NCBI GenBank assembly: GCA_029267445.1
Contig: JAJUIU010000001.1
Coordinates: 62,001 to 126,000, forward strand
DNA from: Rhodospirillaceae bacterium
Lineage (GTDB): Bacteria; Pseudomonadota; Alphaproteobacteria; Azospirillales; Azospirillaceae
Reading direction: 5' to 3'
DNA: 64,000 nucleotides
Shown here: positions 1 through 64,000 of the stretch, in pieces
How positions within the stretch are numbered: the stretch's first letter is position 1
Layout: every line of letters starts with the position of its first letter
Program-made: the position numbers and the translations under genes
Notes under the pieces: model-generated
The model's input: the letters and a program-made list of their open reading frames with translations, nothing else
Database searches by the model: none
What the model was told of the DNA's origin: nothing

Positions 1-566
1 GCGTCGGCCTCGCGGTCCTGTTCGCGCAGTCGCGCACCCTGTCGGCGGCGCTTTATCCCTATGCCGTGATCCTGCAGGTGACGCCCGTCGTGGCGATCGC
101 GCCCCTGGTGATCATCTGGGTCGGGTACGAACGGGTGGATCTGGCCCTGCTGATCCTGGCCTGGATCGTGGCGTTCTTCCCGATCCTGTCGAACGCGACG
201 CTTGGGCTGACGGCGGTGGACCCCAACCTGCGCGACCTGTTCCGCTTGAATGGCGCCGGCCGCTGGCAGACGCTGTGGCGTCTGCAGATGCCGTCGGCGC
301 TGCCCTATATCCTGGCCGGCGCCAAGGTGTCGGGCGGCCTCGCCTTGATCGGTGCCGTGGTGGCCGAATTCGTCGCGGGGTCCGGCACCGCGTCCGGGCT
401 CGCCTGGCGGATCGTCGAGTCCGGAAACCGGCTCAACATCCCGCGCCTCTTCGCCGCCCTGCTGCTCCTGTCGCTGCTGGGCATCCTGATCTTCGCCGCC
501 CTGTCCTGGCTGCAGCGGCGCCTGCTCGCCCGCTGGCACGAGAGCGAGATCGGGCGCGGCGCCTGA
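1..566 (+). CDS. ABC transporter permease, 5' end cut by window
   Basis: Inner-membrane permease subunit of the SsuC/TauC/ThiX-type ABC importer family (nitrate, sulfonate, taurine or pyrimidine precursors). The frame is open from base 3 to the TGA at 564-566, so only the C-terminal about 187 residues are here. Hydrophobic helices alternate with the cytoplasmic coupling loop that contacts the ATPase (around LFRLNGAGRWQTLWRLQMPSA, with the family's typical G-A-x-x-x-x-x-x-x-x-P spacing). A basic C-terminal tail (QRRLLARWHE) follows the last helix. The substrate cannot be told, because the ATPase and binding protein lie outside the window. The next gene is convergent. Confidence 0.85.
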   Translation, partial: VGLAVLFAQSRTLSAALYPYAVILQVTPVVAIAPLVIIWVGYERVDLALLILAWIVAFFPILSNATLGLTAVDPNLRDLFRLNGAGRWQTLWRLQMPSALPYILAGAKVSGGLALIGAVVAEFVAGSGTASGLAWRIVESGNRLNIPRLFAALLLLSLLGILIFAALSWLQRRLLARWHESEIGRGA

Positions 567-569
567 CCG

Positions 570-1085
570 TCAGCTGTCGTAGCTGATCAGCGTATGCGAC
601 GGCACGTCCAGCCTCGCGCGGCCGTTCAGGAAGGCGAGTTCCACGATGAAGGCGGCGGCACGGACGTCGGCACCCACCTCGCGCAGCAAGGCGATGGCCG
701 CCGCCATCGTTCCGCCCGTCGCCAGCAGGTCGTCGAGGACCACCACGCGCTGGCCGGGCCGGATGGCGTCGTCCTGGATCTCGACCGTATCGGTGCCGTA
801 CTCCAGGTCATAGGTGTGGCGGACCGTACGGCCGGGCAGCTTCCCCTTCTTCCGCACCATCACGAATCCGACGCCGAGTTCCAGGGCCAGCGGGGCCGCC
901 GTCAGGAACCCGCGGGATTCGATGCCGACCAGCAGGTCCGGCTTGTGCGGGCGTACGACCTCGGCCAGCTGGCGCACCGTCTCGCGCCAGGCGTCCGCAT
1001 GGGCCAGCAGGGTGGAGATGTCGTAGAAAAGTATGCCCGGCTTGGGGAAATCCGGGACGGACCGGATATGCTGGCGGATGTCCAT
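570..1085 (-). CDS. apt: Adenine phosphoribosyltransferase
   Basis: Purine salvage enzyme converting adenine and PRPP to AMP and pyrophosphate in the cytoplasm. The 171-residue protein has the full type I phosphoribosyltransferase fold: an N-terminal region [11 protein letters not shown] typical of Apt, the RKKGKLPG loop (about 78-85) and the PRPP-binding motif [14 protein letters not shown] (about 115-128). The start is placed at the ATG reading MDIRQHIRS, which matches the usual Apt N-terminus; an in-frame ATG 15 codons upstream is open but gives an unlikely leader. It ends four bases from the convergent permease gene and no terminator is visible between them. Confidence 0.95.
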
Positions 1086-1150
1086 CGGGGTCCTGGCCTC
1101 GCCTTTTCCAGTCCCGGTGTTGACCGGCATCGGGCCTTCCTGTCAAGTGG

Positions 1151-2329
1151 ATGGGGCGAACGGACCCGCGCGGCCAACCGATCGGAATGGGCATGGTATC
1201 GGAACCAGGCTGGATGGAAACCGCCTGGCAGGGCGATCAATGGGTCCTGGCGGCCGGCGGCCGTTGGGACTTGTCCGCCGTGGCCCGCCTGGAATCCAAC
1301 GTGCACCGGACGGGTCCCGACCGGCGGGGCGCCACCGTCTGCCTCGATCTGTCCGGCTTGACCGCGCTGGACACGGCCGGCGCCCTCCTGATCGACGGCC
1401 TGGCCGACCGGCTGCGCGCGGAGGGCCATACCGTGGCCGTCGTCGGCGCCCGCGAGGATCTCTGCGCGCTGCTGCGCGACGTGCGCCGGGCCGCCCATGT
1501 CGAATGTCCGGGGGGACCGCCGCACAAGCCGGTCCGCGACATGGTCTACCGGGTGGGGGAGACGACCGTCCACGCGCTGCGTGACGGGGCTGAGCTGCTG
1601 GCCTTCCTCGGCATGGTCACGGTGACGATGCTGCGCGTGGCGCGCTCGCCGGGGCGGCTCCGGCTGACGTCGTTCGCTTTCCATCTGGAGCAGGTGGGGC
1701 TGAACGCCCTGCCGATCGTCGGGCTCCTGTCTTTCCTGATCGGCGTCGTGCTCGCCTACCAGGGTGCCGACCAGCTCCGCCAGTTCGGGGCGGAGATCTT
1801 CGTGGTCAACCTTCTCGGCATCTCGATCCTGCGCGAGATCGGCATCCTGATGACGTCGATCATCGTCGCCGGCCGCTCCGGCTCCGCCTTCACGGCCCAG
1901 ATCGGCACAATGAAGGTGAACCAGGAGGTGGACGCGATGCGCACGCTCGGCCTCGATCCGGTCGAGGTCCTGGTGCTGCCGCGTGTCCTGGCCCTGATGG
2001 TCGCCCTGCCGCTGCTGGGCGTCTACGCCAACGTGGTCGGGCTGTTCGGCGGCGCGTTGATGGCCTACTTCACGCTGGACATCACGCTTGGACAGTTCCT
2101 GCGCCAGCTCCAGCTGGCGGTGGACACCACCACCCTTTTCGTCGGCCTCGTCAAGGCGCCGGTCTTCGCGTTGGTCATCGCGATGGTGGGCTGCTACGAG
2201 GGCCTCAAGGTCACCGGTAGCGCCGAGAGCGTGGGCCAGCTCACCACACGCTCGGTCGTCGTCTCCATCTTCCTGGTCATCGTGCTCGATGCGCTCTTCT
2301 CCATCCTCTTCTCGTACCTCGGCATCTGA
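1151..2329 (+). CDS. mlaE: STAS-MlaE fusion, lipid ABC transporter permease
   Basis: Inner-membrane permease of an MCE/Mla-type phospholipid transporter, 392 residues. Residues about 25-125 form a STAS-like domain (VCLDLSGLTALDTAG core) equivalent to the separate MlaB protein of Escherichia coli. Residues about 145-392 are the MlaE permease, with the hallmark LREIGILMTSIIVAGRSGSA and an EVDAMRTLGLDPVEVLV cytoplasmic helix. First gene of an operon with the ATPase, MCE protein and lipoprotein that follow. Start is uncertain: ATG 1151 gives the full frame, while ATGs at 1187 and 1193 would remove a weak leader. The fusion means no separate mlaB is needed. Confidence 0.92.
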   Translation: MGRTDPRGQPIGMGMVSEPGWMETAWQGDQWVLAAGGRWDLSAVARLESNVHRTGPDRRGATVCLDLSGLTALDTAGALLIDGLADRLRAEGHTVAVVGAREDLCALLRDVRRAAHVECPGGPPHKPVRDMVYRVGETTVHALRDGAELLAFLGMVTVTMLRVARSPGRLRLTSFAFHLEQVGLNALPIVGLLSFLIGVVLAYQGADQLRQFGAEIFVVNLLGISILREIGILMTSIIVAGRSGSAFTAQIGTMKVNQEVDAMRTLGLDPVEVLVLPRVLALMVALPLLGVYANVVGLFGGALMAYFTLDITLGQFLRQLQLAVDTTTLFVGLVKAPVFALVIAMVGCYEGLKVTGSAESVGQLTTRSVVVSIFLVIVLDALFSILFSYLGI

Positions 2330-2348
2330 CGCGGTCGACGTCAGCGAG

Positions 2349-3107
2349 GTGCCGGTGATCCGCGTGCGCGGACTGCACACCCGATTCGGCGATCAGGTGG
2401 TCCACGCGGGCGTCGATCTCGACGTGCGGAAGGGGGAGATCCTGGGCCTAGTCGGCGGCTCGGGCACCGGCAAATCGGTGCTTCTCCGGGAAATCCTGGG
2501 GCTGATGTCCCCGGCGGCGGGCGAGATCGAGGTGCTGGGCCGCGACGCGCAACGGCTCTCCGAACGCGAACGGGTGGCGCTCCAGGCCCGCTGGGGCGTG
2601 CTGTTCCAGGACGGGGCGCTGTTCAGCTCCCTGACGGTGCTCGAGAACATCAAGGTGCCGCTGACCGAGCACACGCGGCTCTCCGCCGCGACCATCGACA
2701 GGATCGCGCAGGTGAAGGTGGCCATGGTCGGCCTGCCGCCGGACGCCGCCGCCAAGTACCCGTCGCAGCTGTCCGGCGGCATGCGGAAAAGGGCGGGGCT
2801 CGCCCGCGCCCTGGCGCTCGATCCCGAGATCCTGTTCCTCGACGAACCGACGGCCGGCCTCGATCCGATCGGTGCCGCGGCCTTCGACGAGTTGATCCTC
2901 GGCCTGCGCAGAAGTCTTGGCCTGACCGTCTTCATGGTTACCCACGATCTCGACAGCCTGCATGCAATCTGCGACCGTATCGCCGTGTTGATCGACAAGC
3001 GCCTGATCGTGGGAACGATAGATTCACTCCTCAAGGAACCGCATCCCTGGATCCGCGACTATTTCACCGGACCGCGCGGCCGCGCCGCCGCGGCGGCCAA
3101 GGAGTAG
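2349..3107 (+). CDS. mlaF: Lipid transporter ATPase (MlaF-like)
   Basis: ATP-binding subunit that powers the MlaE permease. Visible motifs are Walker A GGSGTGKS (about 36-43), signature LSGGMRKRAGLARAL (about 140) and Walker B LFLDEPTAGLDP (about 162), followed by the switch His in MVTHDLDS. LSGGM instead of LSGGQ is normal for this subfamily. Start choice: GTG 2349 and GTG 2355 both put the family-typical VIRVRGL at the N-terminus, the latter with an AGCGAG spaced six bases away; an ATG at 2289 would overlap mlaE by 41 bases and add a low-complexity Ser-rich leader. It ends three bases before the MCE gene. Confidence 0.92.
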   Translation: MPVIRVRGLHTRFGDQVVHAGVDLDVRKGEILGLVGGSGTGKSVLLREILGLMSPAAGEIEVLGRDAQRLSERERVALQARWGVLFQDGALFSSLTVLENIKVPLTEHTRLSAATIDRIAQVKVAMVGLPPDAAAKYPSQLSGGMRKRAGLARALALDPEILFLDEPTAGLDPIGAAAFDELILGLRRSLGLTVFMVTHDLDSLHAICDRIAVLIDKRLIVGTIDSLLKEPHPWIRDYFTGPRGRAAAAAKE

Positions 3108-3110
3108 CGA

Positions 3111-4073
3111 ATGGAAACCAGGGCCAGTTACACCCTCGTCGGTGCCTTCGTCCTGGCGCTAGTGGCGGCTTTGTTCGTCTTTGTCGTCTGGCTGGCGAAG
3201 ATACAGTTCGACCGCGCCTCGCAGCCTTATCACATCTTCTTCAGCGGGACCGTCACCGGACTTGTCGAGGGCAGCCCCGTCCGGTACCGCGGAGTCGCGG
3301 TCGGGACCGTCACTGACATCCGGATCGACCCTGAGAATGTGGAGCGGGTCCGGGTCACCGTGGAGGTGCCGGAGGAAACGCCGATCAAGGCCGACGCCAT
3401 CGCGTCGCTGGAGCCCGTCGGCGTGACCGGCGGCGTCTATGTGGAGATCGCGGGCGGCTCCCAGGATGCGCCGTTGCTCCGGTCTGTCGCGGACGGCATT
3501 CCGGTCATCGCGTCGCGCCCCAGCTCGATCGCGGAGGTTCTGGACCAGGCGCCGCGCCTGATCGAAAACCTTATCCTCATCTCCAACAACCTGAACGCCT
3601 TCCTGGGCGAGGCGAACCAGAAGGCCTTCGCGGAGACGCTCGCCAACCTCGCCACGGCCACGGCCGGCGCCAGCAGCACGCTGAAGAGCACCGACGCGCT
3701 CGTCGCCGATCTGCGGCGCGAGGTGGACGCGGTTTCCAAGCAGGCGCAGACCCTTCTCGTGAACGCCAACCGGACGGTCGAATCGGTGGGGCGCGACGCC
3801 GGCACGATCTCCAGCGAACTGGCCAAGACGGCGGGTGAACTCAACAAGCTGACGGCGTCGCTGGTCTCCACCTCCGATCAGTTGGGGGCCATGGTGGCCG
3901 AGAACCGCGAACCGATCCGGGATTTCACCAACGAGACCCTGTTCGAACTCGGCGCCTTGATCACCCAGCTCCAGGATCTGGCGGCCAACCTGTCGCGCGT
4001 GACCAGCCGGCTGGAACGCGACCCGTCGGAGCTGATCTTTGGCGGGCGCGCCGGTGGTGTGGAGGTGAAATGA
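3111..4073 (+). CDS. mlaD: MCE-domain lipid-binding protein (MlaD-like)
   Basis: Membrane-anchored periplasmic protein that forms the MCE ring of the phospholipid transporter. An N-terminal anchor lies at about 10-32 (LVGAFVLALVAALFVFVVW), then the MCE domain at about 38-118 with the core GLVEGSPVRYRGVAVGTV. A long helical, coiled-coil-like tail (about 140-310) follows, rich in Ala, Asn and Thr. At 320 residues it is longer than E. coli MlaD and closer to the tailed alphaproteobacterial forms. ATG follows AAGGAGTAGCGA, a good ribosome site overlapping the stop of mlaF. It overlaps the downstream lipoprotein gene by four bases (ATGA). Confidence 0.93.
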   Translation: METRASYTLVGAFVLALVAALFVFVVWLAKIQFDRASQPYHIFFSGTVTGLVEGSPVRYRGVAVGTVTDIRIDPENVERVRVTVEVPEETPIKADAIASLEPVGVTGGVYVEIAGGSQDAPLLRSVADGIPVIASRPSSIAEVLDQAPRLIENLILISNNLNAFLGEANQKAFAETLANLATATAGASSTLKSTDALVADLRREVDAVSKQAQTLLVNANRTVESVGRDAGTISSELAKTAGELNKLTASLVSTSDQLGAMVAENREPIRDFTNETLFELGALITQLQDLAANLSRVTSRLERDPSELIFGGRAGGVEVK

Positions 4074-4762
4074 CCCGACGTCCAGACCCGGTCCGCCGCG
4101 GCCTGCTGCTGAGTGCCGCGTTCCTGCCCCTGGCCGGCTGTGGCGCCGCGTCACGGCTGTTGACGGAGCCCGCGCCGCCACGCCTCTACACGCTGACGCC
4201 GGCACGGGAGTTCGCCGCCGGCCTGCCGCGTGTCGACTGGCAGCTCCTGGTCGAGACGCCAATAGCCAACACCGGCATTGACACCGTGCGCATCGCGCTT
4301 GGGGAGGCGCCCAACCGCCTCACCTATTATGCGGCCGCCAGCTGGGTCGACACCGCGCCGGAAATGATCCAGCTTCTGCTCGTCGAATCCTTCGAGAACA
4401 GCAACCGGATCGTCGCCGTCGGGCGGGAGGCGACCGGCCTCAGGGCCGATTTCATCCTGAAGAACGATCTGCGCGACTTCCAGGCGGAGTATGGCGGCGG
4501 CGATCCCGCTTCCACCGCCCCGCTGGCGAAGGTTCGGATGGCGTCACGGCTGGTGCGCATGCCCCGCCGCAACATCGTGGCGACGGAAACCTTCGACGCG
4601 GAGGTGCGGGCGAATAGCCCGGCCTTCGCCGACGTCATCGCGGCCTTCGATGTGGCTTTGGGGGTGGCCATGCGGCGGATCGTCGAATGGACGCTCAGGC
4701 AGGGTGCCGCCAACGTCGCCATCGACCCGCTGCCGGAGCGCCCCGACCGTCCTGGCGCTTGA
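4070..4762 (+). CDS. ABC-type transport auxiliary lipoprotein (PqiC-like)
   Basis: Outer-membrane-directed lipoprotein of the ABC_trans_aux/PqiC family, expected to be the envelope partner of the MCE protein. A twin-Arg-like basic start is followed by a hydrophobic stretch and the lipobox LAGC, with acylated Cys about residue 24. The mature part (RLYTLTPAREF, then a beta-rich domain and a C-terminal VDVA-like helix) matches the family, and 230 residues is normal. It replaces MlaC in this operon: no MlaC-type soluble carrier gene is seen. Last gene of the mlaE-F-D-lipoprotein unit. Confidence 0.85.
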   Translation: MTRRPDPVRRGLLLSAAFLPLAGCGAASRLLTEPAPPRLYTLTPAREFAAGLPRVDWQLLVETPIANTGIDTVRIALGEAPNRLTYYAAASWVDTAPEMIQLLLVESFENSNRIVAVGREATGLRADFILKNDLRDFQAEYGGGDPASTAPLAKVRMASRLVRMPRRNIVATETFDAEVRANSPAFADVIAAFDVALGVAMRRIVEWTLRQGAANVAIDPLPERPDRPGA

Positions 4763-4910
4763 GCCATTCTTGCGGATGCGGCGTTTACCGGAAGCGCCGG
4801 CGGCGGGGCTGGACGTGCCCGATGCGCGTACCCACCTGGACAGGGCCGAACCGCCGCGCAACGCGGGTCGCACACAACGGCTTTGCAGGGCTAAAGGCCC
4901 CATATAGATT

Positions 4911-5717
4911 ATGGACATGATGCCTTACCCCTCCACGGTTGAATCGGCTGTCTCCGCGTCGGACCCGGGTGTCGCCGACTTGGAAACCATGTCGCTGGAA
5001 GACCTGGAGACGCTGGCGGATGCGGCGCGGGAGATCGCGCTCTGCAACCGCGTCCTGGCGAAGACCGGTGACAATGTGGTTGGTGAGATCCTGCGGGGAG
5101 CCGGGCCGTTCTACGAGTGGCGGCATTACCCGGCGAACGACGTCTACGATTCCGAATACCATTCCCAGTACTACTACCACGCCCATCCGCCGGAGGAGCG
5201 GGTGGACGGGGAGCATGGGCATTTCCACACCTTCATGCGGCCCCTCGGGATGCCGCCGGGGGTGGTGCCGGCGCCGCTTCCGGATCTCCAGGTCGATGAA
5301 GACGGCAATGGGGCCCTGTCCCACCTGATCGGCATCTCCATGGACAAGGCGGGCCGGCCGATCCGGCTGTTCACCACCAACCGCTGGGTCACCGGGGAGA
5401 CCTGGTACCAGGCTGAGGACGTGATCCGCATGTTGGACGGCTTCGCGGTCGATCATGCCCGCCCGTCCTGGCCGGCCAACCGCTGGCTGACGGCGCTGCT
5501 GCGTCTCTACAAGCCGCAGATCGTCGACCTGCTGCGCCAGCGGGATGTGACCATCGCCCGCCATGCGGCCAGCCATCCGGGTGTCAATGTCTTCGAGGAT
5601 CGGGGGCTGGAGGTCACGTCGGAGGTTCGGATCGACCTGGAGGAGCGTCTGGCTTCGGTCGAGGCCGCGGCGCGCCGCGCGCGTCGTCGTGACCGGAAGG
5701 CGCAGGCGCTCGGCTGA
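4911..5717 (+). CDS. Conserved protein of unknown function
   Basis: A 268-residue soluble protein that I do not assign a function. It has an acidic N-terminal helix (DLETMSLEDLETLADAAREI), a central region rich in aromatic and His residues (EWRHYPANDVYD, then YHSQYYYHAHPPEE and GHFHTF) that could bind a metal, and a basic C-terminal helix (AARRARRRDRK). It resembles a Rhodospirillales-type DUF family (possibly DUF6969, from memory and unverified). No Shine-Dalgarno is obvious before ATG 4911; ATGs at 4917 and 4920 are alternatives. A TATAGA lies at 4902-4907, so the transcript may have a very short leader. Confidence 0.75.
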   Translation: MDMMPYPSTVESAVSASDPGVADLETMSLEDLETLADAAREIALCNRVLAKTGDNVVGEILRGAGPFYEWRHYPANDVYDSEYHSQYYYHAHPPEERVDGEHGHFHTFMRPLGMPPGVVPAPLPDLQVDEDGNGALSHLIGISMDKAGRPIRLFTTNRWVTGETWYQAEDVIRMLDGFAVDHARPSWPANRWLTALLRLYKPQIVDLLRQRDVTIARHAASHPGVNVFEDRGLEVTSEVRIDLEERLASVEAAARRARRRDRKAQALG

Positions 5718-5819
5718 GGTGTCCGAATTTTCGCGTTCGCAATTCGGGGCTTCCTGCACTAAAACTTATGGATGACGGTGGGGGCGTCGTTCGTCCCCGA
5801 TGGAAGGGTGTGTCCGGCG

Positions 5820-6929
5820 ATGTCCGAGAACTTGACACCCGGCGATGTGCAACGGCTGCTGAACGACTCTTCGCCCGAGACACGCGCCGAGATGGCCGCC
5901 AAGGTGGCGGGGCAGTTCGGCGCCGCTGGCCTGACGGCGTCCGAACGGGTGCTGGCGGAGGACATCGTCCGCATCATGGCCAAGGATGTGGCCGTGCGCG
6001 TCCGCTCCGCCCTGTCGCAGAGTCTGAAGACCAACCCGCATATCCCGCATGACGTGGCCGTTTCGCTGGCGCGGGATATCGAGGAGATCGCGCTACCCTT
6101 CATCGAGGTTTCGACCGTCCTCACGGACGCCGACCTTATCGAGATCGTCAAGAGCGGCTCTGCGGAGAAGCAAACGGCGGTGGCCCGTCGTCCCGCCGTG
6201 TCCGAGGGCGTGGCCGATATGCTGGTCGAGAAGGGGGCGGAAACCGCCGTCGCCGCCCTGATGGCGAACGAGGGGGCGGAGGTCAGCGCCAAGGCCATGG
6301 GCCGCGCGCTCGACCGGTTCCCGACCAGTGTGGCGATCCAGACGCCCCTGGTGAACCGCGCGAAGCTGCCGGTGACCGTGGCTGAGCGCCTCGTGGCGAT
6401 GGTTTCGGAGAAGCTGCGGGACCAGCTCGTTGCCAAGCACGAGCTGCCGCTCGACCTCGCCACGGACATCGTCCTGCAGAGCCGTGAACGGGCGACCTAC
6501 GCCCTCGTTGGCGGGGCGGGTGAGAACGAGCTGATGGCCCTCGTGGAACAGCTGCGCCATGGCGGACGGCTGACCCCGTCGCTGATCCTGCGCTCGCTCT
6601 GCCTCGGCGACCTCCCGTTCTTCGAGGCGGCGATGGCCAGCATGGCACAGATCCCGGTGACGAACGCCCGGCTGCTGATCCATGACGCCGGACGGCAGGG
6701 GCTGAAGCCGCTGGCCGAAAAGGCGGGGCTGCCGCCGACGCTGTATCCGGCGATGCGCGTGGCGGTCGATGTGGCCCATGAGACCGATTTCGATGGCGGC
6801 GACCAGGATATCGAACGCCACCGCCGGCGGATGCTCGAGCGGATACTCACCCAGTTCGAGGAGATCGGCGGGGAGGACCTGAACTATCTCCTCGCCAAGT
6901 TGAGCGATCTCCAGCCGCACGCCCACTGA
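5820..6929 (+). CDS. DUF2336 domain protein
   Basis: A 369-residue alpha-helical, HEAT-repeat-like protein of the DUF2336 family, common in alphaproteobacteria and of unknown role. Repeats of the type VRxxLAxxLxxxPxxPxDVAxxLA are visible near the N-terminus (AKDVAVRVRSALSQSL...IPHDVAVSLARD), and the C-terminal half has the conserved LxxxLRHGGRLTPSLILRSL and FFEAAMASMAQIP segments. No signal peptide or membrane segment. Start ATG 5820 (MSENLTPGD) is preferred; an upstream in-frame start at 5772 would add 16 residues without homologous character. The flanking genes are transcribed in the same direction. Confidence 0.82.
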   Translation: MSENLTPGDVQRLLNDSSPETRAEMAAKVAGQFGAAGLTASERVLAEDIVRIMAKDVAVRVRSALSQSLKTNPHIPHDVAVSLARDIEEIALPFIEVSTVLTDADLIEIVKSGSAEKQTAVARRPAVSEGVADMLVEKGAETAVAALMANEGAEVSAKAMGRALDRFPTSVAIQTPLVNRAKLPVTVAERLVAMVSEKLRDQLVAKHELPLDLATDIVLQSRERATYALVGGAGENELMALVEQLRHGGRLTPSLILRSLCLGDLPFFEAAMASMAQIPVTNARLLIHDAGRQGLKPLAEKAGLPPTLYPAMRVAVDVAHETDFDGGDQDIERHRRRMLERILTQFEEIGGEDLNYLLAKLSDLQPHAH

Positions 6930-6999
6930 GCGGATTTCTAGAGGAACCATTGCCTTACCGGCATGTTGAGCCCCGACATCCGGGATCGGGGAACGCAGC

Positions 7000-7629
7000 A
7001 TGTCCGAAGCCGCTGCGGCTTTGCCGCATGAGACAAGCGACCGCCCGCGCTGGGCGCTGCCGCTCGTCCTGTTCGGCGCGGCCGCCCTGGTCCTGCTTGC
7101 GGGCTGGATGCGTGGCGGGCGTTCCGGCATGGCCTCATGGAGCCCCCCCCGCGACGAGTTCGACGAGACGGTCTTCATCCTCGTTTCCGATCTGATCGGC
7201 GTCGCCCGTCAGGGGGCGAAGGCGCTCCGTCAGGCCGGGGTGGCGATCGATGAAGAGCGTCTACGACTCATGCTCCGTGACATGGCGATGGAGCGCGGCC
7301 ACACGGCGGCGCTGCTCCAGCAGGCCCTGCTGGAACGGGGCATGCCGGCCGTACACGGGCATGAACCGACTGGCGACGTCGTTCCCGAGTGGAGGCGTGT
7401 GGAACGCTTCCTGCGGGCGGGCGACACGGACGCCCTGCTTGCGGCCCTCGCCGCCGCCGAACGCGTGACGCTGGACCGCTTCCGGCAGGCCCTGCGCTGT
7501 CCCTTGCCGGACGACATCCGGCTGATCCTGGGCGAACGGCTGTTCGCCGAACTCGAACCATCCCGCAACCGGCTGAGCGCGCTCGGCGGCACGGGCGCAA
7601 CATCGCGCATTGAGGAGAAGCATGGCTAG
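7000..7629 (+). CDS. Membrane-anchored DUF2383-like protein
   Basis: A 209-residue protein with one N-terminal membrane segment (about 19-38, ALPLVLFGAAALVLLAGW) and a soluble helical domain. Residues about 55-185 follow the four-helix pattern of the DUF2383/PA2169 ferritin-like family: a first helix with repeated acidic and basic residues, an RDMAMERGHTAALLQQ helix, then the EWRRVERFLRAGDTDALLAALAAAE segment. Function unknown; such proteins are often linked to stress. It overlaps the next gene by eight bases, so the two are translationally coupled. The DUF assignment is by pattern only. Confidence 0.65.
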   Translation: MSEAAAALPHETSDRPRWALPLVLFGAAALVLLAGWMRGGRSGMASWSPPRDEFDETVFILVSDLIGVARQGAKALRQAGVAIDEERLRLMLRDMAMERGHTAALLQQALLERGMPAVHGHEPTGDVVPEWRRVERFLRAGDTDALLAALAAAERVTLDRFRQALRCPLPDDIRLILGERLFAELEPSRNRLSALGGTGATSRIEEKHG

Positions 7630-8578
7630 CCACGCCGATGAGGCCAAGCTGGGCCGCCACGCCACATCGCCGGGGGAGATCCCTTGGCCGGGCTGGAAGC
7701 AGACGCTCAAGCGGACCTGGTCCGAAGCGTCGACCGACAATGTGGGGATCGTCGCCGCAGGCGTGGCCTTCCTGTGCCTTCTTGCGATCTTCCCGGCCCT
7801 GACGGCGACATTCTCCATCTACGGCCTCGTCTCCGACCCGGCCCAGATCGAGCGTCAGATCGAAAGTCTGAGCGCGGCACTGCCCCAGCAGGCGCGGGAC
7901 CTGCTCGTGTCCCAGATGCGCGAGCTGGCGGGGCAGGCTGGTGGAGCGCTCAGCTTCGGCCTTGTGCTCAGCCTGGGCATCGCGCTCTGGTCGGCGGCAG
8001 CGGGGGTCAAGGCGCTGATGACCGCCCTGAACATCGTCTATGACGAGGAGGAGGGGCGAAGCTTCCTGACCTTCACCCTGACGGCGCTGGTCCTGACCCT
8101 GGGCCTTATCCTGCTGCTGATCGTCACGCTGACCCTTGTCGTGGTGCTTCCGGCCATCATCGGGTTCCTTGGGCTCGGGCAGACGGTTGAGACGCTGGTG
8201 CAGCTGCTGCGCTGGCCATTGCTTGCGCTGGCGCTCGCCTTCGCGCTGGCGGTGCTCTACCGCTACGCGCCCGACCGCGCGCGGCCGGAATGGAAATGGG
8301 TGAGCTGGGGATCGGGAGCCGCCATGATTCTATGGATCGTCGGATCGATCGCCTTCTCGATCTACATCAGCAACTTCGCCGACTATAACGCCACCTACGG
8401 CTCCATGGGGGCGGTGATCGTGCTGCTGCTTTGGCTCTATCTCGGCGCCTACGCGATCCTGCTGGGCGCCGAACTGGATGCCGAACTGGAACACCAGACG
8501 ACGCACGACACGACGACCGGCCCGGAAAAGCCAATGGGCCGGCGGGGTGCTTATGTGGCTGACAACGTGGCGGAATGA
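7622..8578 (+). CDS. YihY/BrkB family inner-membrane protein
   Basis: Integral membrane protein of the BrkB/YihY (Virul_fac_BrkB) family, 318 residues and about six membrane segments. The characteristic N-terminal helix pattern DNVGIVAAGVAFLCLLAIFPALTA and the later YNATYGSMGAVIVLLLWLY block are both clear. Precise role unknown; proteins of the family are annotated as tRNA-processing RNase BN in error and act as envelope proteins. Start ATG 7622 is set by the strong GAGGAGAAG ribosome site five to ten bases upstream, inside the end of the previous gene. It is convergent with hrpB and no terminator is seen in the 21 bases between them. Confidence 0.92.
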   Translation: MASHADEAKLGRHATSPGEIPWPGWKQTLKRTWSEASTDNVGIVAAGVAFLCLLAIFPALTATFSIYGLVSDPAQIERQIESLSAALPQQARDLLVSQMRELAGQAGGALSFGLVLSLGIALWSAAAGVKALMTALNIVYDEEEGRSFLTFTLTALVLTLGLILLLIVTLTLVVVLPAIIGFLGLGQTVETLVQLLRWPLLALALAFALAVLYRYAPDRARPEWKWVSWGSGAAMILWIVGSIAFSIYISNFADYNATYGSMGAVIVLLLWLYLGAYAILLGAELDAELEHQTTHDTTTGPEKPMGRRGAYVADNVAE

Positions 8579-8599
8579 TTGGGACGTGGGGCGGCGCGC

Positions 8600-11116
8600 T
8601 CACGACCCGCGCCGTTTCGCCCGCGCCGTCGGTTCCGCGACAAGGGGGTCGTCCGGCCAGTAGTGCTTCGGATAGCGCCCGGCGAGGTCCTTCTTCACGT
8701 CGCGATAGCCGTTCGCCCAGAATGAGGCGAGGTCGCGCGTCACCTGCACCGGTCGATGAGCCGGCGACAGCAGATGCAGCAGCACCGGCACCCGCCCGCC
8801 GGCCACACGCGGTGTCTCCGCAAGCCCGAACAGCTCCTGCAGCCTGACGGCAAGCACCGGCTCGTCGCCCGAGTAGTCGATTGGGATGCGGGACCCGCTC
8901 GGAACCTGAAGGTGGGTCGGGGCCAGCCGATCCAGCTCCTGGCGGCGGTTCCAGTCGATCCGCCCTGTGAGCGCGGCACACAGGTCGACCCGGGCTAGGT
9001 GCGCGCGGCGTGTCGCCCCGTCGAGATATGGCGCCAGCCAGTCCTCCAGCGTCGCCAGCAACGTCGTATCCGACACGTCCGGCCAGCGGTCGGGATCCGC
9101 CCTGCGCAGGAACGACACGCGGGCCCGCCAGCCCTGAAGGTCCGGCGTCCAGGGCAGCGCCGTCAGGCCCATCTGCCGGATGCCCTCCAGCATGGCTGGC
9201 AGCACACGGTCCTTCGACGGCGCGTTGAGCGGCTCGTCCTTCAACACGAGTTCGAACAATCGTCGCCGTCGCCGGGCCATGACGGCCTCCTCCCGCGCGT
9301 CCCAGGCGACGAACTCCTCCGGCCTGATCAGGTCGGCGAAATCGGTTTCGAGATCGCCGGGGCGCAGGGGTGCGGCCAGAAAGATGCGGGCGCTGGCGCC
9401 CTGTCCATCCAGGTCCGCAACCGCGAGGAACTCGGCCGCCGCCAACGGGTCCGTGGGGTCCAGGCTGGCACCCCGCCCACTGGACAGGCGGAACTGCCCT
9501 GATTGCCCGGGACGGCGCTGCCCGATCCGGTCCGGATAGGCGAGGGCTAGGACGATGCCCGCGTCTTCACTGTCCACCGGGTCCGTCCGGACCTTCAGTT
9601 GACGCTCAAGCTGCCGGGCGGTTTCGCGCACCTGATGCAGGGCGGCCCTGTCCACTCCGGCGGCCGTATCCGGACGGTCGGAAAGCAGGTCGAGGCGCGG
9701 CCGAAGATCGGCATCGCGGCCACGCCCGCGCAGCAGGTCCCGTTCGCCCAACAGCGCCGCCAGCCGGCAGGCCAGCCGGCCGTGACCGCGCGCGGCGCCG
9801 GCCAGCACCATATGGGCGAGGCGTGGATGAAGCCCTAGGTTCGCGATGGCCCGGCCGTGGTCCGTCACGCGGCCCAGATCGTCCAACGCGCCCAGTTGCC
9901 GGAGCAGGGACCGCGCCTGCTGGAGGGGGGCTTCCGGTGGCGGGTCGAGCCAGGCGAGTTCGCCCACATCGGCCACCCCCCACACGGCCAGCTCCAGGGC
10001 GAGCGGGGCGAGGTCCGCCCGCAGGATCTCAGGGGCGGTGAAGGGTTGCAGGGCGCGGTCGGCCGCCTCGCTCCAGAGCCGGATGCACACACCTGGGCCA
10101 AGCCGCCCCGCGCGTCCCCGTCGCTGATCCGCCCCCGCCCGCGACACCCGGACCGTGGCCAGCCGGCCCATTCCGGTTCCAGGATCGAACATGCCGAGCC
10201 GCGAAAGCCCGGAATCGATCACCACCCTGATCCCCTCGATCGTCAAGCTTGTCTCAGCGATGGAGGTCGCCAGCACAACCTTGCGCCGCCCATCCGGGGC
10301 CGGCCGTATGGCTGCGTCCTGCGCGTCCAGCGCTAGATCGCCGTAAAGCGGCGTGACTTGGGCATCGGCCGGCAGCCGACCCTCCAGCAGCAGGCGTTCC
10401 ACGCGCCGGATTTCGCCGCCGCCGGGAAGGAAGACCAGGATGCTCCCTGTTTCCTCCGCCAGCGTCCGGCGAACGACACGGGCGGTCCACTCCTCGATCC
10501 GCTCGCCGGGCGGCGGTTCGGCCCAGCGTGTTTCAACCGGGTGGGCGCGCCCCTCGCTGGTGACGATCGGCGCGTCTCCCATCAGCGCCGCGAGCGGAGC
10601 CCCGTCGAGGGTCGCCGACATGGCTAGCAGGCGCAGATCGTCGCGCAGAAGCGACTGGGACTGGAGGCCGAAGGCGAGGGCCAGGTCGCCATCCAGCGAC
10701 CGCTCATGAATCTCGTCGAACAGGACGGCCCCGATCCCCTCCAGCCCGGCGTCCCCTTGAAGCTGGCGGAGAAACAGACCCTCCGTCACCACCTCGATCC
10801 GTGTTTGGGCCGACACCCGGCTGTCCAGGCGAACGCGATAGCCGACCGTCTGTCCGACCTCTTCCCCCAGCACGGCCGCCATCCGGCGTGCGGCCGTGCG
10901 AGCCGCGAGCCGACGCGGCTCGAGCACGACGATCCTGCGGCCGGCGAGCCAGGACTGGTCGAGCAGCGCGAGAGGGACGCGGGTGGTCTTCCCAGCACCC
11001 GGCGGCGCCTGGAGCACGGCATTCGGCCCCGCGCGAAGGCGGTCCAGCAACGGCTCCAGGACGGCATCGATGGGAAGCGGCGGGATCATGGGGATCGACG
11101 GGTGGCTGCCGGCCAT
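8600..11116 (-). CDS. hrpB: ATP-dependent helicase HrpB (DEAH family)
   Basis: A DEAH/RHA-type RNA helicase of 838 residues, the normal length for HrpB. Visible motifs: Walker A GAGKTTR (about 40-46), the Walker B box as DEIH (about 137), SATLDG, and the motif VI region RRGRAGRLGPG. The C-terminal HrpB-specific domain ends with HYWPDDPL. HrpB has no firmly established role in most bacteria; some homologues act in mRNA processing. ATG 11116 is used; an internal ATG at 11089 (MIPPLPID) is also possible. Divergence from neighbours and its codon use are ordinary for the window. Confidence 0.95.
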   Translation of the reverse strand: MAGSHPSIPMIPPLPIDAVLEPLLDRLRAGPNAVLQAPPGAGKTTRVPLALLDQSWLAGRRIVVLEPRRLAARTAARRMAAVLGEEVGQTVGYRVRLDSRVSAQTRIEVVTEGLFLRQLQGDAGLEGIGAVLFDEIHERSLDGDLALAFGLQSQSLLRDDLRLLAMSATLDGAPLAALMGDAPIVTSEGRAHPVETRWAEPPPGERIEEWTARVVRRTLAEETGSILVFLPGGGEIRRVERLLLEGRLPADAQVTPLYGDLALDAQDAAIRPAPDGRRKVVLATSIAETSLTIEGIRVVIDSGLSRLGMFDPGTGMGRLATVRVSRAGADQRRGRAGRLGPGVCIRLWSEAADRALQPFTAPEILRADLAPLALELAVWGVADVGELAWLDPPPEAPLQQARSLLRQLGALDDLGRVTDHGRAIANLGLHPRLAHMVLAGAARGHGRLACRLAALLGERDLLRGRGRDADLRPRLDLLSDRPDTAAGVDRAALHQVRETARQLERQLKVRTDPVDSEDAGIVLALAYPDRIGQRRPGQSGQFRLSSGRGASLDPTDPLAAAEFLAVADLDGQGASARIFLAAPLRPGDLETDFADLIRPEEFVAWDAREEAVMARRRRRLFELVLKDEPLNAPSKDRVLPAMLEGIRQMGLTALPWTPDLQGWRARVSFLRRADPDRWPDVSDTTLLATLEDWLAPYLDGATRRAHLARVDLCAALTGRIDWNRRQELDRLAPTHLQVPSGSRIPIDYSGDEPVLAVRLQELFGLAETPRVAGGRVPVLLHLLSPAHRPVQVTRDLASFWANGYRDVKKDLAGRYPKHYWPDDPLVAEPTARAKRRGS

Positions 11117-11142
11117 CCGTCATAAACGGTGTATCCCCGTCG

Positions 11143-11547
11143 TCAACAGGCCAGGCTTCGCGCCTCGACACCGTCGAGGGCGCGTCGCAGCTCGTCCAGC
11201 CGGTAGGGCTTCGCCAAGAACCCCAAAGGCTGGGCGGTCAGGGCCCGCAGATGCGTGGAGGCGGTGTCGAAGGCGGACAGGAACAGGCTGCGGATACGGT
11301 AACGCGACCAGATCGCCTCGGCGGCGAAGATCCCGTCCTGATCGCCTTGCAGGCGGATGTCCATCAACACGATGTCGGGCCGATGCTGGCCCGCGGCCGA
11401 GATCGCCTCGGGCGCCGTCGCCGCGACGGCGCAGATGTCATGCCCGATGGATTTCAGCGCCTGCTGCAAGGCGAGCGCGATGATCGCCTCGTCCTCGACG
11501 ATGACGATCCGGAGAGACTTTACTGGAGGTGCGTGGGCTTTTGTCAT
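11143..11547 (-). CDS. Stand-alone receiver (CheY-like) protein
   Basis: A single receiver domain of 134 residues without an output domain. The acidic pair (E18, D19, E20 in VIVEDEA), phosphoacceptor D63 in VLMDIRL, switch Ser about 91 and Lys 113 in LAKPYR are all present, so it should be phosphorylated. The family resembles the receivers paired with HWE/PAS histidine kinases in alphaproteobacteria (RLQGDQDGIFAAEAI pattern). No kinase is in the window, so the partner is unknown. It starts 245 bases from psd, with which it is divergent. Confidence 0.9.
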   Translation of the reverse strand: MTKAHAPPVKSLRIVIVEDEAIIALALQQALKSIGHDICAVAATAPEAISAAGQHRPDIVLMDIRLQGDQDGIFAAEAIWSRYRIRSLFLSAFDTASTHLRALTAQPLGFLAKPYRLDELRRALDGVEARSLAC

Positions 11548-11792
11548 GGTGGTGATCCCGGTCCGTTCCTCCCAAGGCCCCCTTTGGGACCATCGTTAGG
11601 GCAAATTGTGGGCCGAAACGGGGCGCGTGTTAACTCGGATTAGGGGCCGAATTGGAGCTATACCTTTCGCAGTAATCGCCCCTGCAAGGGCCAAGCATCC
11701 CTTCGGTTCGGCCCTTTTCATTAAAAGGATTAGCGTTTGCGCCCCCGCCGTCTAATATCCCGCCACGTTTTACGCCTGAACCAGAGTTCCCA

Positions 11793-12485
11793 ATGACCGC
11801 GTTGAAGACAGTTCTCGTGCCCATCCATCGAGCGGGCTGGCCTTTCGTCGCCGCCTTCGCGGTGGTCTCCGCCCTGCTCGGCATGCTCTGGACGCCGCTT
11901 GGTTGGATCGGGCTCGTGCTCACGGCCTGGTGCGTCTATTTCTTCCGCGATCCGGATCGGGTGACGCCGACCAAGCCCGGCCTCGTGATCAGCCCGGCGG
12001 ACGGCACCGTTTCCATGATCACCGAGGCGGTTCCACCGCCCGAGCTGGGCATGGGTGACGAAAGGCTGCCGCGCATCAGCGTCTTCCTGAACGTGTTCGA
12101 TGTGCATGTGAACCGCGTACCGGCAGACGGGACCGTCCGGGATGTCGAGTACCATGCCGGCCTGTTCCTGAACGCCGCGCTGGACAAGGCGAGCGACGCG
12201 AACGAGCGGATGAGCGTGCGCATGACGCTTCCGGACGGGCGCGATCTGGTCTTCGTCCAGATCGCCGGGCTGGTCGCACGGCGCATCATCTGCGAGCTCA
12301 AGCCGGGGCAGGCCGTGCGGGGTGGCGAGCGTTATGGTCTGATCCGCTTCGGCAGCCGTTGCGACGTGTATCTTCCGAAGGGCACGGAGGCGCTGGTTTG
12401 CGTCGGACAGAAGACGATCGCGGGCGAGACGGTTCTGGCGGACCTGTCGGGGACGGAGCCCGCCCGGCACGGCGAGGTCCGCTGA
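11793..12485 (+). CDS. psd: Phosphatidylserine decarboxylase (short form)
   Basis: Makes phosphatidylethanolamine from phosphatidylserine at the inner membrane. The 230-residue protein is the short alphaproteobacterial proenzyme. An N-terminal hydrophobic hairpin (about 17-50) precedes the catalytic region with [20 protein letters not shown] and the self-cleavage site FGSR (G187-S188), where cleavage turns the Ser into the pyruvoyl group. TGATG at 12483-12487 joins its stop to the start of pssA, so the two enzymes of the pathway are coupled in translation although pssA acts first. Confidence 0.95.
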
Positions 12486-13390
12486 TGGTCCGGCCGCCCC
12501 GCGTGTTCGGCCGGCGCGTCCGGCGGCGGCGGCCGCCCCGGCTTTCGGGGCTCACGATCAACCGGCTGCTTCCAAACGTCCTGACCCTGACGGCGCTGGC
12601 CTCCGGCATGACCGGGATCCGCTTCGCGCTGGAAGGTCAGTTCGCCCCGGCCGTCATCGCCATCATGGTCGCCGCCGTCTTCGACGCGCTGGACGGCCGG
12701 ATCGCGCGGCTGCTGAAGGCGCAGAGCAAGTTTGGCGAGGAACTGGACAGCCTGTCCGATGTGATCAGCTTCGGCGTGGCGCCCGCATTGATCCTCTATG
12801 TCTGGGTGCTTCAGGACGCGCGCAGCCTGGGATGGCTTGCGGCCATCCTGCTCGCGGTCTGCGCCGCGCTGCGTCTCGCCCGGTTCAACACCGCCCTCGG
12901 TGCGGCGGCCGAAAAGCCGCCCTGGGCCTACAACTACTTCACCGGGGTGCCTTCGCCGGCGGCCGCCGGACTTGCCCTTCTGCCCCTGATCGCGACCCTG
13001 GAGCTCGGGCCGGGCTATCTGGACACGCCCTGGATCGTGGTGCCATGGACGATCATGGTGGCGGTCCTGATGATCAGCGCGGTGCCGACATTCTCGTTGA
13101 AAGGGCAACGGGTGCCGCAGCGCTATGTGGTGTTCATCCTGCTCGGCGTCGGCCTCCTCGCGGCCGGCCTCGCCAGCGCCACGTGGATCACCCTGACGGT
13201 GATCGGGCTGGTCTATCTCGCGAGCCTGCCATTCAGTTCGCTCCAGTACGCCCGCCTGCAGACGGAGGCGGCGAAGCTCACCGGCGACGACCTGCCTCAG
13301 GCGGAGGAGCAAGCGGCTACGGCGGAAGCGCCGGGGCAGCAAACGACCGAACCGGCGGGCGCGTCGGGCGACGACGGGTCCCGCGCTTAG
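12485..13390 (+). CDS. pssA: CDP-diacylglycerol-serine O-phosphatidyltransferase
   Basis: Forms phosphatidylserine from CDP-diacylglycerol and serine, feeding psd. The CDP-alcohol phosphotransferase signature D-G-x2-A-R-x8-G-x3-D-x3-D is complete (D70 to D92: DALDGRIAR...GEELDSLSD). About eight membrane segments follow, and the tail after residue 265 is acidic and low complexity (ATAEAPGQQTTEPAGA). The 301-residue length fits the type II alphaproteobacterial enzyme with a basic N-terminus (RRVRRRRPPR). The start is the ATG overlapping the psd stop by one base. It ends 10 bases before the convergent P450 gene. Confidence 0.95.
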   Translation: MVRPPRVFGRRVRRRRPPRLSGLTINRLLPNVLTLTALASGMTGIRFALEGQFAPAVIAIMVAAVFDALDGRIARLLKAQSKFGEELDSLSDVISFGVAPALILYVWVLQDARSLGWLAAILLAVCAALRLARFNTALGAAAEKPPWAYNYFTGVPSPAAAGLALLPLIATLELGPGYLDTPWIVVPWTIMVAVLMISAVPTFSLKGQRVPQRYVVFILLGVGLLAAGLASATWITLTVIGLVYLASLPFSSLQYARLQTEAAKLTGDDLPQAEEQAATAEAPGQQTTEPAGASGDDGSRA

Positions 13391-13400
13391 GGCCCTGGCG

Positions 13401-14792
13401 CTAGGACAGGGGGTGGACCAGCAGACCGGTATCCCCGACCGGCACGATGGTCACCTTGCCCACCGGCCTGACACCATCGGGGTTCGGGACCGTCAGGCGG
13501 TAGCGGCGCAGGATCTTGGCCACGACCACCGCCATCTCCACACGGGCGAACGCCATCCCGATGCAGATGCGCGGCCCGCCGCCGAATGGAAGCCATGTGT
13601 ACGGCCTGTCAGCTTCGGCGCTTCCGGGAAGGAAGCGTTCCGGACGGAACACGTCCGGCTCCGACCAGAGCCGTCGGTGGCGGTGCAGGACATAAGGCGA
13701 CACAAGCACCGTCGTGCCCGGGCGGATGTCGATGTCACCAAGGCGGTCCGGCGCCACCGCCATGCGTGAGACCGTATGCGCCGGTGGGTAAAGGCGCAGG
13801 CTTTCCAGGATGACCGCGACCAGATAGGGCATCGCGTCCTGCGCCGATCCAGCCGCGGCCGGTGACAGATCGGCCGCCAGCGCCTCCGCCCGGGCGCGTT
13901 CCTGCGTCTCGGGGCGGCAGCCAAGGATGTAAAGGGTCCAGTAGAGGGCCATGGCGGTGGTTTCGAACCCCGCCGCGAGCATCGTCCCCACTTGGTCCCG
14001 GATTTCCGCGTGTGTGAATCCGGCACCGGTGTCCGGGTCTTTCGCTGACAAGAGGATGTCCAGGACGTCTCGCGGCGCGCCGTCTCCGGCATGGCGAGCC
14101 GCCTGCCGTTCGGCGATGAAGCCGTCGATCATCCGGCGCCAGCGCGCCTTGAAGCCGGCGCGGCGGAAATCGGGGAGGGGGTTCAGGCCGCCCGCCGCGA
14201 GCAAGTCCAGCAGATCGGGACGCCCGACCTTGTGCTGGAACTCTTCCACCAGCCGGGCGAAGGTGTCGAGGTGTGGTCCCAGCGCCGTCGAGAACATGGT
14301 CCGCGCGGCGATGTCGAGCGTCAGGCGCTCCACCGCGCGCAACCCATCCACCAGCCCGGCACCACCTGCCGGCCAGCCGGCCAGGGCGTCGTCCGTCGCC
14401 GCTACGAATGTCGGAACCAGCGCGGCGATGGCGCGCGGCGTGAAGGCCGGGGCGAGGGTGCGTCGCTGGCGCTGCCACACCGCCCCCTCGCTGAGCAACA
14501 GCCCGTTGCCGACACCGGGGCCAAGCAGACGGCGGGCGATCACGCTCTTCCAATAGACCGACTGACTGTCGACCATGACATGGCGGATCAGTGCCGGGTC
14601 GTTCACCAGGACGCTGTCATGGCCGAACATCCGCCATGTCAGAAGGGAGGCATCGAACGCCGGGGCGGACCAAGTCGCCAGCAGGTCGTCGCCAACGCGC
14701 CGGAGCATGCTCCAGCGCGACAGGCGATGCGGGCGGGGGACGGGGGCCGGCGGACGCCAGGACGCCGGGTCGATGGTCACGGCGTCAGGCAT
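13401..14792 (-). CDS. Cytochrome P450
   Basis: Haem monooxygenase of 463 residues. The I-helix oxygen-binding motif AGFETTA, the K-helix ExxR (ESLR) and the haem loop FGGGPRICIG with the thiolate Cys about 410 are all intact. The layout matches bacterial CYPs of the membrane-free type that need ferredoxin and reductase partners; none is in the window. The substrate cannot be told. It lies 23 bases downstream of the RND pump gene on the same strand, so it is probably the last gene of the padR-adaptor-pump operon, an uncommon pairing. Confidence 0.95.
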   Translation of the reverse strand: MPDAVTIDPASWRPPAPVPRPHRLSRWSMLRRVGDDLLATWSAPAFDASLLTWRMFGHDSVLVNDPALIRHVMVDSQSVYWKSVIARRLLGPGVGNGLLLSEGAVWQRQRRTLAPAFTPRAIAALVPTFVAATDDALAGWPAGGAGLVDGLRAVERLTLDIAARTMFSTALGPHLDTFARLVEEFQHKVGRPDLLDLLAAGGLNPLPDFRRAGFKARWRRMIDGFIAERQAARHAGDGAPRDVLDILLSAKDPDTGAGFTHAEIRDQVGTMLAAGFETTAMALYWTLYILGCRPETQERARAEALAADLSPAAAGSAQDAMPYLVAVILESLRLYPPAHTVSRMAVAPDRLGDIDIRPGTTVLVSPYVLHRHRRLWSEPDVFRPERFLPGSAEADRPYTWLPFGGGPRICIGMAFARVEMAVVVAKILRRYRLTVPNPDGVRPVGKVTIVPVGDTGLLVHPLS

Positions 14793-14815
14793 CGTCCCGC
14801 TCCCGTCCCAAGATC

Positions 14816-17800
14816 CTATTCGGCCGCTTCGGCCAGCGGACGCTGCGGGGGCACTGGTGCTTCCGCCGACGAGACGCCCCGCCGCCGCTCACGCCAAGCC
14901 CTGACATTCCCGCGCAGCATCAGCGCACAGGGCGTGACGATCAGGGTCAGCACCGTCGCGAACGTCAGCCCGAAGGCGATCGCCGTCGAGAAGCCGACCC
15001 ACCACTGCGTCGACGGCGCGCCCACTGCGACTTCCCGGCTGACGAAGTCGATGTTCGTCTGGAACACCATGGGCATGAGGCCGAGCACGGTCGTGACCGT
15101 GGTCAGGAACACCGGCCGGAGGCGCTGTGCCCCCGTGCGCAGCAGCGCCTCCCGCGTGTTCGGCGACGACTTCCTGAGGCGGTCGAACGTGTCGATCAGC
15201 ACGATGTTGTTGTTCACCACGATGCCCGCCAGCGAGATCACGCCCAGGCCGGTCATGATGACACCGAACGGCTGCCCGGTGATCATCAGGCCGATGAGCA
15301 CGCCCACGGTCGACATGATCACGGCCGAAAGGATCAGGGCCGTGCTGTAGAAGCTGTTGAACTGGGCGATCAGGATGACGGCGATCAGGAACAGGGCGAC
15401 ACCGAAAGCCTGGGAGAGGAAGCTCATACTCTCCCGCTGCTCCTCGTCCTCGCCCTTGAAGGCGACGCTGATCGTCGGATCGAGCGGGTTGGCGGCCATC
15501 CATGCCTTCAGCTGTTCAAGCTTCTCGGCCGGCAGGACGCCAGGAGGGACATCCGCCTTCACCTCCATCACGCGCCGCGCATCGACGCGGTTGATGCTGC
15601 CGATCGTGGGCTCGGGCGTCCGCTCGATGAAGTTGCTGACGGGGATCAGACCCGCTTCGGTCGGCAGGCGGATCTTGTCGAGTTGCTCAAGCGAACGGTA
15701 CTGCTCCGGATAGCGGGCGACGATGTCGATCTCGTCATCGCTGTCGTCCGGGCGATAGGTCTCCAGAATCAGGCCGTTGGTCACCAGCCTCACCGCGTCG
15801 CCGACGGCCGTCAGGTCGACGCCGAACTTGGCGGCCTGCGCACGGTCGACCTGGATCTCCCAGTCGATGCCGGGCAGGGGACGCGTGTCCTCGATGCCGA
15901 CGAATCCGCCGACCTCCTCAAGCCCGCGCCGCACATGCGCGACGGCGTCGTCAAGCCGGTCCGGATAGATCGACGAAAGCTCCAACTGGACGGGCTTGCC
16001 GACGGGCGGCCCGTCCTCCTGCTTGCGGGTTTCGACGATGATGCCGGCGATGTCGGACGTGCGCGCCGCGATCTCGCCCAGGATCACGTCGGCGGGCCGG
16101 CGTTCGTCCCAGTCCTTGAACTGGATATCCACGCGCCCGATCACATCCTCCGCCTGGTCGCCGCCGAAGCCGCCGCCGCCGCCGCCCGTGCTCTGGCCGA
16201 TGGTACGGGTGTAGACACTCTTGAACTCCGCGCTGAACTCCAGCACGCGTTCCTCGACCTCGCGGACCAGTGTGTCCTTCTCCCAGACGGACATGTTGCC
16301 CCGGCCATGCACCATGACCGTGGCGACCTGCGGCTCGGATTCGGGGAAGAATTCGACGCCGTTGCCGTGCGTCGCGTACCAGGTCCAGACGAGGAACAGG
16401 CTGCCGAAGGCGATCCCGACGACCTTGCCCGGATGGGACAAGAGGCGATCCAGCAGGCGGACATAGGCGCCGGTCGTGCCGCGCAGGTCACGCAGATTCC
16501 CGGACTCGCTCGCCGCCAGGGCCTTCATAAGCTCCGGATCGGCGGCACCCGCCTTGCCGAAGACCGAGCCGAGCGTCGGCACGAAGATCAGCGCCATCAG
16601 GATCGAGGCGGACAGCGTGGCGATCAGGGTTATCGGCAGGAACTTCATGAACTCGCCGACCACACCCGGCCAGAACAGCAAGGGCATGAAGGCGGCGAGG
16701 GTGGTGGCGCTGGAGGTGATGATGGGCCACGCCATCCGCTGCGCCGCCATGCTGTAGGCCTGACGCGGATGCAGCCCTTCCGACATCTTCCGATCGGCGT
16801 ATTCGTTCGTGATGATCGCGCCGTCGACCAGCATGCCGACGACCATGATGAGGCTGAACAGCACGATGTTGTTGATGCTGAGGCCCATCATCATCAGGAC
16901 CAGCAGTCCGGTCAGGAACGAGCCGGGGATGGCGACGCCGACCAGCAGGCCGGTCCGCACGCCAAGCGCCGCGATGCAGACGATCATGACCAGGAGGATC
17001 GCGCTGATCAGATTGTTCGTCAGATCCGACAGCATCATCCGGATCTCGTTCGACTGGTCCTGGCTGAACGACACGCGAACGGCGGACGGCCACATCTGCT
17101 GCGCCTCGGCCACGGCGGCGCGGACCTTCTCGATCGTGTCGATGACGTTCTCGCCGGTGCGCTTGGTGACCTCCAGCGCAACCGCGCGCTCCCCGTTCAC
17201 CCGGGCGAAGCCCTGCGGGTCCTTGAAGGTGCGCCGCACCTCCGCGATGTCGCGGAACAGGACGACGCTATCGCCGTCCACCTTGACCGGCATGTTCCAG
17301 ACGTCTTCGACCGTCTCGAAGAGGCCGGGCACCTTCACCGCGAAGCGACCCGCACCGGTGTCCAGGTTGCCCGCCGCGACCAGCCGGTTGGAGCGCCGGA
17401 ACACGTTGATAACGTCGTTCGGATTGACGCCGTAGCTCTCCAGCAGCATCGGGTCGATGATGATCTCGACCAGTTCCTCCCGGTTGCCGCCGATGTCGAC
17501 CTGCAGCACCTCGGGCATGCTCTCGATCCGGTCCTCCAGATCGCGCGCGAGCCTCAGAAGGGTGCGCTCCGGGACATCGCCGGACAACGTGACGACGACG
17601 ACCGGGAACAATGAGAAGTTCACCTCGCTGACGCGCGGCTCGTCCACGCCGTCCGGCAGTTCCGGGCGGGCGAGATCGACCTTCTGGCGCACATCGTCCA
17701 GGGCCTTGTCGGCATCGAAGCCCGCCTCGAACTCCAGGACGACGTTCGCCCCGCCCTGATAGGCCGTGGCCCGAAGCTCCTTCAGACCCTCGATCGTCCG

Positions 17801-18016
17801 AACTTCCTGCTCGATCGGGCGGACAAGCAGGCGCTCGGAGTCTTCGGGGCTGATGCCCTCGTAGGAGACCGAGACGTAGATGATCGGGATGTTGATGTCC
17901 GGCGCCGCCTCCTTGGGCATCGCGATGTACGCCGACACGCCCCCAAGCATCAGCAGCAGGAAGAGGGCGATCACCATCCGCGAGCGGGAGATCGCCCAGC
18001 TGATCATGCCGTTCAT
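14816..18016 (-). CDS. RND efflux pump, inner-membrane subunit
   Basis: Proton-driven RND transporter of 1066 residues, of the HAE1/MexF-like acriflavine-resistance class. The N-terminal helix (about 10-30), the periplasmic porter region beginning MPKEAAPDINIPI, and two sets of six membrane segments are visible; the PGSFLTGLLVLMM block is typical. A low-complexity Gly run (about 600, GGGGGGFGG) is found in the second porter loop. Its first four bases overlap the end of the adaptor gene (ATGA), so expression is coupled. No outer-membrane channel gene is present, so it probably uses a shared TolC-like protein. Confidence 0.95.
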   Translation of the reverse strand: MNGMISWAISRSRMVIALFLLLMLGGVSAYIAMPKEAAPDINIPIIYVSVSYEGISPEDSERLLVRPIEQEVRTIEGLKELRATAYQGGANVVLEFEAGFDADKALDDVRQKVDLARPELPDGVDEPRVSEVNFSLFPVVVVTLSGDVPERTLLRLARDLEDRIESMPEVLQVDIGGNREELVEIIIDPMLLESYGVNPNDVINVFRRSNRLVAAGNLDTGAGRFAVKVPGLFETVEDVWNMPVKVDGDSVVLFRDIAEVRRTFKDPQGFARVNGERAVALEVTKRTGENVIDTIEKVRAAVAEAQQMWPSAVRVSFSQDQSNEIRMMLSDLTNNLISAILLVMIVCIAALGVRTGLLVGVAIPGSFLTGLLVLMMMGLSINNIVLFSLIMVVGMLVDGAIITNEYADRKMSEGLHPRQAYSMAAQRMAWPIITSSATTLAAFMPLLFWPGVVGEFMKFLPITLIATLSASILMALIFVPTLGSVFGKAGAADPELMKALAASESGNLRDLRGTTGAYVRLLDRLLSHPGKVVGIAFGSLFLVWTWYATHGNGVEFFPESEPQVATVMVHGRGNMSVWEKDTLVREVEERVLEFSAEFKSVYTRTIGQSTGGGGGGFGGDQAEDVIGRVDIQFKDWDERRPADVILGEIAARTSDIAGIIVETRKQEDGPPVGKPVQLELSSIYPDRLDDAVAHVRRGLEEVGGFVGIEDTRPLPGIDWEIQVDRAQAAKFGVDLTAVGDAVRLVTNGLILETYRPDDSDDEIDIVARYPEQYRSLEQLDKIRLPTEAGLIPVSNFIERTPEPTIGSINRVDARRVMEVKADVPPGVLPAEKLEQLKAWMAANPLDPTISVAFKGEDEEQRESMSFLSQAFGVALFLIAVILIAQFNSFYSTALILSAVIMSTVGVLIGLMITGQPFGVIMTGLGVISLAGIVVNNNIVLIDTFDRLRKSSPNTREALLRTGAQRLRPVFLTTVTTVLGLMPMVFQTNIDFVSREVAVGAPSTQWWVGFSTAIAFGLTFATVLTLIVTPCALMLRGNVRAWRERRRGVSSAEAPVPPQRPLAEAAE

Positions 18017-19086
18017 GACAGTCCCCCGTCGACGGGGACCGGCTTAACCTTCTGTCCGGCCACAATGAATTCCTGGCCGACGACCACCAGACGCACGCGA
18101 TCCGGGAGTCCGCCGATCCATACCCCGTCGGGCGCGCTGCCCATGATCTGCACCGGGGTGAAGGTGACGATGTCATCAGGCGTCAGTGTCTTCACGCCGA
18201 TGGCCCCCTTGTCGTCGAGGGTCAGCACGGCGGGGCTGATCTTGTGCGCGAGCTTCTCGGCTACGGGGAGGTTGAGCGATGCCGTCAGGCCGGCGACGAT
18301 GCCGTAGCCTGGATTGGGCGCCTCCACCTCGACGCGGAAGGTGCGGGCCTCCTGCTCGGCCTGGGCCGCGATAAAGGTGATGGTGCCCTCGATCTCATTG
18401 CCGCCGAATACCCGTGCCTTTGCCGGCGCTCCGACCCTCAGTTCCGTCACGTTGCGCTCGGTCACGAAGGCGACGAAGCGGATCGGATCGAGATCGACAA
18501 TGGTCGCGACCAGGTCGTTCACGTCCAGGAAATCGCCGATCTCAGTCGGGCGGGCGTCCAGAATACCGTCGAAGGGGGCGCTGACGGTGGTCTTCTCCAT
18601 CAGCAGCTCTGCCTGCCGCAGACGCGCCTGGGCCGCCTCGAACTGAGCCTTGGCCTCGGCCCGGCGCACCTCCGAATTGAAGCCCCGCTCCGCCAGCTTT
18701 TGGGCCGCCTCGAACTCGATGCGGCGCAGGTTCAGGTTGGCGCGCGCCTCTTCAAGCTCCGCCCTCCGCGCCTCGACAGCGATGCGGACGACCGGGTCGC
18801 CCGCCTTCAAACTGGCCCCGCGCTGCGCCAGGACCTCCTCGACGCGTCCCCGGATCTCGGAGCGAAGGTCGACCGTTCGGTTCGCCAGGGTGCGGCCATT
18901 GATGATGACTTCCCGCACCATCGGCTGGGCTGTCATGTCCGCCACACGAACGGCAAAGAGTTCGCGTTCCTCAGCCGCACCGGCCTGTGGCGCGTCATCA
19001 GCCTTGCCGATCCCGAGCAGGCCGCTGCCAAGCCAAAGTGCGGAGACGACGGCCAGCCCGAGGGCGACCTTGTAAGACGACTTCAT
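18013..19086 (-). CDS. RND efflux periplasmic adaptor
   Basis: Membrane-fusion protein that links the RND pump to an outer-membrane channel, 357 residues. The N-terminal anchor is MKSSYKVALGLAVVSALWLG. Then come the lipoyl-like half motifs (IRGRVEEVLAQRGASLKAGDPVVRI and the matching FDGILDARPTEIGDFLD), the coiled-coil hairpin (about 100-160, many Glu, Ala and Arg) and a beta-barrel domain. ATG 19086 is chosen because the hydrophobic anchor begins there; an in-frame start at 19128 adds 14 residues with no character. It lies 57 bases after padR. Confidence 0.93.
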   Translation of the reverse strand: MKSSYKVALGLAVVSALWLGSGLLGIGKADDAPQAGAAEERELFAVRVADMTAQPMVREVIINGRTLANRTVDLRSEIRGRVEEVLAQRGASLKAGDPVVRIAVEARRAELEEARANLNLRRIEFEAAQKLAERGFNSEVRRAEAKAQFEAAQARLRQAELLMEKTTVSAPFDGILDARPTEIGDFLDVNDLVATIVDLDPIRFVAFVTERNVTELRVGAPAKARVFGGNEIEGTITFIAAQAEQEARTFRVEVEAPNPGYGIVAGLTASLNLPVAEKLAHKISPAVLTLDDKGAIGVKTLTPDDIVTFTPVQIMGSAPDGVWIGGLPDRVRLVVVGQEFIVAGQKVKPVPVDGGLS

Positions 19087-19143
19087 CCTCGAACATGCCT
19101 CTCGACCGGGTTGCGCCCCAGTCCACAAGACCTCCGCCTGCGG

Positions 19144-19686
19144 CTACTCAGCCACTTTCGGTTCGAGTCTAGTGACGGCCGCAAGCTCGTGACGATGTTC
19201 GTCCAAATATGCCGCGGCGGCGCGATGAATAGCTAAACCAAGCCCGTTTACAAACTTTTCCGCGGGACCGCTGTGTTCCGCGTCACAGCGCTCCAGTTCC
19301 TGGATCGTCTCACGCAGGTCGTCGATGCGTTCGGCGACGAGACGGTCCACCTGCCGCGCGGGCAGAAGGTGGCTGAAGAACAGGGTGAACATGAACTCCG
19401 AGCGGAGCTTGTCGGGTGCCGGCGAGCGGCTTATCGCCTGGAGCAGGTAGTTACGGCCCTGCGGCGTGATCCGATAGATCTTCTTGTCGGGCCGCGCGTC
19501 GCTTCCTTTGCCGGCAAGGACGATCATGCCGTCCTCCAGCAGTCGGCGCAGCGCAGGGTAGATGGAACCGAAGCCCGCGTCGCTGAAGAGGCTCAAGGGA
19601 CCACTCTCGAACGCCTTACGGATTTCGTAACCGGAAGCGTCGCCCCGGCTGAGCACGCCAAGGCACAGAACACGCACGTCGATCAT
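19144..19686 (-). CDS. PadR family transcriptional regulator
   Basis: A 180-residue PadR-type repressor. The winged helix is at about 5-85 (LCLGVLSRGDASGYEI, then FGSIYPALRRLLEDGMI and the DKKIYRITPQGR wing). The C-terminal helical dimer domain (about 90-165) follows. PadR proteins usually repress a neighbouring efflux or detoxification gene and are released by the substrate. As the first gene of the pump/P450 operon it very likely controls itself and those genes. A TTGTG-N9-CACAA dyad lies 10 bases upstream of its start. Confidence 0.92.
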   Translation of the reverse strand: MIDVRVLCLGVLSRGDASGYEIRKAFESGPLSLFSDAGFGSIYPALRRLLEDGMIVLAGKGSDARPDKKIYRITPQGRNYLLQAISRSPAPDKLRSEFMFTLFFSHLLPARQVDRLVAERIDDLRETIQELERCDAEHSGPAEKFVNGLGLAIHRAAAAYLDEHRHELAAVTRLEPKVAE

Positions 19687-19695
19687 GATTTACCT

Positions 19696-19714
19696 TTGTG
19701 GACAACGATCACAA
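19696..19714. promoter_or_regulatory. Possible PadR operator dyad
   Basis: The inverted repeat TTGTG-N9-CACAA sits 10 bases upstream of the padR start codon, where bound protein would cover the ribosome site and the transcript start. A second, imperfect dyad (CATATCGCG-N3-CGACATATG) lies at about 19750-19770. The match to a PadR site is by position and symmetry only. Confidence 0.35.
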
Positions 19715-19877
19715 TAACCTTACCGCCCATATTGGTATCTGGTCGGCAGGCATATCGCGCCGCGACATATGGTCGGTGTCGGGGCTTGGACAAGCGGGTA
19801 ACGTCCGAGGCGCGGGTGGGTTGCGACGCGGCGTTCCAGCGGCCGGCTCCCTTCATTCGGCATCCGACGGCGACGCT

Positions 19878-20723
19878 TCAGGGGCGCAACGCGCGGGCGA
19901 GCCGCACATGCATCGCCACCGGCACGCACCCATCGGCCTCCGCCAGCGCGGCGAAGCGATCGGCGATGGACTGCTCCACGGCTGCGCGTTCGGCCGGATG
20001 CAAGGCCATCAGCCGGGGGGTGAAACCCATCTCCAGGGTCGCCCGCCAGAAGGGGCGGTCCGCCGGCACGCGCTGGTCGAGGCGGAGCGACTGCTCTACG
20101 ACATTCCTCAGGCCGGCCGCCGCCAGTGTTGACGTCAGCGCCCCCTCCGTCGCGAACCTGAAAAGCGGTGCCAGGTGGTCGGAGGGATCGGGGCCAAGCC
20201 GGGCGTCCAGGGTCGACAGGATCTCGCCGAACAGCGTGTTCTCGGCCAGCGGACCCCAGACGGCGAAAGCCGCCACACCCCCCGGCAGCAGGATGCGGCG
20301 CATCTCCGAAGCCGCCGCCACCGGGTCGGAAACAAACATCAGCCCGAATCGGCAGACAACCTTGCCGAACGTTCCATCGGCGAAGGGCAGGCGGGCCATG
20401 TCCGCGGCCGTCAGTCTTTCCGGCAGGCCCTTCGCCCGGGCGCGGGCTGCGGCATGGGCGAGCATGGCTGGCACGAGGTCACTGCCGACCGCCAAGCCGC
20501 CGGGTCCGACGCGGGCGGCGATACCGAGCCACGGCTCTCCCGCCCCCGTCGCAAGGTCGAGCACACGGTCTTGGGTGTTGACGCCCGCGAGGTCCAGAAG
20601 CGGCCAATTGATCCGATCCGCCGGCTCGGCCATCTGCTCGGCCCAGCGCCCCCAGGCGTCGGCGCTCTCGCTCCAGCGGCGCCGTTCGTCCACTGCACCC
20701 ATGGGCTGGCTCCGCTCTGGCAT
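19878..20723 (-). CDS. Class I SAM-dependent methyltransferase
   Basis: A 281-residue methyltransferase of the UbiE/COQ5-like class. SAM motif I is VLDLATGAGEP (about 55-65), followed by the acidic motif II region (GSDLVPAMLAHAAARA) and a post-motif LPFADGTFGKVVCRFGLMF typical of Methyltransf_11. Substrate unknown. It follows two small genes on the same strand and is nine bases from the preceding one, so the three may share a transcript. No flanking biosynthetic gene indicates a role. Confidence 0.9.
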   Translation of the reverse strand: MPERSQPMGAVDERRRWSESADAWGRWAEQMAEPADRINWPLLDLAGVNTQDRVLDLATGAGEPWLGIAARVGPGGLAVGSDLVPAMLAHAAARARAKGLPERLTAADMARLPFADGTFGKVVCRFGLMFVSDPVAAASEMRRILLPGGVAAFAVWGPLAENTLFGEILSTLDARLGPDPSDHLAPLFRFATEGALTSTLAAAGLRNVVEQSLRLDQRVPADRPFWRATLEMGFTPRLMALHPAERAAVEQSIADRFAALAEADGCVPVAMHVRLARALRP

Positions 20724-20732
20724 GGTACCGGC

Positions 20733-21050
20733 CTAATGCAGGAGGCGCGGCGGGCCGGAATGGTCAGAGTGTCCCGTGCCATCGCCGACACGCTCCCGCA
20801 ACGCTTCGAGCTCCTCGGCCATCCGCTTCTGTGTCCGCGCCAGCGTCTGCATCTGCGCGCGCGTCTCGTTCGCGTGCCTTTGAAGGGCACCGATGGCATC
20901 CCCAAGCTGACGGACCGTCCTCGCTCCACGGCCGGTTCCGGCATCATGGCGGAACAGGCGACGGAAGCCGACCAGGGCGGTGAGCCCCAGCAGCAGGAAC
21001 AGAACGAAACCGGCGACGGTGCCGGTCATGACGATGCTGAACCAGTCCAT
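20733..21050 (-). CDS. Small membrane protein with coiled coil
   Basis: A 105-residue protein of unknown function. One membrane segment lies at about 8-29 (MTGTVAGFVLFLLLGLTALVG), then a basic stretch and a coiled coil at about 45-88 (QLGDAIGALQRHANETRAQMQ...). It ends in a charged tail rich in Gly and His. It is nine bases upstream of the methyltransferase gene on the same strand. The layout is that of a small membrane-tethered coiled-coil protein. Confidence 0.6.
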   Translation of the reverse strand: MDWFSIVMTGTVAGFVLFLLLGLTALVGFRRLFRHDAGTGRGARTVRQLGDAIGALQRHANETRAQMQTLARTQKRMAEELEALRERVGDGTGHSDHSGPPRLLH

Positions 21051-21145
21051 GGGAGCGCCTTGCCGTTTGCATCCCGGCAGGGATCTGCGTCAGCCATGGA
21101 TATAGGCGCGATGCGGGCGTAGTGACAGCCCCGGACTGCGACCGC

Positions 21146-21496
21146 TCAGCCGACAGGCGCGTGCGCCGGGCCTGGGGCGTCCATGTTGGTGAGATGGTCC
21201 CCAAAGGCCCGCAAGACCGGCAGGAAACGCTCGATCTGCTCCCGTACCACATGGGCATCGGTCTTCAGGATGATCGACGGCGCCGCCGTCATCAGCCGTT
21301 CAGCCCTGAACGGCCCCATCCTGTCGTCAAGATACATCGCCAGCCCCATCAGCATCCCCAGATTGACGTCGTCCGAAGATTTGGGCGCTGCCAGCACCGC
21401 CTCGAGCTGCTCCAGCAGCCCGTACATGACGATCGACGTCCGCTCGATCGTGTCGTCGTGCGTCTTGTCGTTGGAGCCGATCTCGGTCATGGGCAT
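21146..21496 (-). CDS. Hypothetical protein, helical
   Basis: A 116-residue, mostly helical soluble protein that I do not recognise. It has an N-terminal helix with DDTIERTSIVMYGLLEQLEAVL, a central GMLMGLAMYLDDRMGPFRAERLM segment and a C-terminal helix VREQIERFLPVLRAFG. No signal peptide or membrane segment. An AAAGG lies eight bases before ATG 21496. It may share a transcript with the two minus-strand genes downstream; the flavin oxidase gene is divergent from it. Confidence 0.6.
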   Translation of the reverse strand: MPMTEIGSNDKTHDDTIERTSIVMYGLLEQLEAVLAAPKSSDDVNLGMLMGLAMYLDDRMGPFRAERLMTAAPSIILKTDAHVVREQIERFLPVLRAFGDHLTNMDAPGPAHAPVG

Positions 21497-21669
21497 CGGA
21501 GGGGCCTTTCGGGAAATCCAGGCGATTTCGATCAGCCTACGAGGTGGACGGTAACCGAGACGTTAAGATCGGCGAGGACCGGCAGATGCCCGTCAAGTCT
21601 CCGCGCTTGCCCGCACCGGCGCGCTGGTTCAGCATTGGTCCGGACAAGTTCCTTCCGATGGGGGATCGG

Positions 21670-23091
21670 ATGCGGTTGACCCGGCGCGCGATGGTGAAGC
21701 TGGCGGGCGGGGCGGCGTTGACCGCCACCGCAGGCGCGATTGCGCCGAGACCGCTGCTTGCGCGGACGCAACCCGATGTCATCGTCATCGGCGCCGGATT
21801 GTCGGGTCTTTACGCGGCGCGGCTGCTGGAACAGAGCGGTCTGACCGTCCGCGTCCTTGAGGGCAGCGGACGCGCAGGCGGGCGCGTCATGACCCTCGAT
21901 GACATTCCAGGCAAGCCTGAGGGCGGCGGCACAGAGATTGGCGAACGTTACGCCCGAGTGATGGCCGTCGCCCAGGAACTCGGCCTGAAGCTAGAGGCTT
22001 CGACCGGTCCCGGGCGGGGCGCCGGCATGGTCTACCATATCGGCGGCACGTTCGTAGCGCCGCAGGACTGGCCGACATCGCCCGCGAACGCCGTCCAGGG
22101 ACCGTTCAGGGCCATGCCGCCAGCACAGCTTCTGTTCGGGGTGATGGGAAAGGCGAATCCGCTCACCGACCTGGAGGCGTGGCGGGATCCGGCCCATGCC
22201 GTCCATGACATTCCCCTGGCTGACTGGCTCAATGCTCGCGGCCTGGACGACGCCGCGCTCAAACTGATCGATGCCAACGCCAACTTCAACGACGTGCGGT
22301 CGGTGTCGCCGCTGCACATCTTCCGCAGCCTGACGTTCCGGACGTTCCAGGACAGCCCGAAAACCTTCAATGTGGCGGGCGGCAACAGCCGCCTTACCGA
22401 AGCAATGGCGTCGGCGCTGAAGGGGGATGTGGTCGTGAACGCCCCGGTGAAGGCGATTTCGGCAGGTTCCGGCGGAGTGGCAGTGGTTACCCGGGATGGG
22501 ACCCGCCACTCGGCCCGGTTCGCCGTGGTGACCCTGCCGATGACCCAGCTCCGCAAGATCAGGCTGGAACCCGCGCCGCCGGCGGCGCAGGCCGCCGCCA
22601 TCCGGGAGCTGGAGTATACCCGCATCACACAGGTCCATCTCGGCATCGACGAGCCGTACTGGGATCGCGACGGCATGCCCGCGACCATGTGGACGGACGG
22701 ACCTCTCGACCGCGTCTTCGCCACCGGATACGAGGGTGAGCGTCCGACGCGCCTCACTGTCTGGCTGAACGGGCGCGGCGCCGACCCCATTGACCGCATG
22801 GAGCCCAAGGCGGCGCTCGCCTGGGTCGTCGACACGCTGGCGGCCATACGGCCCGCGACCAAGGGAGCCGTCCGACCGCTCGGCATCAACTCATGGCAGC
22901 GCAATCCCTTCGCGGGTGGCGCCTATGCGGAGTGGCAGGCGGGCCAGATCGGACGGTTCGCGCACGAAATGGCGCTGCCTCTGGGCCGGATCCACTTCGC
23001 CGGGGAACATACGGCCGTGCTGAACAATGGAATGGAGGCCGCGATGGAATCCGGCGAGCGCGCCGCCCTCGAGATCCTGGAGAAGGCCTGA
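21670..23091 (+). CDS. Tat-exported FAD amine oxidase-like protein
   Basis: A 473-residue flavin oxidoreductase of the amine oxidase (monoamine oxidase/phytoene desaturase-like) family. The N-terminus TRRAMVKLAGG with a following hydrophobic stretch is a twin-arginine signal, so the folded flavoprotein is exported. The dinucleotide motif VIGAGLSGLYAARLLE (about 38-54) and the GRAGGRV segment come next, and the C-terminal FAD-contact region reads FAGEHTAVLNNGMEAAMESG. Start ATG 21670 follows GGGGA and begins directly at the signal; further in-frame starts upstream to 21544 give an unlikely leader. Two bases before the next gene, hence co-transcribed. Confidence 0.88.
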   Translation: MRLTRRAMVKLAGGAALTATAGAIAPRPLLARTQPDVIVIGAGLSGLYAARLLEQSGLTVRVLEGSGRAGGRVMTLDDIPGKPEGGGTEIGERYARVMAVAQELGLKLEASTGPGRGAGMVYHIGGTFVAPQDWPTSPANAVQGPFRAMPPAQLLFGVMGKANPLTDLEAWRDPAHAVHDIPLADWLNARGLDDAALKLIDANANFNDVRSVSPLHIFRSLTFRTFQDSPKTFNVAGGNSRLTEAMASALKGDVVVNAPVKAISAGSGGVAVVTRDGTRHSARFAVVTLPMTQLRKIRLEPAPPAAQAAAIRELEYTRITQVHLGIDEPYWDRDGMPATMWTDGPLDRVFATGYEGERPTRLTVWLNGRGADPIDRMEPKAALAWVVDTLAAIRPATKGAVRPLGINSWQRNPFAGGAYAEWQAGQIGRFAHEMALPLGRIHFAGEHTAVLNNGMEAAMESGERAALEILEKA

Positions 23092-23093
23092 CC

Positions 23094-23714
23094 ATGCGTA
23101 CCGTCGCGTTGGTGTCGGCCGCATGGCTTTGGTCGGGGGCGGCCGTTGCCGGTTCGGTCCTGGAGGCGGAAACCGTCGCCTCCCGCTTTAGCGGCGGTTT
23201 CGTTGCCGACCCGGCGGCGGGGCCTGAAGCGCCCTCGGGGAGGCTCCACGCCCTGATGGTGCCCGTGACGGTTCCAGCACTTCCGGGGCGGACGATCTAT
23301 CTGCAATGGCGGGACGGCGGGCCGGACGGCAAAGTCACCCGGCAGCGGCTCTGGAGCTTCGTCGAGGTTCCGGGCGGGGGTGCCCGGATGAAGTTCTTCG
23401 GTTTCCGGAGCCCGGCCGACTGGGTGGACGCACAACTGCGTCCGGACCGAATGGCCATGCTCACCCTCGAAGACCTCGTGGCCTACCCCGAGCAGTGTGA
23501 CCTTCCTTGGCGTGAGATCGACGGCGCACCGGAAGCCGCGATTCCCGCCGGTTGCCGGATTGTCACCCAGCGCACCCAGCGGACCATGGAACTGTCGGCC
23601 GTCATCCGCGTCACTCCTGAAGGCTTCGCATACCGGGAAGCGGGTCGGCTGGACGACGGGACCGTCGTCTTCCAGCTGCCGCCGGACGGCGACTACCTTT
23701 TCCGGCGCCAGTGA
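23094..23714 (+). CDS. CpeT/CpcT-like secreted protein
   Basis: A 206-residue protein with a signal peptide (about 1-18, ending AVAG). The body follows the CpcT/CpeT pattern: a first strand LHALMVPVTVPAL, then TIYLQWRDGG and RQRLWSFVEVP, later CDLPWREIDGA and CRIVTQRTQRTMELSAVI, ending in GDYLFRRQ. In cyanobacteria CpeT-family proteins attach bilins to phycobiliproteins; in proteobacteria the role is unknown. It starts two bases after the flavin oxidase gene stop. The family call is by pattern and needs a profile search. Confidence 0.6.
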   Translation: MRTVALVSAAWLWSGAAVAGSVLEAETVASRFSGGFVADPAAGPEAPSGRLHALMVPVTVPALPGRTIYLQWRDGGPDGKVTRQRLWSFVEVPGGGARMKFFGFRSPADWVDAQLRPDRMAMLTLEDLVAYPEQCDLPWREIDGAPEAAIPAGCRIVTQRTQRTMELSAVIRVTPEGFAYREAGRLDDGTVVFQLPPDGDYLFRRQ

Positions 23715-23730
23715 CATCGCCTGAAACGGA

Positions 23731-23760
23731 AGGGGGCTGGACCCAGCGGTCCAGCCCCCT
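23731..23760. terminator. Strong hairpin between convergent genes
   Basis: A perfect 13-base-pair stem (AGGGGGCTGGACC with loop CAGC and its complement) lies between the CpeT-like gene and the convergent TonB receptor gene. There is only a short T tract on either side (CCCCCTTC on plus, CCCCCTTCC on minus), so it may act in both directions but is not a classic rho-independent site. Confidence 0.7.
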
Positions 23761-23784
23761 TCGCGTGCCCGTCTCCGACCTGAC

Positions 23785-26163
23785 TCAGTAGGTGTAGCGG
23801 GCTTCGATGCCGAAGGTCCGCCCCTTGCGCAATGCCGCGAAGAAGGCGCGCGGCAGGCCCGTGTCCGGTCGCAGTGCGAACTGGGCAGGGGTGATGTTCC
23901 GCGGCGCGAACCCGTGCCGCAGGTCGAACCAGCGCGTGGCCAGCGGGATCGAGTCCTCGTCCAGCAGGTTGCGACCGAACAGCTGGAGCTGCCAGTTGTC
24001 GGTCCGCACGCCCAGGCGGGCACCGACCATGTGGGTGTCACCCGTTTCCGCCAGATTGTGAACCTGCACGTACTTGCTGGACTCGTACGTGTAGTCAGCA
24101 CCGGTGTACCAGCTCCAGCGATCGTTGATCGGAGCCGTCCAGTTCGCGTTGGCGCTAAACTTGTGCTCCGAGCCAAGCGGCAGGCGCTTGCCGCTGATGT
24201 CGCACAGGGGCCCGTTGTAGCCGGGCGGGATCAGACGACCGCCCGAGTTCAGCACGTACTCGAAGTCGTCGCAGCCGCGGGTGAAGGTGGCATCGGTCCA
24301 GGAATAGCTGATTCCCAGGCCGAGCCCCTCGACCGGAGCGGCGTTCAGTTCGGCTTCGAGACCCTTGATCTCCGCCGCGCCCTGGTTCGTCGCGATGGAG
24401 GTGATGGCGCCACCGGTCGGGGAGGGCAGAGCGGTCGTGAGTTGCACGCTCTCCGCCTCGATCCAGTAGAGCGCCAGGTTGGCCTGCACGAGCCCGCCGA
24501 ACAGGGTGGACTTCACGCCCAGCTCATAGTTGTCGGACTCCTCCTGCTCATAGAACGGGAAGCCGACCGGTATGCCCACGGCACCGTTGATGCCGCCTGG
24601 CTTCACGCCCTGAGCGTAGATGCCGTAGAACAGCAGGTCCTCGTTCACCTGATAATCGAGCGTCAAGCGCGGCGTCACGCTCTGATACTTCTCCTCACCG
24701 TTGAAGGTGACGGCGCCTGCGGTTCCGAAGTCCTGGCGGGTCTTGGTCTCAACCGCCCAGCGCACTTCGGCCGTAGCACTGAAGCCTTCGGCGAAATCCC
24801 AGGTGACCAGACCGAACAGCGCCGTGTTCTCGGTCGTCGTGAAGTTTGAACCGGGGGAGCCGAATGGCAAGCCATTGGGACCGGAGGCGTAGGTGATGTC
24901 CACCTCCTCATCCCGCTGATAGTAGTAGTAGGCCCCGGTCAGCCAGCGCAGTCGGTCGCTAGTCGGGCTGGCGATCCGGAACTCCTGCGACCAGTCACGC
25001 GTCAGATTGCGGTTCGTGTTGGCGAACAGCGGCTCGACGGTGGGCGGGCCAGCGGCCACGAACGCGTCGGAATGGTCGGAGTCCGTGCCGAACAGGTTCT
25101 CGTTCCAACGCCAGCCCGTCAGCGACGTCAACACATAGCCGGACCCGCCGACATCGTAGTCCAGCGCGAGGCTGGAGAGGTACTGGGTGTTCTCGACACC
25201 GTCGAACGCGGTGCCGTCGCGGGTGCCGTCCGCCAGCGGATCCGTGTTCAGCTGGACCAGTTCGGGACGCGGCTGGATCACGCCGCAATAGTATTGGTTC
25301 TGGTTGTTGCTCACCCGAACGCCGCCGATCCGGTAGAAGGGCGAGCGGAAGCCCGGGCGGCAGTTCAGCTCGTTCGCCGGAAGCAGGAACAGGGCCAGCG
25401 GCCCGTCATCGTCACGGGCGTACTGGGCGCGCAGGCGGGCCGAGAAATTCTCAGACGCCCGCCAATAGAGTGTGCCGGCGACAGAGCGGCTCTCCTCGAA
25501 ACCGACCTTCTGGCCGGTGAGCTGGTTCGTGTACTGCCCGCCATACTCGAAGTAGCGGGCGTTCAGTCCCAGGAACACCTTGTCCTGGACCAGCGGGCCG
25601 CGGATGCCGACCGCGAGTTCCCGCTCGTCATATTCGGCCAGCAGCAGCTTGGCGTTGCCCTGCCACTCGTTGGTCGGCGTGCGCGTGATGTAGTTGATGG
25701 CGCCCGCATAGGTGTTTCGGCCGTAGAGCGCCGACTGCGGACCCTTGATGACCTCCACGCGCTCGACCTGGTTCAGGTCGAAGCTCTGGATGTCACCCGG
25801 ATAGTAGATGCCGTCGACGAAATAGGCGGTCCCGGACTCCACGCCGAACTGGACGCCCGCCAGCACGTTTGACTGTCCGCGGATGACGGGGCGGTCGGTC
25901 GAGCGGCCGAAAGCCTGGGAGAAGGACAGGCCGGGTGTGAACCGGGCCAGATCGTTCAGGTCCGTGATGCCGCGCTGGGCGATCACTTCGCCGGTGAAGG
26001 CTGTAACCGCGATGGGCGCGCTTTGGAGCGTTTCCTCCTTCTTGCGCGCGGTAACCACGATCTCCTCGATCTGGGCAAGCGCCGGAGCGCTTGCGGCCAG
26101 CGTGACGACGGCCGCGGCAGCCGACATCAGAAGTTTCGCCCGATATGTCCGATAGGCCATCAC
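23785..26163 (-). CDS. TonB-dependent outer-membrane receptor
   Basis: A 792-residue outer-membrane beta-barrel taking up a substrate with TonB energy. Signal peptide about 1-30 (ends APALA), TonB box EEIVVTA just after it (about 33-39), plug domain (about 45-150, with PVIRGQSN and EVIKGPQSALYGRNTYAGAINY), then the 22-strand barrel ending in the aromatic ARYTY. The sequence is of the sphingomonad/caulobacter type often used for plant-derived or other large molecules; the ligand cannot be read. An AT-rich tract with ATTGAGAATAAGAG lies upstream on the minus strand and might be an iron-response site. Confidence 0.93.
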   Translation of the reverse strand: MMAYRTYRAKLLMSAAAAVVTLAASAPALAQIEEIVVTARKKEETLQSAPIAVTAFTGEVIAQRGITDLNDLARFTPGLSFSQAFGRSTDRPVIRGQSNVLAGVQFGVESGTAYFVDGIYYPGDIQSFDLNQVERVEVIKGPQSALYGRNTYAGAINYITRTPTNEWQGNAKLLLAEYDERELAVGIRGPLVQDKVFLGLNARYFEYGGQYTNQLTGQKVGFEESRSVAGTLYWRASENFSARLRAQYARDDDGPLALFLLPANELNCRPGFRSPFYRIGGVRVSNNQNQYYCGVIQPRPELVQLNTDPLADGTRDGTAFDGVENTQYLSSLALDYDVGGSGYVLTSLTGWRWNENLFGTDSDHSDAFVAAGPPTVEPLFANTNRNLTRDWSQEFRIASPTSDRLRWLTGAYYYYQRDEEVDITYASGPNGLPFGSPGSNFTTTENTALFGLVTWDFAEGFSATAEVRWAVETKTRQDFGTAGAVTFNGEEKYQSVTPRLTLDYQVNEDLLFYGIYAQGVKPGGINGAVGIPVGFPFYEQEESDNYELGVKSTLFGGLVQANLALYWIEAESVQLTTALPSPTGGAITSIATNQGAAEIKGLEAELNAAPVEGLGLGISYSWTDATFTRGCDDFEYVLNSGGRLIPPGYNGPLCDISGKRLPLGSEHKFSANANWTAPINDRWSWYTGADYTYESSKYVQVHNLAETGDTHMVGARLGVRTDNWQLQLFGRNLLDEDSIPLATRWFDLRHGFAPRNITPAQFALRPDTGLPRAFFAALRKGRTFGIEARYTY

Positions 26164-26488
26164 GTCATCCCCCTGTCATTCCGACGCCAGTCCCGGCCCA
26201 GTTCCCCCAAAGCCCGGACGACGCGTCTCTTATTCTCAATTTTAGGCTATCCCCCGATCCCGCCGGGTTCAAGCAAGCGGAACATAGACAGGATGATATA
26301 TCTTTATGCTTTTTCGATTTGTGCCTTTCCGGTCACAGTTGCCGCCGACCGTCCAGCCGATCGATACGGTCGGCAGGCGACAATTGGGTTTACCTTTGTC
26401 GAGCTCAGGGTGTAGCCCGTTGGTGGCACGGGCGGGCCCGGTGGGTTAACCTGTTCAGGCTCCGTGGCCAGGGTGGCTCCCAGCACGC
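26164..26488. other. Intergenic region between divergent receptor and response regulator
   Basis: No gene is convincing here. The side next to the receptor holds an AT-richer tract near 26227-26250 with a weak Fur-like ATTGAGAATAAGAG on the minus strand. A perfect nine-base inverted repeat, GCCGACCGT with ACGGTCGGC, spans 26344-26374 with a 13-base loop and no following T run. A single TTAACC half site lies near 26444. Confidence 0.4.
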
Positions 26489-27112
26489 ATGTCGAAACGT
26501 CAGTCCAGCGACAAGTTCTACAGCTTCGGAACCCTTTGCATCCTGGTCGCGGATGACAACCGGTTCGTGCGCTCAATCCTCGTGACCATCCTCAAGGCGT
26601 TGGGGGTGGGAAAGATCCTCCAGGCTGAGAGTGGGGAGGAGGCCGAGGCCTTTCTCGAGGTGTCCGCGCAGATGCACGGCGACGGGCGCGAGGTGGACAT
26701 CATCCTCGCCGACCATCTGATGGAGCCAGGCAGCGGCCTCGACCTTCTCCGCTACGTCCGCTCGCACGAGAGCGAGAAGGTGAAGTTCATCCCCTTCGTC
26801 ATGATGAGCGGTGAGGCCGATAGGAAGGCCGTGACCGACGCGCGCGACGCCGGCGTAACCGAATATCTGGCGAAGCCGATGTCCGTGATGGGCGTCGCCT
26901 CCCGCCTGCTTGCCGTCATCGACAAGCCGCGGGCCTTCATCAGGGCGCCCGACTACTTCGGGCCGGACCGCCGCCGCCAGACGCTGCCCTATGACGGGCC
27001 TGACAAGCGCCAGATGCGGCCAGAGGACGTGCATCTTGTCGACGAGGGTGACCACATGGTGATCGAAGCGCTCGACACCGATGAACCGGTCAAGGAGGAG
27101 GGGGCGGCATGA
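26489..27112 (+). CDS. Response regulator with C-terminal extension
   Basis: A 207-residue protein with a receiver domain at about 16-140. The acidic pair is D22/D23 (VADDNRF), the phosphoacceptor is D75 in ILADHLMEPGSG, and Lys 129 in YLAKPMSV completes the site, so it should be active. After the receiver comes a basic, Arg-rich stretch (FGPDRRRQTLPYDGPDKR) and an acidic tail, with no known output domain. Its last four bases overlap the next gene. It is likely a signalling relay with that gene's product, in the manner of chemotaxis-like pairs. Confidence 0.9.
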   Translation: MSKRQSSDKFYSFGTLCILVADDNRFVRSILVTILKALGVGKILQAESGEEAEAFLEVSAQMHGDGREVDIILADHLMEPGSGLDLLRYVRSHESEKVKFIPFVMMSGEADRKAVTDARDAGVTEYLAKPMSVMGVASRLLAVIDKPRAFIRAPDYFGPDRRRQTLPYDGPDKRQMRPEDVHLVDEGDHMVIEALDTDEPVKEEGAA

Positions 27113-27621
27113 CCGATCCGAACAAGCCGCGGGTCGAGATCATCCAGCGGCCGAACAAGCTGCGCGAAAAGGTGGGCGGGTCGTCCGATGGGAAGCCGGG
27201 CCGGATTGATCCGGCCGCGCTCTCACGCGCCGCCACCCATGTCGGCCGCATGGCCGAAGCCCACCAGGTGCAGACGCGCATCGACCTGACGGACCTTCAG
27301 GAAGCCTTCAAGCAGGCGGTCGCCGATCCGGCGAACCGATCCGTCCATATCCGGCGCGTCTTCAAGATCTCCGACGGGATCATGAACCTGGGCAAGATGT
27401 TCGGATACGATCTGCTGTCGGAATTCGCCCATCACCTCAACAGCTTCATCATCAACCTGAAGGAGCCGACGGCGGCCCAGATGCAGGTCGTGGCCCTGCA
27501 CATCGAAGCCATGAACGCCCTCGTCCGCGACGAGATGAAAGGGGACGGCGGACCGATCGGAAAAGCGCTTTCGGAGTCGCTGGCTAAGGCGCGGGATAAG
27601 CTTGGCGCCCGGAAGGCTTAG
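27109..27621 (+). CDS. HPt-like helical protein, unknown role
   Basis: A 170-residue helical protein translated in overlap (ATGA) with the response regulator gene. The segment about 80-115 ([30 protein letters not shown]) has the spacing of the HPt core (x-H-x-L-K-G-x-x-x-x-L-G), but the His position is Arg, so it would be a pseudo-phosphotransferase if the alignment is right. No membrane segment. The N-terminal 60 residues are charged and probably disordered. The coupling with a receiver gene suggests it binds or is bound by that receiver. It overlaps the end of tex by four bases. Confidence 0.65.
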
Positions 27622-29951
27622 CTGCGCCGCTTGGCGAGCGCGTCCGCGAACGCTGCGCCGAAGGCACCGACCGCCGGTTTGGCCGGCTTGCCTGGTGTGC
27701 CGCCTTGCTTTGGACCCGGCTGTGCCGGCTGGGTCCGGGCCCCTTCCTGGGGTGCCGCACCGCCACGTCGTGCGGACTCCGCCGGCTCCCGCATGCGCAT
27801 GGTCAAGGCGACCCGGCGGCGCTTCAGGTCCACCTCCAGCACCTTGACCCTGACAATGTCGCCCGCCTTCACGACGCTGCGCGGGTCTTTGACGAAGCTG
27901 TCCGAAAGCTGGGAGATGTGGACGAGCCCGTCCTGATGGACGCCGACATCGACGAAGGCGCCGAAATTGGTGACGTTCGTGACGATCCCTTCGAGCATCA
28001 TGCCAGGCTGGAGGTCCTTGAGGTCTTCGACGCCGTCCCTGAACGTCGCGGTTTTGAACTCCGGCCGTGGATCGCGGCCGGGTTTCTCCAGCTCCCGAAG
28101 GATGTCCGTCACCGTGGGAATGCCGAACCGCCCGTCGGTGAACGCGGCCGGATCCAGGCTGCGCAGGAAGGCCGAGTCGCCGATGAGCTGCCGGAGGTTC
28201 CGGCCGGTGCGGGCGAGGATGCGTTCGACGACGGGATAGGCTTCGGGGTGCACCGATGACGCGTCCAGCGGGTCGTCGCCGTCGCGGATGCGCAGGAATC
28301 CCGCCGCCTGTTCAAAGGCTTTCGGGCCGAGGCGGGGCACGTCCAGCAACTGCCGCCGACGCCGGAACGCGCCTTGTCCGTCACGATGGGCGACGATGTT
28401 CCGCGCGACTCCTTCGCTGAGGCCCGAGACACGGGCCAGCAGGGGAACCGACGCCGTGTTCAGGTCGACGCCGACGCCGTTGACGCAATCCTCCACCACG
28501 CCGTCCAGGGTGCGGGACAGCTTGGTCGGGCTGACATCGTGCTGATATTGCCCGACCCCGATGGACTTGGGGTCGATCTTGACCAGTTCGGCAAGCGGGT
28601 CCTGCAGCCGGCGGGCGATGGAAACGGCTCCGCGCAAGGAGACGTCCAGGTCCGGAAACTCCTGCGCGGCCGTCTCCGACGCGGAATAGACCGACGCTCC
28701 CGCCTCCGAAACCATGATCTTGGTCAGGCGCAGGTCCGGATGGCGCTTCATCAGGTCCGCCGCCAGCCTGTCCGTCTCGCGGCTGGCGGTCCCGTTGCCG
28801 ATGGCGATCAACTCCACGGCATGGCGGGCGGCCAGTCTGGCGAGTGTCGCGATGGCGCCGTCCCAGTCCTTGCGGGGCTCGTGCGGGTAGACCGTGGCCG
28901 TGTCGACGAGCTTGCCCGTCGCGTCCACCACCGCGACCTTCACGCCCGTCCGGATGCCCGGATCGAGGCCCATGGTCGGCCGGGGACCCGCAGGGGGCGC
29001 CAGCAGCAGGTCCTTGAGGTTCAGGCCGAAGACGGTGATCGCCTCGTCCTCCGCCCGCTCGCGCACCGAGCCCATGAGGTCGAGTTCGATGTGGAGCGCG
29101 ATCTTCGTCCGCCAAGCCCACCGGCAGGTCTCCAGGAGCCAGCGGTCGGCCGCGCGTCCGCGATCGGCGATCCCGAAGCGCGCCGCGATCATCGCCTCGG
29201 CCGGGTGCGGATGCCCGGCCAGGGGCTCGTCACCGACCTCCATCCGGAGATCGAGAACCCCGGCGGCGCGGCCCCGGAACAGGGCGAGCGCGCGATGCGA
29301 GGGAAGCTTCTTCAGCGGTTCGGCAAAGTCGAAGTAATCGCTGAACTTGGCGCCCTCGTCGGCCTTACCGTCGACGAGCCTGGACACGATACGGCCATGG
29401 TCGTGGCTGTACGCACGAAGCGCGCCGACCAGTTCCGCCGTTTCGCCCATGCGCTCGACCAGGATGGCGCGGGCCCCGTCAAGCGCCGACTTCGCGTCCG
29501 GAACGCCGCGTTCATCCGAGATGAAGGCCGCCGCCTCCTGCGCCGGCTCCCGCGATGGGTCGTCCAGCAGAAGGTCCGCCAAGGGCTCCAGTCCCGCCTC
29601 GCGGGCGATCATCGCCTTGGTGCGCCGCTTCGGGCGATAGGGGAGGTAGAGATCCTCGAGCCGGGTCTTGGTGTCGGCGGCATCGATCTCCGCCGCCAGG
29701 GCGGGCGTCATCTTGCCCTGTTCGGCGATGCTGGCCCTGATGGCCGAACGGCGCTCCTCCAGTTCCCGCAGGTAACGAAGGCGCTCATCAAGCGTGCGCA
29801 ACTGCGTGTCGTCCAGCCCGCCCGTGGCTTCCTTCCGGTAGCGGGCGATGAAGGGCACGGTCGAGCCCTCGTCGAGAAGGCTGATCGCCGCGTCGACCTG
29901 TTGCGGGCGGGCGCCGAGTTCCTGGGCGATGCGCTGGGCGATGTCGAGCAT
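27618..29951 (-). CDS. tex: Tex family RNA-binding transcription accessory protein
   Basis: Large nucleic-acid-binding protein of 777 residues, normal for Tex. The N-terminus [23 protein letters not shown] and [21 protein letters not shown] match Tex; the YqgF-like (RuvX fold) region (about 310-450, [15 protein letters not shown]), HhH motifs (about 480-560, [12 protein letters not shown]) and a C-terminal S1 domain (about 630-700, [34 protein letters not shown]) follow. After S1 the tail is low complexity, rich in Gly, Pro and Ala. Start ATG 29951 fits the family; the open frame upstream has no Tex character. Confidence 0.95.
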
Positions 29952-30112
29952 GGGGGAGGGCGGTCTCACGCGGGATGGACGGCTGCATACCGCAGCCGGG
30001 CGGGAGAGGCCAAGCGCCTTCGGGTCCTCTCCCGCCCTGCCGGCTTCGTGGTCCGAGGGCGCTGGACATGGCTCTGTGACATCGGTGGGGCGGCGACTCG
30101 GGCCGGCGTGGC

Positions 30113-30142
30113 TTAACCCGTGCTTAACGCCGCAGGTATAGA
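30113..30142 (+). promoter_or_regulatory. CtrA box and promoter of sRNA candidate 1
   Basis: TTAA-N7-TTAAC at 30113-30128 is an exact match to the CtrA full site. TTAACC (30113-30118) also serves as a -35 element, spaced 18 bases from a good -10 TATAGA (30137-30142). The predicted start is near 30148. The box thus covers the -35 region, as in CtrA-activated promoters of Caulobacter-type bacteria. Confidence 0.6.
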
Positions 30143-30147
30143 AGGAG

Positions 30148-30219
30148 AGGGCAACTGTGGTTGCGTTCCTCCCTAGTATGCCTTGACGCCCCGGCACGCT
30201 CGCGTGCCGGGGCTTTTTT
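30148..30219 (+). ncRNA. MmgR (alpha-r8)-like small RNA candidate 1
   Basis: A short transcript of about 72 bases is predicted in the gap between tex and the ExeA-like gene; no protein starts here. It begins with a hairpin (GCAAC-TGTG-GTTGC, 30151-30164), then a single-stranded stretch with TTCCTCCCT (30166-30174), and ends in a perfect 10-base-pair terminator stem (30188-30213) followed by six T. As I recall, the alpha-r8/MmgR family has the same order of hairpin, UUUCCUCCCU and terminator; this copy has nine of the ten bases. The promoter lies directly upstream. The CU-rich motif could pair with ribosome sites. Confidence 0.6.
30188..30219 (+). terminator. Rho-independent terminator of sRNA candidate 1
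   Basis: Stem GCCCCGGCAC with GTGCCGGGGC (10 pairs, six-base loop) followed by TTTTTT on the plus strand. It can only serve a plus-strand transcript started in the preceding gap, because tex and the next gene are both on the minus strand. Confidence 0.85.
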
Positions 30220-30243
30220 CGCCCACGGGTTTCTGTTGTCGGA

Positions 30244-31929
30244 TCAAGGCCGAAGGGTCGGCACCGGCGGACGGTTGCCGCCGTCCTCCGCTGTCCTTGT
30301 CTCAGGCTGGCGGGCGGGAGCGGTTTCCGCGCCGATCGGCCGGTTCGTGCGCCGACGCTGGTCGATGCCGTCAAGGAGGCGGGTCATTTCCCGGTTGGCC
30401 GGCTGCACCCGTAGCGCGCGTTGGTAATAGGTGCGGGCGAAATCCCATTCTCCACGCCCCTCCGCCTGCCGTCCCCAGACGCGATAAGTCTCGATCATGC
30501 GCTGTCGCATGGCCGGAATCGCGGAGTGCTCGGGGTCTATCGAGGCGAGTTCCTGAAGCGTTTCAAGCGCGTTGTCGCCGGTCGGGGTGGTCAGGCGGCG
30601 CTGCGACATCTGCGCCTCGGCCTGCGATAGAAGAGCCAGGATGCGCCGCTCTTCGGCGGGCGAGCGTCGTATCTCCCCGGACGGTTGCGGGGCCGCCGGG
30701 ACCGCCGCCACCGAAGTTCCGGCGGATGCGGCGGACCCGGGCGTTGGGTTCGTCGTCGCGGTGTCCGCCGGAGCCGGGATCGGGGTCGTGCCGTCGTTGG
30801 CCCCACCGGTCGTACCCGTCCGCGCCGGTGGCGGCTCCGGTTCCCGGAACGGGGCCACGTCATCCTGCTCCAAGGGTACGGACTCCGCGGCCGGGGGCGG
30901 CGGCACCGGATCGACCTGCTCGGCGGCGTCGGCTTGAGCCGCAGTCGTGTCCGCTAGCCCGACCTCGGGGTCCACAGTCGGTTCCGCATCGTCCCGCTGG
31001 AGAGAAGGTTGAATGACTGGTTCAGCAGGTTGCGGAACCGTGGACGGATCGGCATCGGGTGGCGTGGAGCCCGCCGTGCGGTCAGGGGTGCCGCTGACCG
31101 TTGCCGCCGTCACCCCGCTAGGCATGCCGGGCTCTGTCGGGGACGGGCTCGACCGTTCCGCGAACAATCCGCCAGATGTTCCTTCGCGGAGGGAGAACGG
31201 GTCCTGACCGATGACATACATCGCCACGGCTGCGAGCAAGGCCGTGGTCGCCACCGCCATCCAGCCGGGACCCCGCCGGGACCCGGTCGGCGATGCACCA
31301 TCCTCGCGCTCCTCGCGGACGCCGGGCGTGCGTGCGATCAGCCTGTCACGTGATGTTTCGGGCGGGTCGGTTGCCTGTGGCGTCACCGGATCGAGGCGGT
31401 AGATCGTGCCCACCGCCGCGATCGCGGCGTCGAGGTCGGCCTGCTTCAGGCGTAGTTCCAGGTCCGGACCGCCCGACACAAGCACCTGGAGCGCGGTTCC
31501 GGACGGTGTCGTGTCCGCCGACAGGTCCATCAGGTCGCGCAGTGTGTCGGGCGTCAGGCGGTCTGCGTTATCCACCATCAGGACGCCGCTTCCAGACCGG
31601 TCCAGGCGCTTCTCAAGCGTGTCCAGCAGCCCTTCGAAGTCGAGCATATCGGCGCGGGCGCCCAGCTGGCTGCGTCCCGCCACCTCGATCAAGTCCTCCA
31701 CCAGGACGCCTTCCGTGGCGCCGACGGTGAGAACCATCATATCGTCATTCTCTAGACGGCGGGCCAGCTTGGCGAGCAGGCCGATCCGCTCTCCCTCCCT
31801 CGTCCCCACCAGCGCCACGAGACGCCGTCCGCCGACGAGGGCGAGCAGGAGGCCGCCGAAAATGGCTTCTGCATCGTTTCGAGGCGCATCGCTGTCAGGC
31901 GTGGCTGCGGCCAGCATCGCGGATGGCAT
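30244..31929 (-). CDS. ExeA/DamX-like protein with degenerate P-loop and TPR tail
   Basis: A 561-residue membrane-anchored protein. Residues about 15-205 have the fold order of an ExeA/GspA-type AAA domain: a P-loop region written as [12 protein letters not shown], where the invariant GK(S/T) is missing, and a Walker B-like [12 protein letters not shown] membrane segment lies at about 225-245 ([18 protein letters not shown]), then about 200 residues of Pro/Thr/Ala-rich linker, and a C-terminal TPR-like part ([20 protein letters not shown]). DamX of E. coli has a similar AAA-membrane-linker plan, ending in SPOR instead. Start ATG 31929 (MPSAMLAAA). ATP hydrolysis is doubtful. Confidence 0.7.
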
Positions 31930-32249
31930 TCCGAGGCTCGCTCCGTTCTGTTGAAGCCGGTATGCCGGCCCCTTGCCGACCACGCCACGGGTCGGGGGGT
32001 GGCTTACTCGCCCGTCAACGCCACCGGTACCGGTTGGGTCCAGCCGGCCGGGTCTCAATGCTGGAGTTTAGTCCGGGTGATGGTGCGGTGCCGCAGCGCG
32101 GACGGCGTAAGCCGATACGGTCGCGCGCGTGTCGGACGGGGCGGGTGTCGGAGGGTGTGCCGACCTTGCCTTTCGGCTAGTCCAATAGATGGGCGGAGCG
32201 CGCCCTTAGGCAACTTGGACGGTTGCCTATCGCCACGTTGGGATGGCAG
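31930..32249. other. Gap upstream of the ExeA-like gene
   Basis: About 320 bases with no gene I can support. Open frames exist on both strands but have no recognisable protein character. The region lies between the start of the ExeA-like gene and the end of sRNA candidate 2, so it must hold the promoter of the former; I see no clear -35/-10 pair. Confidence 0.4.
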
Positions 32250-32276
32250 AAAAAAGGCCGCTCCGAGGAGCGGCCT
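32250..32276 (-). terminator. Rho-independent terminator of sRNA candidate 2
   Basis: On the minus strand, AGGCCGCTCC-TC-GGAGCGGCCT is followed by T run (A run 32250-32255 on plus). Its T side faces the minus-strand product only, so it does not serve otsB or anything on the plus strand. Confidence 0.85.
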
Positions 32277-32329
32277 GAGTTTAGGGAGGAAACGCCCGAT
32301 AAGGGCAACGCAGCAATCGCTTGCTGCGA
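32250..32329 (-). ncRNA. MmgR (alpha-r8)-like small RNA candidate 2
   Basis: A predicted minus-strand transcript of about 80 bases. From the 5' end: an eight-pair hairpin (CGCAGCAA, loop GCGA, TTGCTGCG), a four-pair hairpin (GCCC/GGGC), the single-stranded motif TTTCCTCCCT (complement of 32283-32292, ten of ten matches to the alpha-r8 motif as I recall it), and a 10-pair terminator with six T (32276 down to 32250). In Sinorhizobium MmgR is 77 bases, binds Hfq and limits polyhydroxybutyrate granules. The size, order of elements and motif all agree. Confidence 0.7.
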
Positions 32330-32334
32330 TGCAC

Positions 32335-32363
32335 AATATGGACCCGATCGAAACGATTGGCAA
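32335..32363 (-). promoter_or_regulatory. Promoter of sRNA candidate 2
   Basis: Minus-strand -35 TTGCCA (32363-32358) and -10 CATATT (32340-32335) are separated by 17 bases. The start is expected near 32328-32329, at the base of the first hairpin. No CtrA box is seen here, unlike the promoter of sRNA candidate 1. A GGCCCC-GGAA-GGGGCC hairpin lies just upstream (about 32374-32389). Confidence 0.6.
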
Positions 32364-32469
32364 CAGCGCGAATGGCCCCGGAAGGGGCCTTCGTCGTTTC
32401 GTCGCACCTTTTGTTGCCGTTCAGCACCACTCCGAGCGGGTGAAATGCCGCACCAGGGCTAACGAAATC

Positions 32470-33270
32470 ATGGAACTGCAAGACTTTCCGTCGTTCTCCA
32501 GCGATCCGCTGGACCATTCCGACATCGTCCGCCTTGCGGATTGGCTCGGGGCGCGGGCTCCAGCGCTGTTCCTGGATTACGACGGGACCCTTGCCGACAT
32601 CGCGCCCCGGCCGGAGATGGCGGTACTTCCAGCCGAGATGCGCGCCCGGGTCGGCCGCGTCGCGACCGGTAGTCCCACAGCCGTGGTCAGTGGACGCGAC
32701 CTCCAGGACGTCAAGGCACTGGTTGGACTTCCGGATCTCATCTATGCCGGCAGCCACGGGCTGGACATCGAGGCGCCGTCAGGCGTCCACCGTTTCGGGG
32801 ACGAGTTCCGCCCCGCCATCGAGCGGGCGCAGGCGGCGCTCGAACGCGCGCTCGCCCATATCGAGGGGGCGTTCGTGCAGCCGAAGCGTTACGCGATCAC
32901 GGTGCATACACGGCTTGTCGACCCGGCGGCCAAACCGGAGGTCGCGGCCGTGGTGAAGTCGGTTCTCGCCGGGGAGCCGACCCTGCGCTGGATGGGCGGC
33001 AAGGAGATGCACGAGCTTCGCCCGGATATGCCGTGGGACAAGGGGAAGGCGGTGCTGCATCTCATTGATGTCGAGGGATTGGGGGACCGTTTCCCCGTCT
33101 ACATCGGCGACGATGTGACCGATGAGGACGCCTTCAGGGCCATATCCGACCGGGGCCTCGGGATCATGGTCGGTCATCATGGCACCCCTACCGCCGCCGC
33201 GGTCAGGCTGAGGGACGTGGCGGCGGTCGGGATCTTCCTGGACCATTTGGCCGAGAGGCTTTCGGCCTGA
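32470..33270 (+). CDS. otsB: Trehalose-6-phosphate phosphatase
   Basis: HAD-superfamily enzyme making trehalose from trehalose 6-phosphate, 266 residues. HAD motif I is LDYDGTLA (D36, D38), motif II the Ser in VVSGRD, motif III a Lys near WDKGKA and motif IV GDDVTDEDAF, all intact. The start is the ATG 32470 (MELQDFPSF), because the earlier open frame shows no HAD features. No otsA (synthase) is in the window, so the substrate must be made by a gene elsewhere. Trehalose serves osmotic and desiccation protection. It is divergent from sRNA candidate 2. Confidence 0.92.
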   Translation: MELQDFPSFSSDPLDHSDIVRLADWLGARAPALFLDYDGTLADIAPRPEMAVLPAEMRARVGRVATGSPTAVVSGRDLQDVKALVGLPDLIYAGSHGLDIEAPSGVHRFGDEFRPAIERAQAALERALAHIEGAFVQPKRYAITVHTRLVDPAAKPEVAAVVKSVLAGEPTLRWMGGKEMHELRPDMPWDKGKAVLHLIDVEGLGDRFPVYIGDDVTDEDAFRAISDRGLGIMVGHHGTPTAAAVRLRDVAAVGIFLDHLAERLSA

Positions 33271-33274
33271 CGGC

Positions 33275-33454
33275 TCAGGGCTTCCTTTTCGGCGGGTAGG
33301 CGGGTTTCGTCCTCTCCGGGTTCGCCTTCTCGTCCCGCTTCACTTCGGGCACGCCGCCAGGACTGTAGGGAGGAAGCCGATCATCGCCGGGTACTTCCGG
33401 CGAGGGGTGGGTCGGTTCCTGTCGGGGATGGTTCGCCGGCGATCGTGTCGGCAT
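33275..33454 (-). CDS. Small Pro-rich protein, possible gene
   Basis: A 59-residue candidate with high Pro, Lys and Arg content (SPANHPRQEPTHPSPEVPG, then KRDEKANPERTKP). GGAGA five bases before ATG 33454 is a fitting ribosome site; a longer frame up to 33523 lacks one. Unknown function, no signal peptide, likely disordered and basic. It ends four bases from the convergent otsB. The composition could equally arise from GC-rich non-coding DNA. Confidence 0.35.
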   Translation of the reverse strand: MPTRSPANHPRQEPTHPSPEVPGDDRLPPYSPGGVPEVKRDEKANPERTKPAYPPKRKP

Positions 33455-33700
33455 GGATGTCTCCGGGGCTTCTGTTGGAGGCATGCAAGGCGCGTTGCCC
33501 CATTTTGCGCCATAACCCGCCAAGGGAGGGGCGCCTTCCTCCCGATGGGCGCGATCCGGTCAAACGCCGGGGTGGATCGGGACGTTCCAACGCCCGACGA
33601 CGTAAGCCGAATTCCCGGATCGATGATGCTTCTCCGTTTTTTCGGGCCGGTCGTTGGAAGCCTAGACTTGTCGATGGTCCAGGTTTCTTGCGAGGCGATG

Positions 33701-34276
33701 ATGTCGATAGCGAAGTGGACGCGTGGCGGGCTGCTGGCCGTGGCGCTTACTGTGGGCCTGGGCGCGTGCCAGTCGAGCGCGCCGCCAATGGAGGCCACGG
33801 CGGCGCAGGTCGAGCCCGGCGAGTACCGGCTCGGCCCCGGGGACCGGATGCGCATCATCGTGTTCGGCCAGGAACAGCTGACGGGGGAGTTCACGGTGGA
33901 CGGGGGCGGGGCGGTCGCATTCCCTTTGATCGGGGAGGTGCAGGCCCGCGGCGCTTCCGCGCGTGAGCTGGAAGGCCGGATCGCCAAGGCCTTGGCGAGC
34001 GGCTACGTCAAGGACCCGCGCGTCAGCGTCGAGGTCCTGACGTTCCGGCCCTTCTATATCATCGGGGAGGTCAACAACCCCGGTCAGTATCCCTATGCGA
34101 GCGGCATGACGGCCGTGACGGCCGTGGCGCTCGCGGGCGGCTACACCTACCGGGCGAAGCAGGACAGCGTGATCATCACGCGGACGATCGACGGCGAGAA
34201 GCAGGAGCGTTCCGCCGCGCCGAACACGCCGATCCTGCCCGATGACGTCATCCGCGTTCCTGAACGCTTTTTCTGA
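33701..34276 (+). CDS. Polysaccharide export lipoprotein (Wza-like, short)
   Basis: A 191-residue outer-membrane-type lipoprotein of the polysaccharide biosynthesis/export family. Lipobox GLGAC puts the acylated Cys at about residue 23. The Poly_export domain (about 38-115, YRLGPGDRMRIIVFGQEQLTGEFTVDGGG) and one SLBB domain (about 118-185, FYIIGEVNNPGQYPY) follow, ending in VIRVPERFF. ATG 33701 sits five bases after GAGG. It is shorter than Wza. No Wzc, glycosyltransferase or flippase is near, so it may serve a polymer made elsewhere. An AAA ATPase gene follows at 34430. Confidence 0.9.
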   Translation: MSIAKWTRGGLLAVALTVGLGACQSSAPPMEATAAQVEPGEYRLGPGDRMRIIVFGQEQLTGEFTVDGGGAVAFPLIGEVQARGASARELEGRIAKALASGYVKDPRVSVEVLTFRPFYIIGEVNNPGQYPYASGMTAVTAVALAGGYTYRAKQDSVIITRTIDGEKQERSAAPNTPILPDDVIRVPERFF

Positions 34277-34429
34277 TCCATCGCCGGCCGGGGACCGTTT
34301 CCCACTGTGGGGCGTTCCCCCGGCTGGCCCCGATCGCATCTGGGCCGCATTGGCCGGCGTTCGCGGTGTCGGCGTGTCGGCACCGTATGCACATTACCGC
34401 CCGTCGGCGTGAACCACTCTCGAGGACAC

Positions 34430-35950
34430 ATGAAGGCCTTCTTCAGCAAGCGACGCGATGGCGGCGCCCATGAAAGATCCCTGGGCGGCACCGCGGCGAT
34501 CCTCCCGGGCCCGCGGGCGTTGCCGCCCGGTGAGGGTGCGGGTCCGCTCGACCGGGGACGGTCGGAGGGCGCGGCCGAGCGGCGTCCCCTGTCCGGTGGG
34601 CCGACCGGCGGTGGGGCGCCCGCGCGGTCGGAGGTGGAGAGGCCGAGGATGGACGCACCGTTGCGGGCGCTCCGCCCCGGGCAGAAGGGCGCCGGTCAGC
34701 CAGAGGACATCCCACGGTTCACCATGCCCGTGGCGAACGGGATCCGGACGGCGACGGCGCAGGCCGTATCGGGCATCTCCCCCGAAGCCAGCCGGGCGCT
34801 GCGGGAGGCCTTCACGCCGACCCGGCCGAAACAGGAGGTCAACAGCCTTTTCATCGGCCGGCTGAACACCCTTCGCCGGGTCATCGCCGCCATCGAAGAG
34901 GAGCGGGCGCATGTGGTGCTCTATGGCGACCGCGGCCGAGGCAAGACGTCCCTCGCCAACGCGGTGGAGCAGATCGCCGGCCAGGCCGGCTACACCACCC
35001 TGAAACTCACCTGCTCGGCGGAGCTCAGCTTCGAGGACATGTTCCGTGGGCTCCTGCGGCGCATACCGTCAAGCTATCACCGCAGCGCCGCCGAGAACCC
35101 GTTCTCTCACAACCGAAACTTCCATTCCTTCGACGAACGGCTGCCACCCGGCAGCTTCAGCGTCACGCAGCTGGCCGATGTGCTGGATGAGATCGGCGGC
35201 ACGCACGTCCTCATGGTTCTGGACGAGTACGACCGCGTAACGGCCGAGGATGTGAAGAACAAGCTGGCGGAGCTCATCAAGAACCTCACGGACATGGGAA
35301 GCCCCGTCACCCTTTTTGTGATCGGGGTGGCCGAGAATGTCGATCAACTCCTTGGCAAGCACCCTTCGATCCAGCGCGCCCTGGTGGCCGTCCACTTGCC
35401 GCCGATGACCGATCGGGAGATCGAGCGCATCATCCTGGCGGGTGCCGAGGCCGCCAGCCTGACCTTCGCGACGGACGTGCGTGAGCGCATCGTCCTGCTG
35501 TCCAAGGGGCTGCCCTACTTCGCCCAGCTTCTCAGCCTGCATGCCGCCCGCGCGGCGGTATCCCGCGACCGCGACCATGTGGAGCGCGCCGACCTTGTCG
35601 AGGCTGTGAAACGCTGCAGCGTCGAGGCGGATCGCAGCCTCATCGAAGCCTATCACCGGTCGCTTGGACGCGATGACAAGGGAGCCGGAGCCGACGCCCT
35701 CTATCACGCGGCGCAGGTCGACGTTGACGACTATGGCAGCTTCCAGCCGGAGGATGTCGTGGCGGTGGCCCGGATGGGCGGGGCCGCCGACGGCGAACGG
35801 ACACGGGACATGCTGGCCCGCCTGGCGGACGGCGAGGGTGCCGTCCTGGAATGGGTGATCGTTCCCAGCGGACACCGTCTGCGTTTCAGGAACCAGATGA
35901 TGCGCCAGTTCGTGATGCTGATGCAGGCCGAACGCCGCGGCCTGCTCTAG
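34430..35950 (+). CDS. AAA ATPase (ExeA/Orc1-like), unknown role
   Basis: A 506-residue ATPase. The first about 110 residues are disordered and rich in Gly, Pro and Arg. The AAA core has Walker A GDRGRGKTS (about 167-175) and Walker B VLMVLDEYD (about 261-269), with sensor 1 near VTLFVIGVAEN and a C-terminal winged-helix-like part (VLEWVIVPSGHRLRFRN). GAGG four bases before ATG 34430 sets the start. Paired with the export lipoprotein 153 bases upstream, it may energise an envelope or polysaccharide process, though AAA ATPases of this type also act in DNA transposition. Confidence 0.8.
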   Translation: MKAFFSKRRDGGAHERSLGGTAAILPGPRALPPGEGAGPLDRGRSEGAAERRPLSGGPTGGGAPARSEVERPRMDAPLRALRPGQKGAGQPEDIPRFTMPVANGIRTATAQAVSGISPEASRALREAFTPTRPKQEVNSLFIGRLNTLRRVIAAIEEERAHVVLYGDRGRGKTSLANAVEQIAGQAGYTTLKLTCSAELSFEDMFRGLLRRIPSSYHRSAAENPFSHNRNFHSFDERLPPGSFSVTQLADVLDEIGGTHVLMVLDEYDRVTAEDVKNKLAELIKNLTDMGSPVTLFVIGVAENVDQLLGKHPSIQRALVAVHLPPMTDREIERIILAGAEAASLTFATDVRERIVLLSKGLPYFAQLLSLHAARAAVSRDRDHVERADLVEAVKRCSVEADRSLIEAYHRSLGRDDKGAGADALYHAAQVDVDDYGSFQPEDVVAVARMGGAADGERTRDMLARLADGEGAVLEWVIVPSGHRLRFRNQMMRQFVMLMQAERRGLL

Positions 35951-36107
35951 ACCACCGCCGACCCGCCCCGGCGTGAAGCCTCGCGGGCCAAGCGCCGGTT
36001 CCATCGACACCCAGCCTGTGACAAGTTGGGGCGGCGTTCATGCATTCGTCTCCCGGTAAGGGATTCCGGCGCTTCATGAGCGGACGGGAGAGAGCCGAGG
36101 ACGTCAC

Positions 36108-36299
36108 ATGCACGGATTGGCACAAAGCGCCGAAGCGAAGGGGCGGGAAGACGTCAGAGCCCAGGACGGGACGGTGGCCCGGTCCGGCCTCCCGGTCGAC
36201 GACCAACGCTATCCTCCCCGGATCCGCCTCGCGATCTGGGCGTTCGCCCTGACGGCACCGTGGGCGATCGCCGGCGGGCTCTGGGCGCTGCTCCGCTGA
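36108..36299 (+). CDS. Small membrane protein, possible gene
   Basis: A 63-residue candidate with a single C-terminal membrane segment (about 41-62, RLAIWAFALTAPWAIAGGLW). ATG 36108 follows GAGG at a seven-base spacing. The N-terminal half is soluble and charged (GREDVRAQDGTV). No family recognised. It lies between the AAA ATPase and the AT-richer stretch that precedes the LuxR genes. Confidence 0.4.
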   Translation: MHGLAQSAEAKGREDVRAQDGTVARSGLPVDDQRYPPRIRLAIWAFALTAPWAIAGGLWALLR

Positions 36300-36922
36300 A
36301 GAGGCGCCGAGGCCCCGACGCGGCTCGCCGGAACGGCATTCTCTAGAGCGCCAATACTCGCGGGGAGATCGATCCAATGTCGGATCGGCGCATGGTGGCC
36401 TAGACCGCTTCCCCGGTATGGCAATACGACGTTTGGGCGTACCACATACAGCGATCAACGAGTTGACGGCCGCATCATGTTGCGGCTGCGAACGTCGGCG
36501 CTCGATCCTTACCCCCGAATTCAGCTCGATGGACCCCGTCCGGCTTGCCGGACGCCCCGATCGGGCGCTGTCGGCAATCGTTCGCTCCCGCCATCTATCA
36601 ACAAGAGAGAGGTAGTGAATATCACCTCCACTCTCAGGATACCCAAATATAGGCAATATACTCACTCAAATTCGTCACAGATATTAATGTCGAACGCGGC
36701 CCTGCCGGAGAGGAAGTGGTCCGCCGAAATAAGACCTATGCCTAAAGCGTTCCCATTTTAATGCGTTCGAGAGATATCACGGTGGCCTGGGTCGCTGTAT
36801 TTTCATCCGAAAGAGGGGAACAAAGGGTGCCGGTCTGGCGGAGTGGCAGGGGGAACGCCTCTCGGTCGGGCTGAAATAAGAAGCCTAACGGTTAACCAAA
36901 TTAAACATACCAGCGCGGGAGC
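36300..36922. other. Long intergenic region, AT-richer, upstream of LuxR gene
   Basis: About 620 bases without a gene I can support. From about 36600 the base composition turns clearly AT-richer than the rest of the window. It holds several dyads that could bind regulators: GTGA-ATA-TCAC (36615-36625), CATT-TT-AATG (near 36754) and the perfect palindrome GGTTAACC (36890-36897). A tRNA-like CTGGCGGAGTGGCAG near 36837 has no matching arms. Confidence 0.45.
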
Positions 36923-37621
36923 ATGACCATGGAACAGGTATCGGCTTTCCTGATTGACGCGAATAAGCTTTTTCGCGAAGGACTGAAGCGCCTTCTGGAT
37001 GATTCCCCGTTCAAGATCGTCGCCGAGGCCGGCAACGTGCGCGAGGGCGTTTCGATCGCCGAGCAGGGCCTCAAGCCCGACCTCGTCCTTCTCGACCTGG
37101 TCAGCGGGGGTGAGGAGGAGGCCGAGGCGATGCGCCGGCTTCGCCAGGTCCTTCCGGACACACGCATGGTCGTGCTGACGACCGATCTCTGCACGCGCCG
37201 CCTGTCCAACGCCCTGGAGGCCGGGGCCGACGGCTATCTCATGAAGGATCTTTCGTCCGATGCGCTGACCCAGTCCCTCCGGCTGGTCATGATGGGCGAG
37301 AAGGTGTTCCCGACACATCTGGCGGCGTTGCTGATCAGTGGGCGGGTCAACGGGAACGGGCTTGAGATGCCGGTGTCCCGCAAGGGCCTCTCGCAGCGTG
37401 AGATCCAGATCCTGCGCTGCCTGCTCAACGGCGACAGCAACAAGATGATCGCCAACCACCTGAACATCACCGAGGCGACGGTCAAGGTGCACCTGAAGAG
37501 CCTGCTGCGGAAGATCAACGCGTCCAACCGCACCCAGGCTGCGATCTGGGCGCTGAACAACGGCATCGGCGGCGAGTTCGCGGGCCAGAACGCGCCACAG
37601 GCGATGCAGGCGGCCGGCTGA
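36923..37621 (+). CDS. LuxR/NarL-family response regulator
   Basis: A 232-residue two-domain regulator. The receiver (about 6-125) has acidic D12, phosphoacceptor D58 in LVLLDLVSGG and Lys 108 in GYLMKDLS. Pro and Gly of the usual D-x-x-x-P-G loop are lacking, so activation may differ. The LuxR helix-turn-helix is at about 160-215 (LSQREIQILRCLLNGDSNKMIANHLNITEATVKVHLKSLLRKI). It is preceded by a long regulatory region and followed by a bidirectional terminator. No cognate kinase gene is near. First of three LuxR-type regulators in 2.7 kb. Confidence 0.9.
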   Translation: MTMEQVSAFLIDANKLFREGLKRLLDDSPFKIVAEAGNVREGVSIAEQGLKPDLVLLDLVSGGEEEAEAMRRLRQVLPDTRMVVLTTDLCTRRLSNALEAGADGYLMKDLSSDALTQSLRLVMMGEKVFPTHLAALLISGRVNGNGLEMPVSRKGLSQREIQILRCLLNGDSNKMIANHLNITEATVKVHLKSLLRKINASNRTQAAIWALNNGIGGEFAGQNAPQAMQAAG

Positions 37622-37646
37622 CGACCTCGAGCCGCGGAGACGGAGA

Positions 37647-37678
37647 AAAAACCCCCGGCCGCACGGCCGGGGGTTTTT
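37647..37678. terminator. Bidirectional rho-independent terminator
   Basis: AAAAACCCCCGGCC-GCAC-GGCCGGGGGTTTTT: a perfect nine-pair GC stem (plus A-T pairs), with T runs on both strands. It ends the plus-strand LuxR gene and the convergent minus-strand LuxR gene that stops at 37706. Confidence 0.95.
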
Positions 37679-37705
37679 CATGCCCGAAAACGAAGAGGAG
37701 CGCGG

Positions 37706-38368
37706 CTAGGCCGACCGTGCTTCCGACTGATGCGCCTCGCGTCCACCTTGGCGCGCCATAGGCAACGCCTGCTGCTGCCGCGCGGCGAAAACGCCCGCCT
37801 CGGTGCGGTTACGGAAGTGCAGCTTGGCCAGCACGCTGCGGACCATCGACTTCACCACCGCCTCGGACAGGTTGAGCTGTTCGGCGATGGTCCGGTTGTT
37901 CAAACCCTGGCCGAGGAGCTGAAGGCAGCGGAACTCGACGTCGGTGAGGCGCGGCAGGAGTGTCAGCCGGATCTCGTCGACGCCCATCCTGGACAGGAAC
38001 TGCTTCGGCAGGATGCAGTGGCCTTCGACACCGAGGTCGATCAGTTCGCTTACCCTGTTGAGGTTGATGTCCTCGAAGACCCAGGCGTCGGCGAATGCCA
38101 GGATATGGGCGGCGTCGAGGAGTTCCCGGCTGCTGAGGATCACGATGATCCGGCTGCGCCTGGAGAGGCGCAGATAGACCATCGGTTCATTCTCCCGCAG
38201 CGCCGCGAATTGCTGGACGTCGATCAGGATGACGTCCGGCGTGCCGGACGCCTGGCTCAGCTCCGCGATATCATGACAGACGGTGACGCGGTGGCGTCCC
38301 TCCCTGTCCAAGGCCGCCAGCAGCTGACTTCCTATGACCTCGTCGCCCGGTACCAGACAGACATGCAT
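37706..38368 (-). CDS. LuxR-family regulator with receiver-like domain
   Basis: A 220-residue regulator. The N-terminal half is a receiver-like domain (about 1-120) with D9/E10 and D50 in VILIDVQQ, but the usual switch Thr and Lys loop is written as ILSSRELLDAA and WVFEDINL, so the Lys is absent. The LuxR helix-turn-helix is at about 142-198 (LTDVEFRCLQLLGQGLNNRTIAEQLNLSEAVVKSMVRSVLAKL). ATG 38368 follows AAGGTG at a six-base spacing; an upstream ATG at 38434 adds 22 charged residues. Convergent with the first LuxR gene. Confidence 0.85.
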   Translation of the reverse strand: MHVCLVPGDEVIGSQLLAALDREGRHRVTVCHDIAELSQASGTPDVILIDVQQFAALRENEPMVYLRLSRRSRIIVILSSRELLDAAHILAFADAWVFEDINLNRVSELIDLGVEGHCILPKQFLSRMGVDEIRLTLLPRLTDVEFRCLQLLGQGLNNRTIAEQLNLSEAVVKSMVRSVLAKLHFRNRTEAGVFAARQQQALPMARQGGREAHQSEARSA

Positions 38369-38948
38369 CGTGTTCACCTTGCCCCGGCGCGCCCTGGCTG
38401 CGGATTCTGTGGATCGGTCGCTCTGCGCATCCATGTCCTTGCTCTTCTGCGTTATCGGCGCGCCCGTTCAACAAGAAGCGCAGCTGTTCCTTCCCAGGAT
38501 CAAATGAAATGCAACGCCCTGCTTAATACGAATGGATCGGGATGAATGATTTCACGAACCCTGGGAAATTGCGCTCGGTCAGGTTTGTTGGAATCCGAGG
38601 CCGCATATTCGCGACAATACAGCGGGTAGCTTGGTCCTCAAGGTCGGCAAACGGTTATCCGCCTTTATCTTGTGATACCCCGCCAAGTCCGGTGCCTTAG
38701 CGCCGAATTCGAGTGCATCGGTTGGCTTCGGATTATTCATTCGGTACAGGTGTGGCGCGGCCCCTCTCCGCGCGAAGGTGGTAACGGCGGGGACCGCCGC
38801 GCGGGTCGTCCTGCGACGCGTGCGAAGGCATGCTCCTGCATGCATATACTTGTATGAGGCGGCGGAACGGCGTATATAAGGGTACGTGGGCCCGTCTGGA
38901 CACCCTGACGTCAGCCTCGGTCTTACCCCCAACCGGCGCACGGTGCCG
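38369..38948. other. Divergent intergenic region between two LuxR genes
   Basis: About 580 bases with no gene I can support. It is AT-richer near 38500-38720 and contains the promoter of the third LuxR gene at its right end. A possible longer N-terminus of the second LuxR protein reaches 38434. Nothing else recognisable is seen. Confidence 0.45.
38850..38878 (+). promoter_or_regulatory. Promoter of third LuxR gene
   Basis: TTGTAT (38850-38855) and TATATA (38873-38878) with 17 bases between form a strong sigma-70 promoter, giving a start near 38885. The leader would be about 63 bases to the ATG at 38949, which argues against the GTG at 38886 as the start codon. TGCATGCATATA upstream includes a short TGCATGCA palindrome. 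Confidence 0.65.
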
Positions 38949-39623
38949 ATGTTGTTCCTGATCGCAGATAGCAGCAAATCCTTCAGGGCCCGTCTACGGG
39001 AGATTGTCTCCCGCTGGAGCTGGGTCGACGATGTCGTCGAGGCGGACGAGTTCGCCCGCATGGCGCTCGAACCCGTCGATTTGGCGGTCATCGCCGCCGA
39101 CCTTCCCGGTCTCGCGGCGGGCGGGATCGCGGATCTGAGGCGTTCGGCGCCGGACTGCCGGATCATCATCGTCGGTCCCGATGATGCCGAGATCCTGCGG
39201 TCCATGCTCGGGGAGGGGGCTGTCGCCTACATCCGCCGAAACGAAGTGGAACAATCCATCCGGGCCGCCGTGCAGACGGTGCGGGCCGGGGGAATCCATG
39301 TTCCCCCGCTGAGCGGTCTGCGTCCGGTCAAGGAAACACTGATGACGTCGGCGGGCCCGGTTCCGGCCGGCTTCTTCCGCGAGAACGCGGTGCAATACCT
39401 GACGCGGCGCCAGTGCGAAGTCCTCGCCATGATCCGCGACGACTGGAGCAACACCGACATCGCAGAGGTGCTCGGCGTCACGGTGGGCACCGTGAAGATC
39501 CACATCACGGCGATCTTCAAGGCGCTGGGCGTCCGCAACCGCGTGCAGGCGCGCGTCGCCGCCGAGCGGCTGGAACTGCCGAACCCTCCACCGAAGCCTC
39601 AAGGCCCGCCCCCGTCCGCCTAG
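38949..39623 (+). CDS. LuxR-family regulator with atypical receiver
   Basis: A 224-residue regulator. The receiver-like domain (about 1-115) begins MLFLIADSSKSFRARL, but the region of the phosphoacceptor reads AVIAADLPG, so the Asp is either moved by two residues or replaced by Ala; the Lys position reads YIRRNE. Phosphorylation is therefore doubtful. The LuxR helix-turn-helix is at about 150-205 (LTRRQCEVLAMIRDDWSNTDIAEVLGVTVGTVKIHITAIFKAL). The C-terminus is Pro-rich. A strong promoter lies upstream. It overlaps the next, convergent gene by four bases. Confidence 0.85.
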   Translation: MLFLIADSSKSFRARLREIVSRWSWVDDVVEADEFARMALEPVDLAVIAADLPGLAAGGIADLRRSAPDCRIIIVGPDDAEILRSMLGEGAVAYIRRNEVEQSIRAAVQTVRAGGIHVPPLSGLRPVKETLMTSAGPVPAGFFRENAVQYLTRRQCEVLAMIRDDWSNTDIAEVLGVTVGTVKIHITAIFKALGVRNRVQARVAAERLELPNPPPKPQGPPPSA

Positions 39624-39898
39624 CCGTGCCGGCTGACCAGTCCGGGCGAAGGCCAGGCCGGGCGCGTGGCGATGTCGCGGGTGCCGCAGCCGGTGCAGCG
39701 CAGATGCGCCCCGACGTCCGGCACCGGCATGGCCGCCCCCAGCCTCTCCGCCAGAAGGGGGGTGGGCAGCACCGCGTTGTGGCCGCACCGGTTGCACCAG
39801 CAGAACACGTCATGACCCAGCGCCGCGAGGTCGGCCAGGGTCGTGGCCCGCCGGTCGCGCTCCAGGTCCCGATCGAGTGCCCGCTTGATCCCGGCCAT
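39620..39898 (-). CDS. Small zinc-ribbon protein
   Basis: A 92-residue soluble protein with two Cys pairs, CWCNRC (about 33-38) and CTGC (about 68-71), spaced as in a zinc ribbon. No signal peptide. Function unknown; the fold suggests nucleic-acid or protein binding. ATG 39898 (MAGIKRALDRD) is chosen over an upstream start at 40000, whose extra 34 residues lack pattern. AGGA is very close to the ATG, so initiation is not sure. It is convergent with the LuxR gene. Confidence 0.6.
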   Translation of the reverse strand: MAGIKRALDRDLERDRRATTLADLAALGHDVFCWCNRCGHNAVLPTPLLAERLGAAMPVPDVGAHLRCTGCGTRDIATRPAWPSPGLVSRHG

Positions 39899-40023
39899 GT
39901 CCTGACGATGAAAGGACGGCAATCCTAAAAAGGAACATAACAGGAACATCTGGGGTGGGCAATGCCCTCTCGTGGCGTGGCGGGACATGTCCCGGGGCAT
40001 GGCTGCGATCCGTCGAAAGAGGC

Positions 40024-40052
40024 TTGATTTGGCCGTGACGCGCCGCTAACTC
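40024..40052 (+). promoter_or_regulatory. Promoter of tRNA-Glu
   Basis: TTGATT (40024-40029) and TAACTC (40047-40052) with a 17-base spacer. The start would be near 40059, nine bases before the mature tRNA. The -10 is weak but typical of alphaproteobacterial tRNA promoters. Confidence 0.45.
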
Positions 40053-40067
40053 TCTCCGGCCTGCGAC

Positions 40068-40143
40068 GTCCCCATCGTCTAGAGGCCTAGGACACCAGCC
40101 TTTCACGTTGGCAGCACGGGTTCGAATCCCGTTGGGGACGCCA
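40068..40143 (+). tRNA. tRNA-Glu (anticodon TTC)
   Basis: Full cloverleaf: acceptor stem GTCCCCA with TGGGGAC, D arm, anticodon stem CCAGC with GTTGG and loop CTTTCAC giving anticodon TTC, T arm ACGGG-TTCGAAT-CCCGT, discriminator G and an encoded CCA. The T loop and invariant positions agree with a functional tRNA. It is a single gene, not in a cluster. Confidence 0.98.
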
Positions 40144-40269
40144 GGCTTTCCAAGCCATCATGCGCCGGATGCGAGCGGTCGGAAATCATTCGCCGACTGA
40201 TCCTTGTCAACGCGCGACCCTCCGGCAGGGGCTAGTCAGGTCCGAACGCAATCGCACCGCGGCCCGGCC

Positions 40270-41028
40270 ATGTATGACCATGCCCTCCACGCCCTCGACG
40301 TCGCCGGCCTCTGGCCGATGATGTCGGCTCTCTTCCTGACCGGACTGGTCGGTGGTTTCGGGCACTGCACCTCCATGTGCGGCCCGTTCGTCCTGGCTCA
40401 GGTCGGTGGCAGCGTGTCCGCGCGACCGGACCCGCAGGGCACGGCCGTGATGACGCGGGCGGGACGCGGCGTGCTCGTTCCCTACCATCTGGGCCGGTTG
40501 ACGACATACGCGGCCCTCGGCGGGCTCGCGGGCGGGCTGTCCGGGCTCGTGGTCAGAGCGACGGAGTTCCAGTGGATCCTGGTGGCGTTCCTGCTGCTGG
40601 CCGCGGCGATGTTCCTTATCCAGGGGCTGAAGGGCCTGTCACGCTGGCTGCCGGCCCTTGGCCGTATCCCGACTCCGGGCGGCGATCTGGTTCATGCGGC
40701 GGCCCGGATGCTGTCCCGCCCGCTGCGGCCCTTGTTCGCCGATCCGGGCGGAGCCAACGGGTACGCCCTGGGCCTGGCGCTCGGGTTCCTGCCGTGCGGA
40801 TTCCTCTATGCGGCGCTGGCATCGTCGGTCGGTACCGGGAGCGCCGTCGGCGGCGTCGCGGTCATGGCCGCCTTCGCCGCCGGCACGATGCCGAGCCTGA
40901 TGGCCGTGGGAATCCTGGGCTCCGTGGCCGGATCACGGTGGATGGGCCTGATCAGTACGGCGACGCCGGCGTTGATGCTGTTCAACGCCGGCGTCCTTGT
41001 CGTGATGGCCGGGCACGCCCTCGGCTGA
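40270..41028 (+). CDS. TauE/SafE (UreH-type) membrane protein
   Basis: A 252-residue inner-membrane protein with about six segments. The N-terminal motif GHCTSMCGPF (about 31-40), with Cys 33 and Cys 37, marks the UreH/SafE-type branch of the sulfite exporter family, often associated with metal handling and with cbb3 oxidase genes. A second LGFLPCGFLYAAL block (about 175-188) is the repeat counterpart. The place 1.1 kb before ccoN supports a role in copper supply or oxidase assembly. ATG 40270 is used; no strong ribosome site is visible. Confidence 0.85.
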   Translation: MYDHALHALDVAGLWPMMSALFLTGLVGGFGHCTSMCGPFVLAQVGGSVSARPDPQGTAVMTRAGRGVLVPYHLGRLTTYAALGGLAGGLSGLVVRATEFQWILVAFLLLAAAMFLIQGLKGLSRWLPALGRIPTPGGDLVHAAARMLSRPLRPLFADPGGANGYALGLALGFLPCGFLYAALASSVGTGSAVGGVAVMAAFAAGTMPSLMAVGILGSVAGSRWMGLISTATPALMLFNAGVLVVMAGHALG

Positions 41029-41050
41029 GCCGGGGCGGCCGTCCCCCCGC

Positions 41051-41839
41051 CTATTCTTCCTTGGCGACCAGATCGCGGTAGGCGTGCCACGTGGCGTGGC
41101 CGATCAGCGGCAGCGCGATGGCGAGGCCGACGAACAGGGTGGCCATGCCGACCCCGGCACAGAAGACGATGATGAAGGCCCACAGCAGCATCGGCTTCGG
41201 GTTGAGGCGCACCGCCGTGATCGATGTGACGATGGCCGTGAACACGTTGGTGTCCCGATCCAGCAGCATCGGCACCGAGACGGCACCGATGGCGAAGACG
41301 AGCAGCGCCAGGACGCCGCCCACCAACGTGCCGACCACCAGGAAGGGCAGGCTGACGTCGGAATTGAACACGACGTTGATCAGGTTCGCGAAGTTCGGAT
41401 TCAGATCGGAGAAGAACACGGCGTAGAGCAGCGTGGCGATCCGAATCCAGAACAGCAGGAACAGCGCCAGGACGAGGCCCATGTAGGCGATGTGGCGCGG
41501 ATTGGCGAGGAATGCCCTGATTGCCGCCCCCAGTGAGACCGGCTCGCCCGTGGAGAGGCGCCGACTCGTCTCGTAGAGGCCGACGGCGGCCAGCGGGGCC
41601 ACCAGCATGAAGCCCGCGCACATCGGCAGGATCAGATAGAAGAAGCCGGTGCCGGTCATCACCAGCACCAGGGCCCAGCTGAAGGCCACGACGATGGCGC
41701 CGTAGGCCATGCTGACGGGCCAGGCCCGCTTCAGGTCGGCGAATCCGGCTTCGAGCCAAGCCCAAGGCCTGTCGTCGGCGATGACCCGCACCTGCGGCGA
41801 CGGGCTTGTGAAAACTGGGACCGCATTGGTGTCGGTCAT
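41051..41839 (-). CDS. DUF2189 membrane protein
   Basis: A 262-residue protein of the DUF2189 family with six to seven membrane segments. The opening WAWLEAGFADLKRAWPVSMAYGAIV and the LAALGLYETSRRL-like block (VGLYETSRRLSTGEP) are typical. The family is very common next to cbb3 oxidase genes in alphaproteobacteria, but its role is not known. It is divergent from ccoN and shares a 280-base control region holding an FNR box, so it may respond to oxygen too. Confidence 0.88.
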   Translation of the reverse strand: MTDTNAVPVFTSPSPQVRVIADDRPWAWLEAGFADLKRAWPVSMAYGAIVVAFSWALVLVMTGTGFFYLILPMCAGFMLVAPLAAVGLYETSRRLSTGEPVSLGAAIRAFLANPRHIAYMGLVLALFLLFWIRIATLLYAVFFSDLNPNFANLINVVFNSDVSLPFLVVGTLVGGVLALLVFAIGAVSVPMLLDRDTNVFTAIVTSITAVRLNPKPMLLWAFIIVFCAGVGMATLFVGLAIALPLIGHATWHAYRDLVAKEE

Positions 41840-42006
41840 CTGTCGCTCCTTGGAACGTCGCGTCCGCCGAGGCTGTCGCGTCCGCCGTGGTCGTCATCTT
41901 CCCGCTTTGCGGAGTCCTTCCATGCGGGCGTGACTGTACTTCGGATCGTTGCGGCGGCACCTCCCCGAACATGGTGCGACACTATATCCCGGTGGTAAAG
42001 ACCTCG

Positions 42007-42020
42007 TTGATTCAAATCAA
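42007..42020. promoter_or_regulatory. FNR/FixK box upstream of ccoN
   Basis: TTGATTCAAATCAA is a perfect TTGAT-N4-ATCAA anaerobox. Its centre is about 42013, so activation from the -41.5 position would give a start near 42055 and a leader of about 65 bases before ccoN. Confidence 0.9.
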
Positions 42021-42119
42021 TGCGTGGCCCCGGACGCATGGCGATTGTGCCGCCATTCGTGAAAGCCGGTCCGGGCGGCCCCTCCGCCCCCCCGGCGCTA
42101 TCCAAGACCGGGGGAGATT

Positions 42120-43601
42120 ATGTCCATTGCCCTCACCGGCGAGCAGTCCCACGCGACGGCGGGACCCGTCGTTCAGGAGGCGTACTACGAGGACGTGGTG
42201 CGCGCCTTCATCATCGCGGCCATGTTCTGGGGCGTCGCGGCCTTCCTCGTGGGGGTCGTGATCGCGCTGCAGCTGGCCTTCCCCGTCCTGAACCTGGACC
42301 TTGAATGGACCACGTTCGGGCGGCTGCGCCCGCTGCACACCTCGGCGGCGATCTTCGCCTTCGGCGGCAGCGCGCTGATCGGCTCCTCCCTCTACGTGGT
42401 GCAGCGGACCTGCCGCGCGCCCCTGTTCGGAGGCCCCGAGCTCGCTTGGTTCGTCTTCTTCGGCTACCAGCTCTTCATCGTGCTGGCCGCGACCGGCTAC
42501 CTGCTGGGCATCACCCAGGGCAAGGAGTACGCCGAGCCCGAGTGGTACGTCGACCTCTGGCTGACCATCGTCTGGGTGGTCTATCTGGTCGTCTTCGCCG
42601 GCACGCTGTTCAAGCGGCGCGAGCCGCACATCTACGTGGCCAACTGGTTCTACCTGGCCTTCATCATCACCATCGCGATGCTGCACATCGTCAACAACCT
42701 GACGGTGCCGGTCAGCTTCGTGGGGACGAAGAGCTACGTGGCCTGGGCCGGCGTCCAGGACGCGATGATCCAATGGTGGTACGGCCACAACGCGGTGGGC
42801 TTCTTCCTGACCGCCGGCTTCCTGGGCATGATGTACTACTTCATCCCCAAGCGCGCCGGCCGCCCGATCTACAGCTACCGCCTGTCGATCGTGCACTTCT
42901 GGGCCCTGATCTTCCTCTACATCTGGGCCGGTCCGCACCACCTGCACTACACGGCGCTGCCCGACTGGACGCAGACGCTGGGCATGGTGTTCTCGGTCAT
43001 CCTCTGGATGCCGAGCTGGGGCGGCATGATCAACGGCATCATGACCCTGTCGGGCGCCTGGGACAAACTGCGCACCGATCCCGGCCTGCGCTTCTCGGTC
43101 ACGGCGGTCGCCTTCTACGGCATGAGCACGTTCGAAGGCCCGGTCATGTCGATCAAGGCCGTCAACGCGCTGAGCCACTACACCGACTGGACCATCGGCC
43201 ACGTGCACTCCGGTGCGCTCGGCTGGGTCGCCTTCATCAGCTTCGGCATGATCTACTATCTCGTGCCCGTGCTCTGGAGGAAGAAGGAGGTCTGGAGCCA
43301 GGCGCTGATCGAGTGGCACTACTGGATCGCGACCCTGGGCATCGTCCTCTACATCACGGCGATGTGGGTCAGCGGCATCATGCAGGGCCTGATGTGGCGC
43401 GCCTACGACGAGTTCGGCTTCCTGCAGTACTCGTTCGTCGAGACCGTCGCGGCGATGCATCCCTACTACGTGATCCGCGCCCTCGGCGGGGTGCTGTTCC
43501 TCACCGGCGCGCTGATCATGGTCTACAACCTCTACCGCACCGTGAAGAGCGGCGTGCCCGAACAGGCCGCGCTGCCGGCGGCCGCCGCCGCCGCCGAGTG
43601 A
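42120..43601 (+). CDS. ccoN: cbb3-type cytochrome c oxidase subunit I
   Basis: Catalytic subunit of the high-affinity terminal oxidase, carrying low-spin haem b and the haem b3/CuB centre in the inner membrane. The 493 residues form 12 helices. The His ligands occur in [34 protein letters not shown] and HVHSGALGW, all at their expected places. The Tyr of the active site is in helix VII rather than VI, as usual in cbb3 enzymes. Preceded by a perfect FNR box, and followed 13 bases later by ccoO. Oxygen-limited expression is expected. Confidence 0.98.
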
Positions 43602-43614
43602 GGAGGGATCCGTC

Positions 43615-44346
43615 ATGAAACTCAGTCACGCGATCATCGAGAAGAACGTCCTCCTCCTGGCGGTGCTCAGCCTGATCACCGTGTCGATCGGGGGACTGGT
43701 CCAGATCGTCCCGCTGTTCACCATCGAGACGACGATCGAACGGGTGGAGGGCATGCGGCCCTACACCCCGCTGGAGCTGGCCGGCCGCAACATCTACATC
43801 CGCGAGGGCTGCTACACCTGCCATAGCCAGCAGGTCCGCACCTTCCGGGACGAGGTGGAGCGCTATGGCCACTACAGCCTCGCCGCCGAGAGCATGTACG
43901 ACCACCCGTTCCAATGGGGGTCCAAGCGCACGGGCCCCGATCTGGCCCGGGTCGGCGGCAAGTACTCCAACGACTGGCACGTGGCCCACATGATCAACCC
44001 GCGCGCCCTGGTGCCGGAATCGATCATGCCGGGCTATCCGTTCCTGGCCCGCAAGGCGCTGCGGTTCGACGACATGGGGGCGCATCTGAAGGCCAACCGC
44101 GCGGTCGGCGTCCCCTACACGGACGAGCAGATCGAGCAGGCGGTCCTGGACGTGCGTCTCCAGGCCGGCGCCCTGCCGGACGGCGACACGGAAGCGCTGC
44201 TGGCCCGCTATCCCAAGGCGGTCCTCGGCGACTTCGACGGCGATCCCAACTTCGTCAGCGAGATGGACGCCCTTGTCGCCTATCTGCAGGTTCTTGGAAC
44301 GCTGGTCGACTTCTCGAACCTCAACCCCGAAGACCTGAAGCAGTGA
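43615..44346 (+). CDS. ccoO: cbb3 oxidase subunit II (mono-haem cytochrome c)
   Basis: Membrane-anchored cytochrome c of 243 residues that passes electrons to CcoN. An N-terminal anchor (about 12-35) is followed by the haem c site CYTCH (C66-H70, in [11 protein letters not shown]). The axial Met is probably in [10 protein letters not shown] (about 140). The [23 protein letters not shown] segment is characteristic. Preceded by GAGGAGG just before the ATG and translated right after ccoN. Confidence 0.97.
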
Positions 44347-44356
44347 GGAGGCGGCA

Positions 44357-44521
44357 ATGAGCGACTACTACGTCCTTCTCAAGGAACTCTGGGTCGTCTG
44401 GTTCATGATCCTGTTCCTGGGGATCGTCGTCTGGGTCTACTGGCCCGGCCGCGGCAAGCAGATGCAGGAACACGGGAACATCCCATTCCGGGACGACGAG
44501 TCCCGGCAGCAGCGGAAGTGA
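44357..44521 (+). CDS. ccoQ: cbb3 oxidase subunit IV (CcoQ)
   Basis: A 54-residue small protein with one membrane segment (about 9-28, LWVVWFMILFLGIVVWVYWP) and a polar tail (GRGKQMQEHGN). It stabilises the cbb3 complex. It starts 10 bases after ccoO with AGGAGGCGGCA before the ATG, and ends seven bases before ccoP, so its place and size identify it. Confidence 0.9.
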   Translation: MSDYYVLLKELWVVWFMILFLGIVVWVYWPGRGKQMQEHGNIPFRDDESRQQRK

Positions 44522-44528
44522 GGGTGTC

Positions 44529-45401
44529 ATGCCCACGAAAATCGAAAAGGATGCCGCAACCGGCCAGATGACCACCGGTCATGAATGGGACGGCATCAAG
44601 GAACTGAACACGCCGCTGCCGAAGTGGTGGCTGTACACCTTCTACGCCACCATCGTGTTCGGGATCGTCTACATGGTCCTGTACCCCGCCTGGCCCTCCC
44701 TGAGCGACCACACCAAGGGCGCCCTCGGCTGGACCCAGCGCGGCGAACTGGCCCAGAAGATGGAGGCCGAGCAGCAGCGACTGGCGCCGATCATGGCGCG
44801 GATCGAGGCGACCGACATCGCCGACATCCGCAACGATCCGGAGCTGATGGGCTATGTCGCGGCCGCCGGCCGGGTGGCGTTCGCCGACAACTGCGCCGGT
44901 TGCCACGGGGCCGGCGGTGCGGGTGCCGCCGGCGGGTTCCCGTCGCTGGCGGATGACGACTGGATCTGGGGCGGCACGCCGGACCAGATCCTGCAGACGG
45001 TCTCCTACGGTGTCCGCAACGCGAACGAGAACAGCCGCATCAACGACATGCCGCGCTTCGGCGTCGACCAGCTGCTCGACAGGGCGCAGATCGACGATGT
45101 CGCCGAGTATGTCCTGGCGATGTCCGGCACGGCCACCGACGCGGCCGCGGCCGAACGGGGGGCGGCCGTCTACGCGGAGAACTGCGCCTCCTGCCACGGT
45201 GAGAAGGGCGAGGGCATCGTCGACCTGGGCGGTCCCCGCCTGAACGACGGCATCTGGCTCTATGGCGGGGACAAGGCGTCGGTGGTGCACAGCATCACCT
45301 ACGCGCGTCGCGGCAACATGCCGGCCTGGGCGGAGCGCCTGGATCCGGCGACGGTGAAGGTGCTGGCGGCCTATGTCCACGCCCTGGGCGGCGGCCAGTA
45401 A
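44529..45401 (+). CDS. ccoP: cbb3 oxidase subunit III (di-haem cytochrome c)
   Basis: Membrane-anchored di-haem cytochrome c of 290 residues that delivers electrons to the oxidase. The N-terminal part carries EWDGIKELNTPLPKWWLYTFYATIVFG, the family signature with its anchor (about 37-57). The two haem c sites are CAGCH (about 121-125) and CASCH (about 219-223). Axial Met residues lie in MPRFG and MPAWAERL. It ends before a terminator, which closes the ccoNOQP unit. Confidence 0.97.
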   Translation: MPTKIEKDAATGQMTTGHEWDGIKELNTPLPKWWLYTFYATIVFGIVYMVLYPAWPSLSDHTKGALGWTQRGELAQKMEAEQQRLAPIMARIEATDIADIRNDPELMGYVAAAGRVAFADNCAGCHGAGGAGAAGGFPSLADDDWIWGGTPDQILQTVSYGVRNANENSRINDMPRFGVDQLLDRAQIDDVAEYVLAMSGTATDAAAAERGAAVYAENCASCHGEKGEGIVDLGGPRLNDGIWLYGGDKASVVHSITYARRGNMPAWAERLDPATVKVLAAYVHALGGGQ

Positions 45402-45430
45402 GCCGAGTACTTCAGGCGCCGAAGCATAGA

Positions 45431-45458
45431 GGGGCGGTCCGCGAGGGCCGCCCCTTTT
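45431..45458 (+). terminator. Rho-independent terminator after ccoP
   Basis: GGGGCGG (45431-45437) pairs with CCGCCCC (45448-45454), with a 10-base inner loop that can pair further, followed by TTTT. It lies 30 bases after the ccoP stop and separates ccoNOQP from ccoG. Confidence 0.7.
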
Positions 45459-45493
45459 CCGTTCGCATCCGTCCAGATTGTCGCACCGGGCCT

Positions 45494-45507
45494 TTGATCT
45501 AGCGCAA
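45494..45507. promoter_or_regulatory. FixK/FNR-type box upstream of ccoG
   Basis: TTGATCTAGCGCAA fits the FixK pattern TTG(A/C)-N6-(T/G)CAA, with a perfect left half and a GCAA right half. Its centre is about 93 bases before the ccoG start, so ccoGHIS probably has its own low-oxygen promoter. Confidence 0.7.
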
Positions 45508-45593
45508 GGTGGCGGGGCCGCTGGGGGCGTAGGGTCAGGCAACCACGTCGGTGCCCGAACCATTCACCCGATCGCCCCAGCCGAGGTTGCGCC

Positions 45594-47111
45594 ATGCACG
45601 GCCAGATCGATACCGTCGAGAAACCCCCGGCGAAACCCTCAGCCGGGAAGGGGGCGAAGCCCGCCCCGGTGGCGATGACCGCCGACGACCTGCCACTCTA
45701 CGCCAACCGCGTGAAGGTCTACCCGAAGGCCGTCAAGGGTCTCTACCGGAACCTCAAATGGGCGGTGCTGGCCTTCTGCCTGACGCTCTACTACGTCATG
45801 CCCTGGGTCCGCTGGGACCGGGGGCCGGGTGCCCCCGACCAGGCGCTGTTGATCGATATGGGCGCGCCGCGCGCCTATTTCTTCTGGATCGAGATCTGGC
45901 CGCAGGAGGTCTATTTCATCACGGGACTGCTGGTGCTGGGCGCCATCGGCCTGTTCCTCGTGACCTCGCTGTTCGGGCGGCTCTGGTGCGGCTATGCCTG
46001 CCCCCAGACGGTCTGGACCGACCTGTTCATGATGGTCGAGCGCTGGATCGAGGGCGACCGGGGTGCGCGCATGCGCCTGGACCAGTCGCCGATGTCGGCC
46101 GGGAAGCTCGCGCGGAAGACCGCCAAGCACGGCGTGTGGTTCCTGATCGCGCTCGCGACGGGCGGCGCCTGGGTGCTGTACTTCAACGATGCGCCGACGT
46201 TCGTGGTCGAGTTCTTCACCGGCCAGGCGACCGTCCAGCAGTACTTCTTCGTCGGCCTGTTCACGGCCAGCACCTATCTGCTGGCCGGGTGGGCGCGGGA
46301 GCAGGTCTGCACCTACATGTGCCCGTGGCCGCGCTTCCAGGCGGCCATGCTGGACACCCAGTCCATGGTCGTCACCTACGAGAAGTGGCGGGGCGAGCCG
46401 CGCGGCAAGACCAAGGGTGCGGTGCCGCCCGATGGCTTCGGCGACTGCATCGACTGCGGCCAGTGCGTCGCCGCGTGCCCGACCGGCATCGACATCCGCG
46501 ACGGGCTGCAGCTCGAGTGCATCGGCTGCGGCCTGTGCATCGACGCCTGCAACGAAATCATGACCAAGGTCGGCCGTCCGCTGAACCTCGTCCGTTTCGA
46601 CACGGAGGCGAACCAGCTCGCCCGCGCCTGCGGCCAGTCGACGGGGTGGAAGCCGGTGCGCCCCCGCACGCTGATCTATGCCGGCGTGCTGACGGTCGTC
46701 GCCGCCGTGATGCTGACGGCGCTGCTGCTGCGGACCACGCTGGAGGTCAACGTCCTGCGCGACCGGGCGCCGCTCTACGTGACGCTGTCCGACGGCGACA
46801 TCCGGAACGGCTACACGCTCAAGATCCTGAACAAGCGGCGCGAGGCGCTGACCTTCCAGCTTTCGGTCACCGGGATCGAGGGTGCGAGGCTGGTGGTCCA
46901 GGATGTCGGCGAGACCGCAGGCGGCGGGACCGTGCCTCTGGCGGCCGCCCCCGACAAGGTCGAGACGTTCCGGGTCTTCGTGATCGCGCCCCCGGCGGCG
47001 CTCGCCCAGGAGTCCAACCCCATCGACTTCGTCGTGGAGGAACCCCTGTCCGGTGACCGCGACGCCTATGACGCCGTGTTCGTCGGCCCCCACAAGACCC
47101 AGCGGAAGTGA
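45594..47111 (+). CDS. ccoG: cbb3 oxidase accessory protein CcoG (FixG/RdxA)
   Basis: Membrane-bound iron-sulfur protein of 505 residues, thought to reduce Cu(II) so that copper can be loaded into cbb3 oxidase. Helices lie at about 53-70, 100-120, 170-195 and 350-370. The conserved CGYACPQTVW is followed by two ferredoxin-type clusters, CIDCGQCVAACPTG and CIGCGLCIDACN (about 285-320). A C-terminal periplasmic FixG domain (about 380-505) completes it. First gene of ccoGHIS, with a FixK-type box upstream. Confidence 0.97.
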   Translation: MHGQIDTVEKPPAKPSAGKGAKPAPVAMTADDLPLYANRVKVYPKAVKGLYRNLKWAVLAFCLTLYYVMPWVRWDRGPGAPDQALLIDMGAPRAYFFWIEIWPQEVYFITGLLVLGAIGLFLVTSLFGRLWCGYACPQTVWTDLFMMVERWIEGDRGARMRLDQSPMSAGKLARKTAKHGVWFLIALATGGAWVLYFNDAPTFVVEFFTGQATVQQYFFVGLFTASTYLLAGWAREQVCTYMCPWPRFQAAMLDTQSMVVTYEKWRGEPRGKTKGAVPPDGFGDCIDCGQCVAACPTGIDIRDGLQLECIGCGLCIDACNEIMTKVGRPLNLVRFDTEANQLARACGQSTGWKPVRPRTLIYAGVLTVVAAVMLTALLLRTTLEVNVLRDRAPLYVTLSDGDIRNGYTLKILNKRREALTFQLSVTGIEGARLVVQDVGETAGGGTVPLAAAPDKVETFRVFVIAPPAALAQESNPIDFVVEEPLSGDRDAYDAVFVGPHKTQRK

Positions 47112-47116
47112 CGGCC

Positions 47117-47617
47117 ATGACCATGCTTTCCAAGCCCGACGGCGCCCGCAAGAGCTCCTGGATCCCCTGGATCTTCGTCGGCTGCATGATCGTCGTCGTC
47201 GTGGTGAACGCGATCATGGTGACGCTGGCGGTGCGGTCCTGGTCCGGGCTCGTCGTCTCCAAGCCGTACGAGCGGGGTGTGGCCTACAACCGCGTGCTGG
47301 AGGCCCAGCACCGGCAGGACGCGCTGGGCTGGCGGTTCCAGGCCGCGTACGAGGTGACCGGCGACGACTTCGACGGTCGCGTCGTGCTTCTGGCCAGCGA
47401 CAAGGCAGGCCTGCCGATGGACGGACTGCGTCTGGAGGCCAAGCTGGTGCGCCCGGTGGAACGCCTCGATCCGATCCCGCTCGTCTTCGATCCGGCTGGC
47501 GGGGGCCGCTATGTCGCCCGCGCATCCGTGCCCAAGCCCGGCCAGTGGGAACTCAAGGCCCTGATCGCGTCCGGCGATGACACCTACACGCTGGCGGAAA
47601 GGCTGTTCGTGAAATGA
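47117..47617 (+). CDS. ccoH: cbb3 oxidase assembly protein CcoH (FixH)
   Basis: A 166-residue protein with one N-terminal membrane segment (about 15-37, WIPWIFVGCMIVVVVVNAIMV) and a periplasmic FixH domain. The segment VVSKPYERGVAYNRVLEAQHRQDALGW is characteristic. It is needed for cbb3 assembly and interacts with CcoN. ATG 47117 has GGAAG upstream; a GTG at 47108 overlapping the ccoG stop is possible. It overlaps ccoI by four bases. Confidence 0.93.
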   Translation: MTMLSKPDGARKSSWIPWIFVGCMIVVVVVNAIMVTLAVRSWSGLVVSKPYERGVAYNRVLEAQHRQDALGWRFQAAYEVTGDDFDGRVVLLASDKAGLPMDGLRLEAKLVRPVERLDPIPLVFDPAGGGRYVARASVPKPGQWELKALIASGDDTYTLAERLFVK

Positions 47618-50007
47618 GCCTCGCGGTCCACGATGGATCACGTTCGGGTGCCGAAGCACCGCAGGCCTGCGTCCATTGCGGCCAACCAGTCCGTATGGGC
47701 GACCGGTTCTGCTGCCCTGGCTGCGCCGGCGCTTACGCCTTGATTCACGAGCTTGGCCTGGACGCCTACTACACACGCAGGGACGCGCTGGCGGGACCCG
47801 CCGCCCAGGCGGCTGAAGACCCGGCGCTGGCGCTCGCCGAGCGGATCCAGGACGAGCCGGACGGGACGCACTGCCTGCGGCTGCGCGTCGACGGGCTGAC
47901 CTGCGGGGCCTGTGTGTGGCTGATCGAGACGGCGCTGGCGCGGCAGCCCGGCGTGGAGTCCGCCCGGGTGAACCTCACCACCCGGCGTCTGACGATCCGC
48001 TGGCGCGGGGCGCGCGAACTCGCGGAGGGCCTCGCCGCGACGGTGCGGCGTCTGGGATATCGCCTGGCCCCGTTCGACGCGGTGGACCTGGACGACCCGC
48101 AGGCGAAGCACGAGCGGGACCTGCTACGGGCGATGGCCGTGGCCGGCTTCTCCGCCATGAACATCATGCTGCTGTCCGTCTCCGTCTGGTCCGGCCATGC
48201 AGGCAGCATGGGGGAGGCGACGCGCACCCTGATGCATTGGCTGTCGGCGCTGATAGCGCTGCCGACGGTGCTCTATGCCGGCCGGCCGTTCTTCCGTTCG
48301 GCCATCGCGGCGCTGCGGGCCGGGCGCTCCAACATGGATGTCCCGATCTCCGTCGGCGTGACGCTGACCAGCGCCATCAGCCTGTGGGAGACGATCAACC
48401 ACGGGCACCACGCATATTTCGACGGCGCCGTGATGCTGCTGTTCTTCCTGCTGGTCGGGCGTTATCTCGACAGCCGGGCGCGCGGCCGTGCGAGATCGGC
48501 GGCGGAGCACCTGCTGGCGCTTGGCCGTCAGCCCGTGACCGTCCTCAAGGACGACGGGACGGCCACGCTTCTGGCGCCCGCCAGCGTACCGCAGGGGGCC
48601 ACCGTGCTGGTCGCCGCCGGGGAGCGGGTCGGCATCGACGGAACCGTCGCTGCCGGAATCTCCGATATCGACACCTCCATCGTCACCGGGGAAACGGACC
48701 CCCGGCCGGTCGAGCCCGGTGCGCGTGTTTTCGCCGGCATGCTGAACCTGACCGCACCGCTGCGCCTGACGGTGACGGCAAGCGGGGAGGGCACGTTGCT
48801 GGCCGAGATCGTGCGGCTGATGGAGGCGGCGGAGCAGGGGCGCGCCCGCTTCGTCGCCATCGCCGACCGGATCGCCCGCATGTACACGCCGGTGGTCCAT
48901 ACGGTCGCCATCGCCACCTTCCTGGCCTGGACCCTGGCGTTCGGCCTCGCCTGGCAGCCGGCGCTGCTGATCGCGGTGGCGGTGCTGATCATCACCTGCC
49001 CCTGCGCCCTGGCCCTTGCCGTCCCGGCGGTCCAGGTGGTGGCGAGCGACCGGCTGATGCGGGCCGGCATCCTGCTGAAATCCGCCACGGCGCTGGAGCG
49101 TCTGGCCAAGGTGGACACGATCGTCTTCGACAAGACCGGGACGCTGACGCTGGGACGGCCCGACTTGCTGCCCGATCCCGCGCGACGTGACGCGGATCTG
49201 GAGTTCGCGGCCACCCTGGCGCGGGCCAGCAAGCATCCGCTCAGCCGGGCGCTGGCGCGGGCCGCAGGGCCGGGCCCCGTGGCGGACGGCGTGCGCGAGG
49301 TGCCGGGCGCCGGGATGGAACTGGATGTCGATGGCGGGACGGTGCGGCTTGGGAGCCGCCGTTTCGTCGGCCTGCGCGAGGAACCGCAGCCGCTGGGCAC
49401 CGGGCCGGAGCTGTGGCTGGCGCGACCCGGCCGGATGCCGATCCGCTTCGCCTTCGCCGACCGCGCCCGCGCCGACGCGGCGAAGACCGTCGCGGCCTTG
49501 CTCAAGGCCGGTTACGCGGTGGAACTCCTGTCCGGCGACCGCACTGCGACCGTGGCGGCGCTGGCGGCGGAGGTCGGCATCGCCGAATGGCGCGCGGCGG
49601 TCGATCCGGCCGGGAAGTGCGCCCGCCTTGCGGAACTGCGGGCGGCGGGCCGCCATGTCCTGATGGTGGGCGACGGGCTGAACGACGCCGCCGCGCTGGC
49701 CGCGGCCGACGTGTCTGCGTCGCCGGCCAGCGCCGTGGACATCGCGCAGACGGCCGCCGACACCGTGTTCCAGGGGGACCGGCTGGGGCCCGTCGCGGAC
49801 CTGCTGGACACCGCGCGGAAGGCCGACCGGCTGGTGCGGGAGAACCTCGGCTTCACCCTCGTCTACAACCTGTTCGCCGTGCCGATCGCCATGGTGGGTC
49901 TCGCGACACCGCTGGTGGCGGCGGTCGCGATGTCCTCCTCCTCCCTGATCGTCATCGGCAACGCCCTGCGCCTCTCGGGCGCGCGGGGCGGGAGGGCCAA
50001 GCCATGA
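47614..50007 (+). CDS. ccoI: Copper-translocating P-type ATPase CcoI (FixI)
   Basis: P1B-type ATPase of 797 residues exporting copper to the periplasm for cbb3 oxidase. The N-terminal part contains the Cys pairs CVHCG and CCPGC, then a heavy-metal domain with LTCGACVWLIE (about 95-105). Metal-binding CPC is in ITCPCALALAVP, phosphorylation in FDKTGTLTLG, and MVGDGLNDAAAL forms the ATP hinge. The HPLSRAL His motif for P1B enzymes is present. It overlaps ccoS by four bases. Confidence 0.97.
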   Translation: MSLAVHDGSRSGAEAPQACVHCGQPVRMGDRFCCPGCAGAYALIHELGLDAYYTRRDALAGPAAQAAEDPALALAERIQDEPDGTHCLRLRVDGLTCGACVWLIETALARQPGVESARVNLTTRRLTIRWRGARELAEGLAATVRRLGYRLAPFDAVDLDDPQAKHERDLLRAMAVAGFSAMNIMLLSVSVWSGHAGSMGEATRTLMHWLSALIALPTVLYAGRPFFRSAIAALRAGRSNMDVPISVGVTLTSAISLWETINHGHHAYFDGAVMLLFFLLVGRYLDSRARGRARSAAEHLLALGRQPVTVLKDDGTATLLAPASVPQGATVLVAAGERVGIDGTVAAGISDIDTSIVTGETDPRPVEPGARVFAGMLNLTAPLRLTVTASGEGTLLAEIVRLMEAAEQGRARFVAIADRIARMYTPVVHTVAIATFLAWTLAFGLAWQPALLIAVAVLIITCPCALALAVPAVQVVASDRLMRAGILLKSATALERLAKVDTIVFDKTGTLTLGRPDLLPDPARRDADLEFAATLARASKHPLSRALARAAGPGPVADGVREVPGAGMELDVDGGTVRLGSRRFVGLREEPQPLGTGPELWLARPGRMPIRFAFADRARADAAKTVAALLKAGYAVELLSGDRTATVAALAAEVGIAEWRAAVDPAGKCARLAELRAAGRHVLMVGDGLNDAAALAAADVSASPASAVDIAQTAADTVFQGDRLGPVADLLDTARKADRLVRENLGFTLVYNLFAVPIAMVGLATPLVAAVAMSSSSLIVIGNALRLSGARGGRAKP

Positions 50008-50177
50008 ACATCCTCCTGCTGCTCATCCCCGCCGCGCTCTTCCTCGGCCTGCTCGGGCTCGTCGCCTTCCTCTGGTCGGTGCGGTCGGGGCAGTTCGAGG
50101 ACCTGGACGGGGCGGCCACCCGCATCCTTTACGACGACGACACACCTCTGCCACCATCCCAGGGCCGGCCCGATTGA
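50004..50177 (+). CDS. ccoS: cbb3 oxidase maturation protein CcoS
   Basis: A 57-residue protein with one membrane segment (about 3-24, ILLLLIPAALFLGLLGLVAFLW) followed by the conserved SGQFEDLDGAATRILYDDD. CcoS is required for cofactor insertion into CcoN. ATGA overlap with the ccoI stop and the family motif give a firm identification in spite of the small size. It ends the ccoGHIS unit. Confidence 0.95.
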   Translation: MNILLLLIPAALFLGLLGLVAFLWSVRSGQFEDLDGAATRILYDDDTPLPPSQGRPD

Positions 50178-50216
50178 GCCGCCCGCTCGCCACGGATACC
50201 CATCGGGAGACAAACC

Positions 50217-50423
50217 ATGCGCGCACCGCTTCTCGGCCTGTTCGGAGCCGTCGTCGCCGTCCTCGGCCTGTTCCTGGCCGCCGGGACGGCCGAGGCGCCG
50301 ATGTTCCTCGTCGGCATGATCTTCTTCATTTTCGGCGTCGCCCTGAACTTCTGGCTGATCGCGCGGGCGACGGCGAAGCCGTCCCCCACGGACGCCGCGC
50401 CGACCGCCCATCCGGCGGAGTGA
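50217..50423 (+). CDS. Small two-helix membrane protein
   Basis: A 68-residue protein with two membrane segments (about 4-24 and 29-49) and a short soluble tail rich in Pro, Thr and Ala. GGGAGA six bases before ATG 50217 is a fitting ribosome site. Unknown role; its place 39 bases after ccoS could link it to the oxidase genes, or it may be independent. Confidence 0.65.
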   Translation: MRAPLLGLFGAVVAVLGLFLAAGTAEAPMFLVGMIFFIFGVALNFWLIARATAKPSPTDAAPTAHPAE

Positions 50424-50562
50424 CGAAAGCCGTCAAGCGCGCATTCGCGCCGGCCGGGGCACAAGCCCCGGTCGCGCCGCGACTCGGCAGATTCCCTAGG
50501 GATTGCGCCCCCCGCCGCGCTTAGGGGGAGGTGGGTGCGCACTGGGATTAGTTTCCGTTCAT

Positions 50563-50577
50563 GTTCCTGTTCCGTTC
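50563..50577. promoter_or_regulatory. LexA (SOS) box, alphaproteobacterial type
   Basis: GTTC-CTGTTCC-GTTC at 50563-50577 is an exact GTTC-N7-GTTC site. It lies next to a -35 TTGAAC (50578-50583), spaced 18 bases from a -10-like TATGCT (50602-50607). A bound LexA would block this promoter, 80 bases upstream of the annealing-protein gene. Four GTTC copies occur within 21 bases here, so other spacings are also possible. Confidence 0.65.
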
Positions 50578-50654
50578 TTGAACGGACCGGCTGATCGTCC
50601 ATATGCTCGCTCCGAGTCGCGGGACCGTTGAACCCGCGCCGATGGAGGCAGAGC

Positions 50655-51431
50655 GTGACGACCAAGACGAAGCTCTCCCAGGCGGTCCAGCCGGCCGCGA
50701 CGGAGGCAACCGCGGACGGGGCCCCGCGCAAGACGGGCTCCGCCGCAAATCTCGCCCTGTGGAACGCGCTGAAGCGCACCGATCCCAAGGCGACCAAGCC
50801 GTTCCAGCGGTCCGGCGGCTTCCGCGGGACCCAGATCGACCCGACCTGGCGCCTGCAGATGATGACCGAGGCCTTCGGGCCGGTCGGGCAGGGCTGGGGC
50901 TATGAGCAGGCGGAGTGGACCGTCGTCGAACGGATGGTCTTCGTCTGCGTGAAGGTCTGGTACCGCGACCCGATCACTGGCGAGGTGGCCTGGACCGGCC
51001 CGCAGTGGGGCGGCACCGAACTGGTGCGCCGCCGGCGCGACGGGTCCGAGGAGCCGAACGACGAGGCGTTCAAGATGTCGATCACGGACGCGGTCGGCAA
51101 ATGCCTCGTCCAGATCGGCCTCGCCGCCGACGTCCATATGGGCCAGTTCGACGACAGCAAGTACCGGGAGGAGTCCGAGGCCTATTTCACGGCCAAGGCG
51201 AACCCCGACACCCAGCCCGCCGCCGTCGAGGCGTTCGAGAAGGACGTGAGGACGCGGCTGGAGGCGGTGGCCGACCTCGAGGCGCTGGACACGCTGTGGC
51301 GCTCCGGCGTCAGCAGCCGGGTGCGCGAGATCGGCATCGTCGACAAGGCGGCGCAGAGCCGGATCACCAGCTACTTCGCCCAGAAGAAGGCGGCGCTCCT
51401 GCAGGAGGCCAAGACCCGGGCGGCGGCCTGA
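50655..51431 (+). CDS. Rad52/Sak3-like single-strand annealing protein
   Basis: A 258-residue protein matching the phage Sak3-type branch of the Rad52-like annealing family. The region IDPTWRLQMMTEAFGPVGQGWGYEQAEW, then a beta-rich part (VFVCVKVWYRD), and the DEAFKMSITDAVGKCLVQIGLAADVHMG helix (about 145-172) follow that family's pattern. Such proteins anneal ssDNA to complementary strands and work with an exonuclease. GTG 50655 sits six bases after GGAGG; earlier codons lack family character. A LexA box lies upstream, so DNA damage probably induces it. The YqaJ-type nuclease gene is 1.2 kb downstream. Confidence 0.75.
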   Translation: MTTKTKLSQAVQPAATEATADGAPRKTGSAANLALWNALKRTDPKATKPFQRSGGFRGTQIDPTWRLQMMTEAFGPVGQGWGYEQAEWTVVERMVFVCVKVWYRDPITGEVAWTGPQWGGTELVRRRRDGSEEPNDEAFKMSITDAVGKCLVQIGLAADVHMGQFDDSKYREESEAYFTAKANPDTQPAAVEAFEKDVRTRLEAVADLEALDTLWRSGVSSRVREIGIVDKAAQSRITSYFAQKKAALLQEAKTRAAA

Positions 51432-51484
51432 CCGCCCGGGCACCACGACCGCAACCAGACGCCGACGCGTCGAGCGGGGGTGCC

Positions 51485-51790
51485 ATGATCGAGGACATGC
51501 AGCCATCGCCGAGCGGCCTTTTCCGGCCGTCGGCCTTCGAACGGGATGTGACGGAGCGGGCGGCACGGCGACCGCCCTGGTGGTCGGACCGATGCCAACG
51601 CCACAGGCGCTACGCCGAGTGGGTGCAGGCGGAGGCGGAGGGACTGGCGGCCCAGCTCGACCGGCTGGACCGCCCAGACCTTCCGGGACCCGCCGGCATG
51701 CACCTGCGCGTCCTGTCGCGCCTTCTGGCGGCCGATGCCGGTTGGGCGGCCGCCATCCTGAGAGCCGAACACGATCGCCGGGCGGCCTGA
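51485..51790 (+). CDS. Hypothetical protein
   Basis: A 101-residue protein without a recognised family. It is helical (about 35-70, RYAEWVQAEAEGLAAQLDRLD), basic and without a signal peptide. ATG 51485 follows GGGGG. It lies between the annealing protein and another small unknown in the same direction, in a presumed SOS operon of phage-like genes. Confidence 0.55.
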   Translation: MIEDMQPSPSGLFRPSAFERDVTERAARRPPWWSDRCQRHRRYAEWVQAEAEGLAAQLDRLDRPDLPGPAGMHLRVLSRLLAADAGWAAAILRAEHDRRAA

Positions 51791-51810
51791 GCCGCCGGGG
51801 GGAGAGAACC

Positions 51811-52119
51811 ATGACATTGGACCAGGTGCGGCGCCGCATTCGCGCCGAACACGCCCGCATGGGCTTCGAGGGGAGGCTCGCCCTCACCCTGGAGGACAGC
51901 GCCGGGCGGGATGGGGCCTACATCACGCACTGGGTGCGGCCGGACGGTGCGGCGTTCGAGGAGTGTGTCGCCGTCGGGCATGGCACGGTGTCCGCATGCC
52001 TGGACGGCCTGCGCCGCTATGCCGACGCCTACCGCCGCAGGCCGACGGTCGAGGAGGTGGGGCGGACGCTCGGCCTGCCGCCGTCGGTGCCCGCCCACTT
52101 CCGCGTGGCGGCGGAGTGA
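51811..52119 (+). CDS. Hypothetical protein
   Basis: A 102-residue protein of unknown function, starting with a strong ribosome site (GGGGGAGAG before ATG 51811). It has an alpha/beta plan: an N-terminal helix MTLDQVRRRIRAEHA, strands with GRLALTLED and AYITHWVRPDG, and a helix with CLDGLRRYADAYRRR. Likely part of the SOS operon; it ends six bases before the RecD2-like gene. Confidence 0.6.
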   Translation: MTLDQVRRRIRAEHARMGFEGRLALTLEDSAGRDGAYITHWVRPDGAAFEECVAVGHGTVSACLDGLRRYADAYRRRPTVEEVGRTLGLPPSVPAHFRVAAE

Positions 52120-52124
52120 CGGCG

Positions 52125-52682
52125 ATGGACGCGCTCGCCCTCACGCCCGCCCCGACGGACGGTCTCGCCGATCAGGACGACGATCTCTACCGCATCGTCG
52201 GCATCGTAGAGCGCGTGACGTTCCATGATCCGGCGACCGGCTACAGCGTGCTGCGCCTGCGGGCGCATGAGCATCCGCGCCCCGTCACCCTGGTCGGCAC
52301 GACGGACACCGTCGTAGCCGGAGCACGGGTGAGGGCGCGCGGCCGCTGGAGCCGCCATCCGCGCTACGGCATGCAGTTCGTGGCGGAGCGGGCAGAAATC
52401 AGCCCGCCGGAGTTCGCCGGCGCGCTGCAGACCTATGTCGGCGGCGGGCTGGCCGACGGGATCGGGCCGGAGCACGCCCGGCGCCTGGTCGAGGCGTTCG
52501 GCCCGCAGGTGCTCGACGTGGCGGAGCGGGAGCCCTGGCGGCTGCGCGAGGTGCGGGGCGTCGGGCCGAAGCGCGCGGCGGCCCTTTGCGATGCCGCCTT
52601 GCATGGAGCGCCCGTCAGTACTCCGTCGGCTCCCACGGCTTCGCGCGGGCGGCGTGCCGGCGCGGGGGGCTCCCGAACCTGA
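52125..52682 (+). CDS. RecD2 N-terminal region only (truncated or stand-alone)
   Basis: A 185-residue protein that equals only the N-terminal part of RecD2 helicase. The OB-like domain (about 18-95) has VGIVERVTFHDPATGYSVLRLRA and the GRWSRHPRYGMQFVAE block; the following helix-hairpin-helix (about 100-165) has YVGGGLADGIGPEHARRLVEAFG and VRGVGPKRAAAL. The helicase core, with Walker A and further motifs, is missing: the frame ends in a low-complexity tail and overlaps the convergent YqaJ gene by 68 bases. It may be a remnant of recD2 or a kept DNA-binding domain. Confidence 0.75.
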   Translation: MDALALTPAPTDGLADQDDDLYRIVGIVERVTFHDPATGYSVLRLRAHEHPRPVTLVGTTDTVVAGARVRARGRWSRHPRYGMQFVAERAEISPPEFAGALQTYVGGGLADGIGPEHARRLVEAFGPQVLDVAEREPWRLREVRGVGPKRAAALCDAALHGAPVSTPSAPTASRGRRAGAGGSRT

Positions 52683-53493
52683 CGGTGAGCCGGCCGTCCT
52701 TCGAGCGCGACAGGCAGACCGCGTCCCCGTCGCCGTCGGCGGGAACGAAGGCGAGGGCGGCCTCGTCCGGCATCAGGGTCTTCAGTTCCGTCTCCGCCAC
52801 GCGATAGGCGGTCCAGGCCATACGGGTGTCGCGCAGCGTGGCGGCGTGGCTGGCGAACGCGTTGTGCCGGCTCATGTCCAGCACGACCAGCGTCTCCAGA
52901 TCCGGTGGCGGGACGGGAAGTGGATCGCCCGGCTCAACATCGTTCTCCACATGCCACCAGAAGGCCGCCGCCGTCGCCAGCAGCGCCGACTGCCGATCCG
53001 GGTCGGCCTCGACGGCGATCCAGGAATAGCTGGACGGCCGCAGGATCGACAGGACCGACTGTCGCAGCCCCGTCACCAGCATCTGGTGCTGGACCTGCCA
53101 GTAGTACTGCTCCGCCACCTCCGCGTCGGTCTTCGGCGCGCCGCAGAACTTCGCCTCCAGGATGGTGTCGGGCAGGTCGTCCGGCGACAGCGGCGGGCGG
53201 GTCCAGGTCAGGAAGTCCGGATGGCAGATCAGCCAGCAATGGTCCGGATGGGCGTAAGTGCGGTCGGAGGCGGGGATCGCGGGAAGGCCGGTCCGCCGTT
53301 CCCAGAAGCGCGGATGCAGGGCCTCCGTCGCGACACCGATCTGCACGGCCGGAACGAAGTCGAGCGGTTCCGGCTCGACCCGGCCGGTCTTCTCCAGCCA
53401 GAGCGACAACCAGTCGCCGTCCATGATCCGCCGCGCGTCGGAAGAGCCGATCCCGCCCCGCCGCGCGGCCCGCTGTGCGTCGCTGATCGCCAT
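52615..53493 (-). CDS. YqaJ-type viral recombinase (exonuclease)
   Basis: A 292-residue lambda-exonuclease-like nuclease of the YqaJ family. The N-terminal GGIGSSDARRIM (about 13-24), the catalytic core TILEAKF with its acidic and Lys residues, and the QYYWQVQHQMLV helix with the PSSYSWIAVEAD strand agree with the family. It would degrade one strand of dsDNA to feed the annealing protein. ATG 53493 (MAISDAQRAA) is family-like; a much longer upstream frame lacks any. Opposite orientation to its partner gene. Confidence 0.85.
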   Translation of the reverse strand: MAISDAQRAARRGGIGSSDARRIMDGDWLSLWLEKTGRVEPEPLDFVPAVQIGVATEALHPRFWERRTGLPAIPASDRTYAHPDHCWLICHPDFLTWTRPPLSPDDLPDTILEAKFCGAPKTDAEVAEQYYWQVQHQMLVTGLRQSVLSILRPSSYSWIAVEADPDRQSALLATAAAFWWHVENDVEPGDPLPVPPPDLETLVVLDMSRHNAFASHAATLRDTRMAWTAYRVAETELKTLMPDEAALAFVPADGDGDAVCLSRSKDGRLTVRFGSPPRRHAARAKPWEPTEY

Positions 53494-53656
53494 CGTCCGC
53501 CGTGTCCTACCGGGACCGGTCATCTGGCGCTTCGCGGACGGCTGGGAAAGGTGGCCCGGTTCCCTGGGCGGTGCCGTCCGCAACAAATCCCTATTGGGCC
53601 GGCGCGGGCGTGGTAGATTGCGCATCACGCGACGCCAGTCGGGTGGAGGGATGGCG

Positions 53657-53998
53657 ATGGCCGACCAGGACGATATCGACGCCATGTTCAACGAGGGCGG
53701 GGAGCCGAAGCCGGAGCCCAAGCCACCGGCCCCCGCGGCACCGCCCGCGCCGGAACCGCCCGAGATCACCGCCGTCTACGACACGGACGTGGAGATGAGC
53801 GTCGTCCTCGGCACCTCCACCATCCGGGTGCGCGACCTGCTGAAGCTGGGCCGCGGCGCCATCGTGGAGCTGGACCGCAAGATCGACGACCTGTCCGACA
53901 TCATCGTGTCCGGCCGCATGGTCGGACGGGGCGAGGTCACCATCGTCGAGGACAAGATCGCCGTCACGTTCCGGGAATTCTCCCGCATCACCAGCTGA
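53657..53998 (+). CDS. fliN: FliN/SpoA-domain flagellar switch-like protein
   Basis: A 113-residue protein with a Pro/Glu/Lys-rich disordered start (about 10-38) and a SpoA (FliN) domain at about 42-112. The core VEMSVVLGTSTIRVRDLLKLGRGAIVELDRKIDDLSDIIVSGRMVGRGEVTIVEDKIAV is the classic FliN pattern, including the GRMVGRGEV loop. FliN forms the lower C-ring of the flagellar switch. No other flagellar gene is in the window, so this could be the sole fliN placed away from its operon, or an extra paralogue. ATG 53657 is seven bases after GGAGG; ATG 53651 is also in frame. Confidence 0.85.
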   Translation: MADQDDIDAMFNEGGEPKPEPKPPAPAAPPAPEPPEITAVYDTDVEMSVVLGTSTIRVRDLLKLGRGAIVELDRKIDDLSDIIVSGRMVGRGEVTIVEDKIAVTFREFSRITS

Positions 53999-54411
53999 TG
54001 GCGACGGCGGAGTTTCCAGCCGGCTGGTCCCCCTGTCCGCAGGGGCAGGGCTTCTCGAGCCTGTCCGGTCCCTATTTCGAGCGGCGCGAGGCGGACGGCT
54101 GGATCCGGGCCTTCAAGGTCGAGGCGCGGCACCTGAACCCGGAGGGCGTGGTGCATGGCGGGGTGCTGACGGCCTTCGCCGATTACGCCTGCTACCGCGC
54201 GGTCGGGGACGTGCTGAGCCACGACGTCCGGTTCGCCACCATCACGCTGACCTGCAATTTCCTGGCGGCGGGGAAGGAGGGCGGGGTGGTCATGGCCCGC
54301 GCCGGCATCACACGGCGGACGCGTTCGGTGATCTTCGCCCAGGGAGAGATCTTCGACGAGGACCGGCCCCTGATGACCATGAGCGGGGTGTGGAAGCTGC
54401 TGGGGGCCTGA
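53998..54411 (+). CDS. PaaI-type hotdog thioesterase
   Basis: A 137-residue hotdog-fold acyl-CoA thioesterase-like protein of the PaaI/YbgC group. The catalytic-type HLNPEGVVHGGVLTAFADYACYRAVG helix (about 40-65) holds the motif in which G-x-x-H-G-G is invariant, followed by strands ITLTCNFLAAGKEGGVV and ITRRTRSVIFAQGEIFDE. TGATG at 53996-54000 joins it to the fliN-like gene with a one-base overlap, an unexpected pair. The substrate is unknown. Confidence 0.88.
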   Translation: MATAEFPAGWSPCPQGQGFSSLSGPYFERREADGWIRAFKVEARHLNPEGVVHGGVLTAFADYACYRAVGDVLSHDVRFATITLTCNFLAAGKEGGVVMARAGITRRTRSVIFAQGEIFDEDRPLMTMSGVWKLLGA

Positions 54412-54419
54412 AGCGCACG

Positions 54420-54449
54420 AAAAAATGCCGGCTGCGCGAAGCAGCCGGC
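54420..54449 (-). terminator. Rho-independent terminator, minus strand
   Basis: Nine-pair stem GCCGGCTGC/GCAGCCGGC (54427-54449) with T run on the minus strand (A run 54420-54425 on plus). It serves sRNA candidate 3 or the Crp-type gene. Confidence 0.85.
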
Positions 54450-54513
54450 GAAGATGAAGGGAGCCTCATAAGGAGGTTGAGTGCAGGACCGTGGCGAAAA
54501 GGCAACGGTCAAG
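54420..54513 (-). ncRNA. Small RNA candidate 3
   Basis: A predicted minus-strand transcript of about 94 bases in the gap between the thioesterase and the Crp-type gene. It has its own promoter, then a six-pair stem (GACCGT/ACGGTC), a short hairpin (CCTC-CTTAT-GAGG), CU-rich CTCCC and a nine-pair terminator (GCCGGCTGC, loop TTCGC, GCAGCCGGC) followed by six T on the minus strand. No reading frame fits. It might instead be the 3' end of the Crp gene transcript. I do not know its family. Confidence 0.5.
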
Positions 54514-54519
54514 CAAGAC

Positions 54520-54549
54520 TGTATATAAACCCTCAGGGCCTCGATTCAA
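54520..54549 (-). promoter_or_regulatory. Promoter of sRNA candidate 3
   Basis: Minus-strand -35 TTGAAT (54549-54544) and -10 TATACA (54525-54520) are 18 bases apart, with a second TATATA two bases off as an alternative. The start falls near 54513. It lies 48 bases after the stop of the Crp-type gene. Confidence 0.55.
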
Positions 54550-54596
54550 AGCCCTAATCTGTGATCCGGCAGGCACACTCTTCCGAAGTAATCCGG

Positions 54597-55298
54597 TCAG
54601 CTCCCCCGGACATCCTCGACCATCGCCTCCAGCCGCTCGAAATCCGTCACCAGCAACGCGTTGCCCTTGCGGACCACGAGACCGTCACGGGCGAGGTCGC
54701 TGAGCACGCGGGCCACCGTCTCCCGCGTGGTGCTGACCCGGCTGGCGATGTCGCTGTGGATGGGGATGGGCGAGATCTCCGCCGTGGCGGCGTCGTCCTT
54801 CAGCCCGGGCTTGGCGAGCCGCAGGATCTCCGCATGGACCCGGTTGTTGGCCCCCAGCGTGCTGAGGTCCATGATGCGGCCGGTCGCCTGGCGGATCATG
54901 CGGGCCAGCCGGCGCATCACCATCCAGCCCACCTCCGGGTGGGTCATCAGCGTCTCCTGGAACAGGCGCGGCGACATGAAGGCGACCCATGTCTCCGTCA
55001 GGGCCACGAGGCTGGCCGAGCGCGGTTCCCCGTCGATCGCCGCCAGCTCGCCCAGCCAGCCGCCGGCCTCCATGTCGTCGAAGGTGATCTCGCGCCCCGA
55101 GAGGGAATGGTTCACGACCCGGACGCGACCCTCCACGATGAAGCAGACGTCCCGCGTCTCCGAGTCCTGGTCGACGATCTGCTCGTGCGCGTGGAAGTGC
55201 CGCCAGGCGCACTGCTTGGCGAGGGCGGCGCGCTCCTCCGGGCTGAGCGACCGGAAGAGGTCGATCCTGTCCAGGCTGGCGTGGGGGCTGTCTGTCAC
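54597..55298 (-). CDS. Crp-type transcriptional regulator
   Basis: A 233-residue cyclic-nucleotide-type regulator. The effector domain (about 10-120) has GGWLGELAAIDGEPRSASL (about 80-98), in which GE and R-S-A agree with the phosphate-binding cassette of cNMP receptors. The DNA-binding domain (about 150-225) has IASRVSTTRETVARVLSDLARDGLV. It has only two Cys (in AKQCAW and DVCFIV), not the four-Cys iron-sulfur set, so it is not an oxygen-sensing FNR. It could bind cAMP or cGMP. Its targets are unknown. Confidence 0.88.
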   Translation of the reverse strand: MTDSPHASLDRIDLFRSLSPEERAALAKQCAWRHFHAHEQIVDQDSETRDVCFIVEGRVRVVNHSLSGREITFDDMEAGGWLGELAAIDGEPRSASLVALTETWVAFMSPRLFQETLMTHPEVGWMVMRRLARMIRQATGRIMDLSTLGANNRVHAEILRLAKPGLKDDAATAEISPIPIHSDIASRVSTTRETVARVLSDLARDGLVVRKGNALLVTDFERLEAMVEDVRGS

Positions 55299-55361
55299 GG
55301 GTGGACCGGGTTGTTATGTATCGGCGCGCACCATACCCCCGCCCATGCCGCGTCGCAAACC

Positions 55362-55886
55362 CTAGGCGGCCTCGGATAGCCGCCTGTCGGCGAGGGCCCT
55401 GTCCTCCACCGCGATCCGGTGGCGCAGCAGAAGGGCGTTCAGGATGGAGTAGACCAGCGCCAGCTCCCAGGCGCCGAACGCGAGGGGCAGCACCGCGATC
55501 TCCCCCGTCACGACCAGATAGTTGGGATGCCGGACGTAGCGGAACGGCCCGCCTGTGACGAGCGGTGCCCCCGGCACGCTGATGATCCGTGTGGTCCAGT
55601 AGGGGCCGAGGGTGGCGACCACCCAGGCGCGCCCAAGCTGCAGCAGCACGAACAGGCCGATCAGCGGCCACAGCAGCGGGGCGTCGGCCGGGACCAGCAG
55701 GAAGAGGGCCAGCAGCCAGCTTCCGTGCAGCAGCACGAACAGCGGGTAGTGGCCGGCCCCGATCTCCACCCCGCCCATGGCGAGCAGCCGCGCCGTGTTC
55801 CGCCTTGCCAGCACCAGCTCCGCGATCCGCTGCAGGGCGACCAGCAGCACGATCACCTGTGGCGGGCCGATGGCGAAGCCGTCCAT
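55362..55886 (-). CDS. ICMT-like membrane methyltransferase
   Basis: A 174-residue membrane protein of the isoprenylcysteine carboxyl methyltransferase-like family (about five segments). The SAM-binding C-terminal motif GPFRYVRHPNYLVVTGE (about 118-133) is intact. It starts two bases after the type III polyketide synthase gene on the same strand. In Streptomyces, SrsB of this family O-methylates alkylresorcinols made by a type III synthase, so it may modify the product of the neighbouring enzyme. Start ATG 55886 (MDGFAIGPPQ). Confidence 0.88.
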   Translation of the reverse strand: MDGFAIGPPQVIVLLVALQRIAELVLARRNTARLLAMGGVEIGAGHYPLFVLLHGSWLLALFLLVPADAPLLWPLIGLFVLLQLGRAWVVATLGPYWTTRIISVPGAPLVTGGPFRYVRHPNYLVVTGEIAVLPLAFGAWELALVYSILNALLLRHRIAVEDRALADRRLSEAA

Positions 55887-55888
55887 CC

Positions 55889-56962
55889 CTAAAGCTCCAG
55901 CAGGGCGAGGCCGGCCGTGAAGCCGGGGCCGAGGGCCGACATCAGATGCGGGCCTGTCGCGCCCTTCGCCATCCGCCGTTCCAGCACGAACAGGGCGGTC
56001 GCGGCGGACATGTTGCCGTAGTCGCGCAGCACGTCGCGGGCGTCGTCCAGCCCCGCCTCGCAGGGGCTCAGCACCTCCGCCAGGGCTTCCAGCACCTTGG
56101 CACCCCCAGGATGGCAGACCGAGCCCGCCAGCCGTGTCCGGTCGAGCCCGTTCTCCGCCAGGAAGGCGTCGGCGACCGCGCCGAACCGCTCCCGCACCAG
56201 GGCCGGGATGCTCTGGGAGAAGATGACGCCCAGGCCGTCGTCCTTCACGTCCCAGCCCATGATGTCCAGCGTGTGGGGCCAGGTATGCTCCGTCCAGGCG
56301 CGCACGGCCCCGTCGCCCGGCTGCCGGTCGTCCGGGTCGGCGCGCAGGATGGCGGCGGCCCCGCCGTCCCCGAACAGGGCCGTGGCGACGATGTTGGCCT
56401 TGCCGAGGTCGCCATGGCGGAATGACAGGGCGCACAGCTCCACCACGAGGAACAGCACGTTCCGGCCGGGCATGGACCGCGCCCAGTTGGCCGCACGGGC
56501 GAGCCCGATGACCCCGCCGGCGCAGCCCAGGCCGAAGATCGGCAGACGCTGCACGTCGCGGCGCAGGCCCATCCGTTCCATCAGCAGGGCGTCGAGACTC
56601 GGGGTGGCGACGCCCGTGGACGACACGGCGACGATGGCGTCGATGTCGTCGGGGCCGAGCCGGGCCCGCTCCATCGCCTGCCAGCTGGCCCGTTCCAGCA
56701 CGTCCACCGCGCTGTCGAGGAACATGGCGTTGCGCTCGCTCCAGTTCCGAGGGCGCTTGTACCAGTCGATGGGCACGCAGGAGTAGCGGGTCTCGATGCC
56801 GGCGTTGGTGAAGACGGGGGCCAGCCGGTCGAAATCGCGCAGCCGGTCGGCGAAGACCTCGCGCGCCGCGTCCCGGGTCAGTTCCTGCGGGAAGCGGTGG
56901 GGTGGGGTGGCCGTGGCGACGGCCCTTATCCTGGCGGTTGGCAGCATCACACCTGTGACCAT
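55889..56962 (-). CDS. Type III polyketide synthase
   Basis: A 357-residue chalcone-synthase-like enzyme that extends a fatty acyl or other starter with malonyl-CoA. The triad is complete: Cys 147 in FGLGCAGG, His 284 in CHPGGAKV and Asn 317 in YGNMSAAT. The family resembles the alkylresorcylic acid and alkylpyrone synthases of bacteria that make phenolic lipids, for example in Azotobacter cysts. ATG 56962 or ATG 56947 can start it; the earlier open frame has no synthase character. It is an operon with the ICMT-like gene. Confidence 0.92.
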   Translation of the reverse strand: MVTGVMLPTARIRAVATATPPHRFPQELTRDAAREVFADRLRDFDRLAPVFTNAGIETRYSCVPIDWYKRPRNWSERNAMFLDSAVDVLERASWQAMERARLGPDDIDAIVAVSSTGVATPSLDALLMERMGLRRDVQRLPIFGLGCAGGVIGLARAANWARSMPGRNVLFLVVELCALSFRHGDLGKANIVATALFGDGGAAAILRADPDDRQPGDGAVRAWTEHTWPHTLDIMGWDVKDDGLGVIFSQSIPALVRERFGAVADAFLAENGLDRTRLAGSVCHPGGAKVLEALAEVLSPCEAGLDDARDVLRDYGNMSAATALFVLERRMAKGATGPHLMSALGPGFTAGLALLEL

Positions 56963-57101
56963 CGTTCCGGAACGCCGTCCTTCAACCCTTCTGAGCCGAA
57001 AGTGGCACGCACCCCTTACCTTCGCGCGAGCCGGAGCGGTCACGCCCTTGCGCGCGTCCAGCGCCTGCCGCAGGGTGGTCGGGAAGGGAGTACCCTGGCC
57101 C

Positions 57102-57830
57102 GTGACCCCGTCCGATCCGCAGGAAAGCCCGCCGAGCAGCCAGCCCCCGCCACTCCGGCGGCGGTTCGGCATGAGTCTGGCCGCGCGGCTGCGGGCGTAT
57201 CTGTTCGCCGGCATCCTGGTGACGGCGCCGATCTCCATCACCTTCTACCTGGCCTGGCTGTTCATCGGGTCGATCGACACGTTCGTGCTGCGGTTCCTGC
57301 CGCCGACATACAATCCGGAAACCTATCTGCGGGTCTGGATACCCGGCCTGGGGCTGCTGATCGTCGTCATCCTGCTGATGATCATCGGCATGTTCGCCGC
57401 CGGGTTCGTGGGGCGCATGCTGGGCCGGGCCGGGGAGTCGCTGGTGGCGCGGATGCCGGTGATCCGCAGCGTCTACGCCGCGACCAAGCAGATCTTCGAG
57501 GCCGTGCTGGCCAACAAGCAGCAGGCCGGCGCCTACCGCGAGGTCGTGCTGGTGGAATTCCCGCGCAAGGGCGTGTGGACGGTGGGATTCGTCACCGGTG
57601 CGGTGGACCCCGAGATCGCCCGGAACATTCCCCAGGACGTGGTCAGCGTATTCGTGCCGACCACACCGAACCCGACCGGCGGATACCTGATGTTCTTCCC
57701 CCGCACGGACGTGGTTCGCCTGGACATCACGGTGGAGGAGGGAATCAAGATGATCGTCTCCACCGGCATCGTCACCCCGAGCGAACGCCGGCTGTCGCTG
57801 GCCCGGCACAAGGACGAGGCGGCGGACTGA
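57102..57830 (+). CDS. DUF502 membrane protein
   Basis: A 242-residue membrane protein of the DUF502 family. Two segments lie at about 30-52 (LFAGILVTAPISITFYLAWLF) and 86-108 (GLLIVVILLMIIGMFAAGFVG), followed by a soluble part with the family pattern RMPVIRSVYAATKQIFEAV and MIVSTGIVTP. Unknown function. GTG 57102 is used; ATG 57171 (MSLAARLRAYL) is equally possible and begins at the hydrophobic part. It is divergent from the synthase operon. Confidence 0.85.
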   Translation: MTPSDPQESPPSSQPPPLRRRFGMSLAARLRAYLFAGILVTAPISITFYLAWLFIGSIDTFVLRFLPPTYNPETYLRVWIPGLGLLIVVILLMIIGMFAAGFVGRMLGRAGESLVARMPVIRSVYAATKQIFEAVLANKQQAGAYREVVLVEFPRKGVWTVGFVTGAVDPEIARNIPQDVVSVFVPTTPNPTGGYLMFFPRTDVVRLDITVEEGIKMIVSTGIVTPSERRLSLARHKDEAAD

Positions 57831-57919
57831 CGCCGTCAGGGCCGTCGCCTGCGCGGCCCGCGCGGGAGGTGCGCCGGAATGTCGCTGGTGGCGCGGTCCG
57901 TTTCAGGTGAAATGGTTGC

Positions 57920-58540
57920 ATGTCCGCGACCGCCGCCCTGATCGCCTTCCTGATGGCCTTCGCGCTCGCCCTGGCGAGCCCGGGGCCGAGCTTCGCGCTG
58001 CTGCTGCGCACCAGCCTGCGCGGAGGGCGCCGAGCCGCCGTGAAGGTGGCCGTCGGCATCGGGCTGGGCGACCTGTTCTGGGGCGTGCTGGCGGTGGTCG
58101 GGGTGGCGGCGCTGACGGCACGCCATCCCTGGATCGCCACGGCCGTCCAGGTGGGCGGCGGGCTGTTCCTGCTGTGGCTCGCCATCTCCTCCCTGCGTGC
58201 CGCCCTGCGCCCCGGGCCGCCTGACCTGACGGGGGAGGGTGACATGGCGGCCCGGCGCGGGATCGCGACGGGATTCGGCCTGACCGCGCTGAACCCGAAG
58301 GCCGGCGTGTTCTGGCTGTCGCTGACCGGCCTGCTGCTGGGGCCGCACCTGCACTGGACCGTTCCCGCGACGGCGGTCGCCATCGCCACGGTGATGTCCG
58401 TCGGCTGGCATTGCCTGCTCGCCGTCGCCTTCACCACGCCCGCCGTGGCCGCCGCCTATGCCCGCCTGCGGCGGGGGATGGAGGCGGCGCTGGGCGCCGT
58501 GCTGGGCGCCTTGGGCCTGAAGCTTCTCACCGCGTGGTGA
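57920..58540 (+). CDS. LysE family exporter
   Basis: A 206-residue inner-membrane exporter of the LysE/RhtB family with six segments. The N-terminal SPGPSFALLLRTSLRGGRRAAVKVAVGIGLGD is the family signature (P-G-P, then G-x-x-x-G), and the second half has GFGLTALNPKAGVFWL. Substrates of this family are amino acids and derivatives. Start ATG 57920 follows GGTGAAATGGTTGC, without a clear ribosome site. No neighbour suggests the substrate. Confidence 0.92.
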   Translation: MSATAALIAFLMAFALALASPGPSFALLLRTSLRGGRRAAVKVAVGIGLGDLFWGVLAVVGVAALTARHPWIATAVQVGGGLFLLWLAISSLRAALRPGPPDLTGEGDMAARRGIATGFGLTALNPKAGVFWLSLTGLLLGPHLHWTVPATAVAIATVMSVGWHCLLAVAFTTPAVAAAYARLRRGMEAALGAVLGALGLKLLTAW

Positions 58541-58624
58541 GGGCCGCCGGCCGGGGTAAACCCATATTGCCGCCGCTCCGGGCGCATGCTTAGTCTCTGA
58601 AGGGACTTCTCTCAGGGGGCGGGC

Positions 58625-60394
58625 ATGGCGGGTGAGCGGATTCTGGCGTCGCGGCGCCAGGTGCTGGCGGGACTGACGGCCGGGGCGGCGGCGGGTGCCG
58701 CGACCGTGGTGCCGTTCCCGGCCACGGCGCAGTCTGCGGCCCCCGTCCCACCGCCCACACCCGACGCCATCACCAGGGAGATGGTCGCTGCCGCCGAGAA
58801 GCTGATGGGTGTGGGGTACACCGAGGCGGAGCGAAGCCAGATCCTGGCCGGGTTCCAGGACCATCTGGCGCGGCTGGAGGCGCTGCGGGCGATCCCGAAG
58901 CCGAACGACCTGCACCCCGCCACCGTGTTCGACCCGCGCCTGCCGGGCCGCACATATCCGGCGCAGGAGGACCGTGTGGTGCTGGCCAAGGCCGAGGCCG
59001 GCCGCGTGCCAAATGACAAGGCCGACCTTGCCTATGCGCCCGTTACCGCGCTGTCGGCCTGGATCGCCGCGGGCGACCTGCGCAGCGAGACGCTGACGGA
59101 GGTCTATCTGGACCGGATCGCCCGCTTCGCCCCGAAGCTGGAATGCTTCGTCAGCGTGACGGCCGAACTGGCGCTGAAGGAGGCGCGGCAGGCGGACCGG
59201 GAGCTGAAGGCCGGCAAACGGCGGGGGCCGCTGCACGGCATCCCGTATGTGATGAAGGATCTGGCGGACACGGCCGGCATCGCCACCACCTGGGGGGCGG
59301 TGCCATATCGCGAGCGGATCGCCAAGAATGATGCCACCATCGTGACCCGCCTGCGCGAGGCGGGGGCGGTGCTGCTGGGCAAGACCACGCTGGGCGAACT
59401 CGCCTATGGCGACGTCTGGTTCGGCGGTACTACGCGGAACGCCTGGGACCCGCGCGAGGGGTCGAGCGGCAGTTCCGCCGGGACGGGCAGCGCCGTGGCG
59501 GCCGGGCTGGCCGCCTTCGGCATCGGGACGGAGACGCTGGGCAGCATCATCAGCCCGTCGCAGCGCTGCGGCCTTGCCGGGCTGCGGCCCACCTTCGGGC
59601 GGGTGCCGCGCACCGGCTGCATGGCGCTGTGCTGGAGCCTGGACAAGATCGGGCCGATGGCGCGGTCGGTGGAGGACACGGCCCTGGTGCTGGCCGCCCT
59701 GAACGGGCGCGACCCGGCCGATCCGGCCAGCCTTCAGCACGGTTTCGCCTATGACGGCGGGATGGATATCACGGGCCTGCGCGTCGGCTACGACCCGGCC
59801 TGGTTCAAGGGCGATGCGGTGACGGATGTGGACCGGGCGGCGCTGGAGGCCCTGCGCGGCCTGGGCGTGACGCTGGTGGAGGTGGAGATGCCGAAGCTCC
59901 CCTCCGGCCCGATGCTGGGCATCGTGCTGGTGGAGGCGGCGGCGGCGTTCGAGGAGTTGACCCTGACGGATGCGGACGACACGCTGCGCTGGCAGGGCGA
60001 CGAGGCGTGGCCGAACACGTGGCGGCAGGCGCGTTTCCATTCCGCCGTGGACTACGTCCAGGTGGACCGGCTGCGGCGTCTTCACATGCAGGCGATGGAC
60101 AGAGTCTTCGAGGGCGTGGAGCTGCTATTCGGCCCGAATTTCGCTGGCGGCATGCTGATGGTGACGAACGCCACGGGGCATCCGCAGCTGATCCTGCGCG
60201 CGGGTTTCACGGAACGCCCGCTGGACCCGTTGACGCTGGAGCCGTTGCCCACGGGTGTCGAGCCGGCGAAGACACGGGCGCCGCACGGCGTCAGCCTGTG
60301 GGGGCCGCTGTTCGGGGAGGGGCGGATGATCGCCCTCGGCCGGGCGCTGGAGGCGAAGCTGGGCGTGTCGGCGGAGCGGCCGCCGGGGTTCTGA
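58625..60394 (+). CDS. Tat-exported amidase
   Basis: A 589-residue amidase-signature enzyme. The N-terminal ASRRQVLAGLTAG is a twin-arginine signal. The catalytic Ser-cisSer-Lys set is present: Lys about 210 in YVMKDLADTAG, GSSGSSAGTGSAV (about 280-292) and GTETLGSII (about 302-310). The C-terminus ends in ERPPGF. At 589 residues it is longer than GatA, and the periplasmic signal argues against a Gln-tRNA role; it probably hydrolyses amides outside the cytoplasm. A GGGGGC precedes ATG 58625. Confidence 0.92.
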   Translation: MAGERILASRRQVLAGLTAGAAAGAATVVPFPATAQSAAPVPPPTPDAITREMVAAAEKLMGVGYTEAERSQILAGFQDHLARLEALRAIPKPNDLHPATVFDPRLPGRTYPAQEDRVVLAKAEAGRVPNDKADLAYAPVTALSAWIAAGDLRSETLTEVYLDRIARFAPKLECFVSVTAELALKEARQADRELKAGKRRGPLHGIPYVMKDLADTAGIATTWGAVPYRERIAKNDATIVTRLREAGAVLLGKTTLGELAYGDVWFGGTTRNAWDPREGSSGSSAGTGSAVAAGLAAFGIGTETLGSIISPSQRCGLAGLRPTFGRVPRTGCMALCWSLDKIGPMARSVEDTALVLAALNGRDPADPASLQHGFAYDGGMDITGLRVGYDPAWFKGDAVTDVDRAALEALRGLGVTLVEVEMPKLPSGPMLGIVLVEAAAAFEELTLTDADDTLRWQGDEAWPNTWRQARFHSAVDYVQVDRLRRLHMQAMDRVFEGVELLFGPNFAGGMLMVTNATGHPQLILRAGFTERPLDPLTLEPLPTGVEPAKTRAPHGVSLWGPLFGEGRMIALGRALEAKLGVSAERPPGF

Positions 60395-60426
60395 GCCGCC
60401 TGTCCGGGGCCCCGTTCCGGTCCCGT

Positions 60427-60485
60427 GTGATACGCTGTGTTACGCTGTGATACGTTTTTCCGCATCACGGGCCGTAACGTATCAC
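60427..60485. repeat. Cluster of TGTGATACG-like repeats
   Basis: GTGATACGCT, GTGTTACGCT and GTGATACG follow each other head to tail (60427-60454). After 23 bases comes CGTATCAC (60478-60485), the exact inverse of the last unit. The cluster lies between the amidase and recG genes, both of which end here. It could be a regulator site or an iteron-like element. Confidence 0.6.
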
Positions 60486-60581
60486 TGGAAGCCGGAGGGG
60501 GAGACGGTCGGTGCGGGCGCACCTCGCCCAACCGTCGAGAGGAAATTTTTCACATCTCGGCGCGTTTGTCCAGCCCGAACG

Positions 60582-62663
60582 TCAGCCCGAGCGCAGATAC
60601 TTGATCGCGGCGTCGCGCTCGAACAGGTAGAGCAGGATGCGCAGCGATCCGGCGCGGGGGCCGGTCAGTTCGGGGTCGCGCTCCACGATCAGGCGGGCGT
60701 CGTCCCGCGCGGCGGCGAGCAGCTCCCCATGCACGGCGAGGTCGGCGAGGCGGAATTCCGGAAGGCCGGACTGTTTGGTGCCGAGCACCTCGCCCGCACC
60801 CCGGAGCTGGAGGTCCTTCTCCGCGATGAGGAACCCGTCCTCCGTGTCCTTCATGGTGGCGAGGCGTTCGCGAGCCACCTCGCCCAAAGGCGCGGCGTAG
60901 AGCAGCAGGCAGCGGCTTTCGGCGGCACCCCGGCCCACACGGCCGCGGAGCTGGTGAAGCTGGGCGAGGCCGAAACGCTCCGCATGCTCGATCACCATGA
61001 TCGTCGCCTCCGGCACGTTCACGCCCACCTCGATCACCGTGGTGGCGACCAGCACGTCCAGTTCGCCCGACGCGAAGCGGGCCATGACGGCGTCCTTGTC
61101 CGTGCCCTTCATCTTGCCGTGGACGAGGCCGACCCGGTCCCCCAGCCGTTCGCGCAGGGTGGCGTGGCGCAAGGTGGCGGCGGCGAGGTCCGTCTGCTCC
61201 GACTCCTCCACCAGCGGGCAGACCCAGTAGACGCGCTGGCCCTGGGAGATGGCCCGGGGCAGGCCCTCCACCACCTCCTCCAGCCGGTCGAGCGGGATGA
61301 CGGAGGTCTTCACCGGCTTGCGGCCGGGCGGCTTCTCATCCAGGCGCGACACGTCCATGTCGCCATAGGCGGTGAGGGTGAGGGTGCGGGGGATCGGCGT
61401 GGCCGTCATCACCAGCGTGTCCACGCCACGCCCCTTGGCGGCGAGCTGAAGGCGCTGGTGGACGCCGAACTTGTGCTGCTCGTCGATCACCGCGAGGGCG
61501 AGGTCCTTGAAGGCCACATCCTCCTGGAACACGGCGTGGGTCCCGACCAGGATGTCGATCCCGCCGGCGGCCAGCCGGTCCAGCACCGCTTGGCGCGCCT
61601 TGCCCTTGTCCCGGCCGGTGAGGATGGCGAGGGTGACGCCGGCGGCCCGGCACAGCGGCTCAAGCGTTTCGGCGTGCTGGCGGGCCAGGATCTCCGTCGG
61701 CGCCATCAAGGCCGCTTGGCAGCCCGCCTCCACCGCGTTCAGCATGGCGAGCAGGGCCACGATGGTCTTGCCGCTGCCGACATCGCCCTGGAGCAGGCGG
61801 AGCATGCGCACGGGCTGGGCCATGTCGGCATGGATGTCGTCCAGCGCCCGCGCCTGGGCGCCTGTCAGCGTGTAGGGGAGGGCTGCTGACACCTTCGCCC
61901 GCAGCCGCCCGTCGCCCTGGACCGGTCGGCCGGCCACGCGGCGCTGATGCCAACGCACCAGGGCGAGGGCGAGCTGGTTGGCCAGCAGCTCATCGAAGGC
62001 GAGGCGGGCACGGGCCGGGCCTAAGGGGTTGATGTCGGCCTCGTCCGCGGGTTGGTGCAAGGAGGTCAGTGCCGCCTTCCAGGCGGGCCAGCCGCGCATG
62101 CGCAGCCACGCGGAATCCTGCCATTCCGGCAGATCCGGCGCCTTGGACAGGGCACCCTGGATGGCGGTGCGCAGGGGCTTGGGATTGAGCCCGCCGGTGA
62201 GCGGGTAGACAGGCTCCACCTGTGTCGGCGGCGGAGCCTCCTCCGCCGGGCCGAAATAGTCCGGATGCACGATCTGGAGCTGGCCGTTGAACCGCTCCGC
62301 CTTGCCGGAGACGACGACCTTCTGTCCCACGGGCAGGCGCTTCGTCAGCCAGTCGCCCTTAACGTGGAAGAACACCAGCTCCATCAGGCCCGTATGGTCC
62401 GTGCAGCGGACCCGATACGGGCGGTTGGCGATCACGGGCGGGGCGTGCCCGTCCACCCGCACCGTCAGCGTGACGATGCGCCCCTCCGGTGCCGCCTCGA
62501 TGGAGGGCACCGACAGCCGGTCGATGAGGCCGGTGGGCCGGTGCCACAGCAGGTCCACCACATGCGGCCCGGCCAGCCGTTCCGCCAGCTTGCCGAGGCG
62601 CGGCCCCAGCCCCGGCAGGGTGGTCACGGGCGCGAACAGGGGATAGAGGATGGCGGGGCGCAA
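60582..62663 (-). CDS. recG: ATP-dependent DNA helicase RecG
   Basis: A 693-residue branch-migrating helicase that rescues stalled replication forks. The N-terminal wedge/OB domain (about 1-190) contains LPGLGPRLGKLAERL. The motor has Walker A GDVGSGKT, the DEQH box (VIDEQHKFG), the TATPIPRTL motif III and HGKMKGTDKDAVMARF, followed by the QLHQLRGRVGRG motif VI. Full length and intact. It is convergent with the amidase gene, and sdhE-mfd are divergent from it, the usual alphaproteobacterial order. Confidence 0.97.
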   Translation of the reverse strand: MRPAILYPLFAPVTTLPGLGPRLGKLAERLAGPHVVDLLWHRPTGLIDRLSVPSIEAAPEGRIVTLTVRVDGHAPPVIANRPYRVRCTDHTGLMELVFFHVKGDWLTKRLPVGQKVVVSGKAERFNGQLQIVHPDYFGPAEEAPPPTQVEPVYPLTGGLNPKPLRTAIQGALSKAPDLPEWQDSAWLRMRGWPAWKAALTSLHQPADEADINPLGPARARLAFDELLANQLALALVRWHQRRVAGRPVQGDGRLRAKVSAALPYTLTGAQARALDDIHADMAQPVRMLRLLQGDVGSGKTIVALLAMLNAVEAGCQAALMAPTEILARQHAETLEPLCRAAGVTLAILTGRDKGKARQAVLDRLAAGGIDILVGTHAVFQEDVAFKDLALAVIDEQHKFGVHQRLQLAAKGRGVDTLVMTATPIPRTLTLTAYGDMDVSRLDEKPPGRKPVKTSVIPLDRLEEVVEGLPRAISQGQRVYWVCPLVEESEQTDLAAATLRHATLRERLGDRVGLVHGKMKGTDKDAVMARFASGELDVLVATTVIEVGVNVPEATIMVIEHAERFGLAQLHQLRGRVGRGAAESRCLLLYAAPLGEVARERLATMKDTEDGFLIAEKDLQLRGAGEVLGTKQSGLPEFRLADLAVHGELLAAARDDARLIVERDPELTGPRAGSLRILLYLFERDAAIKYLRSG

Positions 62664-62757
62664 GGGGACCCGTGCTGGTGACAGGGGGTGAGGTTCGATC
62701 TATATCCCAGCGCGGGCGGTCACGGGAACAGATGCCGTGATGCCGGTGGAGGATCGA

Positions 62758-63033
62758 TTGAGTTCAGACACGATCTCAGAAGCACGGCGCAAGCGCTTGA
62801 TTTTCCGGAGCGGTCATCGCGGAACGAAGGAGCTGGACATCCTGTTCGGCGCCTTCGCGGCCCAGCATCTGGACGGCTTCACGGCGGCGGAGACGGACGC
62901 GTTCGAAACACTGCTGGATCTGCCGGACCCGGACGTCTTCGACTGGATCACCGGGGCGGCGGACCCACCGGAGGGGCCGGTCGGCGACATGGTGCGGCGG
63001 GTGAAGGCGTTCCGGTTCCGGCCGGAGGCGTGA
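62758..63033 (+). CDS. sdhE: FAD assembly factor SdhE
   Basis: A 91-residue helical protein of the SdhE/Sdh5 (DUF339) family that promotes FAD attachment to succinate dehydrogenase. The segment RLIFRSGHRGTKELDILFGAF contains the RGTxE flavinylation motif (about 21-25), and the rest has the expected DLPDPDVFDWITG pattern. The TTG at 62758 lies five bases after GGAGG; ATG 62740 and GTG 62737 are also in frame. Divergent from recG and before mfd, as usual. Confidence 0.92.
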   Translation: MSSDTISEARRKRLIFRSGHRGTKELDILFGAFAAQHLDGFTAAETDAFETLLDLPDPDVFDWITGAADPPEGPVGDMVRRVKAFRFRPEA

Positions 63034-63109
63034 GTGCGGACGAGATGGTATGCTGATCGTAATGGCCCATAGGGCGATGAGGGCTGGGCGCGACGTTCAT
63101 GGTGTGATC

Positions 63110-63280
63110 ATGCCGGTGACGCTGGAGATCGACGATGTGCCGGAAGAGCTGATCGCGCGTCTCGCACGACGCGCCATCGCCAATCGCCGTTCGCTCGACG
63201 AAGAGCTAGTTGCCATTCTCCATGCGGCGACCAGCACGTCGGTGGATGAGGCTGCTGAACCACACGGACAGGGCGGATAG
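63110..63280 (+). CDS. FitA-like antitoxin, orphan
   Basis: A 56-residue ribbon-helix-helix-type antitoxin of the FitA/VapB group (VTLEIDDVPEELIARLARRAIANRRSLDEELVAILH). An upstream ATG at 63050 is in the same frame but adds residues without pattern. Its toxin partner is reduced to a fragment that starts right after the stop codon. It probably has no functional toxin to bind and may be on its way to loss. Confidence 0.7.
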   Translation: MPVTLEIDDVPEELIARLARRAIANRRSLDEELVAILHAATSTSVDEAAEPHGQGG

Positions 63281-63409
63281 GTCTGCATCGGCCTCGCGGA
63301 GGCTTGCCGACTGTCGGCATACGATGCCAGTTATCTGTGGCTCGCCCGCCGTTTGGGCGTCGAGCTTGTTACCCTCGATCAGAAGCTGATCGCGGCCGCC
63401 GCCCACTGA
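63281..63409 (+). pseudogene. Remnant of VapC (PIN-domain) toxin
   Basis: The frame continuing from the antitoxin stop encodes 42 residues ending LSAYDASYLWLARRLGVELVTLDQKLIAAAA, which is the C-terminal end of a VapC/FitB toxin: the A-Y-D-A-x-Y and L-x-T-x-D motifs that hold the later acidic residues are clear. The first about 85 residues, with the first catalytic Asp, are missing and no start codon is available. A deletion has joined the fragment to the antitoxin gene. Confidence 0.75.
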
Positions 63410-63441
63410 GCGGCCGAAGCCCCTTTCCAGGTTCGGACATC

Positions 63442-64000
63442 ATGACGCTCGCCCCGCCAGCCCTCGTTCCGGGCCAGCCCCGCCGCCTTCTCATCGCCGG
63501 CGCGCCGGAGGGGCAGGACGCGCGCGTTCTGGCGGGGCTGGCGCGGCGGGCGGGGCCGGCCGGGCTGCTGCATGTGGCGTCGGACGACGCCCGGGCCGCA
63601 CGGCTGGCGGAGATGGTGGCGTTCTTCGATCCGGAGGTGGAGGTCGCGGTCTTCCCGGCCTGGGACTGCCTGCCGTATGACCGCGTGTCGCCCAACGGGG
63701 AGATCACGGCGCGCCGGATCGATGTGCTGACCCGGCTGCTTGAGCCCTATGGCAAGGCCCGGCCGCTGCTGGTGGTGACGACGGTCAACGCGGCCCTGCA
63801 GAAGGTGCCGCCGCGCCTCGCCTTCCGGAACGCAACGTTCCGGGCCAAGGTCGGCGACCGGATCAACACGGCGGAACTCCAGCGTTTCCTGGCGCAGAAC
63901 GGCTACATCCGGACGCAGACCGTGCGCGAGCCGGGCGAGTACGCCATCCGCGGCGGCATCATCGACCTGTTCCCGCCGGGAACGGCGGAGCCGCTGCGCC
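63442..64000 (+). CDS. mfd: Transcription-repair coupling factor Mfd, 3' end cut by window
   Basis: The first 186 residues of Mfd, which removes stalled RNA polymerase and recruits UvrA. The UvrB-like N-terminal domain is recognisable by FPAWDCLPYDRVSPNGEITARRIDVLTRLL (about 73-102) and GEYAIRGGIIDLFPPG (about 168-183). ATG 63442 is the probable start. It follows the sdhE gene as usual, except for the toxin-antitoxin remnant between them. The helicase part is outside the window. Confidence 0.95.
   Translation, partial: MTLAPPALVPGQPRRLLIAGAPEGQDARVLAGLARRAGPAGLLHVASDDARAARLAEMVAFFDPEVEVAVFPAWDCLPYDRVSPNGEITARRIDVLTRLLEPYGKARPLLVVTTVNAALQKVPPRLAFRNATFRAKVGDRINTAELQRFLAQNGYIRTQTVREPGEYAIRGGIIDLFPPGTAEPLR

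Follow-up and report, generated by a model that had tools for sequence, protein, structure and literature searches.

A tex-linked sibling of the MmgR (αr8) small RNA with a predicted CtrA site in its promoter, conserved in Azospirillaceae

The window, which is the whole 64-kb stretch of DNA analysed here, contains two small RNA (sRNA) genes built on the same plan. They lie on opposite strands and face each other, with a single protein gene in between. On the minus strand lies a regular MmgR/αr8 RNA. The plus-strand copy appears to be an old sibling, linked to the gene tex, with a predicted CtrA site over the -35 region of its promoter. We consider it likely, with good confidence, that the two are trans-acting siblings that pair with Shine-Dalgarno regions and respond to different inputs, the tex-linked αr8-like sibling being driven by CtrA. 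The first-pass annotation of this DNA had described the convergent pair, and the anatomy that it gave was confirmed for both copies.

Background

The αr8/MmgR family (RF00519; MmgR of Sinorhizobium meliloti) has a 5' hairpin, a UUUCCUCCCU core and a rho-independent terminator, a plan that is shared by the RNAs described here, except for one T that the window's plus-strand copy lacks in its core. In Caulobacter, where the αR8 siblings are named SisA-D, UUUCCUCCCU is an anti-Shine-Dalgarno element that SisA, together with Hfq, probably uses for the repression of its targets (PMC12559287). The promoter of mmgR in S. meliloti contains the site TTGTGCACCGCAGCA, which is bound by PhaR (PMC12542648). 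The PhaR consensus derived from footprints is TGCRNYGCASMA (PMC6201568). Most CtrA-activated promoters of Caulobacter have a single site at -35, for which TTAA-N7-TTAA is the usual layout (PMC11264516).

Results

The coordinates of the locus are given in Table 1. The two sRNAs and the gene between them are flanked by tex on the left, running leftwards, and by otsB on the right, running rightwards. The protein between the sRNAs had been labelled ExeA/DamX-like; the DamX-like part of the label was dropped since a SPOR domain was not found. Its only matches are to AAA_22 and, far below the cut-off, to TIGR03015.

Table 1. Features of the sRNA locus in the window
Feature	Position	Strand	Basis
tex, divergent from the CtrA-type sRNA	27618..29951	-	Pfam Tex domains; synteny
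CtrA box TTAACCCGTGCTTAA (TTAA-N7-TTAA), promoter of the plus-strand sRNA	30113..30127	+	predicted site, full 8/8
Probable -10 element TATAGA	30137..30142	+	read from the sequence
CtrA-type αr8-like sRNA gene	about 30149..30219	+	family conservation; fold z -4.3; suhB model 22.4 bits, below cut-off
5' hairpin GCAAC-UGUG-GUUGC of the plus-strand sRNA	30151-30164	+	
Core TTCCTCCCT of the plus-strand sRNA	30166-30174	+	
Terminator of the plus-strand sRNA	30188-30219	+	11-bp GC stem 30188-30213, then six T
ExeA-like AAA_22 ATPase gene between the sRNAs	30244..31929 (about 31929)	-	Pfam AAA_22 34.4 bits; start codon uncertain
Canonical αr8/MmgR (suhB, RF00519) sRNA gene	32241..32313 (32313 to 32241)	-	60.2 bits with cmscan over the whole model (E 6.7e-10)
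PhaR/AniA-like site TGCATCGCAGCA, promoter upstream of the canonical sRNA	32322..32333	-	fits consensus TGCRNYGCASMA
otsB (trehalose-phosphatase), kept beside the canonical sRNA	32470..33270	+	Pfam and TIGR00685 above cut-off; synteny

Both RNAs had been described as MmgR (αr8)-like, and the minus-strand copy is a full member of the family. It scores 60.2 bits with the Rfam model suhB/mmgR (RF00519), whose gathering cut-off is 41 bits, and its predicted fold is better than that of 200/200 shuffled sequences. Sequence and fold show a GCCC hairpin, the stretch TTTCCTCCCT, a terminator with a 9-bp stem and a T run, and the fixed 10-mer UUUCCUCCCU of the family is complete. The site TGCATCGCAGCA, read at 32333-32322, matches the PhaR consensus, as expected for a promoter of the PhaR/AniA regulon, and is similar to the site that PhaR binds at mmgR of S. 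meliloti. A TGC-N3-GCA dyad is present at the same position in 25 of the 46 fetched sites that are not of the CtrA type, a set that includes a few non-αr8 sites. Membership in the family and the PhaR-like promoter site are both shared with S. meliloti MmgR, and the minus-strand copy is probably repressed by PhaR, an input from the state of carbon storage.

The genome has a third αr8 copy, the second one above the cut-off (L002; 41.5 bits, G000:C51:132747-132821, minus strand), which adjoins a permease-like gene and has the core TTCCTCCCT, as does the CtrA-type copy of the window. The Skermanella-type genomes of genus g8 (G016, G025, G030 and G034) contain up to ~15 matches to the suhB model each (E<=0.05), which is many for an sRNA.

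Membership in the strict sense does not extend to the plus-strand copy. It too has a 5' hairpin followed by the core and a rho-independent terminator, and its fold beats 200/200 shuffles. However, it reaches only 22.4 bits against the cut-off of 41, and its core has 9/10 bases of UUUCCUCCCU, with one T missing. Because of these two shortfalls we call it an αr8-like sibling and not a certified member. Its relatives behave in the same way, with 28.8-39.6 bits on the suhB model and none at 41 among all copies listed and tested. The 10-mer is complete in four of them (G002, G012, G032 and G027), and many others have UUUCCUCCCG. Since the Rfam search was below its cut-off, conservation was used instead.

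Hairpin and motif are conserved in close relatives, as the first-pass annotation required. Three other genera have exactly the same sequence, GGCAACUGUGGUUGCGUUUCCUCCCUAG, from which the window copy differs by its missing T; with that exception, hairpin and core are common to all four genera. We built a model, R1, of 46 nt from 16 copies, with no promoter sequence included. Among 82 genomes of the family, 54 have a match to it at E<1e-8, and in 52 of these 54 the RNA is divergent from tex, at a median of 211 nt from the tex match. In the other two there is a contig break (G085) or no tex match in the genome (G014). RNAalifold on the aligned siblings recovers the 5' hairpin only, without covariation; by a simple script, the 5' stems differ among siblings (GCAAC/GUUGC, CGCAC/GUGCG, CCAAG/CUUGG). 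By this comparative reading, the plus-strand copy is real despite its 22.4 bits and its missing T.

The pair itself was also sought in relatives. G012 and G027 have the gene order of the window: tex, CtrA-type sRNA, ExeA-like gene, canonical sRNA, otsB. It is the same in G002, where ~7 kb separate the ExeA-like gene from the CtrA-type sRNA. This interval is likewise longer in G032, where a canonical copy looked for beside otsB was not found. Just ~440 nt separate the two sRNAs in G022, and no ExeA-like gene lies between them. An ExeA-like gene is near the canonical sRNA in many relatives, and the conserved neighbour of the CtrA-type sRNA is tex, not the ExeA-like gene. Since the synteny varies in this way, the sRNA pair is independent of the gene between its members.

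Tandem duplicates of the CtrA-type sRNA are found beside tex in G083 (L169), G068 (L170), G084 (L239, L344), G080 (L334, L335) and G093 (L347, L348), and each duplicate has a CtrA-like box of its own.

The box of the window copy lies near the -35 of the sRNA promoter, as expected for the CtrA regulon, and it is the single occurrence of TTAA-N7-TTAA in the 64 kb; none of 100 shuffled versions had any. The predicted transcription start, at ~30149, is ~22 nt past the second half-site and immediately 5' of the hairpin, and in most relatives a TATA-like sequence is present 9-12 nt past the box. Boxes were scored as TTNAC-N6-TTAA, with at least 7/8 half-site bases. Because the R1 model contained no promoter, the presence of a box in its matches is an independent test. 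All 30 of the first R1 loci, about 20 of them absent from the model, have TTNA-N7-TTAA or better (>=7/8) at 38-41 nt 5' of the core. Further R1 hits have it in 19 of 20 cases, a score that shuffled upstream stretches reach in 12 of 20,000 (0.06%). Overall the box is present in 49/50 copies examined outside the Skermanella-type genus, in which it takes the form TTAAC-N6-TTGA at 43-44 nt from the core (5/5 copies). Among ten representatives the information content per column is 1.66 and 1.78 bits in the two half-sites, 0.64 in the spacer and 0.33 in the 18 nt that precede the box.

When the spacing between half-sites was left free, from 0 to 20, in a family-wide pattern search, all hits that combined this RNA anatomy with a clean two-half-site box (7/7) had a spacing of 7. 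Other spacings were seen in two AT-rich stretches and in one more αr8-like hit, from G014. The CtrA box is absent from typical αr8 copies, and none was found in samples elsewhere in the class. The other αr8-like sites fetched mostly have a box score of 6 or less, the exception being a chance match from the class-wide search, and αr8-like model hits outside the family score 4-5. No true case of the same arrangement was found outside the family in 385 genomes across the class. Class-wide pattern matches outside the family differed in spacing or lacked the αr8 anatomy and were rejected. A pattern scan of the whole collection gave one true case, in Skermanella stibiiresistens, and the rest looked like chance.

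Two groups depart from this picture. In a subgroup of genus g12 (L154-L158), a TTAA-N7-TTAA box (e.g. TTAAGACTTTTTTAA) lies between a canonical αr8 gene and tex, and a CtrA-type RNA was not found beside this remaining box; the RNA may have been lost or changed. In genus g2 (L353-L359), a copy with the hairpin GCAACTTGGTTGC and a full core is situated away from tex. Its box is degenerate (TAAA-N7-TTCA) and has a TGTGCGGTGCGG element 5' of it, possibly a rewiring of the promoter.

Which mRNAs might the CtrA-type sRNA act on? Perfect matches to AGGGAGGAA next to an ATG are found at only four genes of its own genome. These candidate targets read, from their sequence, as signal peptidase I, 3-hydroxyacyl-CoA dehydrogenase and two CO/xanthine-dehydrogenase-type subunits. 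Phasin start regions from 11 genomes have no consistent strong pairing with the sRNA, and the top phasin of the genome itself pairs weakly (-10.9 kcal/mol). At G000:C46:51602 (L299), a start region of the form AGGGAGGAACGCG-ATG is complementary over 12 nt to GCGUUCCUCCCU in the CtrA-type sRNA of the window; the gene that follows looks, from its sequence, like signal peptidase I.

Discussion

The first-pass annotation had supposed that the two siblings could differ in their expression, with a tie to CtrA for one of them. The comparative data support this and show different promoters for the two: the box is conserved and the genome encodes a CtrA with 71% identity to that of Caulobacter over 226 aa, which together suggest the tie. 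Since the predicted site covers the -35 region, phosphorylated CtrA probably switches the plus-strand sRNA on. Transcription would begin at ~30149, with CtrA acting as an activator. The (U)UUCCUCCC core would then pair, assisted by Hfq, with Shine-Dalgarno regions of mRNAs, and the targets would be repressed in the cell state in which CtrA is active. One pairing core would thus have two inputs, PhaR and CtrA.

Might CtrA instead bind the box as a repressor, so that the sRNA is restricted to cells without CtrA, such as stalked-like or encysting ones? CtrA can repress from -35/-10 sites, as at the strong hemE promoter (PMC11264516). However, activation in Caulobacter usually goes with one site at -35 (PMC11264516), and a second site was not seen over the -10 of the plus-strand sRNA, so that we regard repression as unlikely. 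It is distinctly improbable that the plus-strand copy is an αr8 duplicate in decay, with no function in this strain. The T missing from its core, its 22.4 bits on the suhB model and a predicted fold in which the core can pair in part with upstream sequence would all be in keeping with decay, but hairpin, box (a full 8/8), spacing and terminator are all intact. Least probable of all, and very much so, is that the box serves the divergent tex and the short RNA is incidental: the box does lie between the two genes, and Skermanella-type genomes have another TTAA-N7-TTAA ~110 nt before tex (L160-L164), but the box-to-core distance is nearly fixed at 38-44 nt everywhere while the tex side varies from 136 to 2651 nt, the directional form TTNAC-N6-TTAA, with a TATA-like -10 behind it, is oriented towards the sRNA, and both tandem copies and copies not beside tex have boxes of their own. 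The second site near the tex start suggests that tex itself may be CtrA-controlled in Skermanella-type genomes. Activation of the sRNA by CtrA is the reading that we prefer. Weighing against it are the incomplete core and possible core pairing of the window copy, the suhB scores below cut-off in all tested copies of this type, and the similar RNA of genus g2, with its degenerate box and no link to tex.

The sibling differs from known αr8/MmgR RNAs in its score below the cut-off, its GCAAC/GUUGC hairpin, its neighbour tex and its CtrA box in place of the PhaR-like site. The SisA-D RNAs are similar as a set of several siblings with the same anti-Shine-Dalgarno core and separate promoters; in that case no motif is common to the four promoters and no link to CtrA is reported (PMC12559287), whereas here the box is kept across several genera. 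Two other RNAs are set apart by their descriptions. CcnA of Caulobacter is likewise an sRNA under CtrA control, but it has a CCCC Loop A, is a gene of the replication origin, acts on ctrA and gcrA, and is not an αr8 RNA (PMC8959179). EcpR1 of S. meliloti is a trans-sRNA linked to alphaproteobacterial cell-cycle control, but it is reported to be stress-induced (PMC4414408). A description of a tex-linked αr8 sibling with a CtrA box was not found in the literature searched, the main αr8 phylogeny paper being outside its reach.

Conclusions

A sibling lineage of αr8 exists that scans at the Rfam threshold miss. Siblings that share a pairing core are believed to differ chiefly in the timing of their synthesis, and here the DNA itself points to both inputs: PhaR for carbon storage, and CtrA for cell cycle and development. 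The CtrA box in the sibling promoter suggests a link from cell cycle and development to post-transcriptional control.

The family with this conserved input has plant-associated and cyst-forming members. In Rhodospirillum centenum, whose cysts contain much PHB, deletion of ctrA enhances cyst formation and phosphomimetic CtrA suppresses it (PMC4340629). In S. meliloti, PHB is kept in check by MmgR (PMC8401924). These observations would be connected by an MmgR sibling under the control of CtrA. In Azospirillaceae, active CtrA would keep the αr8-like RNA present and PHB-related translation held down in motile vegetative cells; when CtrA falls, the RNA would be gone and PHB storage and cysts would proceed. 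This scenario is speculative and we think it rather doubtful, the small target checks neither supporting nor excluding a link to PHB storage or encystment. With such a sibling in view, the effect of CtrA on encystment, an old question, becomes testable.
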